Assembly: GCA_017656185.1 (NCBI GenBank)
Contig: JACDOK010000015.1
Location: forward strand, 1-51,249
From: Peptococcaceae bacterium
GTDB lineage: Bacteria > Bacillota > Desulfotomaculia > Desulfotomaculales > JACDOK01
Length of the DNA stretch: 51,249 bases
Direction: 5' to 3'
Shown here: in pieces, positions 1 through 51,249 of the stretch
How the letters are laid out: the number at the start of each line of letters is the position of its first letter
Position numbering within the stretch: the first letter of the stretch is position 1
Made by a program: the position numbers and the translations under genes
Notes under the pieces: generated by a model
Told to the model about the DNA's origin: nothing
The model's database searches: none
What the model saw: the letters and a program-made list of their open reading frames with translations, nothing else

Positions 1-1620
1 AAGCCCCAGCACGCGGGCACATGCCCGCGCCCACTTCGCTACCCGCATGGAATGCCCCCTCGTGTAAACGTCCTTGGCCTCCAACGCCGTCGCCAGCGCC
101 TGCACGACACTCGAATAATACTCCCGCAGCGACGAGTACAGGCGCGCGTTCTCCAAAGCCAGCCCGGTCTGACTCGCGATGGTCGCCAGGTAGCCGATTT
201 CTTCTTCACTCCAGCGCCGCGGTACAGGGGAATAAACCGTTAATGTGCCCCGAATCTTTCCGCCCACCTCCACCGGCACCACGGCAACGGCCCGCATCTC
301 CTCCGCGTAGTAGGGTAGGCGCAAGCCGGACTCGTCAGCGGTTAGATCTTCCACTACGATGGGTTTTCCCGTCTGAAGAACCTTGCCCAGCAGGGTACCG
401 TCCGGCCGGATACGGCCTGCCTTGGCCTGCAACTCCACGCTCATGCCCAGGCTGGCCCTCAGCACCAGCTCGCCCGTCTTCTCATCAAGCAACCGCAGCA
501 CACACCATTGTACACCTAACACGTCCTTTACACTTACCAGAGCCAACTCAAACACCCGGTCTACATCGAGGTGGCTCGATACCACCTGCCCTACTTCAAT
601 AAGCCGTTCCAGCATGGTTACCCTTGCCCGCAGCTGACGGAAAAGCCGGGCATTTTCCAGCGCCAGCCCAAGACTGGTACCCAGGGTAGTTAGAAAAACG
701 GTCTCATCTTCCGTAAAGCGCGCACCTTCTGGCCTACCTGCTATGGTCAGTATGCCCGTTACCTTACCACCGACCGTAAGGGGTATGGCTACCGCCGGCC
801 GCTTTTCTTCAGGCGTACTACCTTCGGGACGGCTGTCAAAGTGTGCGACGCCAGCTTCTCGCTCAACGGCGGCGATTATTTCGCCTGCAGGTACGACCCG
901 GAACTCGTTGCAGGACTCCAGGGTAGCCGCCGTTTCGCTTTCCGTAACTCCCGGCATCACCTCAGTCAGCATTACCACCGAACCGCTGGTGGCCCCGGTC
1001 AACCCCAGTACCGTTTTCAGGGCCTGCTGCGCTACCTCGGTCACTTGGAGACTGCCGGAGACCGTCCGGGTGAATTCAAAGAGAGTGGTAAGCTCGTCCA
1101 CCTTCCTCTGAAGTTCCTGCCTGGCGTACAGCAGCCGGGCCACGGTGTCCGCTACTGTCTGTACTAGTGCCATGGCAGTCCGCAGCCGCTCTTCCGGCCA
1201 GATAGGTACCGCTCCGGCTGCCGCCCGAAGTTTTCTCAGGTCAAGGCCCGTTTCCCGGACCAGCCGCGCTACCGTCTCCTCTGCCAGCGGCCGCAAGGCC
1301 ACGTTGCCGCCCAGCACCACGGCTACGATCTCTCCGCCCACCCACAGGGGAACCGCCAGCAGCACCAGCCCGGCGTGGCAGGTGTAAAGAACCCCATCCC
1401 CTGCAGCTACAGCAGCCCTAGCAGAGGCCGCACGCGAAGCTTCACACCTGGCCCGCGCTTCCGGATTGCTATCGAGCAGGACGCAGAAAGAACACTGGTT
1501 GAACATCTCGGTCAGCGGACGACCGTCCGGATACACAACCATAACCGCCAGCCCCAGGGCCCGGCTCATGTTCTCTTGAAGTTCCTGTAAACCTATCTGT
1601 TTGAGCTCTTGATAGAACAA
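1..1620 (-). CDS. PocR-GAF-GAF-HD-GYP signalling protein (3' end outside window)
   Basis: A frame open for 540 codons on the minus strand with no stop before the window edge. From the N-terminus I read a PocR-type sensory domain (about residues 5-165, with CSFC, ARC and CHAG cysteine motifs), two GAF domains (about 180-335 and 350-490), and the beginning of an HD-GYP domain (AKDVYTRGHSMRVAKWA) cut by the edge. The N-terminus and the HD-GYP start resemble the complete paralogue at 4698-5906. Expected role is a cytoplasmic c-di-GMP phosphodiesterase controlled by a small ligand or redox signal. I chose the TTG at 1620 because AAGGAG lies six bases upstream; a GTG at 1635 is the alternative. The catalytic residues lie outside the window, so activity cannot be judged. 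Confidence 0.85.
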   Translation of the reverse strand, partial: MFYQELKQIGLQELQENMSRALGLAVMVVYPDGRPLTEMFNQCSFCVLLDSNPEARARCEASRAASARAAVAAGDGVLYTCHAGLVLLAVPLWVGGEIVAVVLGGNVALRPLAEETVARLVRETGLDLRKLRAAAGAVPIWPEERLRTAMALVQTVADTVARLLYARQELQRKVDELTTLFEFTRTVSGSLQVTEVAQQALKTVLGLTGATSGSVVMLTEVMPGVTESETAATLESCNEFRVVPAGEIIAAVEREAGVAHFDSRPEGSTPEEKRPAVAIPLTVGGKVTGILTIAGRPEGARFTEDETVFLTTLGTSLGLALENARLFRQLRARVTMLERLIEVGQVVSSHLDVDRVFELALVSVKDVLGVQWCVLRLLDEKTGELVLRASLGMSVELQAKAGRIRPDGTLLGKVLQTGKPIVVEDLTADESGLRLPYYAEEMRAVAVVPVEVGGKIRGTLTVYSPVPRRWSEEEIGYLATIASQTGLALENARLYSSLREYYSSVVQALATALEAKDVYTRGHSMRVAKWARACARVLGL

Positions 1621-1831
1621 CGACTTCTCCTTCACAATGTGCGCTTACCAGCCCTTCCCACCACATCTGCCTACAACTCTTACCCCCCCTATATTCTCCC
1701 TGTGAGGGTACTCGATGTCAATATAAATATCCATTTTCGTCCTGTCCTGCCTTAAGAAAAGTTTTCCTTACTCGGAAGCTCTTAAAGTCGTATCGCCAGG
1801 AGTACCCGGCAGAGCCTGACCCAAATTCTAC

Positions 1832-1859
1832 TTGACAGCATTATAATTTGCTGTACTAT
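1832..1859 (+). promoter_or_regulatory. Predicted sigma-A promoter of the cyclase at 1950
   Basis: TTGACA (1832-1837), a 16-base spacer and TACTAT (1854-1859), about 90 bases upstream of the GTG start. It sits in the divergent gap 1621-1949, which otherwise holds no gene or recognisable riboswitch. Confidence 0.5.
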
Positions 1860-1949
1860 TACCATATAGGTGATTTGGTAAAGCGGTACAAAAAGGTGGA
1901 TCGCCGCGCCGTTTACATGTCATAGATTCCAAGACTTTGGGGAGCGGAA

Positions 1950-4217
1950 GTGACGGTGTGGTTTTCACCAAGAAAGCTTTTTGGTGTACCTATAAATGAC
2001 ATATTGGGATTGGTAATCGTATTAGTCGCAACAACGGCTAGTTGGCTTCTTTCTTTTAAACTCCATACGTTCCAGAAGCTTGATCTTCAAGATATATTCA
2101 CTGAAGGTGCCATTCTGTTATTTCTTATTGGCGGATTTGTGTACATAGCGCGGTTACGCATTAGGCATTTAAAGTGGGGCTGGTTACTAATGGTACTGGC
2201 CCAGCTGATTAATTTTCTTGATGATTTTACCTCAGAACCCGAGTTTTTTAATACCACACTAGAAGGCATAGCACTGGCGGCTGGTCTGGCCCTTGTGATG
2301 AAGGGATTTTCTGATGCTTACCGGGGTTCACAACAGGAAAACGAATTGCAGAAAAAGTTGCGCCAGGAGCTCATGCTCACACTCAACGCTATCCCCGTGG
2401 GTTTGATAAAAATTGACGATAAATTCCGTATTGAGTACATGAATCTTGCCATGAAAAAGATCCTTGGATTAAAAGAAGGTAAAGAGCCGGTAACCATAGG
2501 AAGGGATATACGGGAAATCCCCTCTGTTAAGGAGTTGGGAGTGGATGCACTGTTTGACTACAAAGGAGAACGCAAAACGCTCTCCGTGGAAACACCTTTC
2601 CGGTCCCTTTACGGGAGGGAGTGCTATATATCTGTTGCAGCCAATCCCCTAGTTCAAGAACGCAGGTTCTTAGGGGGTATTATTGTAGTTACAGATATTA
2701 CAGAGCGCAAAAAAAATGAACAGCGCATTTTGTACCTTGAAGGTATCCAGCGGTGCATACTGGAAGTTTTACGGACCATAGTTATTGAAAAGAATCGAAA
2801 GAAGTTGTTAGACAAAGTTTGCGAGACTTTGACCCAGAGCAGGGGTTATATTTTTGCCTGGATCGGCACTATTGAAGAAAATACCCGCAGGGTAATACCG
2901 GCAGCATGGTCCGGGCAGGAGAACAGTTATCTCGAGACTGTAACCATAACATGGGACGAGACAGAAACAAGCCAGGGTCCCACTGGCAGGGCCATTAAAA
3001 CCCAGAAACCAGCAGTGGTGAGAAATACTGCTGAAGACCCTTCGTACGAGCCGTGGCGCAGTAAGGCACAAAAGCGGGGCTTTGCTTCCTCAGCGGCAGT
3101 GCCCTTAATTTACGAAAACAGGATTTTGGGGGTTCTGAATATCTATTCTGCACACCTGGACGCCTTTCACGAAGAAGAAATTGAGCTCCTGGAAATACTA
3201 GCCAAGAGCTTGGCCTACGGGCTTCACAGCCTGGATACGGAAGAGAAGCGTCGTGAAATAGCCAGGGCGTTAAAATGCTCAGAAAAACATTACCGGACTT
3301 TAGTACAAACTCTTGGCGAAGGCGTGGTACTGACAGACCCAGACTTAAATATTGAATACGCAAATCCTGTCTTTTGTTCTCTGCTTGATTGTAAGGAGGA
3401 AAACTTGGTTGGTAAAAACCTGCTGGACTTTATAAATGTTTCAGACTGGCCTAAAGTAAAAAGCCAAGTCAGGGGAGAAGAAGGAGAGAAAGCATCTTGC
3501 TGTGAACTTCAAGTTAAAACCTCAAGTGGAGATCTTAAATCCGTTAGAGCTACCTGCACCCTAATGACGGATGGGGAGCAAGAAGGATCGAAAATACTGG
3601 GTATCTTTGTGGATATAACTGAACTTAAACAGTTAGAAGATAAACTCAGGAAAAGCGCAATAACAGACGGGCTTACGGACCTGTATAACCGTACTTACTT
3701 TAACGAGAGAATAAAGGAAGAAGTTGAACGGGCCAGGCGTTATAATCATCCACTCTCTTTTGTGATGGTGGACATAGATAACTTTAAAGAAATCAATGAC
3801 CGCTATTCCCACATAGAGGGAGACGAAATTCTTAAAGAAGTAGCCCGACAATTGCTGGCTTCAATTCGCAAAAGCGATATAGCTTTCCGTTACGGTGGCG
3901 ACGAGTTCCTGCTTGTCCTGCCAGAAACTAATGAAGCAGGAGCCCAAATGGTGGTACAAAGAATTCAGCAGGAGATAGAGGTTATTAACGGCATAAGGAA
4001 GAAGGCTCGAAAACCTAGTATATCACTGAGTATTGGTTGGGCCACATGGGAACCGCAGGCGAATCGTAAATGGCAAGACGTCCTTAAGGAAAGCGACTTG
4101 AAGATGTACCAAGATAAGATGAGCAAGAAGTGTACCAGTCGGGCCAGTAAAAAATCTCTGTATCAAAAAGGAACGGCTCCCAGGGCAGGGGCAATGCCAG
4201 AGAAGACAGCCATATAG
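1950..4217 (+). CDS. Membrane PAS-GAF-PAS-GGDEF diguanylate cyclase
   Basis: 755 residues. Three or four hydrophobic helices occupy about residues 15-115. They are followed by a PAS domain (about 130-250, ending VTDITERK), a GAF domain (265-425), a second PAS domain (435-560) and a C-terminal GGDEF domain. The active site reads YGGDEF and is preceded by RKSD, matching the RxxD product-inhibition site, so it should make c-di-GMP from two GTP. The GTG start follows GGGGAG. It faces two HD-GYP-type proteins on the opposite strand, so synthesis and breakdown of c-di-GMP are encoded side by side. The sensed signal is unknown. Confidence 0.88.
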   Translation: MTVWFSPRKLFGVPINDILGLVIVLVATTASWLLSFKLHTFQKLDLQDIFTEGAILLFLIGGFVYIARLRIRHLKWGWLLMVLAQLINFLDDFTSEPEFFNTTLEGIALAAGLALVMKGFSDAYRGSQQENELQKKLRQELMLTLNAIPVGLIKIDDKFRIEYMNLAMKKILGLKEGKEPVTIGRDIREIPSVKELGVDALFDYKGERKTLSVETPFRSLYGRECYISVAANPLVQERRFLGGIIVVTDITERKKNEQRILYLEGIQRCILEVLRTIVIEKNRKKLLDKVCETLTQSRGYIFAWIGTIEENTRRVIPAAWSGQENSYLETVTITWDETETSQGPTGRAIKTQKPAVVRNTAEDPSYEPWRSKAQKRGFASSAAVPLIYENRILGVLNIYSAHLDAFHEEEIELLEILAKSLAYGLHSLDTEEKRREIARALKCSEKHYRTLVQTLGEGVVLTDPDLNIEYANPVFCSLLDCKEENLVGKNLLDFINVSDWPKVKSQVRGEEGEKASCCELQVKTSSGDLKSVRATCTLMTDGEQEGSKILGIFVDITELKQLEDKLRKSAITDGLTDLYNRTYFNERIKEEVERARRYNHPLSFVMVDIDNFKEINDRYSHIEGDEILKEVARQLLASIRKSDIAFRYGGDEFLLVLPETNEAGAQMVVQRIQQEIEVINGIRKKARKPSISLSIGWATWEPQANRKWQDVLKESDLKMYQDKMSKKCTSRASKKSLYQKGTAPRAGAMPEKTAI

Positions 4218-4293
4218 ATTTACTGGTGGTATCCTCCACCGGTTACCACATTCAGCCTATCAAGGACTGTCACAATTAGCTATCACTCCTCTA

Positions 4294-4698
4294 CTAATTA
4301 ATTCTTTTCAATAAGTTTTCCTTAATTTCTCTGATCTCCTCAGCTACCTTGCCACCAATATCAAAAGGGGAAATACCTTCCAAATCAGCCTTTCTAACCT
4401 CGTTACTTAAAGAAACAAAACCTAATAATTCAAACTGAAGTTTGAACCCCATACCTAACGATTCCCGGAAAATCAACGTTTTCCGGGCACAGAACTGATT
4501 AAGGCACTAAGTATTTCAAAGGAAAACTGGCCATCTTCCCAGTATGGGTTGACAATCCAGTCAAGGAATATTGGGTGTAGGCCAGTGGGAGTTTGTATTA
4601 GCAACGGATTATTCATAAGGTAATGAATCATACCTAGTTGTTTGAAAATTTCCATAGGGACGGGTTATCTGCGAGAGCACTTCTACAAGAAGTTCCAT
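4294..4698 (-). pseudogene. Probable decayed gene, tail resembling a MinD/CooC-type ATPase
   Basis: Immediately after the PocR-HD-GYP gene a new ATG overlaps its stop (TAATG at 4696-4700) with GGGAGGG upstream, the usual layout of a coupled gene. That frame stops after 29 codons (4609). Reading-like sequence then continues in other frames: 4473-4655 (60 codons, unrecognised) and 4294-4476 (60 codons from TTG). The last piece contains EVRKADLEGISPFD followed by a helical EEI-REIKENL end, which resembles the C-terminus of MinD/CooC-like nucleotide-binding proteins. I read this as a frameshifted remnant. Three short unrelated frames are the alternative. The family assignment is tentative. Confidence 0.35.
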
Positions 4699-5906
4699 TA
4701 GGGTACCCTCCCAACAAGGTCTGTACAGTCTGTTTTATCTTGCTCTAAAACCTTTTTCATTGCTTCTACCACTGCCGGGTCAAACTGCTTCCCGGAACAG
4801 CGCTTTAGTTCCTCTATTACCCGCTCTTGGGAAAATGCCCTGCGATAAGGCCTGTCCGATGTCATAGCGTCATAAGAGTCCACCACCCTGATGATCCGGG
4901 CCAGAAGCGGTATCTTTTCGCCAGCGATGCCTTCCGGATAACCACCGCCACCATAATCTTCGTGGTGGTAAAGAACTGCTTCAACTACTTCTTTGGGGAG
5001 CTTTGCTGGCTCCAGGATCTTCGCTCCCGCGCTAGGATGAGCCTGTATTTCTTTTTGTTCTGCCGGTGTAAGCTTGCCTGCCTTGAGCAGTACGTGCCCC
5101 CTTACCCCAACCTTCCCGATATCGTGTAAGAGCCCTCCTATATAAACCATTTCCTGCTCTTCCTCGGAAAGCCCCATTTTTTGAGCTACAGCCTTCGCCC
5201 ACCGTGCTACCCGCAGCGAATGGCCCTGCGTATATTTATCTTTCGCTTCTAACGCTGCGGCCAGCACCCGTACAGCACTCATATAATATTCCCGTAACGA
5301 TTCATATGCGTTCCCTATCGCCAGGCCCACCTGACTGGCTATGATCGCCAGATAACCAATCTCATTAAGCTCTTCAGTCTTTTCCTGCAACTCCTGCCTT
5401 GAATACAAGAGCCGGGAAAGCGTATCCGTGAAGGCATGAAAAAGTTCGACTGTCTCTCGGAGGCGCTCTTCCGGCCATACCGGTACCCTCCGGGCAGCTT
5501 CCGTAAGTTCCTCTCCGTTAACGCCCAGCTCTTTTGCCAGTTCCTGCACAATCTCTAGGCGCAGCGGTTCCAGGCTTGCGTTCCCCCCTATCACGACGGC
5601 TACAGTCTCGTTTTTTATTTTGATAGGGAGAGCAATGTGTGTCAGCCCGGCATGGCACAACTGTACCACGGGTTGCCCGGATTTGGCGGCAGCCTTTGCC
5701 AACTCAATCCGGGAAGCCGTACAACGCGCGCGACCCGGTTTGGTATTATTGATCATTGCACAGAAAGAGCAAAGATTACTTAACCTGGTAATCGGCTTCC
5801 CGTTCGGGTCCGCAACTAAAGCTACAAGGCCCGTAACTGTACTTAGCCGCTTCTGTATCTGCTGTAATCCCGCTTCTTCCAATAGTTCCTTATAGTCCAG
5901 GTGCAT
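4698..5906 (-). CDS. PocR-HD-GYP c-di-GMP phosphodiesterase
   Basis: 402 residues, cytoplasmic. The N-terminal PocR domain (about 5-165) has CSFC, RARC and CHAG motifs, which suggest a cysteine-ligated or ligand-binding sensor. The C-terminal HD-GYP domain (about 215-390) has LLHDIGK and HHEDYGGGGYPEG. The HD dyad and GYP are intact, but the usual HHExxDGxGYP pattern has Gly where Asp is common. Predicted reaction is hydrolysis of c-di-GMP. The ATG follows AAGGAA at about four bases. Unlike the longer paralogue at 1-1620 it has no GAF domains. An unusual metal preference cannot be excluded. Confidence 0.87.
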   Translation of the reverse strand: MHLDYKELLEEAGLQQIQKRLSTVTGLVALVADPNGKPITRLSNLCSFCAMINNTKPGRARCTASRIELAKAAAKSGQPVVQLCHAGLTHIALPIKIKNETVAVVIGGNASLEPLRLEIVQELAKELGVNGEELTEAARRVPVWPEERLRETVELFHAFTDTLSRLLYSRQELQEKTEELNEIGYLAIIASQVGLAIGNAYESLREYYMSAVRVLAAALEAKDKYTQGHSLRVARWAKAVAQKMGLSEEEQEMVYIGGLLHDIGKVGVRGHVLLKAGKLTPAEQKEIQAHPSAGAKILEPAKLPKEVVEAVLYHHEDYGGGGYPEGIAGEKIPLLARIIRVVDSYDAMTSDRPYRRAFSQERVIEELKRCSGKQFDPAVVEAMKKVLEQDKTDCTDLVGRVP

Positions 5907-6052
5907 AAGGTTCCTTTTTTATCGGCCTGCCCTCCTAAAAATGTAAGTTTGGCTGATTGTATTAGGTAGCAAGTTTCTTTTCCATTCGTTAAATCTTTTT
6001 TGGTTCAATGGAAAGCGGTAAGCAGTCAACCCAACATTATTTACTATCAACT

Positions 6053-6190
6053 TTACATATATTTATTGCCCGTAGCCACCAGGCTACAGGGGCTTAATAC
6101 TTCCCGGTTACTGTTAACAAAAGAGACCAGTTCTTTCTTTTTGGCATCGTGAGCTATCAGTGCCAGGGTTAACCGGCGGATGTTCAGCAT
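6053..6190 (-). pseudogene. Methylglyoxal synthase N-terminal fragment
   Basis: A 45-codon frame whose sequence LALIAHDAKKKELVSFV and later SLVATG matches the start of methylglyoxal synthase (ALIAHDxKK and the strand leading to ATGTTG). It stops just where GTTG should follow; the intact enzyme is about 120-150 residues. The ATG has GGGGAG abutting it with no proper spacing. It lies 30 bases downstream of the cyclase at 6221-7636. I infer a deletion remnant. The GTAGCC/GGCTAC hairpin near its end comes from the coding sequence and is not a clear terminator. Nothing else is seen in 5907-6220. Confidence 0.6.
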
Positions 6191-6220
6191 CTCCCCGCAA
6201 ACAAATTAAAGTAAATATTG

Positions 6221-7636
6221 TTACGATGGGTTCAAGCAGAGGCGGTTTTTCCCTTGTCTCTTTGCCTGATAACAGGCCTGATCCGCCCTTGCAAACAGCG
6301 AGTCAACAGAATCGTTTTTTTTCGCCGAGGCTACGCCCAGGCTTGCCGTGACCTGGCGGTGCGGGAAAGGGTAAGTCTCTATAGATTTCCGTATTCTTTC
6401 TGCCACCCTTGCAGCACCTTCCCCTTTTGTCCCTGGAAGAATGATTACAAACTCCTCGCCCCCGTATCGGCACGCAGTATCCACAATCCTGATGGAGTTT
6501 TTTATTATCTCTGCCGTCTTCTGCAGCACCACATCGCCGGCCACGTGGCCAAAGGTATCATTGTAAGCCTTGAAGTCATCTATGTCCAGGAAAATAACCG
6601 ACAGGGGGGTACCGTACCTCGTTGTCCTCTCAAGTTCGGTAACCAGTAGGTTCCGCAGGGCACGCTTATTAAGAAGACCGGTCAAGAAGTCGGTTTCGGC
6701 TTCTCTTTCCAGGCGGTGTATAAGGGTCGCATTGGCCAGGGCCACCGCAGCGAAGTTCGCATATATCTGCAGATTTCTGCTACTGTTATCATCCAGGGAA
6801 ACAGGTGCCACTATACCTAACAACCCCACGGCACCCAAAGCAGTCCAGAGGGGATAAACCAGGATTTCAGTCTCGGGAGCAACCTCTACACCGGTAAGAC
6901 CCGGTAGAGTCCTTAACTCCTCAAGACTCAGAAATGACGGCTCAACTTTTGAAAAAACCTGCTCAATCAACGGCTGGACCAACGGCCATTCCTTCCCGAT
7001 CAATAGGTGGCCGTGTTCACCTTTAGCCTGCGCTACTCTGATTTTGTCACCCTCTCGAAGGCCGACAAAACATAGCTCTGCCTGGTAGATTATGATCAAC
7101 GAATTCGTTATAAGGTCCAGAACCTTGTCCAGTTCGACGATCGAGGTCATCAGACGACTGATTTCATAGATGCTGTTCAGTTCAAGCCTCCGTAATCCTA
7201 ACAGGTTTTTTTCGAGGATGGCCTGAAGAACCTCATTGATCGTCCGGTAAATGCTGTGTGCTTTCGTAGCAAAGGTATTTTCTTCCTCACGTCCCACCAG
7301 GGTTGTAAGCCTCGTAGGAGTGACAACAAGGAACCCTATCTTTTGGGCGTAGGTGCCCAGGCGGTATGCACAAAGTTTAAGCCCGTAAGGACAGGTAAGC
7401 ATGTCTTTATCTTCTAACGAATCGAGGGTAGACTTATAAAAACTGATACACTTTTCGTCGCGGAGCACCCTCCCTTTATTTACCTCCTGGCATAATTCAA
7501 CGGGTAGACTGAATAAGGAGAAAGAACCACCGTTTACATCAAAGATGTAAATGTTTGCATCCATGACCTTGGCCAGCGTATCCTGAAAATCCTGCCAATA
7601 CTTTACCGAGATGCTGAGGAGAAGGCTTGTTGGCAT
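6221..7636 (-). CDS. PocR-like-GAF-GGDEF diguanylate cyclase
   Basis: 471 residues without membrane segments. The N-terminal ~140 residues are a divergent PocR-like domain (DEKC, TCPYG, LCAYRL cysteine motifs), then a GAF domain (about 165-300) and a GGDEF domain with RYGGEEF preceded by RIVD (I-site). It should synthesise c-di-GMP under feedback control. The ATG is preceded by GAGGTG at about seven bases. The gene starts 11 bases after the KaiC-like gene on the same strand, so co-transcription from about 9.4-9.6 kb is likely. Confidence 0.87.
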   Translation of the reverse strand: MPTSLLLSISVKYWQDFQDTLAKVMDANIYIFDVNGGSFSLFSLPVELCQEVNKGRVLRDEKCISFYKSTLDSLEDKDMLTCPYGLKLCAYRLGTYAQKIGFLVVTPTRLTTLVGREEENTFATKAHSIYRTINEVLQAILEKNLLGLRRLELNSIYEISRLMTSIVELDKVLDLITNSLIIIYQAELCFVGLREGDKIRVAQAKGEHGHLLIGKEWPLVQPLIEQVFSKVEPSFLSLEELRTLPGLTGVEVAPETEILVYPLWTALGAVGLLGIVAPVSLDDNSSRNLQIYANFAAVALANATLIHRLEREAETDFLTGLLNKRALRNLLVTELERTTRYGTPLSVIFLDIDDFKAYNDTFGHVAGDVVLQKTAEIIKNSIRIVDTACRYGGEEFVIILPGTKGEGAARVAERIRKSIETYPFPHRQVTASLGVASAKKNDSVDSLFARADQACYQAKRQGKNRLCLNPS

Positions 7637-7647
7637 CTAGCAGCACC

Positions 7648-9051
7648 TCATCTTAGCATATCTGTTCGGTCTAATTTACCAAGGATATTTATCCCGTTTG
7701 GAGTAATCTCATACTCCCTCAGGGCCTTGTCATGGTCGCTTCCACGGGTCTTCAGGATGCCAAGAACTTTTTTGATGCTGGAATCATCCTCCACGTATCG
7801 CAGTATGATTATATTATCAGTGATTAAAGATATATGAGCTTTGGATACGATCAGGGGTAAAAAGGGGTCTTCATTGACAGCCGTAAATATAGTGCTGATA
7901 TGCCGCCTCTTGAGCTGCTGTCCTATCGCCCAGAGATAATCCTTATACTTTTGTATATCTGAAACGCTGCTTTCAAAAGAGGATATGCTGTCGATGACAA
8001 ACCTCTCCACCTTTTTTTCCCTGATCATGTCCAATATCTCAAAACCGTGTCTATCTACATCTAGTTCTACAGGGGAAATGAATTCGATGCCCAGTCGACC
8101 TTCTGCCAGATATTTATCTATCTCAAATCCCAGATGGCGGGCAGTATTCTGAAGTTGAGCCGCAGGCTCTTCAAAGGAAAGGAATATTCCTTTTTCACCT
8201 TTTTCAGCCCCTTCCAGTAAGAACTTAAGGGCAAATGTCGTCTTCCCCGTACCAGTACCACCGGAGATGAGTGTGATAGTCCCTTCTGATAACCCACCAC
8301 ACAACATTTCGTCTAAACCCGGAATCCCGAATCCCTTTCGCCCCGGCTTGACCTCGTACTGGAGTTCTTTACCCTCCGGCTTCATCCTCGGGTACACTTC
8401 TATTCCTACAGGGCTAATTTGAAATAGGTGTTCCCCCTGTTCAAAATTAGTCCCCCTCATTTTCAGAATACGTATGTACCTTTTTTGAAATCGCTTTTCT
8501 TCCTGCCCGTAAAGGTGAAAAATCCCGTCGGCAACAGCAAATTCGCTCAAGAGCGTCAGCTCCTTTTCTTCGTACTCGCCGACGAGAAATGCAGTAACCT
8601 CCCATATCGATAGAGCAGCAGCCAAGTCAAAAACAAAGGCCCTAAAAGTTCTTTCGTCCGGGAAGACGTCTCTTATAGCTTTAAAACTATCAATTACAAC
8701 TATGTTCGGCAGGTGTTTTTTGATCAATTGAGTCAGGTATTCCAAACCCTTGTCCGTACCCTGTTTGCGCAGAACAGCTCCAAAATCCCCGTAAATAACC
8801 TTCTCCCCCAGCAAATCATCCGAAAAAAATTCAAACCCTTGCAGATGTCTTACCATCTTGAACTGTGATTCCGATATAGTGGTCAGGTATAGACTTTTGA
8901 GGCCGGCCCTGGCGCTGTTAAATATGATGTTCTGGATGAATATCGTCTTTCCACTGCCCGGAGAACCAGAAACGATGTTTAATGAATAAACAGGTATGCC
9001 GCCACCAAGAATATAATCAAGATTTTTTATACCTGTTATCAATTTATCCAT
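7648..9051 (-). CDS. KaiC-like double RecA-fold ATPase
   Basis: 467 residues with two KaiC-type domains. The first Walker A is GSPGSGKT (29-36) with IVVIDS as Walker B. The second is GGTGTGKT (264-271) with FLSFEE and FVIDSIS. Each domain opens with the typical GIxxLDxxLGGG or GIPGLDEMLCGG motif. KaiC relatives outside cyanobacteria are usually signalling ATPases or partners of sensor proteins rather than clocks. The start follows GGGAGGAATGAGAG. It is separated by 3 bases from 9055-9423 upstream and by 11 bases from the cyclase downstream, so the three probably act together. A link between ATPase state and c-di-GMP is inference. Confidence 0.85.
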   Translation of the reverse strand: MDKLITGIKNLDYILGGGIPVYSLNIVSGSPGSGKTIFIQNIIFNSARAGLKSLYLTTISESQFKMVRHLQGFEFFSDDLLGEKVIYGDFGAVLRKQGTDKGLEYLTQLIKKHLPNIVVIDSFKAIRDVFPDERTFRAFVFDLAAALSIWEVTAFLVGEYEEKELTLLSEFAVADGIFHLYGQEEKRFQKRYIRILKMRGTNFEQGEHLFQISPVGIEVYPRMKPEGKELQYEVKPGRKGFGIPGLDEMLCGGLSEGTITLISGGTGTGKTTFALKFLLEGAEKGEKGIFLSFEEPAAQLQNTARHLGFEIDKYLAEGRLGIEFISPVELDVDRHGFEILDMIREKKVERFVIDSISSFESSVSDIQKYKDYLWAIGQQLKRRHISTIFTAVNEDPFLPLIVSKAHISLITDNIIILRYVEDDSSIKKVLGILKTRGSDHDKALREYEITPNGINILGKLDRTDMLR

Positions 9052-9054
9052 CTC

Positions 9055-9423
9055 TCATTCCTCCCTGGAGGCAAAAGGAATCGTGGCGAATTCTTCCTTT
9101 AGCCTCTTTCTAATTTCTTCCGTTCTTTCATGACCAAGGAGTTTAGCCAAAATTGCTACATACCTGGTGATAAACTTCATGAACATATCTTCAACCGGGA
9201 GGTCCGGGTTTTCCTCCAAACTGGCTGCTATCCTTGCACACGATATCCCATTCTGGTCGTACTGCAGGAGTTCTATTTCCTGATACTCCATCGAAACCTC
9301 CCACACAACCCTTTCCACCAGGAGGTTCGCAGAAAGTATCCCAAGGTATTTCGCCGACGCAGTCCACATCTCCCTCAACAAATTTTCATAGCGCTCGACC
9401 TGCTTCTCGACGATTTCGCTCAT
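9055..9423 (-). CDS. Small helical protein upstream of the KaiC-like ATPase
   Basis: 122 residues, predicted mostly helical and cytoplasmic. I do not recognise the family. It begins with a charged amphipathic helix (EKQVERYENLLREMW) and ends with a lysine/glutamate-rich helix. The ATG has GGGAGG seven bases upstream, and its stop lies three bases before the KaiC-like start, so translation is probably coupled. The arrangement suggests a dedicated partner or regulator of the ATPase. Confidence 0.7.
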   Translation of the reverse strand: MSEIVEKQVERYENLLREMWTASAKYLGILSANLLVERVVWEVSMEYQEIELLQYDQNGISCARIAASLEENPDLPVEDMFMKFITRYVAILAKLLGHERTEEIRKRLKEEFATIPFASREE

Positions 9424-9568
9424 AACAATCCCTCCCTAGATAAAACCATACCCCACCAGAAAGCCGGGCCACGGGTTTGCTCTTGTCAAAGCTCCGGATG
9501 CAACGGCCCCGATACGGGTACCTGTACTCGTTCAAATCTCGCACCTCAATTCGACACATCCCCAGCAA
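9386..9568 (-). CDS. Possible small Arg/Tyr/Cys-rich protein
   Basis: About 57-60 codons. AGGAGG stands three bases before a TTG (9568) and twelve before an ATG (9559), so one of them may be used. The protein (CRIEVRDLNEYRYPYRG and so on) is basic and matches no family I know. Its last 38 bases overlap the start of 9055-9423, which would allow coupling. The strong ribosome binding site is the only good argument for it. Confidence 0.35.
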   Translation of the reverse strand: MLGMCRIEVRDLNEYRYPYRGRCIRSFDKSKPVARLSGGVWFYLGRDCYERNRREAGRAL

Positions 9569-9604
9569 TTCCCTCCTGAAATCTACTTTTCGCTGTCAAC
9601 AAAA

Positions 9605-9712
9605 TCAGGCTACATTTAGTTGAGATTGGTTAACGTGTTTTTCATAGAACGCTCGCGGGGTAAGATACCCCAGCGATGAAAAGGTCAAGTCCAGATTTGT
9701 GTGTAAAATCCT
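9605..9712 (-). pseudogene. Insertion-sequence transposase C-terminal remnant
   Basis: A 35-codon open stretch ending in a stop contains SSLGYLTPRAFYEK, the signature C-terminus of IS3/IS481-type transposases with an integrase core. There is an in-frame stop immediately upstream (9713-9715), and no inverted repeats or other transposase parts are visible nearby, so this is a scar of an old insertion between the KaiC operon and the ATPase at 9786. Confidence 0.6.
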
Positions 9713-9785
9713 CTAAAAGATTATGAACGGTCACTATTTTCATTTCTGATTCATAGCATACTAATTGACGAGGAGGTTAATAGTT

Positions 9786-10907
9786 ATGATAAAGGGTAAA
9801 GTCCGGAAATTTTTCCCGGGAGGCAACACGTGCAGGGGGTTTTACTCCTACTACGATTACATCATTAAACCTGACGCCACGCGCATACTGGTAATCAAAG
9901 GAGGTCCCGGCGTAGGGAAATCCACCTTTATGCGCAAGATCGGCGAAGAGATGCGGGAACGCGGCTATGATATCGAATATCACTGCTGTTCGTCAGATAA
10001 CGGTTCTATTGACGGGGTAGTGATCCCCGATATCGGGGTAGCCCTAATTGACGGTACCGCCCCGCACGTGGTTGATCCCAAGAACCCGGGCGCGGTGGAC
10101 GAGATTATTCACCTGGGAGATTTCTGGAACGAAGACCTGTTGCGAGCCAACAAAGAAAACGTTCTTAACAGTAACCGCCGGGTGGGCCGCCTGTTCCAGA
10201 TCGCCTACTGTCAGCTGGCCGAGGCCAAAGTCATCAAGGACGAAATGGAAAGCTACGTCACGGAGAGCCAGAACTTCGCCTTGGTTAACAGAGCAACGGC
10301 GGACTTATTACAAGGTATTTTCGGACGCGTAACACCCCAATACGAGCAGGAACCCCGGGACCGGCACCTCTTTGCCAGCGCCATATCCCCGGAGGGCGTG
10401 GTCAACCACATAGGTACACTGCTGCAGGATATCACCCAAATTTACGTCATTAAGGGTATGCCGGGAACAGGACGTTCTACCCTGGTTAAGAAAATCGCTG
10501 GCGAAGCCCACGCCCTGGGGCTGGATACGGAGGTCTACCACTGTGCCTTTGAACCCGAGGAAATAGACCTTGTAGTAATCCCGTCACTGCAGGCCGCCGT
10601 GCTTAAAAATGTGGCGGAAGTAGGTTTTGATCCCGGGGTACTATCGAATGTTAAGGTGACAAGAATTGACCTGGACGAATTCGTTAACCGCAGGGTGCTT
10701 GACGTTTACAGCGTAGAATTGATGAGTGCCAAGGAACGTTTTGCCGCCGCCCTCAATCGTGCCATCCGTTATATTAGCGACGCTAAACTCACCCACGACT
10801 ACATGGAAAGCTTCTACATTCCGGCTATGGATTTTGATGCCATCGAACAGAAAAGGCGGGAAACATTAAAGCGCATTCTCCAGTATGCCGAAGAAGTAGA
10901 GGTGTAA
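9786..10907 (+). CDS. Two-P-loop ATPase (PRK06851-type)
   Basis: 373 residues in two similar halves. The first P-loop is GGPGVGKST (about 39-47). The second is GMPGTGRST (about 224-232), where the Walker A lysine is arginine. This matches an uncharacterised Firmicutes ATPase family (PRK06851-like). Cytoplasmic; substrate unknown. The ATG at 9786 has AGGAGG eight bases upstream, so I prefer it to an in-frame GTG or TTG-type start at 9765. It is convergent with the ABC permease gene (4-base gap). The degenerate second site suggests only the first half hydrolyses nucleotide. Confidence 0.8.
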   Translation: MIKGKVRKFFPGGNTCRGFYSYYDYIIKPDATRILVIKGGPGVGKSTFMRKIGEEMRERGYDIEYHCCSSDNGSIDGVVIPDIGVALIDGTAPHVVDPKNPGAVDEIIHLGDFWNEDLLRANKENVLNSNRRVGRLFQIAYCQLAEAKVIKDEMESYVTESQNFALVNRATADLLQGIFGRVTPQYEQEPRDRHLFASAISPEGVVNHIGTLLQDITQIYVIKGMPGTGRSTLVKKIAGEAHALGLDTEVYHCAFEPEEIDLVVIPSLQAAVLKNVAEVGFDPGVLSNVKVTRIDLDEFVNRRVLDVYSVELMSAKERFAAALNRAIRYISDAKLTHDYMESFYIPAMDFDAIEQKRRETLKRILQYAEEVEV

Positions 10908-10911
10908 CGGA

Positions 10912-11697
10912 TTATAAATACTTCCACGTGCATACCTTTTTGTCTATCAGGTCAATGGCGGTATAAATAATAAGGCCGAGAAGCCCCATAGCGATAATCC
11001 CAGCAAACATTTCATCGTAAGCGTAGCGGGACCACCCGTCCATCAAGTAATAACCCAGTCCCTGCGTACTGCCGACCGTCTCGGAAAAAAATAGCACGGC
11101 TATAGCCGTTCCCGACCCGATGCGCAAAGCCGTAAAGATGTCAGGTAACGACGCGGGCCACACCACGTGCCGGTAAATTTCCCACCTCCCGGCCCCTAGG
11201 GAAACCATCGAGTCAACTACGGCGCGGTTGATCTGTTTAGCGGCATCACGGGCGGTTACGAGTATTTGGAAAAAAACCACCAGTGAAATGAGGAGAATTT
11301 TAGCAAAATCATTCAACCCGAAAATTGCCATAATTACGGGCAGAAGTACGATCTTAGGCACAGGATAGGTGAGGTATATCAGTGGTGCTACCCAACGATC
11401 AAACCTGGGTTCCCGGCCCAGAACAAGCCCCAGAGGAACGGCTAGAAAAAAAGACAGTGCGATACTTGTTACCACACGATACGCGCTGATGGCAAAATGA
11501 TATCCCAAACCATCATCCATATCGGCAAAGAATGTAGCAAAAGCCTCTAGCGGAGTGGGCAGGGCCGCCATATTTAATGCCAAAGCTAAAATATACCAAG
11601 CCGCCAGCAGAAAAACAATCGCTGTCCCCCGCACATAGGCTGCGGACACAAAGCTCCTTAACCCTGCCAACAGGTCATTCCCTACTTCACGGCGCAT
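10912..11697 (-). CDS. NitT/TauT-type ABC transporter permease
   Basis: 261 residues with about six membrane helices and the binding-protein-dependent transport fold of SsuC/TauC-type permeases; the EAA-like cytoplasmic loop (SLGAGRWEIYRHVVWPASLPDIFTALR) is clear. It forms the channel of an importer with the two upstream genes. The ATG at 11697 is chosen because GGGGAGG lies about ten bases upstream inside the end of the ATPase gene (16-base overlap). A longer frame from 11742 lacks a ribosome binding site. Confidence 0.88.
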   Translation of the reverse strand: MRREVGNDLLAGLRSFVSAAYVRGTAIVFLLAAWYILALALNMAALPTPLEAFATFFADMDDGLGYHFAISAYRVVTSIALSFFLAVPLGLVLGREPRFDRWVAPLIYLTYPVPKIVLLPVIMAIFGLNDFAKILLISLVVFFQILVTARDAAKQINRAVVDSMVSLGAGRWEIYRHVVWPASLPDIFTALRIGSGTAIAVLFFSETVGSTQGLGYYLMDGWSRYAYDEMFAGIIAMGLLGLIIYTAIDLIDKKVCTWKYL

Positions 11698-12449
11698 AAA
11701 CAGCCGTCCTCCCCGGCCAGTAATTCCCTCAGGTACGTACATAACCGGTGAAACTCCCTGCTCTTACGCCAACCCGGGGTCCCTACCCCTTTATTCGTTA
11801 CCTCGGCAAGGCAAATGGCCGGTCGCGGAGACATTACAATAATCTTCTGCCCCAGGAAGACGGCTTCTTCAATGCTGTGAGTTACGATAACGACCGTCAT
11901 TTTAGTTCGCTGCCAGATTTGCAGCAGGTTTTCCTGCAGCGACTCACGGGTAAGCGCGTCCAGTGACGAAAAGGGCTCGTCCATCAACAGCACATCGGGG
12001 CGCAGCGCCAGCGACCGAGCAATGGCTACGCGCTGCCTTTGGCCGCCGCTCAACTGAGGCGGGTAAAGATTGCGTAACTCCCATAATCCAAGTTCTTTTA
12101 AAATACGGGAAACCCGTGACCTTATTTCATCCCGGGAGATCCTTCTTATCTCTAAACCTAGTACGGCATTTTGCCATACCGTCTTCCACGGCAGCAGACC
12201 GTAATCCTGGAGAATAACAGCCGTTTCCAAGCGCCGCGGGCGTACGGGCGCTCCTTTGATGCGAACTTCACCTTCAAACTCCTGCCGCAAACCGGCCAGC
12301 ACATATAAAAGCGTTGTTTTTCCGCAACCCGAAGGACCGATTACGGCGCAGCTACTGCCCCCTTCCAACCGGAAAGAGACGTCCCGGATGGCCGGGACGG
12401 TACCATTATGCTGGCGATATGTTACCTTAAGATTGCAAACTTCTATCAT
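11682..12449 (-). CDS. NitT/TauT-type ABC transporter ATP-binding protein
   Basis: 255 residues. Walker A GPSGCGKTT, signature LSGGQRQRVAIARS, Walker B VLLMDEPFSSLD and switch His in VTHSIEEA are all present, as in SsuB/TauB/NrtD proteins. It energises uptake through the permease that overlaps its 3' end. It begins 16 bases after the binding-protein gene and has only a weak ribosome binding site, so it probably depends on upstream translation. Confidence 0.9.
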   Translation of the reverse strand: MIEVCNLKVTYRQHNGTVPAIRDVSFRLEGGSSCAVIGPSGCGKTTLLYVLAGLRQEFEGEVRIKGAPVRPRRLETAVILQDYGLLPWKTVWQNAVLGLEIRRISRDEIRSRVSRILKELGLWELRNLYPPQLSGGQRQRVAIARSLALRPDVLLMDEPFSSLDALTRESLQENLLQIWQRTKMTVVIVTHSIEEAVFLGQKIIVMSPRPAICLAEVTNKGVGTPGWRKSREFHRLCTYLRELLAGEDGCLCAVK

Positions 12450-12465
12450 ACTCGCTTAACACCAA

Positions 12466-13446
12466 CTAGTTATTTAGTACTCGTTTGTCAATGAGATCCT
12501 CGCAAGCTAAATCCTTTTTCAACAGGTTCTTGGCCTTCATCCAATTCAAAACGCGGTTGACCTGCTCCTCAGTAGGTAGTTCCGGTGCCGAGAAAATAAT
12601 CTCCATTCCGTGTTTATCACTCTGCGCCACAATTTCCGGCATACGGGCCTTTTCTATCAGGAGGTCGGTGAAAGCATCCGGGTTGGCCTGAATATCCTGT
12701 ACCGCCCTGGCATAAGCCCTCATCACGGCCCGAACGCCGGCCAGATTCTCATTGAGGGTTTCTTCGCGGAAATAGATGACGGTCTGAGAAATATTCTGGT
12801 CCGTATCTTCAAGAACGACGTGCGCCCCCTTGATCTCAGCCAGGGCTGCCAAAGGATCGGGCAGAATGGCCGCTTCCAGCGAACCGTTAAGCAGAGCTTC
12901 CAGACGCAAAGGAATCTGGGGAATCTGTACTTTCTTGATGTCCTCTTCGGAAAAACCTTTGGCCGTTAAAGTTTGGTCGATAATATATTCCATTATGGTT
13001 TTTAAGGAACAACCTATACCGACACCCTTTAGCTGCTCCACGTCAGTTATATTCGATTGCGGCGAAGATAGGATGGCAAACCGCCCTTCTTTGGCAGTTA
13101 CCCCCTGTCCGATGGACACGATTTTCACAGGCGTCCCGGCATCATTTAACTGGGCCACCGAAATGATGTCACCCAGTACGCCGTCAACCTGATCGGCAGT
13201 CAAAGCGCTGTCGCGGTTTACGGCACTTTTGAAGTTAACTAACTCAACCTCGACGCCCTCTTCTGTAAAATACCCTTTTTGCTCCGCCACCCAGAAAGGC
13301 AGGTTATCAGTGATCGGCAGCAATCCTAATTTAATAGGCTGGGCTGCAGCTTCTTCACTTGTAGTTGTCTCTTCACTACCGCACCCTGCCATAACCGCAG
13401 CTAAAAAGACAAGTAGCGCCACACCGATAAAAAATTTGGTCTTCAA
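12466..13446 (-). CDS. NMT1/SsuA-like substrate-binding lipoprotein
   Basis: 326 residues. A lipoprotein signal peptide ends at the lipobox MAGC (about residue 21). The mature part (IKLGLLPITDNLPFWVAEQKGYF, then VDGVLGD and LRLEALLNGSLEAAILPDP) is typical of the NMT1/SsuA solute-binding family for sulfonates, nitrate, pyrimidine precursors and aromatic acids. The TTG start has GGAGGTG upstream. It follows ubiX by 85 bases on the same strand, which suggests a substrate linked to the UbiX/UbiD pathway such as an aromatic acid. The ligand cannot be read from sequence. Confidence 0.85.
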   Translation of the reverse strand: MKTKFFIGVALLVFLAAVMAGCGSEETTTSEEAAAQPIKLGLLPITDNLPFWVAEQKGYFTEEGVEVELVNFKSAVNRDSALTADQVDGVLGDIISVAQLNDAGTPVKIVSIGQGVTAKEGRFAILSSPQSNITDVEQLKGVGIGCSLKTIMEYIIDQTLTAKGFSEEDIKKVQIPQIPLRLEALLNGSLEAAILPDPLAALAEIKGAHVVLEDTDQNISQTVIYFREETLNENLAGVRAVMRAYARAVQDIQANPDAFTDLLIEKARMPEIVAQSDKHGMEIIFSAPELPTEEQVNRVLNWMKAKNLLKKDLACEDLIDKRVLNN

Positions 13447-13531
13447 GTAGTTTCACCTCCGGCATAATGTCATTCTTGAAATTCGACTTTAGTCACGCAT
13501 TTCCCTCTAACTCTGCTACTATTGGACAAGT

Positions 13532-14098
13532 TTATGCTTCTCCCCACCGCCTGAACAGGGAGTGAGCTATACCTAGATGATCCATGACGCGCCCTACCGT
13601 AAAAATTACGATATCATCCAGGGTTTTCGGTTTAGTATAAAAAGCCGGCACAGGAGGCATAATGACAACACCTAATCTTGCTAATTTAAGCATGTTCTCC
13701 AGGTGAACGGGACTGAGCGGTGTTTCGCGCGGGACAAGAATAAGCCGGCGTCGTTCCTTTAAAGTCACGTCGGCGGCACGCTGCACCAGGTTTGCAGCAT
13801 AGCCGGCGGCAACACCGGCCAGGGTTTTCATGCTGCACGGCACAACGACCATCCCATCGTGCACAAAGGAACCGCTGGCCATGGGAGCGGCAAAATCGTC
13901 CTCATCGTAACAACGGAAGGCCAGCCCGGCAACCTCCCCGGCACTATAGGGAGTTTCCTGGGCGATGATATACCGTGCCGCCCGGGATAGGATAAGATGC
14001 ACCTCTACCCCCCGAGCAGCCAGTTCCTTGAGTAAAGTAATCCCGTAAATGGCCCCCGAGGCACCTGTTATGGCTACCACTAACCGCAAAAAATGCAC
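13532..14098 (-). CDS. ubiX: UbiX-type flavin prenyltransferase
   Basis: 188 residues of the flavoprotein fold. It has the N-terminal AITGASGAIYG motif, a VVVPCSMKTLAGVAAG segment, LVPRETPLS, and the C-terminal DHLGIAHSLFRRW. The family makes prenylated FMN, the cofactor of UbiD decarboxylases, from FMN and dimethylallyl phosphate. It lies upstream of the ABC importer genes and divergent from ubiD at 14299, so it supplies cofactor to that decarboxylase. The 200-base divergent gap (14099-14298) should contain both promoters, plus a family C repeat. Confidence 0.92.
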   Translation of the reverse strand: MHFLRLVVAITGASGAIYGITLLKELAARGVEVHLILSRAARYIIAQETPYSAGEVAGLAFRCYDEDDFAAPMASGSFVHDGMVVVPCSMKTLAGVAAGYAANLVQRAADVTLKERRRLILVPRETPLSPVHLENMLKLARLGVVIMPPVPAFYTKPKTLDDIVIFTVGRVMDHLGIAHSLFRRWGEA

Positions 14099-14298
14099 CC
14101 TTTCGACATTAAGGTATTCTGAGCTTATTATTTAGCCATGAATTTTGCTTTTCCTGTTAATCCTCTGATCCTGTCAAAACCATATTAGGCCAGTTCCCCC
14201 TAATACATCCTGGTCTGAACCCCACAGGCGAAAAAGAGGGGAACCTGTCAAAAACAGCGAATATTGTTTTAACATTGATTGTGTGGAGGAGAACGGGT

Positions 14299-15744
14299 AT
14301 GGCTTATCGCAGTTTAAGGGATTTTATGGACGTACTGGAGAAACGCGGGCTTTTACGCCGTGTACAGATTGAAGTCGACCGGGAGCTTGAAATAACCGAA
14401 ATTACCGATCGTGTCTGCAAGCAAAAGGGACCGGCCCTTTTGTTTGAAAACGTGCGGGGCTACGACATTCCGGTGCTCATCAACACGTTCGGCAGCGAAG
14501 AACGGGTTAAGCTGGCCCTGCAAACCGAGAATTTGGATGCCATCGGCGAGGAACTGGTTAACCTGATCCAACCGCGCGAACTACCGGCTACCTTTATGGA
14601 CAAGCTTAAAGCCCTGCCCAAGCTTGCCCAGCTCTCTTCTTTTGTACCCAAAACAGTAAAGGATGGCCCGTGCAAAGAAGTCATTGAGAAGGAAAATCCG
14701 AGCCTGGCCAAGTTCCCGATTCTGAAATGCTGGCCCGGCGACGCCGGCCATTTCATTACCCTTCCCCTGGTATTCACAAAGGACCCGGTCACCGGCCGCC
14801 GTAATGTGGGCATGTACCGCATGCAGGTGTTCGACGAGCGCACCACCGGTATGCACTGGCACATTCATAAAGACGGAGCCGAACACCTCCGGCGCCTGGA
14901 TAACCAAAACCAACGCCTGGAAGTAGCCGTAGCACTGGGAGCCGACCCCGCTACCATTTACGCGGCTACGGCACCGCTGCCGTACGGTCTGGACGAAATG
15001 CTCCTGGCAGGTTTTTTACGCAAGGAGCCCGTCGAAATGGTCAAATGCGAGACCGTCGACCTGGAGGTACCGGCCCAAGCGGAGATTGTTCTGGAAGGTT
15101 ACGTGGATCCCCGGGAAAAGAGACTGGAGGGCCCGTTCGGTGACCATACCGGTTATTATTCGCTGGCCGGCTACTACCCGGTTTTTCACATCACCTGCAT
15201 CACCCACCGCCGCAAACCCATTTACCCGACCATCGTGGTGGGCAAGCCCCCTATGGAAGACACCTACTTGGGCAAAGTCACGGAGCGCTTGTTCCTCCCC
15301 CTGCTGCGGATGATGCTCCCCGAAATCAGGGATATAAACTTCCCGCTGGAAGGGGTCTTTCACAACTGTGTGGTCGTCTCCATCAAGAAAAAGTATCCGG
15401 GCCATGCCCGCAAGGTAATGCACGCCCTGTGGGGTACCGGCCAGATGATGTTCAGTAAGATGATCATCGTGGTGGACGAGCACGTTAATGTGCACGACAT
15501 GTCCGAGGTCTGGTGGCGTGTGTTTAATAATATTGACGCACGGCGTGACCTGGTCTTCGCAGACGGCCCCCTGGACGTCCTGGACCACTCTTCTCCCTTG
15601 CCTACCTACGGCACCAAACTAGGCATCGACGCCACGAAAAAAATTACGGGGGAAGAAACCAGCCGGGAGTGGCCGGACGATATTGAAATGACAAACGAGG
15701 TTAAACAGCTGGTGACGGAAAAGTGGGATAAATATGGCATCTAG
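14299..15744 (+). CDS. ubiD: UbiD-family prenyl-FMN-dependent decarboxylase
   Basis: 481 residues, the usual length. It starts AYRSLRDFMDVLEKRG and has the conserved core GMYRMQVFDERTTGMHWHIHKDGA, then LEGPFGDHTGYYS, carrying the Arg and Glu residues of the UbiD catalytic site. It reversibly decarboxylates an aromatic or alpha,beta-unsaturated acid. The neighbouring ubiX and MqnP-like ubiA favour a late menaquinone (futalosine) or related aromatic step. The ATG at 14299 follows GGAGGAG. It overlaps ubiA by 11 bases. The exact substrate cannot be assigned. Confidence 0.92.
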   Translation: MAYRSLRDFMDVLEKRGLLRRVQIEVDRELEITEITDRVCKQKGPALLFENVRGYDIPVLINTFGSEERVKLALQTENLDAIGEELVNLIQPRELPATFMDKLKALPKLAQLSSFVPKTVKDGPCKEVIEKENPSLAKFPILKCWPGDAGHFITLPLVFTKDPVTGRRNVGMYRMQVFDERTTGMHWHIHKDGAEHLRRLDNQNQRLEVAVALGADPATIYAATAPLPYGLDEMLLAGFLRKEPVEMVKCETVDLEVPAQAEIVLEGYVDPREKRLEGPFGDHTGYYSLAGYYPVFHITCITHRRKPIYPTIVVGKPPMEDTYLGKVTERLFLPLLRMMLPEIRDINFPLEGVFHNCVVVSIKKKYPGHARKVMHALWGTGQMMFSKMIIVVDEHVNVHDMSEVWWRVFNNIDARRDLVFADGPLDVLDHSSPLPTYGTKLGIDATKKITGEETSREWPDDIEMTNEVKQLVTEKWDKYGI

Positions 15745-16603
15745 AGCCCTTAAAAAAGCCAGGATCTTTCTTGAAATGATACGTTTCGAGCACACCGTTT
15801 TTGCCCTGCCCTTTGCTTATATAGGGGCCCTGCTGGTAGAAAAAGCCATACCTTCTACACACGACCTGCTTTGGATTACCCTCGGCATGATCGGGGCACG
15901 CACCGCAGCCATGTCTTTGAACCGGCTCATCGACAGGCACATCGACGCCCGCAACCCGCGCACCGCCGGCCGTGCCCTCCCGCGCGGTTTGATCTCGGTA
16001 TATGAAGTCTGGGTTTATACCGTGCTGTCTTTTGTTCTACTGTTTCTGGCGGCCTGGCAGTTAAGCCCGCTGGCCGTTAAGCTGTTCCCCCTCGTAGTCG
16101 CCGTCCTGACAGGTTACTCGTATACCAAAAGGTTTACCTGGGCCTGTCACTTATGGCTCGGAATGGCGTTAGGTTTCGCGCCGTTGGCCAGCTGGATCGC
16201 CATCTCCAACCGATTTGACATTGCTCCAATGTTCCTGTTCTTAGGAGTACTGTTCTGGGTAGCCGGCTTTGACATCATTTACGCCTGCCTCGACCACGAA
16301 TTCGACCGCTGCTCGGGGCTGTACTCCATCCCAGCGCGTTTCGGTATCAAGCGCGCCCTTCGTATAGCGGGTATCTTCCATTGTTTGGCGTCCGCTATGT
16401 TTGTAGTAACCGGTTTGGTATTACACTTAAGTTTCATTTATTTTATCGGGGTCGGTATAGCCATTGTTATTCTCTTTTACGAACACCGGATCGTCAATCC
16501 CGACGACCTCAGGCGTGTTAACATCGCCTTTTTTAATATGAATGCGGCATTAAGCATATGTTTGTTCCTCTTTACCCTGGCCGAAGTCTTGTTGCCTAAA
16601 TAA
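15734..16603 (+). CDS. ubiA: UbiA-family prenyltransferase (MqnP-like)
   Basis: 289 residues with eight or nine membrane helices. The two Mg-pyrophosphate motifs are visible: NRLIDRHIDARNPRTAGRALPRG and ACLDHEFDRCSGLYSIP. Family members attach a polyprenyl chain to an aromatic ring in the membrane. The opening RFEHTVFALPFAYIGA and the motif spacing are those of the MqnP/4-hydroxybenzoate prenyltransferase group seen in menaquinone makers. Its ATG lies inside the end of ubiD, so the two are translationally coupled. Confidence 0.9.
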   Translation: MASRALKKARIFLEMIRFEHTVFALPFAYIGALLVEKAIPSTHDLLWITLGMIGARTAAMSLNRLIDRHIDARNPRTAGRALPRGLISVYEVWVYTVLSFVLLFLAAWQLSPLAVKLFPLVVAVLTGYSYTKRFTWACHLWLGMALGFAPLASWIAISNRFDIAPMFLFLGVLFWVAGFDIIYACLDHEFDRCSGLYSIPARFGIKRALRIAGIFHCLASAMFVVTGLVLHLSFIYFIGVGIAIVILFYEHRIVNPDDLRRVNIAFFNMNAALSICLFLFTLAEVLLPK

Positions 16604-16642
16604 TCAATAGACTAAATTAAAATACAGGTTTAATGGTAATTG

Positions 16643-16671
16643 GTTCTATTGTATACTCTACCGTATATAAG
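16643..16671. repeat. Family A intergenic repeat copy
   Basis: TCTATTGTATACTCTACCG between ubiA and the LpdD-like gene, the reverse complement of the GGTAGAGTATACAATAGA pattern. Related copies are at 19205, 26561, 33990, 39069 and 45421. Confidence 0.45.
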
Positions 16672-16684
16672 AAGAGTGAGATAA

Positions 16685-17080
16685 GTGGACTTAATACGCC
16701 GGTTTTCACGTGTTTTTGGACAAGGCAAACATAGCGTGGAAATTACCTTTGTTGTGACCGCCGAAGGTGTAATTGTAGAGGTCCTCGGCGGGGAAAAACC
16801 CCACGTTGGTGCCGTCGCCCTCGGACAACCCCGTCCCAGTCTCAAAGACCCCGGTAAGATCAGCGCTAACGTAACAGTTGTCCCTTTATTGGGACACAAG
16901 GACGACGAAGTAGCCAAACCGCTCGCCGATACCCTGGCGCGGCATTTTAATAAGCCGGTAGTAGTCGTGGTAGGGATACATATAGATAACGCCTCCGAGC
17001 AAGACATCGAAATCCTGCTAAATAATGTCGACGAGGGGGTACGGCATTTGATCGAAGAAATTGGAAAATTTCCTACGTAA
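16685..17080 (+). CDS. LpdD-like prenylated-flavin chaperone protein
   Basis: 131 residues. The segments GGEKPHVGAVALGQPR, PLLGHKDDEVAKPLAD and VVVVGIHIDNAS match, as far as I recognise it, the LpdD-like domain found beside non-oxidative aromatic acid decarboxylases, which is proposed to help load prenyl-FMN onto UbiD-type enzymes. Its position three genes from ubiX and two after ubiD fits. Start GTG at 16685 with a weak GAGTGAG upstream. Family recognition is by motif memory, so the function is moderately certain at best. Confidence 0.7.
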   Translation: MDLIRRFSRVFGQGKHSVEITFVVTAEGVIVEVLGGEKPHVGAVALGQPRPSLKDPGKISANVTVVPLLGHKDDEVAKPLADTLARHFNKPVVVVVGIHIDNASEQDIEILLNNVDEGVRHLIEEIGKFPT

Positions 17081-17174
17081 AGCCCTGCAATTTTTCCCCA
17101 GTGCATTTATAAACTACCCTCCTGTTGCTAATACTACCATCAAAGTTACTATTCTGAAGGAGGGTATTAATAAG

Positions 17175-19199
17175 TTGAGATTTCCCAAGCTTTTTGAAGA
17201 AGGCTGGATCAGCAATATGCGCATCCGCAACCGGATGGTTATGCCTCCCATGGGCACCAACCTAGCCAGTGAAACCGGTGCGGTCACTCCCGCTATGATT
17301 CACTGGTACCGGGCAAGAGCGAAAGGCGGCGTAGGTTTGATCATTACCGAAATCAACAGCGTCGATACACCGCAGGGTTACGCCCTCCCGAACCAGCTCA
17401 GTATCCACGACAACTCTTACATTGCCGGTCACAACGAACTAGTGGAAGCCGTTAAGATACACGGTGCCAAAATCATCACCCAACTTCACCACGCCGGTCG
17501 CCAGACCACTCCTGAAAACACCTTCGGCCTGCAGCCGGTGGCACCGTCGGCGGTGCCCGATCCTTTTCTTAAGATCGTACCCAGGGAACTTACCATTTCA
17601 GAAATTGAGGATATCATAGAAAAGTTCGTTAAAGCAGCAGTTCGAGCGCAAAACGCCGGTTATGACGGTGTCGAGCTCCACGGGGCTCACGGTTATCTTA
17701 TAGGGCAGTTTATGTCGTCGTTCAGCAACAAGCGTACCGACCTTTACGGCGGCGACCTGAACGGGCGTATGCGCTTCTCATTAGAAATCATTAAGGGCAT
17801 TAAACAGGCCACAGGCAAAAACTTCCCTGTCCTGTTCCGTTTCAGCGCCGACGAGTTCGTCGAAGGCGGCATTCACCTTGAAGAAGCCAAACAAATCGCC
17901 CGTATGCTCCAGGATGCCGGCGTAGATGCCCTGGACATCTCTTCCGGTATCTATGCCTCTATGCCTACTATCTTAGAACCGATGAGCTATCCCGAAGGAT
18001 GGCGGGTCTACCTGGCCGAAAACATTAAAAAAGAAGTAGACATCCCCGTCATAACCGCCGGTGTCATCCGCAGTCCGGAAACGGCGGAAGGCATCCTTGC
18101 CGATGGCAAGGCAGATTTTGTAGCCCTGGGCCGCACCCTTATCGCCGATCCGGAATGGCCGCTGAAGGTAATGGAAGGCCGGACAGAGGATATCAGAAAA
18201 TGTATTACCTGCAACATCTGGTGCATCGGCGAACGTGTCTTCCAGAACCTGCACATCCGCTGCACGGTCAACCCCGTGGCCGGGCGTGAGATGGAATACC
18301 CGTTCATCCCGTCCACCGCAAACCCCCAACACTTTGCAATCGTCGGCGGCGGGCCGGCCGGAATGGAAGCAGCCAGGGTACTGGCAACGGCGGGACACAG
18401 GGTCACCCTTTTTGAAAAGGAACCGGAACTGGGGGGACAGGTCAGGTTGGCCTGTGTACCACCTGGAAAAGAGAAAATAAGATGGTCTATTGACTACCTG
18501 CAAACCCAAATGCACAAATTAGGTGTAGACGTTAGACTTAATACGGAAGTCAATGCCGACACTTTGCAGGGCATGGACACCGATGGTGTAATCCTAGCCA
18601 CGGGCGCGGCCCCGCTGATACCGAATATTCCCGGCATACACAACCCTAACGTTACCACCGTATGGGACATACTTGCCGGCAGGTATCAAGTAGGCGATAA
18701 AGTTGTTATCATAGGCGGAGGGGCTGCGGGTTGTGAGACGAGCCTCTTCCTCAAATACCGCGATGTGGACGTTACCGTGGTCGAAATGGAAGATGATTTG
18801 GCCATCGATACCGAACCGATCAGCAGAATGTCCCTGTTAGAGGACCTAAAGAAAAACAACGTCCGTACCCTTGCCGGTCTCACCGTGCGGAAAATTAAAC
18901 CTGACGGAGTGGTAGCCGTGGACCGCACGTGGAAGGAATACTGGCTCCCCTGCACCAACGTAGCACTCTCGGTAGGCTCGGTACCCGTAAATCACCTGGA
19001 AGGTGAACTTAAACAAAGAGGTATGCGGGTATTTGTCATCGGTGACGCCAAAAAACCGCGCAAATTGAACTATGCCATCAGCGACGGTTTCTTAACGGCC
19101 CATCGCATTCTTCAAATGGAAACACTTGCGCGGCCTTTCCGACCCTTCCCGCTGCAGCAGCCGTACCGTGAACAGCAGCCGGAGTACGTGTTGCAGTAG
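17175..19199 (+). CDS. Old yellow enzyme / 2,4-dienoyl-CoA reductase-type flavoprotein
   Basis: 674 residues. The N-terminal TIM-barrel FMN domain (about 1-340) has PPMGTN, HGAHGYL and the active-site HHAGRQ. It is followed by a 4Fe-4S motif (CITCNIWC, then C after eleven residues), an FAD-binding region (VGGGPAGMEAARVLA) and an NAD(P)-binding region (IIGGGAAGCETSLFL). Such enzymes reduce activated C=C bonds with NAD(P)H. In this operon it may act on the product or precursor of the UbiD reaction. TTG at 17175 follows GGAGGG ten bases upstream; a longer frame from 17061 overlaps the previous gene and lacks one. Confidence 0.88.
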   Translation: MRFPKLFEEGWISNMRIRNRMVMPPMGTNLASETGAVTPAMIHWYRARAKGGVGLIITEINSVDTPQGYALPNQLSIHDNSYIAGHNELVEAVKIHGAKIITQLHHAGRQTTPENTFGLQPVAPSAVPDPFLKIVPRELTISEIEDIIEKFVKAAVRAQNAGYDGVELHGAHGYLIGQFMSSFSNKRTDLYGGDLNGRMRFSLEIIKGIKQATGKNFPVLFRFSADEFVEGGIHLEEAKQIARMLQDAGVDALDISSGIYASMPTILEPMSYPEGWRVYLAENIKKEVDIPVITAGVIRSPETAEGILADGKADFVALGRTLIADPEWPLKVMEGRTEDIRKCITCNIWCIGERVFQNLHIRCTVNPVAGREMEYPFIPSTANPQHFAIVGGGPAGMEAARVLATAGHRVTLFEKEPELGGQVRLACVPPGKEKIRWSIDYLQTQMHKLGVDVRLNTEVNADTLQGMDTDGVILATGAAPLIPNIPGIHNPNVTTVWDILAGRYQVGDKVVIIGGGAAGCETSLFLKYRDVDVTVVEMEDDLAIDTEPISRMSLLEDLKKNNVRTLAGLTVRKIKPDGVVAVDRTWKEYWLPCTNVALSVGSVPVNHLEGELKQRGMRVFVIGDAKKPRKLNYAISDGFLTAHRILQMETLARPFRPFPLQQPYREQQPEYVLQ

Positions 19200-19204
19200 A
19201 GTGC

Positions 19205-19242
19205 ACGATAGAATACACAATGGAATACGGTGGAATATACGA
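19205..19242. repeat. Family A intergenic repeat copy
   Basis: Degenerate tandem of the unit GAATAC-ACAATG-GAATACGGTG directly after the flavoprotein stop. It is related to the copies at 26561-26590 and 39069-39100. Confidence 0.5.
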
Positions 19243-19248
19243 TAAAAG

Positions 19249-19275
19249 CGCCCGGTATTCAGCCGGGCGTATATT
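19249..19275 (+). terminator. Intrinsic terminator of the ubiD-ubiA operon
   Basis: Stem CGCCCGG (19249-19255), a 7-base loop and CCGGGCG (19263-19269), then TATATTATT. Located 50 bases after the flavoprotein stop. Confidence 0.6.
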
Positions 19276-19300
19276 ATTAGGAAAAGTAGTGAGTAGTAAG

Positions 19301-19356
19301 TCTACCGGATTTCTACCGGATTTCTATTGAATTTCCACTGGATCTCTATTGAATTT
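19301..19356. repeat. Family B intergenic repeat array
   Basis: About five imperfect copies of a 12-base unit close to TCTACCGGATTT (later TCTATTGAATTT and CCACTGGATCTC). Similar arrays are at 33961-33993 and, in reverse orientation, 45361-45410. The whole gap 19200-19424 holds only repeats and the terminator. Confidence 0.6.
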
Positions 19357-19424
19357 CAGGCCCCCCCAGGCCCGTATCACAGCGGCTGTTAGCCGTGTAT
19401 CACAGTGAGCGCCAGTGAACGCAA

Positions 19425-19661
19425 TCACGTCAGCATGGCTTCCAAAGCCTTATAAACCGGGCGCACCACGGCCTCAATGCCCCTGGTGACGTTGGGCAGC
19501 GGGAGTTTCAGGATCTGCCCGATACTCAATACCAGGCCGATGGCGATCAATACGAAAAACGCCCACAGTTCCCGGCGCATTTTTTCCCTGAGCATCCGGG
19601 GCACTTCATAGGCGATCATCGCGGCAAAAGCCAGTAACACCAGCACGATGGATAAGGCCAC
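19425..19661 (-). CDS. Small two-helix membrane protein of the germination operon
   Basis: 78 residues with two hydrophobic helices (about 3-20 and 33-52) separated by a basic loop (RMLREKMRR), ending in an amphipathic tail. The GTG start has AAGGAGGGG upstream. It is the last gene of the ger operon, 57 bases after gerAC. Small membrane proteins of similar size are sometimes found as extra subunits of GerA-type receptors (GerD/2TM type). That role is inferred from position. Confidence 0.7.
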   Translation of the reverse strand: MALSIVLVLLAFAAMIAYEVPRMLREKMRRELWAFFVLIAIGLVLSIGQILKLPLPNVTRGIEAVVRPVYKALEAMLT

Positions 19662-19718
19662 ACCAGATCCCCTCCTTGCAAAGCCTTCCGCAATATCCCG
19701 TACCGGACCAACACGGGG

Positions 19719-20948
19719 TTACGGCACGGATATCGCACGGGATTTGCTGATCATTCCTATGTGATGGATCATTTCCGCGTCCACCTTCACGAGCACCTCG
19801 ACGCCGGGGAAAATCTCCGGCCAGTCATCCTTGATCGTCTTCCACTCCTGCGGAAATCGGCGGCGGAAGGCTTCCCCGAAGCCAAAGACGTCCGATTGCA
19901 CCTCCTGGGCCTTGGCCACCGCCGCCAGCACCTCCCGCCGGACCGCCGCCGCACATAGCCTGTCAATTTCTTTTGCAACTTCGGGCTTGGACAGGTCGAA
20001 CGGGCCTTCCGCCTCGGCCACATCGCCCACTACAGAGATTTCGACCGTCATGCGGATGCGCCCGTCGGTAAGCTCCGGCTTGATCGTTGCCTGTCCGCCA
20101 TGGATATCTGCGGCAATTTGGCCCTTTCCCCCGGGACCGGGGACAACCAGTTGCCCTCCCCGCACCTCATTGAGCACCCAGAGGAGGCCCCTCGTCTCAG
20201 GCTCGTTGAGGAAGCCCACCAGCCTGTCCTGGCGAAAGAGCGCGGCGCCCGTCAGGGTTATAGTAAGCGGCGGCTCCATACTCAAATCTTTACGGACCCG
20301 CGGCGTGGCCGTAGGGTTGGCAACCGCCTCGATCACCCCTACAAAGGGCTCCTGCCCGTCAAGGCTCAGGGTCTCCAGTACTTTGCTTAAGGGCACGGCC
20401 GCAAAATGGGACGTCTGCCCGCGCCACCTTACAATATTGTCGATGCGCAGGGCGGGACATACGCCATGCGGGTTAGGCACATTTAGAATCTTCCTGACAT
20501 CGCCTTTAGCCACGAAGACCCTATTGAGCCGGCGGCGGATTTCCACGCTGCGGCCGAAGAAATCGAGCACATCCCCCAGGCCCTGCCGGGCAAGGTCCTC
20601 GCTAAAAATGACGGTACGGTTCTGGGCAAAGAAAAGCCGCTTCGGGGACTGGTGCGCTGCCGCGCGGATGGCGTCAAAGATGGTCCGACCGACCACCTCG
20701 TAGTTGCGAAATGCCTTGCTGGATATACTGGCCCCGGGGGTTACCCCTCCCCGCGGCCCGGCCGCCAGAGCCCGCGGGTTGGGAACCTGGACTAAAAGCT
20801 TCACCAAGCCCTGTGGCGTTCGGTCCACGGCGGTAGCCATCACGTAACCCAGATCCTCCGCCTGGCGAAGGTCCCAGCAGCCGGCCTGGACGGCGGCGGC
20901 AAGCAGGACAATTACCAGCACAAGGGCTGTAATTAACCTCTGCGGCAC
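19719..20948 (-). CDS. gerAC: GerAC-family germination receptor lipoprotein
   Basis: 409 residues. The lipoprotein signal ends in VQAGCWD; CWD followed by DLGYV is the hallmark of Ger(x)C proteins. The rest matches the family: the N-terminal domain with VVGRTIFDAIRAA and FFGRSVEIRRR, and the C-terminal domain ending FPGVEVLVKVDAEM. It is the outer-leaflet-anchored C subunit of a germinant receptor in the spore inner membrane. The GTG follows GGAGGTGAT. It is 52 bases after gerAA. Confidence 0.9.
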   Translation of the reverse strand: MPQRLITALVLVIVLLAAAVQAGCWDLRQAEDLGYVMATAVDRTPQGLVKLLVQVPNPRALAAGPRGGVTPGASISSKAFRNYEVVGRTIFDAIRAAAHQSPKRLFFAQNRTVIFSEDLARQGLGDVLDFFGRSVEIRRRLNRVFVAKGDVRKILNVPNPHGVCPALRIDNIVRWRGQTSHFAAVPLSKVLETLSLDGQEPFVGVIEAVANPTATPRVRKDLSMEPPLTITLTGAALFRQDRLVGFLNEPETRGLLWVLNEVRGGQLVVPGPGGKGQIAADIHGGQATIKPELTDGRIRMTVEISVVGDVAEAEGPFDLSKPEVAKEIDRLCAAAVRREVLAAVAKAQEVQSDVFGFGEAFRRRFPQEWKTIKDDWPEIFPGVEVLVKVDAEMIHHIGMISKSRAISVP

Positions 20949-21000
20949 ATAATCACCTCCTCACCCGGGGTGCACCCTGCATCTAGTTTGATCTCTCCCT

Positions 21001-22644
21001 TTATTCTTTTTTATGGTTATCCCGGGCCGGCCCGGGCTTGAGGTTCGGGGCCATCCGGTACCGGTTTTGTTTGGCCAGCTCAGCCGGTCTCCTGCGCATG
21101 GTCCACATGGGGAAGCGCACAAGAATATCCTTCCAGTCGGTGGAGTGGAAGGGCACCAGCCCGGCGAGGTAGGGCACCCCAAAGGAACGCAGGCCCGCCA
21201 GGTGGATGAAGATGGCCAGCACGCCGGAGATGACCCCAAAAAGGCCCAGCGTTCCCGCCATGAGCATCACCGGAAACCGCAGAAGGCGTATCGAGATGGC
21301 CAGGTCGAAGGCAGGGGCGAGAAAGGAGGTAATACCCGTAAACGCTACCACGATCACCATTTGCGGCGAAACCAGGCCGGCCGTCACCGCCGCATCTCCG
21401 ATAACCAGCACCCCCACGATACTTACCGCCTGGCCGATGGCGCGGGGCAGGCGCACCCCCGCTTCCCGCAGTACCTCGAAGGCCACTTCCATCAGCAGGG
21501 CCTCCAACACCGCCGGCAGGGGAACCCCCTCCCGGCTGGCCACAATGTTCAGGAGAAGGCGCGTGGGAAGCATCTCCTGGTGGAAGGTGGTCACAGCCAC
21601 ATAGAGCGAGGGGAGCAGCAGCGAGATGCCGAAGGCCATCCACCGGAGCAGCCGGATGAAACTGCCGAGGTGGCCGAAGTGGTAATAGTCCTCGGGACTC
21701 TGCATCAGGGCGACCAACCCTGCCGGCAGTACGAGTACAAAGGGCGTGCCCTCGGTGAGGATGGCCACCCTGCCGTCCAGCAGGTTGGCGGCGACCTTAT
21801 CAGGCCGCTCGGTGGCGATCATCTGCGGGAAAGGCGAATAGGGGCTGTCCCGGAGCATCGTTTCCAGGTAATTGCTCTCGAAAACCCCGTCGATATCGAT
21901 GCGTCTTAAGCGTCTCCTCACCTCGTCCACCAGCCCCGGATCTACGAGGCCCTTGATGTAGGCAAGGGCGACGCGGGTGCGGGTTACCCGCCCGAAAAAC
22001 ATATTTTCGAACTGAAGGTTCGGGCTTTTTAACCACCGGCGCAGCATGGTGATGTTTACGGCCAGGCACTCAACGAAGCCTTCACGCGGGCCCCGCACCA
22101 CAGCCTCGGTCTCCGGCTGCCCAACCGGCCGCTTTTCAAATCCCTCAGCCTCCATAACAAGCCCAGTGGCCTCGCCGTCCAAAAACAGTACCGCATTTGC
22201 CTCAAGGATACCTTCCACCGCCTGGCGGAGATTTGTTATCTCCTTCACCGTACCGGCGGTAACGGCGACGCGCTTCATATCCTCCCACAGCGGCCGCCCA
22301 TTGGGCTCCCGGGGCCGGTAATCCAGCATCAGCGACTTCAGCACGTTATGGCCGACCAGGGAGCGTTCGACCAGGTCTTTGATAAAAACCAGTGCCGCCC
22401 GGGCCCGGCCCCCGGCGATATCGAATTCGCGCACGATGAAATCGGGGTTGGTATCGAAGACCTCTTTCAGGCGCGTGATATTAACCTGCAGGTCCGGGGA
22501 AAGAGGTATCCTTTCCAATTCCGCGGGTTCCCAAACGCGTGTCTCTGTTCGGCCCAGGTCCTGCTTACCGTCCACCGGCTGCACGACGGACTTCTTTGAC
22601 CGCGCCAGGAGATCCATAAGTTTTTTGGTCAGCCGCCTGCGCAA
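21001..22644 (-). CDS. gerAA: GerAA-family germination receptor A subunit
   Basis: 547 residues. A large N-terminal cytoplasmic part (ITRLKEVFDTNPDFIVREF, then RVTRTRVALAYIKGLVDP) is followed by about five membrane helices from residue ~310 (SFIRLLRWMAF, PLPAVLEALLMEVAFEVLREAG, and so on). This is the standard architecture of the A subunit. It works with the B and C subunits to detect germinants. The TTG start lies after GGGGGTGG. It follows gerAB by 26 bases. Confidence 0.92.
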   Translation of the reverse strand: MRRRLTKKLMDLLARSKKSVVQPVDGKQDLGRTETRVWEPAELERIPLSPDLQVNITRLKEVFDTNPDFIVREFDIAGGRARAALVFIKDLVERSLVGHNVLKSLMLDYRPREPNGRPLWEDMKRVAVTAGTVKEITNLRQAVEGILEANAVLFLDGEATGLVMEAEGFEKRPVGQPETEAVVRGPREGFVECLAVNITMLRRWLKSPNLQFENMFFGRVTRTRVALAYIKGLVDPGLVDEVRRRLRRIDIDGVFESNYLETMLRDSPYSPFPQMIATERPDKVAANLLDGRVAILTEGTPFVLVLPAGLVALMQSPEDYYHFGHLGSFIRLLRWMAFGISLLLPSLYVAVTTFHQEMLPTRLLLNIVASREGVPLPAVLEALLMEVAFEVLREAGVRLPRAIGQAVSIVGVLVIGDAAVTAGLVSPQMVIVVAFTGITSFLAPAFDLAISIRLLRFPVMLMAGTLGLFGVISGVLAIFIHLAGLRSFGVPYLAGLVPFHSTDWKDILVRFPMWTMRRRPAELAKQNRYRMAPNLKPGPARDNHKKE

Positions 22645-22670
22645 GTCCGGCCACCCCCTGTATCATCGGA

Positions 22671-23777
22671 TCAGCTTGCACCCTGCAGACTTTTGGGCTT
22701 CAAAAAAGTTAACAGGTATAGAAAACCGGTAAGCATGAAATTGACAAAAATAATGGTCAAAGGGAAAACCTCACCCGAAAAACTCTTTAACTCAACGATG
22801 TTTTCCCAGGCCTGCATGCCCAGTGCCGTCATAACCGCACCCGCCGGTAAAATAAGGATACGGTAGCTTCTCAGGTTCAGCCACTGGGCCAGCCCGAGGG
22901 TGCCCGCGTAGAAGAAGGTGGAGAGTTTCATCAGCATGCCCGCTACCCAAATCATCATAAACATGGCGTCCTGCCGTTCCAGGATGGGCAGAGCTTCTAT
23001 AGTCACCCGGCGGGCGATATTAAAGGTGGGATAGAGGAAACGCCCGGTCTCGTTAGGGCCCATTATTCCTACGGCGCCGATCACCACCATTTCCATGACT
23101 ACAAAAAGTATCGTCACGGCCAGGAGGCTTGTCTTCAACGTTTTGCCCTGGTTGCCGATAAAAGGGAGCAGCATCAGAATAACCGCCGTTTCACCGAACC
23201 AGCCCCCCGGCACAACGGCTCCGAGAACGACCGGTCCGACCCCGTTTTCCAAAAACGGAAGAAAGCGGGTGAATTCTATATCTTTAACGATAAGCAGGAA
23301 AATGAGCAAGAGACCGAATAAAGCCACCGCCAAAATGATCGCGTTTACTCTGCAGAGCACCTCGAGCCCGCCGTAAAGCACATAGGCGGCAAGCAGGGTC
23401 AGCATAATGATAACAACAATGATTGGGGTTTGGGGCAGATAGGCCGCGGACATCAGTGCCTCGAATTCACGCTGGACAAAGTAAGCCACGTAGAAAAAGT
23501 AGAATATATAGATAAAACCGATGACTTTACCTAAAATTTTCCCCGCCACCCGGGGAGCGTACTGGATTACCGTCTCGCGAGGGAATTTCAGGGCCAGCTT
23601 GGTGGCCACAAAGACCTGCAGGCTGCCGAAAAGATAGGCCAGGACAAGAGAAAGCCAGGCGTCCTGCCTGGCGTATTGCGCCGTAATGGCAGGTACAAAC
23701 AAGATGGCCGTCGCCAAGACGATACTCACCTGGTAGCCCATGGCCTGGTAGGCCGAAATTTGCCCTTCTTCCCGCAT
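22671..23777 (-). CDS. gerAB: GerAB-family germinant-binding permease
   Basis: 368 residues with about ten membrane helices; an amino-acid-permease-like GerAB protein (EEGQISAYQAMGYQVS at the start). The B subunit is generally thought to bind the germinant. ATG 23777 is chosen because GGAGAG lies just upstream; an ATG at 23795 has no ribosome binding site. It is the first gene of the operon, giving the order AB-AA-AC rather than the AA-AB-AC of B. subtilis gerA. SigG control is expected for the family, but I could not identify the promoter. Confidence 0.9.
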   Translation of the reverse strand: MREEGQISAYQAMGYQVSIVLATAILFVPAITAQYARQDAWLSLVLAYLFGSLQVFVATKLALKFPRETVIQYAPRVAGKILGKVIGFIYIFYFFYVAYFVQREFEALMSAAYLPQTPIIVVIIMLTLLAAYVLYGGLEVLCRVNAIILAVALFGLLLIFLLIVKDIEFTRFLPFLENGVGPVVLGAVVPGGWFGETAVILMLLPFIGNQGKTLKTSLLAVTILFVVMEMVVIGAVGIMGPNETGRFLYPTFNIARRVTIEALPILERQDAMFMMIWVAGMLMKLSTFFYAGTLGLAQWLNLRSYRILILPAGAVMTALGMQAWENIVELKSFSGEVFPLTIIFVNFMLTGFLYLLTFLKPKSLQGAS

Positions 23778-23795
23778 CTTACTCTCCAACCTCAT

Positions 23796-23999
23796 TCCGG
23801 GATTTTTGCTTAGTTTTAGCAGGGATGACGGGATTCATTCATCCACCTTTAACGTGGTAGTACACGGCCTTAAGGCCGCTGAATAAATGGGGGATATTCC
23901 TTACGGGCTGCCCGGCGGGCGAGAGGCACCGCCTCTACGGGCTGGAAAGTGAGAAGTTAGGATCATCCCTATAGAGAAGAAAAGGGAAATTGAGGACAT
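23796..23999. other. Divergent intergenic region with a palindrome
   Basis: No gene seen. It contains CGGCCTTAAGGCCG near 23866 and a GAGGC/GCCTC hairpin near 23927. It must hold the promoters of the ger operon (minus) and of the hydrolase (plus), but no confident boxes were found. Confidence 0.3.
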
Positions 24000-24062
24000 A
24001 TGTTGAAGTACCGGGATAAAATTTTACGTGATCTACGTGATCGGATAAGGAGTGACCGGCAG

Positions 24063-24779
24063 ATGACGGAATATGTAATTCACCCCCTGGTTGTGGGTGC
24101 CAACGAGACCGACCAGGGCATCATGACCTACTTGCGGGGATACGGAAAGCGCATCTGGATTCCCATCTATGTCTTTTACCTGGAGGGCGGAGATAAGAAG
24201 ATCCTGGTTGATACCGGCCTGGAGCAGTTTATGGTGCCTCCCGAGGTGGGGGAGAAATATGGGCTGGACATCCTGGAGTTTGAAGACGCGCTGGCCAAGG
24301 TAAACCTCAAACCGGAGGACATCGACATCATCATTCATACCCACCTGCACAACGACCACTGCGAAAACGACTATAAGTGCCCCAACGCCAAGGTTTACGT
24401 CCAAAAGGCCGAGTATGACTTCTTCCTTAACCCCCATCCTCTCGATCACCGCTACTACCCCGACATACTTGACGACGTGGAAGTGATCACAGTGGAGGGA
24501 GACCAGGAAATTGTGGACGGCATCAGTGTGATGCTGACACCTGGACATACCCCCGGTGGGCAGTCGGTGGTTGTTAATACTGCCGCCGGAAAGGTCATTA
24601 TTACCGGGTTCTGCTGTAACCAGGGAAACTTCCCGCCACAGGGCGGCGTCGTTACACCCGGTGTACACCTCAATGCCATCGAAGCCTACGAAAGCATCAA
24701 GCGCGTGAAAGAAGCCGGGGCAGACATCATCCTTCCCCTTCACGACTGGTCGGTGGGGACCAAGGTGTGGGGGAGGTAA
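24063..24779 (+). CDS. Metallo-beta-lactamase-fold hydrolase (AHL lactonase-like)
   Basis: 238 residues. The zinc-binding motif HTHLHNDHCEN and the later LTPGHTPGGQS and LPLHDW segments give the N-acyl-homoserine-lactonase/AttM-type branch of the metallo-beta-lactamase superfamily. Probably a hydrolase of a lactone or ester; the family name does not prove quorum quenching. ATG 24063 has AAGGAGTG about ten bases upstream. An in-frame ATG at 24000 after GAGGA adds 21 charged residues and is possible. Cytoplasmic; nothing else in its operon. Confidence 0.8.
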   Translation: MTEYVIHPLVVGANETDQGIMTYLRGYGKRIWIPIYVFYLEGGDKKILVDTGLEQFMVPPEVGEKYGLDILEFEDALAKVNLKPEDIDIIIHTHLHNDHCENDYKCPNAKVYVQKAEYDFFLNPHPLDHRYYPDILDDVEVITVEGDQEIVDGISVMLTPGHTPGGQSVVVNTAAGKVIITGFCCNQGNFPPQGGVVTPGVHLNAIEAYESIKRVKEAGADIILPLHDWSVGTKVWGR

Positions 24780-24939
24780 AATAGTACGCCCAGCACTCAG
24801 GTGAACAACAGGGGGTTCAAATGTCCACTTTTCGTTTTTAAAGCGCTTTACTCCTACATTGACACTACAGCAAGTCGAAAGTAATATTTAAGGGTGTGAA
24901 TTATTCACGAGATGAAGTATAGTCCCGGAGGTTATCGCA

Positions 24940-26532
24940 TTGGGAAACCTTACCCACCGCCAAAAACTTACCATTATGATCGCCATTATGACCGGCTTGC
25001 TGTTTGCCGCCTTGAACCAGACCATTATCGGTACTGCCATGCCCCGTATTATCGCCAAGCTGGGCGGTATGGAGTATTACAGCTGGATATTTACCATGTA
25101 TATGCTGACGTCCAGCATCGCGGTAAGTCTGGTGGGTAAACTGTCTGACATATACGGGCGCAAGTTGTTTCTTTTGGCCGGGCTGACCGTTTTTATGGCC
25201 GGGTCGCTGTTAAGTGGTCTTGCCAATACCATCTTTGACCTGATTGTCTACCGGGGCGTCCAGGGCCTGGGCGGCGGTATGATAATGTCTACCGCCCTGG
25301 CATCTGTAGGAGACCTGTTCACCCCCAGGGAACGCGGGCGGTGGCAGGGCCTTTTGGGGGCAGTTTTTGCACTCGCCAGTATCATAGGACCGGTCACGGG
25401 CGGTTATATCGTCGATCACTTTGAATGGCATTGGGTTTTTTGGGTTAACCTTCCGGTAGGCATTGTTGCTTTTGGATTAATCGCGACCCTTTTCCCGCAA
25501 GTAAAGGGTGAAAAAGAACCGGTGGATTTTGCGGGTGCCTTCTTTCTTACCGCCACTCTGATTCCGCTGCTGTTAGCCCTTTCCTGGGCCGGGATAGACT
25601 ACCCGTGGACATCACCAACCATCGCGGGATTATTTACCGCAGCCGGGGTCGCACTGGTTTTGTTCATCTGGACGGAGTCACGGGCTGCCAGTCCCATCGT
25701 ACCGCTCCACCTGTTCCGGAACTCCATATTTACTATTACCAATATTATCGGTTTTCTAACTTTCATAGGAATGTTTGGTACCACAATGTTTATCCCGCTT
25801 TTCGTGCAGGGGATAATAGGTGTGTCGGCCACCTATTCCGGTTTAGTCCTAATCCCTCTTATGCTCAGTAACGTAACTGCCAATGCCATAAGCGGGCAGA
25901 TTACATCCCGGACTGGCAAATACAAGATTATGGTTATCACGGGAGCAGCAATACTGTCAGCCGGGATATACCTGCTGTCGTGTATGGATATCAATACCAC
26001 CAATGCCGAAGCGGTTAGAAACATGATTATTACCGGTATCGGCCTGGGGATTACCATGCCGCTTACCATTCTGATTGTTCAAAATGCCGTCCCCTACAGA
26101 TTACTGGGCGTGGCCACCTCAACCGCACAGCTGTTCCGTTCTCTTGGCGGCACGGTTGGAGTTGCCGTAATGGGAACAGTCCTGGTGGGGCGTATGAACG
26201 TCGAGATGGCAAAAAACATGCCCGCCACAGCTAAGCAATTCGCTTCCAGTCACCACCTGGCGCTTTTGCATAACCCCCAGGCTTTACTTGACCCGGGTAC
26301 CATTAACCGTATTAGGGCCTCTCTGCCTCCGGAAATGATGGGGGCTTTCCGGGAAGTAATGGCAGCCCTTAAACAGTCCTTGGCCGTTTCACTGGAACAG
26401 GTATGGCTGTGCGCACTTGTGGCTGTCGGCATCGCCCTGGTACTGTCCTTCTTTGTGAAGGAGATTCCTCTTCAGGATACCGCATCAACACCGTCACGAC
26501 AGGACGCAACAAAGCGTCAGTTCCCCGCTTGA
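24940..26532 (+). CDS. MFS drug efflux transporter, DHA2 (EmrB/QacA) family
   Basis: 530 residues with about 14 membrane helices. Motif A GKLSDIYGRKLF (helices 2-3) and the motif C-like GPVTGGYIVDHFEWHWVFWVNLPVG are clear, as are QTIIGTAMPRI and QAxxSP-type segments of the DHA2 family. Predicted proton-driven export of lipophilic drugs or metabolites. The TTG start has GGAGGT eight bases upstream. No adjacent regulator is present. The start matches the family's N-terminal LTHRQKLTI. Confidence 0.9.
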   Translation: MGNLTHRQKLTIMIAIMTGLLFAALNQTIIGTAMPRIIAKLGGMEYYSWIFTMYMLTSSIAVSLVGKLSDIYGRKLFLLAGLTVFMAGSLLSGLANTIFDLIVYRGVQGLGGGMIMSTALASVGDLFTPRERGRWQGLLGAVFALASIIGPVTGGYIVDHFEWHWVFWVNLPVGIVAFGLIATLFPQVKGEKEPVDFAGAFFLTATLIPLLLALSWAGIDYPWTSPTIAGLFTAAGVALVLFIWTESRAASPIVPLHLFRNSIFTITNIIGFLTFIGMFGTTMFIPLFVQGIIGVSATYSGLVLIPLMLSNVTANAISGQITSRTGKYKIMVITGAAILSAGIYLLSCMDINTTNAEAVRNMIITGIGLGITMPLTILIVQNAVPYRLLGVATSTAQLFRSLGGTVGVAVMGTVLVGRMNVEMAKNMPATAKQFASSHHLALLHNPQALLDPGTINRIRASLPPEMMGAFREVMAALKQSLAVSLEQVWLCALVAVGIALVLSFFVKEIPLQDTASTPSRQDATKRQFPA

Positions 26533-26560
26533 TGCGGGAGCCGCATAAGTACCGTTTAGG

Positions 26561-26590
26561 ATACGGTGGAGTATACAATGGAGTATACGG
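26561..26590. repeat. Family A intergenic repeat copy
   Basis: ATACGGTGGAGTATACAATG followed by GAGTATACGG, two tandem units just after the MFS gene. Closest relatives are at 19205-19242 and, inverted, 16643-16671. Confidence 0.55.
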
Positions 26591-26624
26591 GGCTAAAAGT
26601 AGCTAAGACTGTTTCCAAATGTCA

Positions 26625-26654
26625 TTGACACTTGGCTGCTTAGGCGTATATAAT
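26625..26654 (+). promoter_or_regulatory. Near-consensus sigma-A promoter of the TrpXYZ-type operon
   Basis: Exact TTGACA (26625-26630) and exact TATAAT (26649-26654) with an 18-base spacer. It is about 290 bases upstream of the binding-protein gene and precedes a leader with its own terminator. Confidence 0.8.
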
Positions 26655-26721
26655 CTGAGTGAGTTCTGAGTGTGTGCAGCAATTTTAATATTTAAAATTT
26701 AATAGTTAGTAGTTAGTTGAG

Positions 26722-26745
26722 ATGAGAAACGCCTTTGCCTGGTAA
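26722..26745 (+). promoter_or_regulatory. Possible leader peptide with terminal Trp codon
   Basis: ATG AGA AAC GCC TTT GCC TGG TAA encodes MRNAFAW, lying between the promoter and the leader terminator. A second tiny frame (26763-26786, MRLGCLD) follows. No good ribosome binding site precedes the first. The Trp codon just before the stop fits attenuation of a tryptophan-type importer, but a chance frame of this size is easy to find. Confidence 0.3.
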
Positions 26746-26790
26746 GAGATAGTGTTGCTGAGATGAGGCTGGGCTGTTTAGATTGACAGG

Positions 26791-26830
26791 CCGGCACTCA
26801 TTTGAGTGCCGGTTTTAAATTTTTAAATTT
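26791..26830 (+). terminator. Leader terminator/attenuator before the TrpXYZ-type operon
   Basis: CCGGCACTC (26791-26799), loop ATTT-type, GAGTGCCGG (26804-26812), then TTTTAAATTTTTAAA. It is located between the strong promoter and the first gene, so transcription must be conditionally read through. Confidence 0.75.
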
Positions 26831-26942
26831 TATTTTTAAGAAGGGAGGAGATGAGCCGAGTTAGTGACGAGAGGTTAGCGAAAAGGACTTTTAACGGCAA
26901 GGACGTTAAACCACAAACTTGTCATTTACAGGAGGTACCGCT

Positions 26943-27941
26943 ATGCTTAGAAAACTATTTGTGTTGGTAGTGTGTTTGGGATTGATCCTTTTCGCCGCCG
27001 GATGCGGGCAGGATGAAACCGCATCAGACGAGCAGAAAGATATTCCCGTAGTAGGTATTATCCAGCTTGTATCCCACCCGGCTTTAAACCTTGACTACCA
27101 GGGTTTTGTGGACCAGATGAAAGAAGAAGGCTTTATTGACGGTAAAACCGTTAAGTTGGATTTCCAAAACGCGCAGGGTGACCTTAATATGACCAAAACA
27201 ATTGCCGATAAGTTTGTCGCCGATAAGGTAGATGCCATCCTGGCCATTACCACACCCAGTTCGCAGGCCGCCGCCCAGGCCACCAAGGGTACGGATATTC
27301 CGGTAGTCTTCATTGCCGTTTCCGACCCGGTAAGTGCAGGCCTGATTGAAGCCGTCGGGGAACCGACCGGCACCAATATCACCGGTGTAGCCAGTAACGA
27401 TCCGGTAGAGCAGCAAATGGACCTGATCGAGGAAATGGTACCGGGTATGAAACGCCTCGGCGTGATGTATAATCCCGGCGAGGCTAATTCGGTTAGAAAT
27501 GTAAATCTCATCAAAGACTACGTCGCCGGCAAAGGCTGGGAAGTTGTAGACGGTACGGTCAGCAGCAGCAGCGAAGTCCAGATGGCGGCACAGTCGCTGG
27601 TAGACCGCGTAGATGCTGTTTTCATGCCGCAGGATAATACGGTGATGTCAGCCGTGCAGTCAGTAATTCAGGTATGCCGGGATAATAAGATCCCGTTCTT
27701 TACCGGTGATACCGAGTCAGTAAAAGCCGGTGCTGTCGCGACCATCGGTAACGATGAGTACGACTGCGGTCGCCAGGGTGCCGAGTTAATGGCGCGTATC
27801 TTGCGCGGTGAGGATGCTGGCAGTATTCCGCCCGAGGAAATTCGCAAGCGCACCCTGTTGATCAACAAGAAGGCGGCTGACGCCATCGGTCTTGAAATCC
27901 CGCAATCCGTACTCGACCGTGCCGACGAGATTATTGAATAA
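26943..27941 (+). CDS. TrpX-type ABC substrate-binding lipoprotein
   Basis: 332 residues. Signal peptide with lipobox FAAGCGQ. The mature protein (VVGIIQLVSHPALNLDYQGF, QNAQGD, AITTPSSQAA, VFIAVSDPVSAGL) is typical of the ABC_sub_bind family, which includes predicted tryptophan/tyrosine importers TrpX. The ATG at 26943 follows AGGAGGT; an upstream in-frame start at 26919 is not needed. First gene of a three-gene operon behind an attenuator. Ligand inferred from the family only. Confidence 0.87.
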   Translation: MLRKLFVLVVCLGLILFAAGCGQDETASDEQKDIPVVGIIQLVSHPALNLDYQGFVDQMKEEGFIDGKTVKLDFQNAQGDLNMTKTIADKFVADKVDAILAITTPSSQAAAQATKGTDIPVVFIAVSDPVSAGLIEAVGEPTGTNITGVASNDPVEQQMDLIEEMVPGMKRLGVMYNPGEANSVRNVNLIKDYVAGKGWEVVDGTVSSSSEVQMAAQSLVDRVDAVFMPQDNTVMSAVQSVIQVCRDNKIPFFTGDTESVKAGAVATIGNDEYDCGRQGAELMARILRGEDAGSIPPEEIRKRTLLINKKAADAIGLEIPQSVLDRADEIIE

Positions 27942-27987
27942 AAAGGTCGAAAATATTGAAAGTGTGAGTGCTGGCGGAAAGTAGTGA

Positions 27988-28980
27988 GTGACCTTGGAAA
28001 ACGTTCTAATTAACGCTCTGGAACAAGGATTTATCTACGCCTTTATGGCGATGGGAGTGCTTTTGACCTTCATAATGCTCGGGTTTCCCGACCTCACGGT
28101 CGAGGGCACCTTCCCCTTTGGGGCCGCCGTGACTGCCACGGCGGTCGTGTCCGGTATCAGCCCCATTTACGCCGTGATACTGGGTAGTTTGGCGGGCGGC
28201 ATAGCAGGAGCGGCCACCGGCCTGATGCACACCAAGTTAAAAATCAACAATATCCTGGCCGGTATTCTGACGACCAGCGCTCTTTACACCGTTATGCTGC
28301 GGCTGATGGGACGGCCCAATACCCCCCTTCTGGCTTATGATAATGTTTACGGGCAGGTGCTGGGGTGGATCGGCATCTCCCAGGACCAGTTGACGGCAGT
28401 CCAAAACCACATTGCCATCATCCTGACTTTATCAGCCGTTGTCTTGGTCACCCGGCTTCTAATGGGATGGCTCCTTGCCACCGACCTGGGGTTGGCCATT
28501 AGAGCCACCGGAAACAACGAGCGCATGATCCGCAATCTGGGCGTTAATACAGACAACACCAAGTTGATAGCCCTCGTCATATCCAATTGTTTGGTAGCGC
28601 TTTCAGGAGCCCTGGCCTGCCAGGTACAGGGTTTTGCAGATGTAGGAATGGGCATCGGGGTCCTGGTAGCTGCCGTGGCCTCGGTAATTATTGGTGAAAG
28701 CCTTTTTGGCAAGCGCAGCGTCGGGTGGTTACTTACCGGGGTCATTTTGGGTTCCATTTTTTACCGCGGCGTTCTGGCCCTGGCCCTGCGCCTGGGTCTT
28801 CCGGCGCACGATTTTAAGCTCATTACCGCTGTGCTGGTACTGGGCGCCCTAAGCATTCCTTTGTTAAAACGCAAGAAGCGTAAAAACGGAGTACTTAATG
28901 GCGGTACAGTCCCGCGCTGGCACCGGACCGTACTCAACCTTTTGGATAACAAAGCCGATGGACGGGATGTGGCAAGATGA
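27988..28980 (+). CDS. TrpY-type ABC transporter permease
   Basis: 330 residues, eight to ten membrane helices, of the branched-chain-amino-acid-type permease family (ALEQGFIYAFMAMGVLLTF at the start; ATGNNERMIRNLGVN in the cytoplasmic loop). It forms the membrane channel for the lipoprotein at 26943. The GTG start has a weak ribosome binding site. Its end overlaps the ATPase gene by 4 bases (ATGA), so the two are coupled. Confidence 0.87.
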   Translation: MTLENVLINALEQGFIYAFMAMGVLLTFIMLGFPDLTVEGTFPFGAAVTATAVVSGISPIYAVILGSLAGGIAGAATGLMHTKLKINNILAGILTTSALYTVMLRLMGRPNTPLLAYDNVYGQVLGWIGISQDQLTAVQNHIAIILTLSAVVLVTRLLMGWLLATDLGLAIRATGNNERMIRNLGVNTDNTKLIALVISNCLVALSGALACQVQGFADVGMGIGVLVAAVASVIIGESLFGKRSVGWLLTGVILGSIFYRGVLALALRLGLPAHDFKLITAVLVLGALSIPLLKRKKRKNGVLNGGTVPRWHRTVLNLLDNKADGRDVAR

Positions 28981-29780
28981 TTAGGCTGAAAGGAGTAACC
29001 AAATATTTTTTCCCCGGCACGGCCAATCAGGTTAAAGCCTTGGATAACATCAACCTGCATATCCGTCCGGGCGATTTTGTCACCGTTATCGGCAGTAACG
29101 GCGCGGGCAAGTCTACCCTGCTGAACACCGTTGCCGGTGTCATAGAAGTTGACGAAGGGCGGATAGAACTTAATGGTAAGGACGTAACCGATCAACCGGA
29201 ATACCGCCGGGCGGGTTCTATTGGGTATATCGACCAGAACCCCCTGGCCAGCACGGCGGCCGATATGACCGTAGAAGAAAACCTTGCGATGGCCTTTATG
29301 CGCGGTAAACGCCGCGGGTTATCACGGGCTGTTACCAGGTCCCGTGTAACAGCCTTCAAGAATACCTTGACACAAATCGGCATGGGTTTGGAGAACCGCC
29401 TGAAGGTTCCGGTAGGCACTCTTTCCGGGGGCCAGCGGCAGGCCCTGGCTCTCGCTATGGCCACCGTTGTGCAGCCTAAATTGTTACTCCTGGACGAACA
29501 TACCGCCGCCCTCGACCCGAAAGCGGCCCGTTTGATAATGGATATTACAGACCGGTTGATAAGAACCAATAATCTAACAACCCTGATGGTGACCCACAAT
29601 ATGGAGCAAGCCCTGCGGTACGGCAACAGGCTTGTGATGATGCACCGCGGGAAAATTATATTAGATATTGGGCCGAAGGAAAAACAGTGTCTCTCCGTAC
29701 CGGACCTGGTCAAGAAATTCACGCAAAGTAGTGGGGATGTATTTGACGACGACCGGGTACTCCTGGCCCAGGCCGAATAA
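28977..29780 (+). CDS. TrpZ-type ABC transporter ATP-binding protein
   Basis: 267 residues. Walker A GSNGAGKST, signature LSGGQRQALALAMA, Walker B LLLLDEHTAALDP and VTHNMEQA switch motif. It powers the importer encoded by the two preceding genes. It is the last gene of the operon and is followed by a perfect terminator. Confidence 0.9.
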   Translation: MIRLKGVTKYFFPGTANQVKALDNINLHIRPGDFVTVIGSNGAGKSTLLNTVAGVIEVDEGRIELNGKDVTDQPEYRRAGSIGYIDQNPLASTAADMTVEENLAMAFMRGKRRGLSRAVTRSRVTAFKNTLTQIGMGLENRLKVPVGTLSGGQRQALALAMATVVQPKLLLLDEHTAALDPKAARLIMDITDRLIRTNNLTTLMVTHNMEQALRYGNRLVMMHRGKIILDIGPKEKQCLSVPDLVKKFTQSSGDVFDDDRVLLAQAE

Positions 29781-29818
29781 GCATTAGGCAGTAGAAACCG
29801 AAAAGTGGGAGTACTTAT

Positions 29819-29850
29819 AAGGCCGATCTCATATGAGATCGGCCTTTTTG
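29819..29850 (+). terminator. Terminator of the TrpXYZ-type operon
   Basis: A perfect palindrome AAGGCCGATCTC/GAGATCGGCCTT (29819-29846) runs into TTTTTGTTTT, 38 bases after the ATPase stop. The A-rich left arm could also make it bidirectional. Confidence 0.85.
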
Positions 29851-29957
29851 TTTTCCCCTGAAAAGTTAGAATCGGGGTACCAGTTAATGTCACACTTCGA
29901 CATTATATTCCATATGATGCAGTAAACAACAAAACTACCATCAAGGAGGTTTTTAGT

Positions 29958-30140
29958 ATGGACAAAATAGAAAAAAAGGAAGTTGGGACCCAGAGCCTTT
30001 TCCCCCCCAACCCCGTTGCATTCTGGCTGGGGTTACTGATCTTCCTGGTCGGTCTAGTCATTATTGCAGTGGTACCAGTGCCCTTTAAATGGCTCGGTGC
30101 AGTTATTGCCATCCTGGGCATCCTAGTCGTGTTATTCTAG
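29958..30140 (+). CDS. Small membrane protein with two hydrophobic segments
   Basis: 60 residues. A charged N-terminus (DKIEKKEVGTQ) leads into two hydrophobic helices (about 22-39 and 44-60); the C-terminus ends in the membrane. AAGGAGG is well placed upstream. An inverted repeat AATGTC-7-GACATT (29886-29904) lies before the gene and could be an operator. It has its own terminator at 30157 and is thus a monocistronic unit just before the coiled-coil/protease operon. Family not recognised. Confidence 0.75.
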   Translation: MDKIEKKEVGTQSLFPPNPVAFWLGLLIFLVGLVIIAVVPVPFKWLGAVIAILGILVVLF

Positions 30141-30156
30141 AAACCCCGCCGGTAGA

Positions 30157-30182
30157 GGGCTACACTGCGGTGTAGCCCTTCT
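30157..30182 (+). terminator. Terminator with GGCTACAC stem (copy 1)
   Basis: GGGCTACAC (30157-30165), loop TGCG, GTGTAGCCC (30170-30178), then TTCTACTCT. The same 8-base arms recur at 31801-31821. Confidence 0.65.
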
Positions 30183-30230
30183 ACTCTCACTCTTTTAAGA
30201 TTGTAACAATAACATAAGGATGTGGTGAAT

Positions 30231-30665
30231 ATGAAACTGAGTTCCAGCTGGGAACTTTATGAAGTTATAAATCAGTTAACCGAACGAGTCGACAGCCTCA
30301 TACAGGATAAGGAAGAGCTCAGTGCCCAAATTGCCAAAATATCATCAGAAATTGATACCATTTCGGCAAAACTCAAAGAGCCGGTCAACCAACCGCTATC
30401 CCTTGGGGAAACAGTTAACCTTGAATCCTTAGGGGATAGCATCCGCAAAATCCTGTGCGGAGCAGTAACAGCAGGCAAAATCATTGAAATGATAGCCAAT
30501 ACTTTCCTCGCCATAGCCGATATGATTTTCAATACTTTGCACGAGCAGAGAAGTGCAGGTGGGAACGGAAACCAAATGCAAACGATTAATAATGTTATCG
30601 GGCAAATTTCTGAAGTGATCCAGGACTTGGCCCGGTCCAGGATCACGGCCCGGCAAACAGGATAA
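30231..30665 (+). CDS. Coiled-coil protein with hydrophobic helix, coupled to the subtilase
   Basis: 144 residues. Residues about 5-50 form a heptad-like coiled coil (VINQLTERVDSLIQDKEEL, then IAKISSEIDTISAKL). A glycine/proline-containing link follows, then a hydrophobic helix (about 82-108, TAGKIIEMIANTFLAIADMIF) and a C-terminal helix. The ATG at 30231 follows AAGGA; GTG codons at 30222 and 30225 are alternatives. The stop is four bases before the protease start. The protein at 32224-32745 has the same layout. I do not recognise the family; scaffold, substrate or inhibitor of the protease are all possible. Confidence 0.72.
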   Translation: MKLSSSWELYEVINQLTERVDSLIQDKEELSAQIAKISSEIDTISAKLKEPVNQPLSLGETVNLESLGDSIRKILCGAVTAGKIIEMIANTFLAIADMIFNTLHEQRSAGGNGNQMQTINNVIGQISEVIQDLARSRITARQTG

Positions 30666-30669
30666 CAAG

Positions 30670-31770
30670 ATGCCCGGGAAACCGCAAAAGATTGTCCTCT
30701 TCCGGCACCTACCCACTCGCGCTCGTAAACGTATTGCCAATATCTATCGCATGCTTTTGACAAGACACGGGGCCAGCAATATTCGCCCCCTGCCTCTGAT
30801 AAACGGAGTGGCATGCACCTTTGAGAACCCCGAACTGGCCCAACAGTTAGCAGCATCCAAAAGCGTTATCGCCATCGAAGACAACGGTGAGGTCCGTTTA
30901 CCACTGCCATGGCAAAGCAGGTTTTTCGGCAGCACAACGGTACCTGAAGACTACCAGCTAATACCGTGGGGCATCGACCGCATCGGGGCCAACCGGGTCT
31001 GGAGGGTAACTCGGGGACGTTCCGTAAGGATAGCCATACTCGACACCGGGATTAACTTGGATCACCCTGAACTGGCCCCTAACATTAAAGGGGGATATAA
31101 CGTTTTAACACCTTCTGCCGCTCCGGAAGACGATCACGGTCACGGGTCCCACATTGCCGGCATCATTGCCGCGGCCGATAATGGATGGGGTATTATCGGC
31201 GGATCACCTGAGGCCAGCATTTATGCCGTAAAAATTTTAAACAGGTTTGGCAAGGGGACCATCGTGGATGTCATCTCGGGACTGCAGTGGTGTCTGGATA
31301 ATAAGATATACCTGGTAAACCTCAGCCTGGGAACCAACCAGCCCAGTAAGGCTCTGCACCAGGCCGTCAAAGCCGCTACCAGGATGGGAATGATCATCGT
31401 TACCGGCGCCGGAAATGACGGGAGCAGTCAATCCGTTGATTACCCCGGGGCCTATCCTGAAACGATAACGGTTGGTGCAGTGGACTATAACAATAAGTTG
31501 GCCTACTTCAGCAGTAAAGAGGCGGAAGTTAATTTTATAGCTCCAGGAGTCGATATCCTTTCAACGTCGTCAGTCGGGCAATACGCGCGTTTCAGCGGAA
31601 CATCTATGGCTGCGGCCCACGTTACGGCGGCCTTTGCATTACTGCTGGGGACATACGGAAAGAGCCATAGGCTGGTGAACCTGTTACGGGAAACGGCGGA
31701 AAAATTACCGGACCTCGCACCTGAAGAACAAGGCGTCGGGCTAATCCGGGTTGACCGTGCCCTAAGTTGA
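30670..31770 (+). CDS. S8 subtilisin-like serine protease without signal peptide
   Basis: 366 residues. Catalytic triad Asp125 (AILDTG), His158 (GHGSHIAG) and Ser312 (SGTSMAAAH), with oxyanion Asn249 (GAGND). The first ~80 residues look like an I9-type propeptide (GVACTFENPELAQQLAAS, then VIAIEDNGEV). There is no signal peptide, so it is an intracellular-type subtilase or is exported by another route. It is translationally coupled to the coiled-coil protein four bases upstream and followed by a terminator. Such a pairing is not one I know from intracellular subtilisins. Confidence 0.88.
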   Translation: MPGKPQKIVLFRHLPTRARKRIANIYRMLLTRHGASNIRPLPLINGVACTFENPELAQQLAASKSVIAIEDNGEVRLPLPWQSRFFGSTTVPEDYQLIPWGIDRIGANRVWRVTRGRSVRIAILDTGINLDHPELAPNIKGGYNVLTPSAAPEDDHGHGSHIAGIIAAADNGWGIIGGSPEASIYAVKILNRFGKGTIVDVISGLQWCLDNKIYLVNLSLGTNQPSKALHQAVKAATRMGMIIVTGAGNDGSSQSVDYPGAYPETITVGAVDYNNKLAYFSSKEAEVNFIAPGVDILSTSSVGQYARFSGTSMAAAHVTAAFALLLGTYGKSHRLVNLLRETAEKLPDLAPEEQGVGLIRVDRALS

Positions 31771-31800
31771 TCCGGCCTTGATCATTTGTCCATAAATTTT

Positions 31801-31828
31801 AGGCTACACGCTGTGTAGCCTAATTTTG
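31801..31828 (+). terminator. Terminator with GGCTACAC stem (copy 2)
   Basis: AGGCTACAC (31801-31809), 3-base loop, GTGTAGCCT (31813-31821), then AATTTTG. It lies between the convergent protease (plus) and the small gene at 31835 (minus), so it may serve both. Confidence 0.65.
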
Positions 31829-31834
31829 TATAAG

Positions 31835-32086
31835 CTATTCTTTGACCTGCCTCGTTTTAGCCTCTACCAGCTCCCTTACCGCATTAAGAAGCTGGTCGAG
31901 AGATGATGCACTTTGCTGATCACCCAGTTGTTGTTTCGCTTGATCCACTGTGGACGACAACATTTCCAACAGGGATTGCGGATCCGTCTTAGAAGCGAAC
32001 TCTTTCAAAGCATCAACATCCACGTTTTGCAGCATACTCCGCAAAGGTTCCGGCAAAGACGAGAGATCCAGGTTTGGTTTATCCAC
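31835..32086 (-). CDS. Small helical acidic protein facing the subtilase
   Basis: 83 residues from a GTG with AAGGGGG eight bases upstream; longer frames reach ATG 32134 or 32188 but lack a ribosome binding site. Predicted helical throughout (LPEPLRSMLQ, DALKEFASK, QSLLEMLSSTVDQAKQQL, LDQLLNAVRELVEAKTRQ). The last helix resembles the C-terminal helices of the coiled-coil proteins at 30231 and 32224. Soluble, no known domain. Divergent from 32224-32745, so the two probably share a control region. Confidence 0.6.
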   Translation of the reverse strand: MDKPNLDLSSLPEPLRSMLQNVDVDALKEFASKTDPQSLLEMLSSTVDQAKQQLGDQQSASSLDQLLNAVRELVEAKTRQVKE

Positions 32087-32223
32087 CGGTATTTCCCCCT
32101 TTGGCTTTTTGTTAACTAATCTATGTGGAAGCATATTATTTTGAAACACTGTCACGTATAACTTAAGCACATTCTTACTGCCAGCCAACTATATTAATAG
32201 AAAAACAAAGGAGGGAATAGGCT

Positions 32224-32745
32224 TTGAGAAGGTTTACCACCATTGAACAGCTGTGCCATAAAATTGATGAGCTGGAACAGGAAAACCAAGCGCTGAACCA
32301 GGAAATTAACCAGTTGACCGATACGATAGAAGCACTATCTCAAATGATCCAAGAACAGCCCAAAAAGGATTGGACGGAAACATTAAACAAAATTGCCAAT
32401 GGGGCCAAGATAACGGGTGAGGTAATTACTTTGCTGGCTTCAACCTTTTTGACCATTATGGATTCTCTCAGCAAAACACATTCAAATCAGCCCACCGTCC
32501 CTGCCGGTTTTGCTCAGGGAACTAATCTCAACAGCACCAAAATAGCTGAGCTGTTGCAGAGTTTAGCATCCCTCATCCCTCAACCCGAACAGAGCCCGGA
32601 AAAAGCAACCGATATTACGGCAAAGAAAAACCAAGAAGAGTACGGCGGAGAACACCAAGAACCTGAGGAAGCAGACATGGACAACGAAAAAAAGCCTGAT
32701 ACCGGTGGTGCGGAGAATAAAGACGGACAGGATCCCGAGGAGTGA
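32224..32745 (+). CDS. Second coiled-coil/hydrophobic-helix protein with acidic tail
   Basis: 173 residues from a TTG with AGGAGG nine bases upstream. Coiled coil at about 5-45 (LCHKIDELEQENQALNQEI), hydrophobic helix at about 62-84 (ITGEVITLLASTFLTIMDSL), helix at about 100-118, then a long disordered tail rich in Glu, Asp, Lys and Gln (AKKNQEEYGGEH, then MDNEKKPDTGG). Layout matches 30231-30665 (LASTFLTIMDSL versus IANTFLAIADMI), suggesting duplicated members of one family bracketing the protease. Confidence 0.7.
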   Translation: MRRFTTIEQLCHKIDELEQENQALNQEINQLTDTIEALSQMIQEQPKKDWTETLNKIANGAKITGEVITLLASTFLTIMDSLSKTHSNQPTVPAGFAQGTNLNSTKIAELLQSLASLIPQPEQSPEKATDITAKKNQEEYGGEHQEPEEADMDNEKKPDTGGAENKDGQDPEE

Positions 32746-32756
32746 TGAAAAGCACA

Positions 32757-32815
32757 GCACAACCATAGTTTCAGGCTTCTTATGCCAGAAGCCCGCTAAT
32801 GGTTGTGGGTCCCCC
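32757..32815 (+). terminator. Long two-tier hairpin after the coiled-coil gene
   Basis: Outer arms CACAACCAT and ATGGTTGTG enclose an inner stem GGCTTCT/AGAAGCC. It is followed by GGGTCCCCCTTTATACTT, so termination is possible though the T-run is poor. A small structured RNA is an alternative. Confidence 0.45.
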
Positions 32816-32822
32816 TTTATAC

Positions 32823-33308
32823 TTAGAAGTAAATAATTTCTGCATGGGCTTTGCCCTCGTTTACGTACAGCAACCCGTAAGAAAATTTGGGACTGAGCCG
32901 GCGGTCGGTTGGCGAGCCGGGGTTTACCAGGAGTACACTCCCATGCCGTTCCACCAAGGGTTGGTGGCTGTGCCCGAAAACGATGCAATCAGCAGCCGGA
33001 AAAGCTGTCAATGCCCGGCTTTTGGTGGTGCCGTGCGTCCCGTCGCCGTGGATGAGTCCGATTTGACATTTATTTACCGTCAGCAGGCGCACAGTACCCA
33101 GTTGCTTCCTTAAATCGGGCGGGTCCATATTCCCTGCCACGGCCACAACTGGTGCTATGGCGCCCAACGTTTGGAGCACCGTACCATCGACCAGGTCACC
33201 GGCGTGTAAGATTAAGTCTACCCCTTGCAATCCTTGCAGCAGTACACCGGGTAATTCTTTAGCCCGCCGGGGAATATGGGTATCAGATACCAGTCCAATT
33301 ACGTGCAT
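32823..33308 (-). CDS. YfcE/MJ0936-type metallophosphoesterase
   Basis: 161 residues. It carries the calcineurin-like metal motifs GLVSDTHIP (Asp, His), HAGDLVDG, AGNMDPPD (Asn), HGDGTHG and FGHSHQP. The family are cytoplasmic phosphodiesterases of unclear substrate. ATG 33308 has AGGAGGG directly upstream; the frame could extend to 33344 without support. It converges with the coiled-coil gene. Confidence 0.88.
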   Translation of the reverse strand: MHVIGLVSDTHIPRRAKELPGVLLQGLQGVDLILHAGDLVDGTVLQTLGAIAPVVAVAGNMDPPDLRKQLGTVRLLTVNKCQIGLIHGDGTHGTTKSRALTAFPAADCIVFGHSHQPLVERHGSVLLVNPGSPTDRRLSPKFSYGLLYVNEGKAHAEIIYF

Positions 33309-33352
33309 AGGCCCTCCTACCGCAGTTAGATACCATAGCGCCACGTCATATC

Positions 33353-33386
33353 AACAGGGCCGGTACTCTCCGCTACCGGCCCTGTT
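33353..33386 (-). terminator. Strong hairpin after the Asp23 gene
   Basis: AACAGGGCCGGTA (33353-33365) and TACCGGCCCTGTT (33374-33386), 13 paired bases, 33 bases beyond the Asp23 stop. No T-run on the minus side, so an intrinsic terminator is likely but not certain. Confidence 0.45.
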
Positions 33387-33418
33387 CGGTTAACTACACG
33401 TTTTTAAGGGTAACCGTT

Positions 33419-33826
33419 TTAGGAAGCAGAGACTTCTTCCTCATTTTCCTCCGGGACTTCATCCTTAGAGAATACAACCCCCTGAACGTGTACATTAACT
33501 TCAACTACGGCCAAACCGGTCATATCTTCAATGGCCTTTTTAACAGCCTGCTGGACCTGAGCCGCTACATCAGCAATACGTACGCCATAATAGGTGATAA
33601 CATATAGATCTACCGCCGCTTCTTTTTCGCCAACCTCTACTTTAACGCCCTTAGACAAGTTCTTTCTTCCCAGCATTTGGGCAATCCCGCCTCCGATACC
33701 GCCGCTCATACCGGCAATACCCGGAATTTCGGTAGCGGCCATACCGGCGATGATGGAAACCACCTCGTTGGCGATACGGACTGTCCCCAACTTGCCCTGC
33801 ATTTCAGAAGCATTAATATCTTCCAC
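33419..33826 (-). CDS. Asp23/Gls24 family envelope stress protein
   Basis: 135 residues: GTVRIANEVVSIIAGMAATEIPGIAGMSG, then VEVGEKEAAVDLYVITYYGVRI and VNVHVQGV, the complete Asp23/YloU-type domain with an acidic tail. These proteins sit at the cell envelope or in the cytoplasm and are linked to alkaline and cell-wall stress. The GTG start has AGGAGGTG six bases upstream. Alone in its transcription unit. Confidence 0.9.
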   Translation of the reverse strand: MEDINASEMQGKLGTVRIANEVVSIIAGMAATEIPGIAGMSGGIGGGIAQMLGRKNLSKGVKVEVGEKEAAVDLYVITYYGVRIADVAAQVQQAVKKAIEDMTGLAVVEVNVHVQGVVFSKDEVPEENEEEVSAS

Positions 33827-33960
33827 TTCTTACACCTCCTGTTTTTGGCAAATTATACCATCAGTATTAGGTTATGGCAATACCCTATCCTTTCTTTTTC
33901 ATATTTTAACCAGATTGTTTTGTTGGCTATTTACAAAATCAAACAATTATATATTCCATC

Positions 33961-34010
33961 GGGTCTCTATTGGATCTCTACCGGATCTCTACTGTATATT
34001 CTATCGTACT
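33961..34010. repeat. Family B array adjoining a family A copy
   Basis: GGTCTCTATTGGATCTCTACC and GGATCTCTACTG (33961-33993) run into GTATATTCTATCGTACT (33994-34010), an inverted family A unit, immediately beyond the permease stop. The two families touch here. Confidence 0.55.
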
Positions 34011-34942
34011 CACCTTTCCTCGCGATCATAGGGCAATCCCAGCGCCTGCGGCGCGCCAATGCGCCGCACTTTATTATTTCGTGTGACTATAATTAGAACT
34101 ACTATAGTTAAGATATACGGCAGCATCTTGAGAAAGTACGGCGAAACAGTTACTTCGAGAGCCTGCAGGCGGAAACCCAAAGCATGTACCCCGCCGAAAA
34201 TGTATGATCCTATCAGGGCGTTAAGAGGATTCCAGGTGGCGAAGATCACCAGGGCCACGGCAATCCATCCCCGGCCAGCCACCATATTCTCCATCCAGGT
34301 AGGGACGTAAGCCAAAGACAGGTAAGCCCCGCCGATACCGGCCAGCATCCCGCCCGCGATGACATAAATGTACCGGGTCAGGAAAACATTGACCCCGAGC
34401 GAATCGGCTGCCGCCGGGTTTTCTCCTACCGCCCTCAGGTTCAGACCTGCCCTGGTATGAAACAATAGAAACCAAAGCGCCGGAGCCAGCACATAACTTG
34501 CGAGTACCAGCATATCGTGCTGAAACAGTACCGGCCCCACAAACGGCAGATCTGATAACACGGGTAAATGTACATCTTTAAAGGGGTTGGGTAAGGGTGT
34601 TCCGATCATGGATTTACCCAAATAGCCACTGAACCCGGTACCGAACAAGGTTAAAGCCAGACCGCTTACTACTTGATTAGCCTTAAGACTGACTGTTAAA
34701 AAGGCATGGATCAGGGCCATGGCACCACCGGCCAGTGTGGCTGCCAAGAGACCCAGCCAGGGATTGGCAGTACCAACTCCTACCATAAATCCCGTAACGG
34801 CCCCTACCAGCATCATACCCTCAACACCGAGATTGAGAACTCCTACCCGTTCACACAGAACTTCGCCCAGCGCGGCATACAGGATGGGGGTGCCGGCTGT
34901 GACGGCTGTCGCCAGTATCATTGTCAGAACATCCATACTCAT
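34010..34942 (-). CDS. Nucleoside-type ABC transporter permease 2 (YufQ/NupQ-like)
   Basis: 310 residues, eight to ten membrane helices (ALGEVLCERVGVLNLGVEGMMLVGA near the start, ALGENPAAADSLG-type loop as AVGENPAAADSLGVN). It belongs to the RbsC/BMP-importer permease family. It pairs with the permease at 34939-36042, overlapping its stop by 4 bases. Last gene of the operon. Confidence 0.9.
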   Translation of the reverse strand: MSMDVLTMILATAVTAGTPILYAALGEVLCERVGVLNLGVEGMMLVGAVTGFMVGVGTANPWLGLLAATLAGGAMALIHAFLTVSLKANQVVSGLALTLFGTGFSGYLGKSMIGTPLPNPFKDVHLPVLSDLPFVGPVLFQHDMLVLASYVLAPALWFLLFHTRAGLNLRAVGENPAAADSLGVNVFLTRYIYVIAGGMLAGIGGAYLSLAYVPTWMENMVAGRGWIAVALVIFATWNPLNALIGSYIFGGVHALGFRLQALEVTVSPYFLKMLPYILTIVVLIIVTRNNKVRRIGAPQALGLPYDREER

Positions 34943-36042
34943 GCGCTCTCATCTCCCGCTCTCATGCCCGGCATAAACCGTAAACGATAGCGCAGCAAAA
35001 TTTCCCCACCCAATACAAAAAACAAGAGGGTTCCCTGCAGCATTGCGACCATAGTGGACGGGATACCGCTGGTCTGCACTACATAGCCGCCGACCTGCAG
35101 CCCGCCGAAGAGAAAGGCTACCAGTACGATGGCGATGGGATTAAGTTTAGCTAACCAGGCAATAATGATCGCCGTATAACCGTAACCGGGACTCAACCCC
35201 GGCTGCAGGCGGTGCATCAGTCCCGAAACTTCTGCCATTCCCGCCAAACCGCACACCGCCCCGCTGGCGAGCATCACCAGGAGAATGTTGCGGGTGATAT
35301 TCATACCGGCATAACGGGCCGCTTCGGGACTCTCACCGATAACGCGCACTTCGAACCCCCATTTGGTACGGTAGATGACAAAATAAAATACTACGGCCAA
35401 CAACAGGCCGAAAAGCAAACCCATATGAATCCGTGTGTCCCCGAATGTGGGCAGAACAGCTTCCTCTCTGAAGGGCGCCGTAAGGGGAAAGTTAAACCCC
35501 TGCGGATCCCGCCAGGGACCGTAAACCAGGTAGTCTACCCATAAGATAGCGACATAATTAAGCATTAGGGTCATAATAATTTCGTTAACCCCGAGATAGG
35601 CCCGGGGAACAGCCGCCAGCAGGGCCAAAAAACCTCCCGCCAGACAGGCGGCAATCACCATCACCGGCAATAACACCCAGGCCGGCCAATCGGGGAAGAA
35701 TAAGGCTATGCCCGTAGCGGCAAAAGCACCCATATACAACTGCCCTTCTCCACCAATATTCCACAACTGCATGCGAAAGGCCAAACCTACTCCCAAGCCG
35801 CATAACATCAGGGGAATGGATTTGACCACCGTTTCCGTCAATCCGTAGGTAGAACCTACTACACCGGAAAACATCTTGCCGTATATATACCCCGGGTCTT
35901 TACCGGACAGGTAGAAAAACAGACCGCAAACAGCCAGGGCCAATACTATGGACGCAACCGGTACCAGCACCACCATTACAGGTGACGGCGTCATTGTTTT
36001 TTCAACCTGGAGAATGTTTCGACCGGTCAGCCTCAATTTCAC
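34939..36042 (-). CDS. Nucleoside-type ABC transporter permease 1 (YufP/NupP-like)
   Basis: 367 residues, about ten membrane helices (PLMLCGLGVGLAFRMQLWNIGGEGQ; VIGESPEAARYAGMN loop). It forms the heterodimeric membrane domain with the next gene. The GTG start overlaps the stop of the ATPase gene by 4 bases. Family members import purine nucleosides such as guanosine. Confidence 0.9.
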   Translation of the reverse strand: MKLRLTGRNILQVEKTMTPSPVMVVLVPVASIVLALAVCGLFFYLSGKDPGYIYGKMFSGVVGSTYGLTETVVKSIPLMLCGLGVGLAFRMQLWNIGGEGQLYMGAFAATGIALFFPDWPAWVLLPVMVIAACLAGGFLALLAAVPRAYLGVNEIIMTLMLNYVAILWVDYLVYGPWRDPQGFNFPLTAPFREEAVLPTFGDTRIHMGLLFGLLLAVVFYFVIYRTKWGFEVRVIGESPEAARYAGMNITRNILLVMLASGAVCGLAGMAEVSGLMHRLQPGLSPGYGYTAIIIAWLAKLNPIAIVLVAFLFGGLQVGGYVVQTSGIPSTMVAMLQGTLLFFVLGGEILLRYRLRFMPGMRAGDESA

Positions 36043-37568
36043 CTTACAGCCGCCTCCCTTTCTTCGCCGCCCATCATCATCAAACCCACGCGCTCCGCGT
36101 CGGCATCCTCAATATCCAATACACCGACCAGGTTACCGTCATAAAGTACTCCGATACGGTCACTGAGCTTGAAGATTTCGTCCAAATCTTCGGAAATGAG
36201 GAGTACCGCCGTGCCTTTTTCCCTTTCTTCCAAAAGCATGCGGTGGACCGCTTCGGTGGCGGCAATATCCAGCCCGCGTACAGGATAAACAGCTATAATG
36301 AGGCGGGGTCCGGAGGAAATCTCCCGCGCCAGCAGCAGGCGCTGCAGATTACCGCCGGAAAGGAGCTTGACCGGGGCGTCCAGCCCCGTAACACTGATAC
36401 TAAACCGGGCAATCAGGTCCAACGCCCGCTTCACACCTATACGGCGATTAACAATCGGCCCTTTGGACAAATGCGGCGTACGGTAATCTTTCAGAATTAC
36501 GTTCTCTACCACGCCCAGACCGGGAACAAGCCCGGTTCCCAAGCGGTCCTCAGGAATATACCCTACGCCCTCGTCAATAATCCGGCGTACCGGGGCATTG
36601 GTAAGGTCTTTGTCCCCCACATAAACGCGGCCTTTACTGATATTTCTCAACCCGGTAACCGCCTCAGCCAGTTCGCGCTGCCCGTTACCGGCTATACCGG
36701 CAATACCAAAAATTTCACCGGCGCACACCTGCAGGGAAACGCCCTGCAGGGCATTACAGCCGCTGTCATTCAATACCTGTACCTTATCAAGCCTTAAAAC
36801 GGGGGGGCCTTTGGCAACTGATTTCCTTTGAATACGGGAAAGTACATCCCGGCCGACCATAGCGCAGGCTAAATCCCGCTTGGTAAACTCGCCCCGTACC
36901 ATAGTGCCCACCTGTTTTCCTCCACGCAGCACGGTAACACGGTCGGCAATTTCCATAACCTCATTGAGCTTGTGGGTGATCACCACCACCGCCCGGCCGC
37001 GTTCAGCCATCTCCCGTAAATTGCGGAATAAATCACGCGCTTCTTGAGGCGTAAGTACGGCCGTTGGTTCATCCAGAATCAGAATCTCGCAGCCGCGATA
37101 CAGCATTTTAACAATTTCAACCCGCTGGCGTTCACCGACCGAAAGCTGCCATATCTTAGCACGCGGGTTAATCTGAAGCCCGTAACGTTGTGACAACCGG
37201 GCAATTTGTTCCTCAATTCTACCCATGCGGGTGATAAATGGCGTCCTGCGATCGCCTAGGACAATATTTTGAGCTACAGTAAAGGTATCCACCAGCTTAA
37301 AATGCTGGTGTACCATGCCGATGCCCGCCCGAATAGCGTCGCGGGGTGAACGGAAAACTTGTGACGCCCCGTCGATAAAGATTTCACCCTCGTCCGGCCG
37401 GTAAAGCCCGGCGAGAATACTCATCAAGGTGCTTTTGCCGGAACCGTTTTCGCCCAGCAAGGCATGGATTTCACCGGGATAAAGCTTTAGATCGACCGCA
37501 TCATTCGCTACTACCCCGGGAAACCGCTTTGTAATGCCTCTCATTTCCGCCAAACACATTTGATTCAT
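36039..37568 (-). CDS. Nucleoside-type ABC transporter double ATPase (YufO/NupO-like)
   Basis: 509 residues with two ABC domains. The first has GENGSGKST, LSVGERQRVEI and ILILDEPTAVLTP. The second has the degenerate P-loop GIAGNGQRE normal for the second domain of RbsA/YufO proteins, and LSGGNLQRLLLAREI. It powers the two permeases downstream. ATG 37568 is chosen for family agreement (MCLAEMRGITKRFPG); an extension to 37598 is unsupported. It is 156 bases after the binding protein, with a strong terminator between them, so partial read-through sets the stoichiometry. Confidence 0.92.
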   Translation of the reverse strand: MNQMCLAEMRGITKRFPGVVANDAVDLKLYPGEIHALLGENGSGKSTLMSILAGLYRPDEGEIFIDGASQVFRSPRDAIRAGIGMVHQHFKLVDTFTVAQNIVLGDRRTPFITRMGRIEEQIARLSQRYGLQINPRAKIWQLSVGERQRVEIVKMLYRGCEILILDEPTAVLTPQEARDLFRNLREMAERGRAVVVITHKLNEVMEIADRVTVLRGGKQVGTMVRGEFTKRDLACAMVGRDVLSRIQRKSVAKGPPVLRLDKVQVLNDSGCNALQGVSLQVCAGEIFGIAGIAGNGQRELAEAVTGLRNISKGRVYVGDKDLTNAPVRRIIDEGVGYIPEDRLGTGLVPGLGVVENVILKDYRTPHLSKGPIVNRRIGVKRALDLIARFSISVTGLDAPVKLLSGGNLQRLLLAREISSGPRLIIAVYPVRGLDIAATEAVHRMLLEEREKGTAVLLISEDLDEIFKLSDRIGVLYDGNLVGVLDIEDADAERVGLMMMGGEEREAAVR

Positions 37569-37671
37569 ACCAAACACACCCCTAACAACGCCCACCAATC
37601 CTGGATAAAAAACTTAAACTCCTCCGGCAACCAAAAAGCGGACCCTTTGCAGGGCCCTCATAAACATCCCA

Positions 37672-37712
37672 TCTAAAAGAGGATGGGCGCCGGCAGGAGC
37701 CTGCCGGCGCCC
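37672..37712 (-). terminator. Terminator between the BMP lipoprotein and the ATPase genes
   Basis: Perfect stem GGGCGCCGGCAGG (37685-37697) with CCTGCCGGCGCCC (37700-37712), 2-base loop, then (minus strand) ATCCTCTTTTAG. It lies 12 bases after the binding-protein stop, a common way of making more binding protein than transporter. Confidence 0.75.
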
Positions 37713-37724
37713 GCTACAAATATT

Positions 37725-38828
37725 TTACTGCTCAATATTACCCTGGACACCCTCCACGAACCAGTCCATGGACAACATATCCTTATCGCTCATTGTTTCG
37801 CCTTCAGCGACCCTCAGTTCACCGTTCTGGTCTTTAATGGGTCCGGTAAAGACATCCCATTCACCGCTAACAATCTTTTCCTTTGCTTCTTCCACGGCAG
37901 CCTTCATTTCATCCGTTACCATGGGCCCGTACGGGGCCAGACCTACGATACCTTCAGCCATCGAGCCCCAGTAACTGCTTGATTCCCAGGTACCTTCCTT
38001 AACTGCCTTTACGGTTTCAATATAATAGGGCGCCCAGTTCCAAACGGCAGAAGTCATTACCGCCTTCGGGGCCAGTTTACTCATATCGCTGTTGTAACCG
38101 ATGGACAGCTTACCGCGCTCCTGGGCAGCCTGCTGCGGGCCGGGAGTGTCCTGGTGCTGGGCGATAACGTCGGCTCCCGCATCCAACAGGGCATTAGCGG
38201 CCTCCTTTTCAGCCGCCGGGTCAAACCAGGTATTCGTCCATACCACTTTCACCTGGGCATCGGGATTAACCGACCGTACACCCAGGGTAAAGGCGTTAAT
38301 CCCGCGGATAACTTCCGGAATCGGAAAGGCAGCCACATAACCGATCAAATCGCTTTCGGTGGCCATACCCGCTATAATACCGGTCAGGTAGCGGGCCTGG
38401 TACATCCGGCCAAAGTAAGTACCCACGTTGTCAGCGGTCTTATAACCCGAACAATGCAGGAAGACAACATCGGGGAACTTTTTGGCCACATTAATAGTCG
38501 GGTCCATAAAACCAAAGCTCGTTGAAAAGATTACATCATTACCGTTCTGGGCCAACTGTGTTAAAACACGCTCAGCATCAGCATCGGCTACGTTTTCTAC
38601 CACTTCGGTTTCCACGTACGGAAGCGCTTCTTCTAGTGCCTTACGCGCCTGGTCATGCGCATAAGTCCAGCCGGCGTCACCGGGCGAGCCGATATAGACA
38701 AAACCAACTTTTATTTTGTCGCTATTATCGGCCGAAGGCTCTTCTCCCCCACCGCATCCGGCCAGCAACGCCGCTGTCATAAACATCACGGCGACAAGTA
38801 AAACCGCTTTGGAATACCACTTGCGCAA
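37725..38828 (-). CDS. BMP-family nucleoside-binding lipoprotein
   Basis: 367 residues. Signal peptide with lipobox LLAGCGGG; mature part KVGFVYIGSPGDAGWTYAHD, then GNDVIFSTSFGFMD and the FAMP-type fold of PF02608 basic membrane proteins. It delivers nucleosides to the YufOPQ-like transporter. TTG 38828 has GGGAGGT seven bases upstream; the frame extends to a TTG at 38846 that lies within the ribosome binding site and is rejected. First gene of the operon. No purine riboswitch was recognised upstream. Confidence 0.9.
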   Translation of the reverse strand: MRKWYSKAVLLVAVMFMTAALLAGCGGGEEPSADNSDKIKVGFVYIGSPGDAGWTYAHDQARKALEEALPYVETEVVENVADADAERVLTQLAQNGNDVIFSTSFGFMDPTINVAKKFPDVVFLHCSGYKTADNVGTYFGRMYQARYLTGIIAGMATESDLIGYVAAFPIPEVIRGINAFTLGVRSVNPDAQVKVVWTNTWFDPAAEKEAANALLDAGADVIAQHQDTPGPQQAAQERGKLSIGYNSDMSKLAPKAVMTSAVWNWAPYYIETVKAVKEGTWESSSYWGSMAEGIVGLAPYGPMVTDEMKAAVEEAKEKIVSGEWDVFTGPIKDQNGELRVAEGETMSDKDMLSMDWFVEGVQGNIEQ

Positions 38829-38846
38829 TTTGTTTACCTCCCCCAA

Positions 38847-39224
38847 AATATTTCACAATAAAATTACATTTCACTCTAATAATCGAAAATTTTAAGGATT
38901 AAGATTGAGATGCTCCCACGCCATCCCTCCTCCTTGCCCGCATCAATAAAAGGTCGATATTTTATCAACCGCATGTCACACCTAGAATAGGTTCATTATG
39001 CAGCGCGAAAATCCTGCTCAAAATTCGACAAAATACTATAGCTATGTGCCAGGAAATTGTGCTTGGGATGGTATACGATGGTGATACGGTAGAACGGTAG
39101 AATTGTGGGGGTATTTCTTTGGGGTCTTGACCCTGTTCATCCTGTCCAATTTGGTTTTATTCTATTGAACCTGTTGATCCTGTTTTATCCTGTCTAATTA
39201 AAATATGTGTTATTCCTGTTAATC
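38847..39224. other. 378-base gap between the BMP operon and the beta-lactamase-like gene
   Basis: No gene seen on either strand. The left part should carry the BMP operon promoter and leader. The right half holds a family A repeat (39069-39100) and a cluster of family C repeats (39131-39224). Confidence 0.5.
39069..39100. repeat. Family A intergenic repeat copy
   Basis: GGTATACGATGGTGATACGG followed by TAGAACGGTAG, a divergent member of the TATAC/GGTAGA repeat family. Confidence 0.45.
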
Positions 39225-39232
39225 CTATCTGT
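39131..39232. repeat. Family C repeat cluster (ATCCTGTTnATCCTGT)
   Basis: CCTGTTCATCCTGTCCA (39132), CCTGTTGATCCTGTTTTATCC (39170) and TTCCTGTTAATCCTATCTGTC (39213). A related copy is at 14151-14177. The last copy runs into the 3' end of the neighbouring gene and supplies its TAG stop. Confidence 0.6.
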
Positions 39233-40211
39233 CAAGCCGCTGGGACAGTACTTCTCCTATCTTATAAACCAGCGAGCGCAAAATTAAAGACTGGTCGGCA
39301 TCACGGCATATCTGCTCTTTTTGCACCTGCAGCCAAACATCCCAATCTATGTCAACCGCATCGACATTGTAAACGGGGTCGTTATGAAATTCATAAACCC
39401 GTCTTGAAATCTCGCTCAAAACACGGCAGGCATACTGAAAACTCGGGGTATTTTTACTGTAGAGAGCAATTACATACGGATATGCGGGATGCTGCACATA
39501 GCCTACGTCGTGATAGCTTCCGGTGGGTGGCCAGTTCCCGATTTTATGGGCTACCATAATACCGGAGGGTAGCTTGGCAGGAATGCGTTCATTGAATACG
39601 GTATGACTGAGGTGATACATTAATTGCCGTCCCAAATCAGGGTGTTTACGGCTAAACTCGACGATTTGCCGCATACAAAGAGCCGCATCCCCCGGACAGG
39701 TAATATTACGGCGATAGTCAACCACACGACAGCCCATACGCTTCATAAAGGTTTTAACATTAGCACGCCCCAAATAATCTAAGAGCATATTGGTGGCCAC
39801 GTTATCGCTGTACACAATAGAGGCCCGGGACAACTCCGCAACGGTAAACTGTGAGCCCAAAGGCTTGTGCTGCAGGTACCCCGTTCCCCCTTCAGCATGC
39901 TTTTCCAAAAAAGTAAGTTTTGCCTGGGGATTAACTCTCCCAGCGGCAATTTGCTCATATAAGTACAGGTTTAGATACAGTTTAAAGGTACTGGCAGCGT
40001 GAAAAGCTCCCGCTTCGTTGATACCCATCCAGGCTCCCGTCCGCATGTCCTGCACATAAACGCCATAGGTACCCTGCTGTCCCTTGAGGTATTCCTCCAA
40101 CTCCAACTCGAGCCGGGTATAGTCCAACTGTACGCCGCCGGCCCAGGCAGTATCTGTTTTAAACAATAATATTACCACGATAACCCCAAGCAAAAGCCAA
40201 AAGCGTTTCAT
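39225..40211 (-). CDS. Class A beta-lactamase-like serine hydrolase
   Basis: 328 residues with a signal peptide (cleavage after about AWA at 24). The penicillin-recognising motifs are present: STFK (Ser74, Lys77), YSDN (135-137) and KIG (223-225), the last replacing KTG. It belongs to the class A beta-lactamase-like group of extracellular hydrolases (PF13354 type). It could be a beta-lactamase, a peptidoglycan peptidase or an inactive relative. The stop codon lies inside a repeat, so the C-terminus may be recently altered. Confidence 0.82.
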   Translation of the reverse strand: MKRFWLLLGVIVVILLFKTDTAWAGGVQLDYTRLELELEEYLKGQQGTYGVYVQDMRTGAWMGINEAGAFHAASTFKLYLNLYLYEQIAAGRVNPQAKLTFLEKHAEGGTGYLQHKPLGSQFTVAELSRASIVYSDNVATNMLLDYLGRANVKTFMKRMGCRVVDYRRNITCPGDAALCMRQIVEFSRKHPDLGRQLMYHLSHTVFNERIPAKLPSGIMVAHKIGNWPPTGSYHDVGYVQHPAYPYVIALYSKNTPSFQYACRVLSEISRRVYEFHNDPVYNVDAVDIDWDVWLQVQKEQICRDADQSLILRSLVYKIGEVLSQRLDR

Positions 40212-40342
40212 TTGGAAATCCTTTCAATTTTTGTCATCTTTACTTTTATTGACATATTCACGGTTAGTGTAAAGATTCCTTTTCCTTAATTGTGAATTAA
40301 CAGAGAACAATCTACCCTAGTATTTTCTTGCATGCATGTACG

Positions 40343-40373
40343 GAACCCCCAGCCAAAAAGCCAGGGGTTCTTT
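40343..40373 (-). terminator. Hairpin after the stalk-domain gene
   Basis: GAACCCC (40343-40349) pairs with GGGGTTC (40364-40370), 25 bases past the stop at 40398. The T-run is on the plus side only, so the terminator role is weakly supported. Confidence 0.35.
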
Positions 40374-40397
40374 ATGGAAGTTCTGCAGCAGCAGCTA

Positions 40398-41435
40398 TTA
40401 ATTCACTACGATCATTGAAGATTCGTTGTAGTAATCAACTTGCGCATCCAAAGACTCGCCCACAAAGCGCAGGGGCACCAGTGTTCTCCCATTTAATACC
40501 TGCGCCGGAACATCCAGCGCCACTTTCCTCCCGTTAACTGCAGCCGTTTTTTCCCTGATACCAAGAACAACCTTTTTAGTACCTTGCACGAAAACAACTT
40601 GCTTTTTCACGGGGTCCCAGTCAACGGTGCAGCCCAGGCTTTCGGCAAATTTTCTAAGCGGTACCAGTGTGCGCCCGTTCTTCACCTGCGGCGGGACGTC
40701 AAAGTCTACCTTTTTCCCCTTGATAAACACAGGCATTTCCGGTATTTCCATTCCGGCATAAAGCTCATTGATTTCCCCGTAAACCGCTTTATCCTCCGGC
40801 GCAAGCGCAGCCGCCTGGATCAGAGTATCTTCGGCTGCTAAACGGTCCCCGAGCCTGGCTTGAACCCGGCCCAACTTCTTTAAAGCCCAGGCTTTTTCCT
40901 TTGCTTCGCGGAACTGCTGCCGTACTTCTTCCCGCAAACGGTTGGCTTCCCCGAGCAGTGCTTCCCGGACCTCTTCATCGCCGGTTACTTCTTCGAGCGT
41001 CTCATTATCCCCGACGATATCTTCCAGTCCATAAACGGCCTCTTCAACAGTACGGGCCTGAATCAGCATTTGCAGTCTCTCCCGGGCTCGCGGGCTGGCA
41101 CCGTTACGGACAACGTTCTGATAGGCAATACGCAAACCTTTCAAACTGGGATGCTCGTCACGAGCCCATGCCGGACCCTGATCTATTTCCTGTTCCTCTT
41201 CGTATATATTCTCCTGTTCTTCTTCACCTACGTCTTGGTCATCTTCTTCGTCAACATCTTCATCAGTGCCTTCATAGACATCTTCATCAACAGCAGCAGC
41301 TACCCGGTCTTTACCAGGTCCGAAAACGGGATGCCCCCAAGGCGGAGCAGCTGCTGAGAACTGGGGTAACGCCACCGCGCAGCCAAAAGTGAATATGAAA
41401 GCAAGGGTTAAGGTAAACAGTTTTCTAAACAGCAA
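40398..41435 (-). CDS. Secreted protein with two copper amine oxidase-like stalk domains
   Basis: 345 residues. A signal peptide is followed by a highly acidic stretch (about 50-85, rich in Asp/Glu), a helical middle with TPR-like features (KLGRVQARLGDRLAAEDTLIQAA), and two stalk domains each with NGRTLVPLR (about 250-345). These domains are cell-wall-associated modules in Firmicutes, not copper enzymes. TTG 41435 has AGGAGGTG eight bases upstream; an in-frame GTG at 41444 lies within it. Function unknown. Confidence 0.82.
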   Translation of the reverse strand: MLFRKLFTLTLAFIFTFGCAVALPQFSAAAPPWGHPVFGPGKDRVAAAVDEDVYEGTDEDVDEEDDQDVGEEEQENIYEEEQEIDQGPAWARDEHPSLKGLRIAYQNVVRNGASPRARERLQMLIQARTVEEAVYGLEDIVGDNETLEEVTGDEEVREALLGEANRLREEVRQQFREAKEKAWALKKLGRVQARLGDRLAAEDTLIQAAALAPEDKAVYGEINELYAGMEIPEMPVFIKGKKVDFDVPPQVKNGRTLVPLRKFAESLGCTVDWDPVKKQVVFVQGTKKVVLGIREKTAAVNGRKVALDVPAQVLNGRTLVPLRFVGESLDAQVDYYNESSMIVVN

Positions 41436-41607
41436 TAAGACCACCTCCTGGAAAACTAAGTCAGGATCAGCATTGGCGTCTTGTCTAAACCTACCGGACA
41501 GCCGGATTATCTAACAAACATCACCCCCCGCAGCAACCTTTTTATAATAAAGGTTCGTTGCCCGGGGCGTATTTAGGGGTTACGCGCCTTAAAATGGGTC
41601 TATCGTC

Positions 41608-42864
41608 CTACTTCCCTTTCCCTGCACCGCCGCCCGGTCCATTCGGAATAGAGCGATCGTACGCCGGCGTTCTAAAGACATTATCTCCTACATGTTCCCC
41701 CTGATCGTTCCGGGACTCAACTGAATCCGGTTGCCCCTGTATTTCTCTATTCTGACTGGGTACAGGTCTGGCCGGTTTTGCATCACCATCCCGCGGTGTA
41801 CCCGGACCACCCTGCCGCACTGGTTCCCTGTCACGATCGTTGGACGGTACCCGATCTGTTTCCGGCATTAAACTATTTCCTCTCGTTTCTCCCGGCTGTT
41901 TTTTCTCAACATTTTTACCAAGACCATTAGCGCTCTGTAATTCTTGTGATCCTTTTCGATCTTTACCTGGTTTCGCCTGTTGTTCATCCGGTTTTACTTT
42001 ACGATCCTGTATATCTATATCCCGCTTAGCAGGCGGTTTGTGCGTTGTTGCCGCTTTACGATCCGCTTTTTCCCACTTAATCGCCGAATGTTTCGCCATT
42101 ACTTGCTGCACGGCTTCGTGGCGGGCAAGAAGGCGTCCCACACCCTGCGCGCGCAGCTCGTCTAAAGTAATGGTACCACCCTGTTCCTGGACCTTTTGCC
42201 ATATAACATAACGTCCGGTAGAAAGATGCTGTTTCAGCGCCTGCTCTCTATCCTGCAGTTCTGCGTGCAGCAGATATGCCCTGCTGTTTTGACCCGTCTT
42301 TTCTAGTTCTGTACGTACTGCAGAAATTATCCGCCGGTCAAGGTCAATATCACTTTGTCCCTCCTTTACCAGCGTAGTGGTTATCACAACATTTGGGCCA
42401 TCTTTTAAATAGCCCCGGTCGGAGCAGGCCTTAAGAATGGTTCGCACCGCTGAATTGACAGCTACACCTTTAAGTGTAAGGCCTTCTAAAACGGCTTCCG
42501 CATCTCGGTTATAGGCCTGCGCTTTGATGACTTCAAAATTTTTATCCAAGGCCAGTTCGAGGCTGGGATTGATATCCATACCAACATATGCATAAACCTC
42601 AGGCACCCAAAACAAGTAGCGCATCATACTTGCCGAAACAATTAAGACGATCAGCAGAGACGCCGCTAAAGCTATGAAGCGGCCGGTACGGCGGTAGCGT
42701 ACGACATTTTCGTCGCTGAATGTGATTTCGTGCCCTACCTCCACAGGTTCCCGTTTTCTCACTTCTTCAAACTCAAAATCGCCCGTCATAACGATGACGC
42801 TGCGGGGCTTGACTTTAAAGACGATACCTTTACGAGTCAAGATCGTCACATCCTTCCGCGACAC
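41608..42864 (-). CDS. rsgI: RsgI-type anti-sigma-I factor
   Basis: 418 residues. The N-terminal RsgI_N domain (TRKGIVFKVKPRSVIVMTGDFEFEEV, about 8-60) faces the cytoplasm and binds SigI. One membrane helix (about 63-85) follows, then an extracytoplasmic domain with VGMDINPSLELALD (about 95-220), and a long low-complexity tail rich in Lys, Gln, Pro, Gly and Asp that should reach into the wall. It overlaps sigI by 35 bases. The start is uncertain: codons at 42864, 42849 (GTG) and 42840 (TTG) are all possible. Confidence 0.92.
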   Translation of the reverse strand: MSRKDVTILTRKGIVFKVKPRSVIVMTGDFEFEEVRKREPVEVGHEITFSDENVVRYRRTGRFIALAASLLIVLIVSASMMRYLFWVPEVYAYVGMDINPSLELALDKNFEVIKAQAYNRDAEAVLEGLTLKGVAVNSAVRTILKACSDRGYLKDGPNVVITTTLVKEGQSDIDLDRRIISAVRTELEKTGQNSRAYLLHAELQDREQALKQHLSTGRYVIWQKVQEQGGTITLDELRAQGVGRLLARHEAVQQVMAKHSAIKWEKADRKAATTHKPPAKRDIDIQDRKVKPDEQQAKPGKDRKGSQELQSANGLGKNVEKKQPGETRGNSLMPETDRVPSNDRDREPVRQGGPGTPRDGDAKPARPVPSQNREIQGQPDSVESRNDQGEHVGDNVFRTPAYDRSIPNGPGGGAGKGK

Positions 42865-43543
42865 GCAAAACGTAATCCTTCAAGTACGTACTTGACCCGG
42901 TAAGGGCAATACAAACTGCTATAATATACTTTCGGTGTCTCTGTACCGTTTTAGGGTTACATAAAAACTCTTTTAGGAGAGCTTTAAACGGCAGGGTCTT
43001 TTGGGATCTGAAGTGGGCCAGCAGCACAGGATTTTCCGCAATTTTCCGGGCCATGGCAATAGCTGTACAGCGTGTATCTTTATGTTTTGGAGTTTCACGT
43101 ACTAAATCCTCAAGAGTGACCTTATATTCCTTAAGCATCCTTTCAAACCAGGAAATTTCTTCGGCAAGTTCCGCGGCTATTAGAACATCTTCCGCGTGCT
43201 GTACCGCTATTTCCGGAATTTCTTCAATAGGGGTCTCAGGCTTATACCTGGTATTGCTTCGGAAATGATCAATAAGTCGCCTGCTAACTACCTGGCGAGC
43301 AAACCCGGAAAAGGATGTCCCCTTGGTAGGACAATACTTGTCCATGGCCTCGTTAAAAGCTATCAAGGCTACGCTATAAGCATCACTTTGGGAAACATCC
43401 GGGTCCCTGCTATACTTGCGTGCCAAACCGGCAATAAAATTCTGGTACCTGCGGACCAACTCTTCCCTGGCAGTTTCATCGCCTTGTTGTAGACGTTTTA
43501 AGAGCAGCTGGATCTGGTCTTGTCCATTTGTTGTCTGATCCAT
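42830..43543 (-). CDS. sigI: RNA polymerase sigma factor SigI
   Basis: 237 residues. Region 2 reads YQNFIAGLARKYSRDPDVSQSDAYSVALIAFNEAMDKYCPTKG-SFSGFA. The C-terminal region 4-like part (NPKTVQRHRKYIIAVCIALTG) matches SigI rather than sigma-70 region 4. SigI controls heat and envelope or cellulosome genes in Bacilli and Clostridia. The ATG has AAGGTG five bases upstream. Regulated by the overlapping rsgI. A SigI-type promoter (CGTA -10) may lie in the gap, but the -35 was not found. Confidence 0.93.
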   Translation of the reverse strand: MDQTTNGQDQIQLLLKRLQQGDETAREELVRRYQNFIAGLARKYSRDPDVSQSDAYSVALIAFNEAMDKYCPTKGTSFSGFARQVVSRRLIDHFRSNTRYKPETPIEEIPEIAVQHAEDVLIAAELAEEISWFERMLKEYKVTLEDLVRETPKHKDTRCTAIAMARKIAENPVLLAHFRSQKTLPFKALLKEFLCNPKTVQRHRKYIIAVCIALTGSSTYLKDYVLRVAEGCDDLDS

Positions 43544-43656
43544 GTAATCACCTTAATTTTCGCTTATTACGTTCGTTGCCTGTCCCTTTTAAAGTTTTTC
43601 GGCAGGCAAGTCCACCTGCTGCATATGGTAAATAATTTCTTACAGTCTATCGGTGA

Positions 43657-44817
43657 CTACGCCTTGGCCACTATGGTGATTTTATTTCTCCCTGAAACAA
43701 TCTTGGTAATGCTGAACAGCGGGAAACGTTTTCCCAGGGCAAAGGTAAAATCACCATCCCTAGCAATTAATTCCAATACCGATTCCTTAACAGGGGATCC
43801 GTTAATCTCAAGCGCATAGGGACGAAACCTTATAATTCTACCGCTGGCATCGGGATAAAGTTCCCCCTTAAGACTGAAATAACAGTTTTCTTTTACGTTG
43901 CGGCCAGCCACCGTGATGCAGCCGGGAATAATCTTTACCGCAACATACTCCCCCGGTCGGCCCATTATTTCCTGCAAACCACGGTTAATCTGCCGGGCTG
44001 ATATGTCTACCACGACGGTCTTGCCCTGAAAAGTAATACGGTCAGGCTTGATCTTCTCGGCAAAGAGCCTGTTAAGTTGCCCCAATACAGTCTGGAGAGG
44101 TACCAAAGAGCCGTACCATTCACGTTCCAGGCTCTCAATCCTTTCTGCCAGTAATAAAGATTCCCGGCGCACCTGCTCCAGCACAGCCTGTCTTTGCTCC
44201 CGTACTCGGGAAGCCTCTTTTATATGTTCCGCCAATTCCTGACGCCGCAGCATCATTTCGTTTTCTAATTCTTCAAGATTTTTTAGTTTCTTCTGGTTAC
44301 CAGCAACCAGAAAGGCTATTTCTTTTTTCAACTCAACTTCCCGCTCCCAGAGCAGCTTCACGGTTTCCAGGCGCCGTACCAAATCATTAAGGCTTTTGGC
44401 ATCGAAGATTATTTCCAGGTAAGAAAACCTGCCGTATTCATAAAAGTAACGCACCCAGGCCCCCAACCGCCGGCAACAGGTCGACAGGCGTTTTTCGGCA
44501 TTTGCTAAAGTTTCTGACACCTGTCGTACCTCTTCCTGTAACTCCCGCAAACGTTCCTCCAGGTCCTGCCGCTCCACTTCCAGCCGTGCCAGTTTCAAAT
44601 CCACTGCCAATAACTGTGCCACCAGTTCCTCTTCGGTCCGGCTTAACTGAGATTGGATAACGGAAGATGGCAGGCGTTCGCCCGGCGATAAGGGCCTCCA
44701 GGTGGGATCACCCTGAGCCGGGCAAGAATATAGGTAAAAAAAAGCAGACGTTAACAAGACTCCGAGCACAAACACACTGCGGCAGTAAAATCCATTCATT
44801 GCTCTTCGTTCACCCAT
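43657..44817 (-). CDS. Exported coiled-coil protein (CwlO/PcsB-like N-terminus)
   Basis: 386 residues. Signal peptide or N-terminal anchor (VFVLGVLLTSAFFYLYSC). It has two coiled-coil stretches (about 60-115 and 140-235) around a short AWVRYFYEYGRFSYLEIIFDAKSLNDLVRRL segment, typical of the coiled-coil domain of PcsB/CwlO-type division and cell-wall proteins. The C-terminal ~140 residues (YVAVKIIPGCITVAG) match no catalytic domain known to me. ATG 44799 is an alternative start. It precedes sigI by 114 bases on the same strand. No peptidase motif, so likely a regulator or structural protein. Confidence 0.7.
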   Translation of the reverse strand: MGERRAMNGFYCRSVFVLGVLLTSAFFYLYSCPAQGDPTWRPLSPGERLPSSVIQSQLSRTEEELVAQLLAVDLKLARLEVERQDLEERLRELQEEVRQVSETLANAEKRLSTCCRRLGAWVRYFYEYGRFSYLEIIFDAKSLNDLVRRLETVKLLWEREVELKKEIAFLVAGNQKKLKNLEELENEMMLRRQELAEHIKEASRVREQRQAVLEQVRRESLLLAERIESLEREWYGSLVPLQTVLGQLNRLFAEKIKPDRITFQGKTVVVDISARQINRGLQEIMGRPGEYVAVKIIPGCITVAGRNVKENCYFSLKGELYPDASGRIIRFRPYALEINGSPVKESVLELIARDGDFTFALGKRFPLFSITKIVSGRNKITIVAKA

Positions 44818-44928
44818 CCCTGTTATTGAAAACTATTATAAAAGGATATTAATCAATACTGGAGAAAGAACTGCAAAAATGCAGAGCCCCTTTTATTAGT
44901 GAAGAACCATTAAGGAGGCAAAGCCCGT

Positions 44929-45306
44929 ATGGAACTAATCCCAAAAGATCACAATACCATCCTGGAGTTGATCGGCAGGGTAGAAAACCAACTCGTACAG
45001 AGTCAAACCTTTACTGAACTGGAGCCGGATCTGCAAAAATTCATTACCGTATGGCAAGAAGTAATAGCCCCGCATTTTGAAGCCGAGGAAACCGGTTTAT
45101 ATCCTGATGCCGCGTCGGAGGATGGGGATACCGGGCGGTTAGTCCTGGCCCTGATCGAAGAACACCAGATAATGACCCATACCTTTCGACACCTCATCAA
45201 AGCCTTTGAGCAAAAAGACGTACCAATCATTATCAGTTACGGGATAGTCATCTGCGACATGTTAAGAGAGCATATCAAAAAAGAACAGGAAAAGTTGGGC
45301 CGTTAG
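44929..45306 (+). CDS. Hemerythrin-like HHE cation-binding protein
   Basis: 125 residues, four-helix bundle. Likely iron ligands are in PKDHNTI (His8), APHFEAEE (His, Glu), EEHQIMTHTFRH and REHIKKE. These bind oxygen or nitric oxide or sense redox. AAGGAGG lies at a good distance. Single gene. An anaerobe may use it for oxygen detoxification or sensing. Confidence 0.82.
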   Translation: MELIPKDHNTILELIGRVENQLVQSQTFTELEPDLQKFITVWQEVIAPHFEAEETGLYPDAASEDGDTGRLVLALIEEHQIMTHTFRHLIKAFEQKDVPIIISYGIVICDMLREHIKKEQEKLGR

Positions 45307-45360
45307 ATGGGATAATTTAACAAGGAAATATCGCTCCCGTACCGAATTATTTAATAGAAC

Positions 45361-45430
45361 CCGGTGGAGATCCAGTAGAATCCAGTAGAGATGTGGTAGA
45401 AATCTAATAGAGCATCTAACGGAGTATACA
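45361..45430. repeat. Family B array plus family A unit
   Basis: GGTGGAGATCCAGTAGAATCC, then CAGTAGAGATGTGGTAGAAATC (family B, inverted) and GGAGTATACA (45421-45430, family A). It lies between the hemerythrin and dehydratase genes (gap 45307-45558), where nothing else is recognised apart from the ribosome binding site. Confidence 0.5.
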
Positions 45431-45558
45431 ATTGTTGGTAATTGGTCCTTCATTACCAATCACCATTTGACCGTCAACGTAGAGATACCGGGAACAAGCG
45501 GTATGAGAAACCAGTTAGCAACACTAGATACTTCTTTAAGAAAAGGAACGGGATTGGG

Positions 45559-46701
45559 ATGACCTTTGAGGAAATCCTGGAGACGGAAAAAAAACAATAC
45601 CCGGAGGATAAAAGGCCGGTTGTAGGTTGGCTTTGCAGTTATACACCGGAAGAAATCATCGAAGCGGCCGGCTTTAGGCCTTATAGAATTCTACCCCGAT
45701 CTAACCTATCCCCATCTATCGATTCATATATTACGGGCAATCTCTGTTCACGCGTAAAAAATTGCTTGGGATATGCCCTTTCCGGCCGGTATGACTTTAT
45801 GAGAGGCATTGTGACTACTTTTTCCTGCAATGCCCTAACCCACATGTACAATATATGGAAAGAATATATAGGGGACATTTTTGTCTATAACATAGAAATC
45901 CCTGCGCACCGGGATAAAGAAGCCTGCGCGTATTTGCAAAATGAATTAGCCAAAATGTTCGCTGCGCTGGCTGACAGAGCCGGCGTAAGGCCGGATTACA
46001 GGGCCCTCTATGATGCCGTCCTGGCACGGCTGGAAACAATGCAACTGCTCAACCGCATGCAGGCCTTGCGTATAAGGGATAATCCACCCTTAACAGGCTT
46101 GGAAGCTATCAAGATCACCGAGATGGCCTCTACTGTACCCAGGAGTATATTTAATACAGCATTAAGACGCTATTTAGCTACCATGGAACAGAAGACGGAA
46201 CCGGACCGGTCTAATACACGCCCCCGTATTCTTATAACCGGCGGTTTCATTCCCCGGTTTCTCGTTGCTATGGTAGAGGAATACGGTGGGCTGGTGGTAG
46301 CCGAAGATGGATGCAACGGTTACCGGCACTTTGCCGGGATTCCCCAGGAAGAGGCCGGGGGAAGTGAGGATGCAGAAAACTGTACCGCGGAAAAGCAGCT
46401 ACTGCAATTACTGGCAAACCGTCATCTCAAACGCCCCCCGTGTGCCAGAATGCACGGTGCCACTGTGCAACGAAGCCAGGAAATAAGCCGGTTGGCCGGT
46501 CAATATAAAGCTGCGGGTATAATTCACTATAGTCTGAAGTTCTGCGACTGCAACATATATGAGTTCCCGGTTTTAAAAGACAAGGCTGCCGAACTAGGTG
46601 TGCCCTTTCTCCATTTGGAAGGCGAAGAACACAACACCGGGACCGGCCAGCTAGAGACAAGATTGCAAGCCTTTCTGGAAATAGTAAGCAATTTTCCATA
46701 A
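45559..46701 (+). CDS. 2-hydroxyacyl-CoA dehydratase D-family protein 1 (HgdB-like)
   Basis: 380 residues. Conserved cysteines occur in GWLCSYTPEEIIEAAGFRP (Cys26), NLCSR (Cys63) and TTFSCNALTHM (Cys90), and a late CDCN, as in HgdB/BcrB-like proteins that hold a 4Fe-4S cluster. Family members dehydrate 2-hydroxyacyl-CoA or act as double-cubane-cluster reductases; all need an ATPase activator. ATG 45559 follows AAGGAA at ten bases; the frame is open back to 45442. It is followed by a related gene 99 bases downstream. No activator gene in this window. Confidence 0.83.
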   Translation: MTFEEILETEKKQYPEDKRPVVGWLCSYTPEEIIEAAGFRPYRILPRSNLSPSIDSYITGNLCSRVKNCLGYALSGRYDFMRGIVTTFSCNALTHMYNIWKEYIGDIFVYNIEIPAHRDKEACAYLQNELAKMFAALADRAGVRPDYRALYDAVLARLETMQLLNRMQALRIRDNPPLTGLEAIKITEMASTVPRSIFNTALRRYLATMEQKTEPDRSNTRPRILITGGFIPRFLVAMVEEYGGLVVAEDGCNGYRHFAGIPQEEAGGSEDAENCTAEKQLLQLLANRHLKRPPCARMHGATVQRSQEISRLAGQYKAAGIIHYSLKFCDCNIYEFPVLKDKAAELGVPFLHLEGEEHNTGTGQLETRLQAFLEIVSNFP

Positions 46702-46800
46702 TGATTTACGGCCCATCCGTTTTTCTTAATTTAGCGGACCGTTTTTATCCTGAGTATTGTCGCTAGAACTGACATTAAAGATGGCAGGGAGAGTGGGCAG

Positions 46801-48084
46801 ATGGGCTTGAACAGCGCGCTAAAAGCCAAATTCGGCAAGAAATTAAGCCGGGGCGTCCTTCATTCCCCGCTTACTTATAAGGTGGTATCGACTCTTCTCA
46901 AGCAGCAGGCCGGTAATTTTTCAAAAACTGCCTTATATCAAACGGCTCAATTTGCCGTAAAACAAACCTCCGCCATCTATACCGGTAAGAAGCCGGCGGT
47001 TTGGAATACGGCTTTTTTCCCTAATGAATTACTTTACGGCTTGGGACTCACACCTTTTTCACCGGAGGTAGCCTCTGCGATGGCGGCCGCACTGGACCAG
47101 GCCGGTCCGATGATCGACCGGAGCGAGGTATACTGGACTACCAGAGACACCTGTTCCTTCCACCGCTGTGCTATGGGATTGGCTCTCGAAGGAATGCTTC
47201 CGGCCCCGGTTGCCGTGGTGGCCAGTTCCCAGCCGTGCGACGGAGCGCCCAAGCTTATGGAACACGTTGCCCGCCTGTACAAATGTCCCATGTTTCTTCT
47301 GGACGTGCCGCGCTCTCCCACCCCAGAGGCAGAAGAATACGTCGCAAAGCAACTGGAGCATATGGCCTACCGGTTGGCAGCCGAAATAGGGACAAAACCG
47401 GATAAGGACAAGCTGGCAGAAGCTCTGGAAAATGCCAACCGCACCCGCCGGTACTGGTTAAAGGTAAATGAACTACGCCGGTCCATCCCACCCTGCATCA
47501 AAAGTGAAGAAGCGCTTGGCTCTCTGGTATACCTTACGTTTACCGCTCAGGGAAGCAGTGAAATGGCGGAGATCTACCGCCTTTTATACGAAGAACTGGC
47601 GGCGCGGGCGGAAAGGGAAGCCGGGAAAATTCGCAGGGAGCAGAGATACACCCGCCTGCTCTGGCTGCACTTAAAACCTTATTTTAAAAACCAGCTCTTT
47701 GCCAACCTGGAATCGGATTTAAACGCCACAGTGGTATTTGAGGAAATGTCCCACGTCTACTGGGAGCCGCTGGACCCTGCCGACCCGTACCGCAGCTTGG
47801 CCCGCAAAGTACTCTCTTATTTTGGCTACGGTTCCATAGAAAGACGGGTCGATACCATTATCCACCTGGCACACCGTTACAAAGCGGACGCCGTGGTTCA
47901 TTTCTCACACTGGGGGTGCCGGCAGAGCAGCGGCGCGCTGATACCGCTGCGCGACAGGCTCCGCAAGGCCGGACTGCCGCTCTTGATCCTCGATGGTGAT
48001 TGCGTGGATAATCACCAGTTGGGTGAAGGCCAGCTAAAAACAAGACTGCAGGCATTTGTGGAAATGGTAAGGAATAAGGAATGA
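46801..48084 (+). CDS. 2-hydroxyacyl-CoA dehydratase D-family protein 2 (HgdB-like)
   Basis: 427 residues, same family as the preceding gene but divergent. The first site reads NTAFFPNELLYGLGL, with no cysteine where the neighbour has GWLCSYTP. Cysteines appear in RDTCSFHRCAMG, SSQPCDGAP and HWGCRQSSG. C-terminal ends of both proteins match (GQL or GQLKTRLQAFxE). The pair may form a heterodimer like HgdAB, with different cluster ligation in each subunit. The start has GGGAGAG eight bases upstream. Confidence 0.82.
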   Translation: MGLNSALKAKFGKKLSRGVLHSPLTYKVVSTLLKQQAGNFSKTALYQTAQFAVKQTSAIYTGKKPAVWNTAFFPNELLYGLGLTPFSPEVASAMAAALDQAGPMIDRSEVYWTTRDTCSFHRCAMGLALEGMLPAPVAVVASSQPCDGAPKLMEHVARLYKCPMFLLDVPRSPTPEAEEYVAKQLEHMAYRLAAEIGTKPDKDKLAEALENANRTRRYWLKVNELRRSIPPCIKSEEALGSLVYLTFTAQGSSEMAEIYRLLYEELAARAEREAGKIRREQRYTRLLWLHLKPYFKNQLFANLESDLNATVVFEEMSHVYWEPLDPADPYRSLARKVLSYFGYGSIERRVDTIIHLAHRYKADAVVHFSHWGCRQSSGALIPLRDRLRKAGLPLLILDGDCVDNHQLGEGQLKTRLQAFVEMVRNKE

Positions 48085-48116
48085 GGTATGAGGAGTGAGG
48101 TATGGAAAGAATGTAA

Positions 48117-48138
48117 GGGGCGGGTCTTACCCGCCCGC
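48117..48138 (+). terminator. Hairpin after the dehydratase-like pair
   Basis: GGGCGGGT and ACCCGCCC with a CTT loop, 33 bases after the stop, but with no T-run behind it (GCGACCC). Weak terminator candidate. Confidence 0.3.
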
Positions 48139-48264
48139 GACCCTAGAGAAATACCCGAAAAAATCTCAGCAAACGGAGTAAGCGTATCACAGCAGTTAAG
48201 GGCAAATGGCTCTTTTAATGTTTGTTAGTAGCAGTATAGAATACTTTCCTTGATAGGAAGGTGC

Positions 48265-49563
48265 ATGAGCGTGACCGACCTTTTCAGCCAGGCATTGGAA
48301 CACGGAGATCACATCCCGCTGGCCGACCGCATGCGGCCGCGTACCCTGGATGAATTCGTCGGACAGGAACATATCGTAGGTCCCGGGCGCCTGCTGCGGC
48401 GGGCTATAGAAGTCGACCGCCTTGGCTCGCTGATTTTTTTCGGTCCTCCGGGCAGTGGCAAAACGACACTGGCTTATATTATCTCTAAAATGACCCGCGC
48501 CAGTTTCCGCCAGGTTAACGCCGTATCATCCGGGGTAAAGGAACTCCGGCAGGTAATTACGGAGGCCGAGGATGCCCTCAAATACTACCGGCGAAAAACC
48601 ATTGTCTTCGTCGATGAGTGCCATGCCTTTAATAAGTCCCAGCAGGACGTTCTGCTGCCGGCTATAGAAAAAGGCATTATTGTCTTTATCGGCTCAACTA
48701 CTGAAAACCCCTATTTTGAAATGAATAAGGCCTTACTCAGCCGTTCACGCATCTTTCAACTTAAAGAACTGTCCAGCGAAGACATCAAAAAGATTATCAC
48801 CCGTGCTCTACAGGATAAAGAACGCGGGCTGGGTAAATACAAGGTCGTGATGGAGCCCGAAGCCCTGGATCACCTGGTCAACCTTGCCAACGGCGATGCC
48901 CGCAGCGCATTGAATGCCCTGGAGCTTGCCGTTACCACTACAACCCCGGCTAATGACGGGTACCGGCATATCACTGTCCGGGACATTGAAGATTCAATGC
49001 AGAGAAGGGTCGTAAAGTACGATAAATCCGGGGACCAGCACTACGATATTATTTCGGCCTTTATTAAAAGCATCCGGGGGTCGGATCCTGATGCCGCCCT
49101 TTACTGGTATGCCCGGATGACCCAGGCCGGTGAAGACCAGCGTTTTATCGTCCGCCGGTTGATCGTGCACGCCTCGGAAGATGTCGGGATGGCCGACCCG
49201 TTAGCCATGCTGATGGCCCACGCGGCATGGAATGCTCTCGAGGCTGTAGGCATGCCCGAAGCACGTATCCCCATCGCCCAGTGCATCATCTATCTCGCTA
49301 CCGCCCCGAAATCCAACAGCGTTATCGAAGCCATTGACCAGGCGCTGTCTGATGTGGAAAAGCTGCCTCACTATCCGGTCCCACCGCATCTCCGGGACAC
49401 CCATTATCACGGAGCAAAAGAATTGGGCCACTCAGGATACTTGTATCCCCATAATTTCCCAGGGCATTGGGTGCAGCAGCAGTATATGCCGGACAACCTG
49501 GTAGGCAAGAAGTACTATAAGCCGTCGGATCAAGGGAGAGAAAGGAAGATGAGGAAGGAATAA
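48265..49563 (+). CDS. rarA: RarA replication-associated AAA+ ATPase
   Basis: 432 residues. Opening [20 protein letters not shown], Walker [10 protein letters not shown] (60-68), Walker [16 protein letters not shown], sensor 1 [12 protein letters not shown], and the C-terminal tetramerisation part [26 protein letters not shown] with [17 protein letters not shown]. RarA acts at stalled replication forks. ATG 48265 follows GGAAGG; the frame could start at 48250. Family length is normal. Confidence 0.93.
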
Positions 49564-49677
49564 CTTAGCAATTGGTAATGAAATCCCCTAACGCCAATTT
49601 AACTCAGATAGATACTTGCAACACTTAAGATAATAAGAAGCCAGGACGTAAAATGCGGTTTTATTACTAAGTAAAGA

Positions 49678-49700
49678 GGGTATCCGCTACAGATACCCGC
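49678..49700 (-). terminator. Terminator of the VanW-domain gene
   Basis: GGGTATC (49678-49684), 7-base loop, GATACCC (49692-49698). On the minus strand it is followed by TCTTTAC, 17 bases after the stop at 49716. Confidence 0.5.
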
Positions 49701-49715
49701 TTACATTATCTACTT

Positions 49716-50846
49716 TTAACTTACTAACTCAACCTCTTCATTGGTCGTACCAATAGGTGGCATTACCGCAACCTGTTCAACACCGGGGACTTCCCACAGT
49801 TTTACGGTAAGCTGCCGCACCGTGCCTCCTGCTTCAATCCAAATGGCTCGGGATCTGCTGTTACGAAATTTTAAATCGGCTGCCCCCCAGCTAACAGTCG
49901 CGTCCCTGCCGGCAGGAACATAATGTACAGGGATACTGTGCGGATGATGTTCGACGACGGGCAGGCCAGCATTTAAAACGGCCCCATACAGTACCGTAGA
50001 GGTACGGCAAACCCCGCCGCCCATAGAATGTACATATTTCCCGTTGCTTATGGCCGTGCCAACCACAAAACCACGGGCGGCAGTACGGGGCCCCACGGTC
50101 CGGTTATAAGAAAAAACCTCTCCAGGAGCTACTTCGGTACCGTTTAGATATTCCGCCGCCTTAACGGCATTAAGCATATTCGTGCAGGGCGTAAAGTTCA
50201 CTGTGCAGGCTCCCAGCAGCCGGCCGGGTGCAATTTTTATCAATGTTTTCTTCTCCACCAGAGCGGTAGTGAACTGCTCCACCGCATCGTGAGGCAGTAC
50301 CAGGGTTGCATCGCTACCAGGCTCTACGGTGCCGCTAAATTGCTCCAGCAATTCTTTCGCCAAAACGGGGTCAGGCTCCGGTAAGATCCATACCGTCCCG
50401 GGCGAAACTGATAAATGCTCGTACACCTGTTCCGCTACCGACGCTTCAAAGACCAGATAATGAGAAGCCGTACTGCCGATCCCAACCACCCAGGCTCTGC
50501 CTTCCATCATTACTACCGTCGTACAAAAATCCATTTCCTTAATGGGCTTCAAACCCATTAGATAAAGGACTTGATTTGAGACATACAAGCGACCGTCAAG
50601 TAAGGCAGCGGGAGCATCCACCGCTACCTCCTGTCCATCCAGGATGGCTTTTCGTTCCCCGGGGATTATCTTCAAGATATGCCCCATCCCGATACCACCG
50701 GCGTGGGTCCCGTCCCAGGTGCAATAAAAACCATTACCATCCAAAGCCTGGCGGAGAGGAACCATAACGGCTGCCTCCGCCATGTGAGGTATCAATGTTA
50801 CCGCCAGTAATGTTATCACTGCTGCTAAAACACGCCCTAAAAACAT
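49716..50846 (-). CDS. Exported stalk-domain plus VanW-domain protein
   Basis: 376 residues. Signal peptide (cleavage near AEA at 25), an N-terminal stalk-like domain (about 28-110: VMVPLRQAL, KAILDGQEVAVDAPAALLDGRLYV), then a VanW-like domain in the C-terminal half (FTPCTNMLNAVKAAEYLNG, GEVFSYNRTVGPRTAARGF, MGGGVCRTSTVLYGAVLNAG). VanW-like proteins (YoaR type) are cell-envelope proteins of unsettled function, associated with peptidoglycan. A stalk-domain relative is at 40398. Monocistronic. Confidence 0.85.
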   Translation of the reverse strand: MFLGRVLAAVITLLAVTLIPHMAEAAVMVPLRQALDGNGFYCTWDGTHAGGIGMGHILKIIPGERKAILDGQEVAVDAPAALLDGRLYVSNQVLYLMGLKPIKEMDFCTTVVMMEGRAWVVGIGSTASHYLVFEASVAEQVYEHLSVSPGTVWILPEPDPVLAKELLEQFSGTVEPGSDATLVLPHDAVEQFTTALVEKKTLIKIAPGRLLGACTVNFTPCTNMLNAVKAAEYLNGTEVAPGEVFSYNRTVGPRTAARGFVVGTAISNGKYVHSMGGGVCRTSTVLYGAVLNAGLPVVEHHPHSIPVHYVPAGRDATVSWGAADLKFRNSRSRAIWIEAGGTVRQLTVKLWEVPGVEQVAVMPPIGTTNEEVELVS

Positions 50847-50958
50847 TTAACACCCCCCACGACCCAATCTACTTTTATAGGTATGCGTGAAGGGTGCTTT
50901 TAGACCCATAAATTGGAAACAGAAATGCGTTAAACCCGTTGGTCCGGAGATATAAGTT

Positions 50959-51117
50959 TTAACTCACGTTACTGTTTTCATTATCGGAACGGTACCTTTT
51001 ATATGCCGCCCCTTTTCGAAAACCTACCTTATACCCTATAAGATACCCTAAAAGACCCGCCATTGTCGCAAAAGAAAAACAGGCAAAAACCAGAACCGGA
51101 ACCAGTAAATCGCTCAT
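50959..51117 (-). CDS. Small single-pass membrane protein
   Basis: 52 residues. One hydrophobic helix (about 4-28, LLVPVLVFACFSFATMAGLLG) is followed by a basic, polar tail (YKVGFRKGAAYKRYRSDNENS). The ATG has GGAGGG six bases upstream. The GxxxG/GYLIGYKVG pattern suggests helix packing. No family recognised. It lies 112 bases upstream of the VanW-domain gene on the same strand, possibly in the same transcription unit. Confidence 0.6.
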   Translation of the reverse strand: MSDLLVPVLVFACFSFATMAGLLGYLIGYKVGFRKGAAYKRYRSDNENSNVS

Positions 51118-51196
51118 AGGCAACCCTCCCCATACAGGGTTATTTGTCGTTCATCTATCCCTTCCCTGCTCACCTTATACTTCACAAAACGTCCTA

Positions 51197-51249
51197 ATCG
51201 AGTAGGAGGGGGTGACTAGCCCCCGTCCTCTCACACCACCGTACGTACC
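51197..51249 (-). mobile_element. 3' end of a group II intron (domains V-VI), rest outside window
   Basis: On the minus strand the edge reads CGTACGGTGGTGTGAGAGGA, then GGGGGCTAGTCACCCCC and TCCTACTCGAT. This matches the closing half of domain V and the domain VI hairpin with its branch-point A in CTACTCGAT, typical of bacterial group II introns. The 3' splice site would be at 51197, with TAGGACG as 3' flank. The maturase gene should lie just beyond the window. Confidence 0.65.

Follow-up and report, generated by a model that had tools for sequence, protein, structure and literature searches.

A conserved subtilase and coiled-coil gene unit with a sigma-K-type promoter and a locus-private RNA hairpin: a probable late sporulation locus of Desulfotomaculum-like bacteria

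Comparative analysis of a 51,249-nt stretch of DNA from a Peptococcaceae bacterium (contig JACDOK010000015.1; the whole stretch is hereafter called the window) points to a lineage-specific locus that probably acts late in sporulation, in the mother cell and on behalf of the spore surface, and in which a signal-less subtilase (S8) would process a coiled-coil protein (CC) or be scaffolded by it. The unit further encodes a two-helix membrane peptide (TM), a small helical protein (hel) and, in the window, a second CC protein (Table 1). The link to sporulation is well supported by the sequences compared here, and a protease-substrate or protease-scaffold relation between S8 and CC is what we infer.

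All five ORFs described in the original prediction were recovered in the ORF list of the window, where the unit is flanked by ABC-transporter genes and by a phosphoesterase/Asp23 pair (yabG is not adjacent). In order to avoid circularity, leave-one-out profiles were rebuilt without any window sequence and run against the window ORFs, in which they retrieved S8 (E 8.6e-146), hel (1e-18), CC2 (1.3e-17), CC1 (1.5e-13) and TM (1.3e-6), the last of these identifying the two-helix peptide as a genuine member of the unit. The common layout previously noticed in CC1 and CC2 reflects paralogy, as a single profile finds both, and their kinship extends beyond coiled-coil composition, since the non-coiled-coil core of this profile matches both on its own (CC2 at 4e-13, CC1 at 1.1e-9). 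In a tree of CC1 and CC2 sequences most CC2s cluster, and the window copies are unplaced owing to long branches. In the segment of the CC proteins formerly described as a hydrophobic helix K, G, E and S are conserved, and the segment looks amphipathic rather than membrane-spanning. The start of hel most likely lies at GTG 32086 (83 aa, vs 117 in the original call), because relatives start there and a Shine-Dalgarno sequence precedes it. The AlphaFold2 model of CC1 contains three helices (low confidence: pLDDT 75, pTM 0.35), and that of hel is likewise of low confidence (pTM 0.42). Searches of CC, hel and TM against Pfam, NCBIfam, PHROGs, PADLOC and PDB returned coiled-coil background only; the three proteins are without a family match, and the structural roles suggested for them below are guesses from shape.

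Table 1. Features of the unit in the window (positions counted from the first base of the window)
Feature	Position	Strand	Remarks
Terminator-like hairpin	29819..29846	+	12-bp stem, T-rich tail; parts the cassette from the ABC-transporter genes upstream
Sigma-K-type (mother-cell) promoter-like site	29892..29919	+	AC - N17 - CATATGATg; AC at 29892, CATATGATg at 29911-29919; differs from CATANNNTA by one base
TM peptide, 60 aa	29958..30140	+	Predicted to have two transmembrane helices; opens the unit
Intergenic RNA hairpin, stem GGGCTACAC/GTGTAGCCC	30151..30185	+	Between TM and CC1; z -4.6
CC1, 144 aa	30231..30665	+	Coiled coil (residues 4-49), conserved amphipathic-looking helix, C-terminal helix
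S8 subtilase, 366 aa, signal-less	30670..31770	+	Subtilisin-type propeptide ~1-95; catalytic domain 116-356; triad intact
Hairpin copy two, GGCTACAC/GTGTAGCC	31799..31823	+	Terminator-like; between the convergent S8 and hel
hel, 83 aa, small helical protein	31835..32086	-	Start corrected from 32188
CATAGATTA, -10-like box	32117..32125	-	Lies 31-39 bases before hel; -35 AC absent
CC2, 173 aa	32224..32745	+	CC1 paralogue; acidic C-terminal tail; divergent from hel

S8 matches Pfam Peptidase_S8 (PF00082, E 4.6e-51) and belongs to peptidase family S8 by its catalytic Asp, His and Ser and its oxyanion Asn: D125, H158 and S312, together with N249, are invariant in 14 cassette relatives, which bears out the intact triad proposed earlier, and the N-terminus is without a visible hydrophobic signal, as had also been stated. 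In an alignment with 3WHI, propeptide-bearing subtilisin E, profile positions 6-367 of S8 correspond to chain residues 7-364, and by its sequence S8 possesses a subtilisin-type (I9-type) propeptide (~residues 1-95), such propeptides being recognised by ~75-100 residues placed ahead of the catalytic domain. A type VII secretion mycosin, defined by a TIGR03921 score above the cut-off, a signal plus membrane anchor, and accompanying ESX genes, was rejected for S8 (157 bits vs a cut-off of 278.75), and no ESX-like genes were found among the window ORFs of at least 150 aa. Scanning genome contigs with the single S8 sequence gave no match, and scanning them with the S8 alignment returned, among the matches listed, general subtilases, none of which adjoined CC.

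Within a sample of 113 genomes of the class (in which the window genome is the sole representative of its family), CC was present in 43, hel in ~26 at convincing E-values and TM in ~25 by profile; TM was also recognised, on reading the sequence upstream of CC, in loci of families f5, f11 and f3 and of genus g40, most of them missed by the profile. Of 399 genomes drawn evenly from the phylum, 13 gave a CC match; no more than three of these lie outside the class, and one of the three is weak. The original prediction had named non-conservation of the neighbours in related genomes as the observation that would speak against it; this was looked for, and the unit was found to be conserved. The layout of the window (TM-CC1-S8-hel(-)-CC2) is shared with a genome of family f15 (G078), and genus g40 of f15 has TM-short CC-S8-CC2, f10 has TM-CC-S8-hel(-), f7 and f9 have TM-CC-S8, f5 and f11 have TM-CC-hel(-)-CC2 (no S8), and an out-of-class genome (G231) has TM-hel-S8-CC. 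In a class-wide S8 profile search a score gap parts 29 cassette-type proteins (at least 472 bits) from the others (at most 390 bits), and one further cassette-type S8 is split by a frameshift. A CC gene lies within 1 kb of every cassette-type S8 (29/29) vs none of the other S8 matches (0/36). In 14 genomes CC is present and S8 is not; these include whole families with two CC genes (six f5 genomes carry two CC each) and G038, in which S8 is absent between CC and the next conserved gene. Such persistence speaks for a function of CC in its own right. S8 depends on CC and CC does not depend on S8, an asymmetry to be expected where a protease is paired with a substrate or scaffold rather than a toxin with its antidote.

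The same linkage bears on the alternative that CC1 and CC2 inhibit or anchor S8 until a signal arrives, with no special role at the spore surface. Such an arrangement would account for the translational closeness of the two genes (S8 starts four bases past the CC1 stop at 30665, as originally observed, and CC1 and S8 overlap or abut in several relatives) and for the fact that this S8 subfamily is never found without CC, but S8 brings its own subtilisin-type propeptide, the 14 genomes that keep CC in the absence of S8 include the two-CC families, and models of anti-phage defence or toxin-antitoxin systems gave only generic subtilase and coiled-coil matches with the cassette; we consequently hold it to be unlikely. 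An inhibitor or antitoxin dedicated to one protease would not be expected to persist where that protease is missing, and the likening of the pair to a toxin and its inhibitor is not supported. Within the earlier proposal (that CC anchors, restrains or is a substrate of S8), regulated proteolysis in which CC would serve as substrate or scaffold fits better. Identity with an anti-phage defence or toxin-antitoxin system was rejected on these generic matches and on the retention of CC in genomes that have no S8.

With regard to expression, the motif AC-N17/18-CATANNNTA was found within 150 nt of the TM start in 29/39 loci vs 4/427 other genes of the same loci. Immediately in front of CC or S8 nothing but -10 halves of the motif was found, in agreement with a single transcript that starts from TM. 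In C. difficile and B. subtilis the sigma-K form combines a -35 AC with such a -10 (PMC3789822), and the form sought here (AC - 16/17 - CATANNNTA) is present in the family, with the window copy as a near-match that is one base off the consensus. In several relatives a CATANNNTA box also lies 33-39 bases upstream of hel. In f7, f9 and the out-of-class G231 the unit is located downstream of yabG (PF05582, E 8e-120 to 6e-117) and in the vicinity of SPOCS/LysM and CAP protein genes, and in f7 and f9 it is followed by ispE and a GntR-type regulator (both named by eye). yabG is sigma-K controlled (PMC3789822), its product processes coat proteins, and no other sporulation-specific sigma-K gene belongs to the genomic sporulation signature (PMC10681294); the exact promoter motif precedes yabG in only 1/3 genomes checked. 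SpoIVA is encoded in 43/43 CC genomes (the window genome has it) vs 104/113 overall (hypergeometric P 0.011), and G031 and G040, small genomes of f5 and f7, have neither SpoIVA nor CC; this co-occurrence is weak evidence, since sporulation is near-universal in the class. The literature searched yielded no carrier proteome that includes cassette proteins.

Csp proteases are signal-less subtilases too, and intracellular subtilases such as Isp occur in sporulating Bacillus; each lends some credit to another spore-related role for S8. As a germination protease, S8 would be stored in the spore with CC as its carrier and act on cortex-lytic enzymes at waking, as CspB does on pro-SleC (PMC3789822). 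A signal-less S8 made in the mother cell, with its propeptide region retained, would suit this role, but S8 has 366 aa as against 1099 (CspBA) and 556 (CspC) model positions and scores far below the cut-offs (CspBA 33.7 bits, cut-off 1250; CspC 31.6 bits, cut-off 675), the csp genes of C. difficile are sigma-E dependent (PMC3789822) whereas the motif here is of sigma-K type, and no pro-SleC-like gene was seen adjoining S8, so that we judge germination distinctly improbable. Alternatively, S8 could serve late-sporulation clean-up by degrading mother-cell proteins near lysis, its neighbours being unrelated sporulation genes; the mother-cell promoter motif agrees with this, but the exclusive pairing of S8 and CC across differing contexts (window, f10, f7/f9 and G231) exceeds what a shared locus would give, and we regard this alternative as very improbable.

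Between TM and CC sits a hairpin (GGGCUACAC/GUGUAGCCC) that displays covariation and is private to this locus within each genome. The pattern GGCTACACN{1,7}GTGTAGCC was found in 24/113 genomes, once per genome (twice in the window genome) and at this locus only, and all hairpin-bearing genomes carry CC (P 4e-13 under independence). The distance from the hairpin to the called CC start downstream of it is 13-132 bases in nearly all loci and greater in two. Pairing in the 12-pair stem reaches 97% over 28 aligned copies, with two-sided changes at 7 pairs; 0/500 shuffles equalled the alignment on any measure, and sliding the stem lowers the pairing to 29-53%. Both window copies fold with z -4.6. 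Loop length ranges from 2 to 8 bases and the stem tolerates G-U pairs, which speaks for an RNA element rather than a DNA operator. A pure terminator reading is likewise disfavoured for the TM-CC hairpin, which in the window was not scored as a terminator and is without a T-run (as it is in f10). A second element, the leader hairpin GAACG...CGTTC, begins shortly after the -10 box in f5, f7, f9, f10 and f11; its fifth pair shows two-sided changes in two loci (L039 and L041). The window has no recognisable copy of this element. Neither hairpin matches any Rfam family. The stem of the TM-CC hairpin is nearly invariant while the adjoining proteins are down to ~25% identity, and such invariance, combined with restriction to a single locus in each genome, is unusual; it suggests that RNA binding or processing takes place here. 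The hairpins, the sigma-K-type promoter and the yabG neighbourhood did not feature in the original prediction.

Taken together, we propose that the putative sigma-K-type promoter drives a TM - hairpin - CC1 - S8 transcript, and that hel and CC2 would be transcribed from the neighbouring divergent region. The products, all of them without signal peptides, would be synthesised by the mother cell that surrounds the forespore, and their most likely task would be the building or maturation of an outer layer of the spore. In this reading the TM peptide would reside in a membrane (the outer forespore membrane being the natural site), CC1 and CC2 may act as structural or scaffold coiled-coil proteins, and S8 would release itself from its propeptide and then, in the manner of YabG in other sporeformers, trim either CC protein or further proteins of the surface. 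The TM-CC hairpin might set the ratio of TM to CC/S8, or might be bound by a protein. A bolder version, which we put forward as a rather doubtful conjecture, is that the class possesses an undescribed spore-surface assembly system in which the subtilase matures the coiled-coil scaffold and the hairpins, which would control the operon, are bound by a protein of the unit itself, the stoichiometry thus being autoregulated while the spore shell is assembled.

The earlier statement that no described system has such an arrangement agrees with our searches of families, structures, Rfam and the literature, the last of which held no report of a TM/CC/S8/hel unit. What we consider new is the combination of a protease-scaffold operon, partners not described before and a locus-private hairpin of conserved sequence; subtilases and coat-processing proteases as such are known. 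As sigma-K-driven outer spore layers differ widely between lineages, an operon with a second dedicated protease and linked partners would offer a testable entry into spore building in this anaerobic, heat-hardy, Desulfotomaculum-like class of soil and subsurface sporeformers. With secreted subtilisins (subtilisin E, Carlsberg) S8 shares the layout of propeptide and catalytic domain, and it differs from them in being without a signal peptide and tied to a CC gene. With the Csp germination proteases (CspB/CspA/CspC) it would share the character of a signal-less, propeptide-bearing spore subtilase, but S8 is shorter, has other gene partners and lies behind a promoter of sigma-K rather than sigma-E type. 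The SPOCS/LysM morphogenetic proteins (SipL/SafA-like), neighbours of the unit in f7, f9 and G231, are outside it in the window genome, and CC, TM and hel are unrelated to them. A functional parallel may be YabG (peptidase U57), like which S8 would be a signal-less protease of the mother cell that acts on co-expressed surface proteins. YabG is, however, a cysteine protease of unrelated fold and catalysis (PMC10681294), and S8, a serine subtilase, gave no match to PF05582 (Peptidase_U57, YabG). Because the examined loci of f7, f9 and G231 carry both genes, S8 is not a replacement of YabG there, and it differs from it further in possessing dedicated CC, TM and hel partners.

In families f5, f7, f9, f10 and f11 the 5' leader of the gene for the two-helix membrane peptide (TM) carries, about 50 bases upstream of that gene (L036, L037, L047 and other loci), a hairpin of the form GAACG..CGTTC, whose onset lies no more than a few bases from where the transcript is expected to begin. 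The loop often contains CCCGGG, and the leader hairpin in this form is nearly private to the cassette locus.

Genome G038 (L048, between 6766 and 7431) retains TM, the hairpin and the coiled-coil (CC) gene, but the conserved gene that comes next follows CC with no subtilase (S8) in between, which constitutes a natural loss of S8. In G052 (L045:8189-9300) two overlapping reading frames make up S8, a split that is due to a frameshift or an assembly error. The CC-core profile weakly matched the small helical protein hel (window 31835-32188, minus strand; E 0.0022), a hint that a CC protein's C-terminal half may be the origin of hel.

In f7 and f9, where the unit lies downstream of yabG, the loci (L037:4967-6939, L047:5432-6772 and others) encode, upstream of the unit, a helical protein without family (177-284 aa) adjoining a SPOCS/LysM gene, together with either one YbaB-like protein or two; these are possibly additional components of the same spore-surface locus. 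A c-di-AMP riboswitch (Rfam RF00379; L047:1134-1380) directly precedes the gene for a CAP-domain protein in the yabG region.

Window features discussed in this part
Feature	Position	Strand	Sequence	Basis
5' arm of TM-CC1 intergenic hairpin	30157-30165		GGGCTACAC	
Three neighbouring genes resembling GerA/GerB/GerC germinant-receptor families	19719-23795	-		by eye
BMP-type lipoprotein, ABC ATPase, two permeases (nucleoside-uptake type), downstream of cassette	34010-38846	-		by eye

The 5' arm of the intergenic hairpin has exactly the sequence of a 9-mer conserved in 16S rRNA, a match that is probably coincidental. The nucleoside-uptake-type genes are ordinary, and the germinant-receptor-like genes are consistent with a sporeformer.
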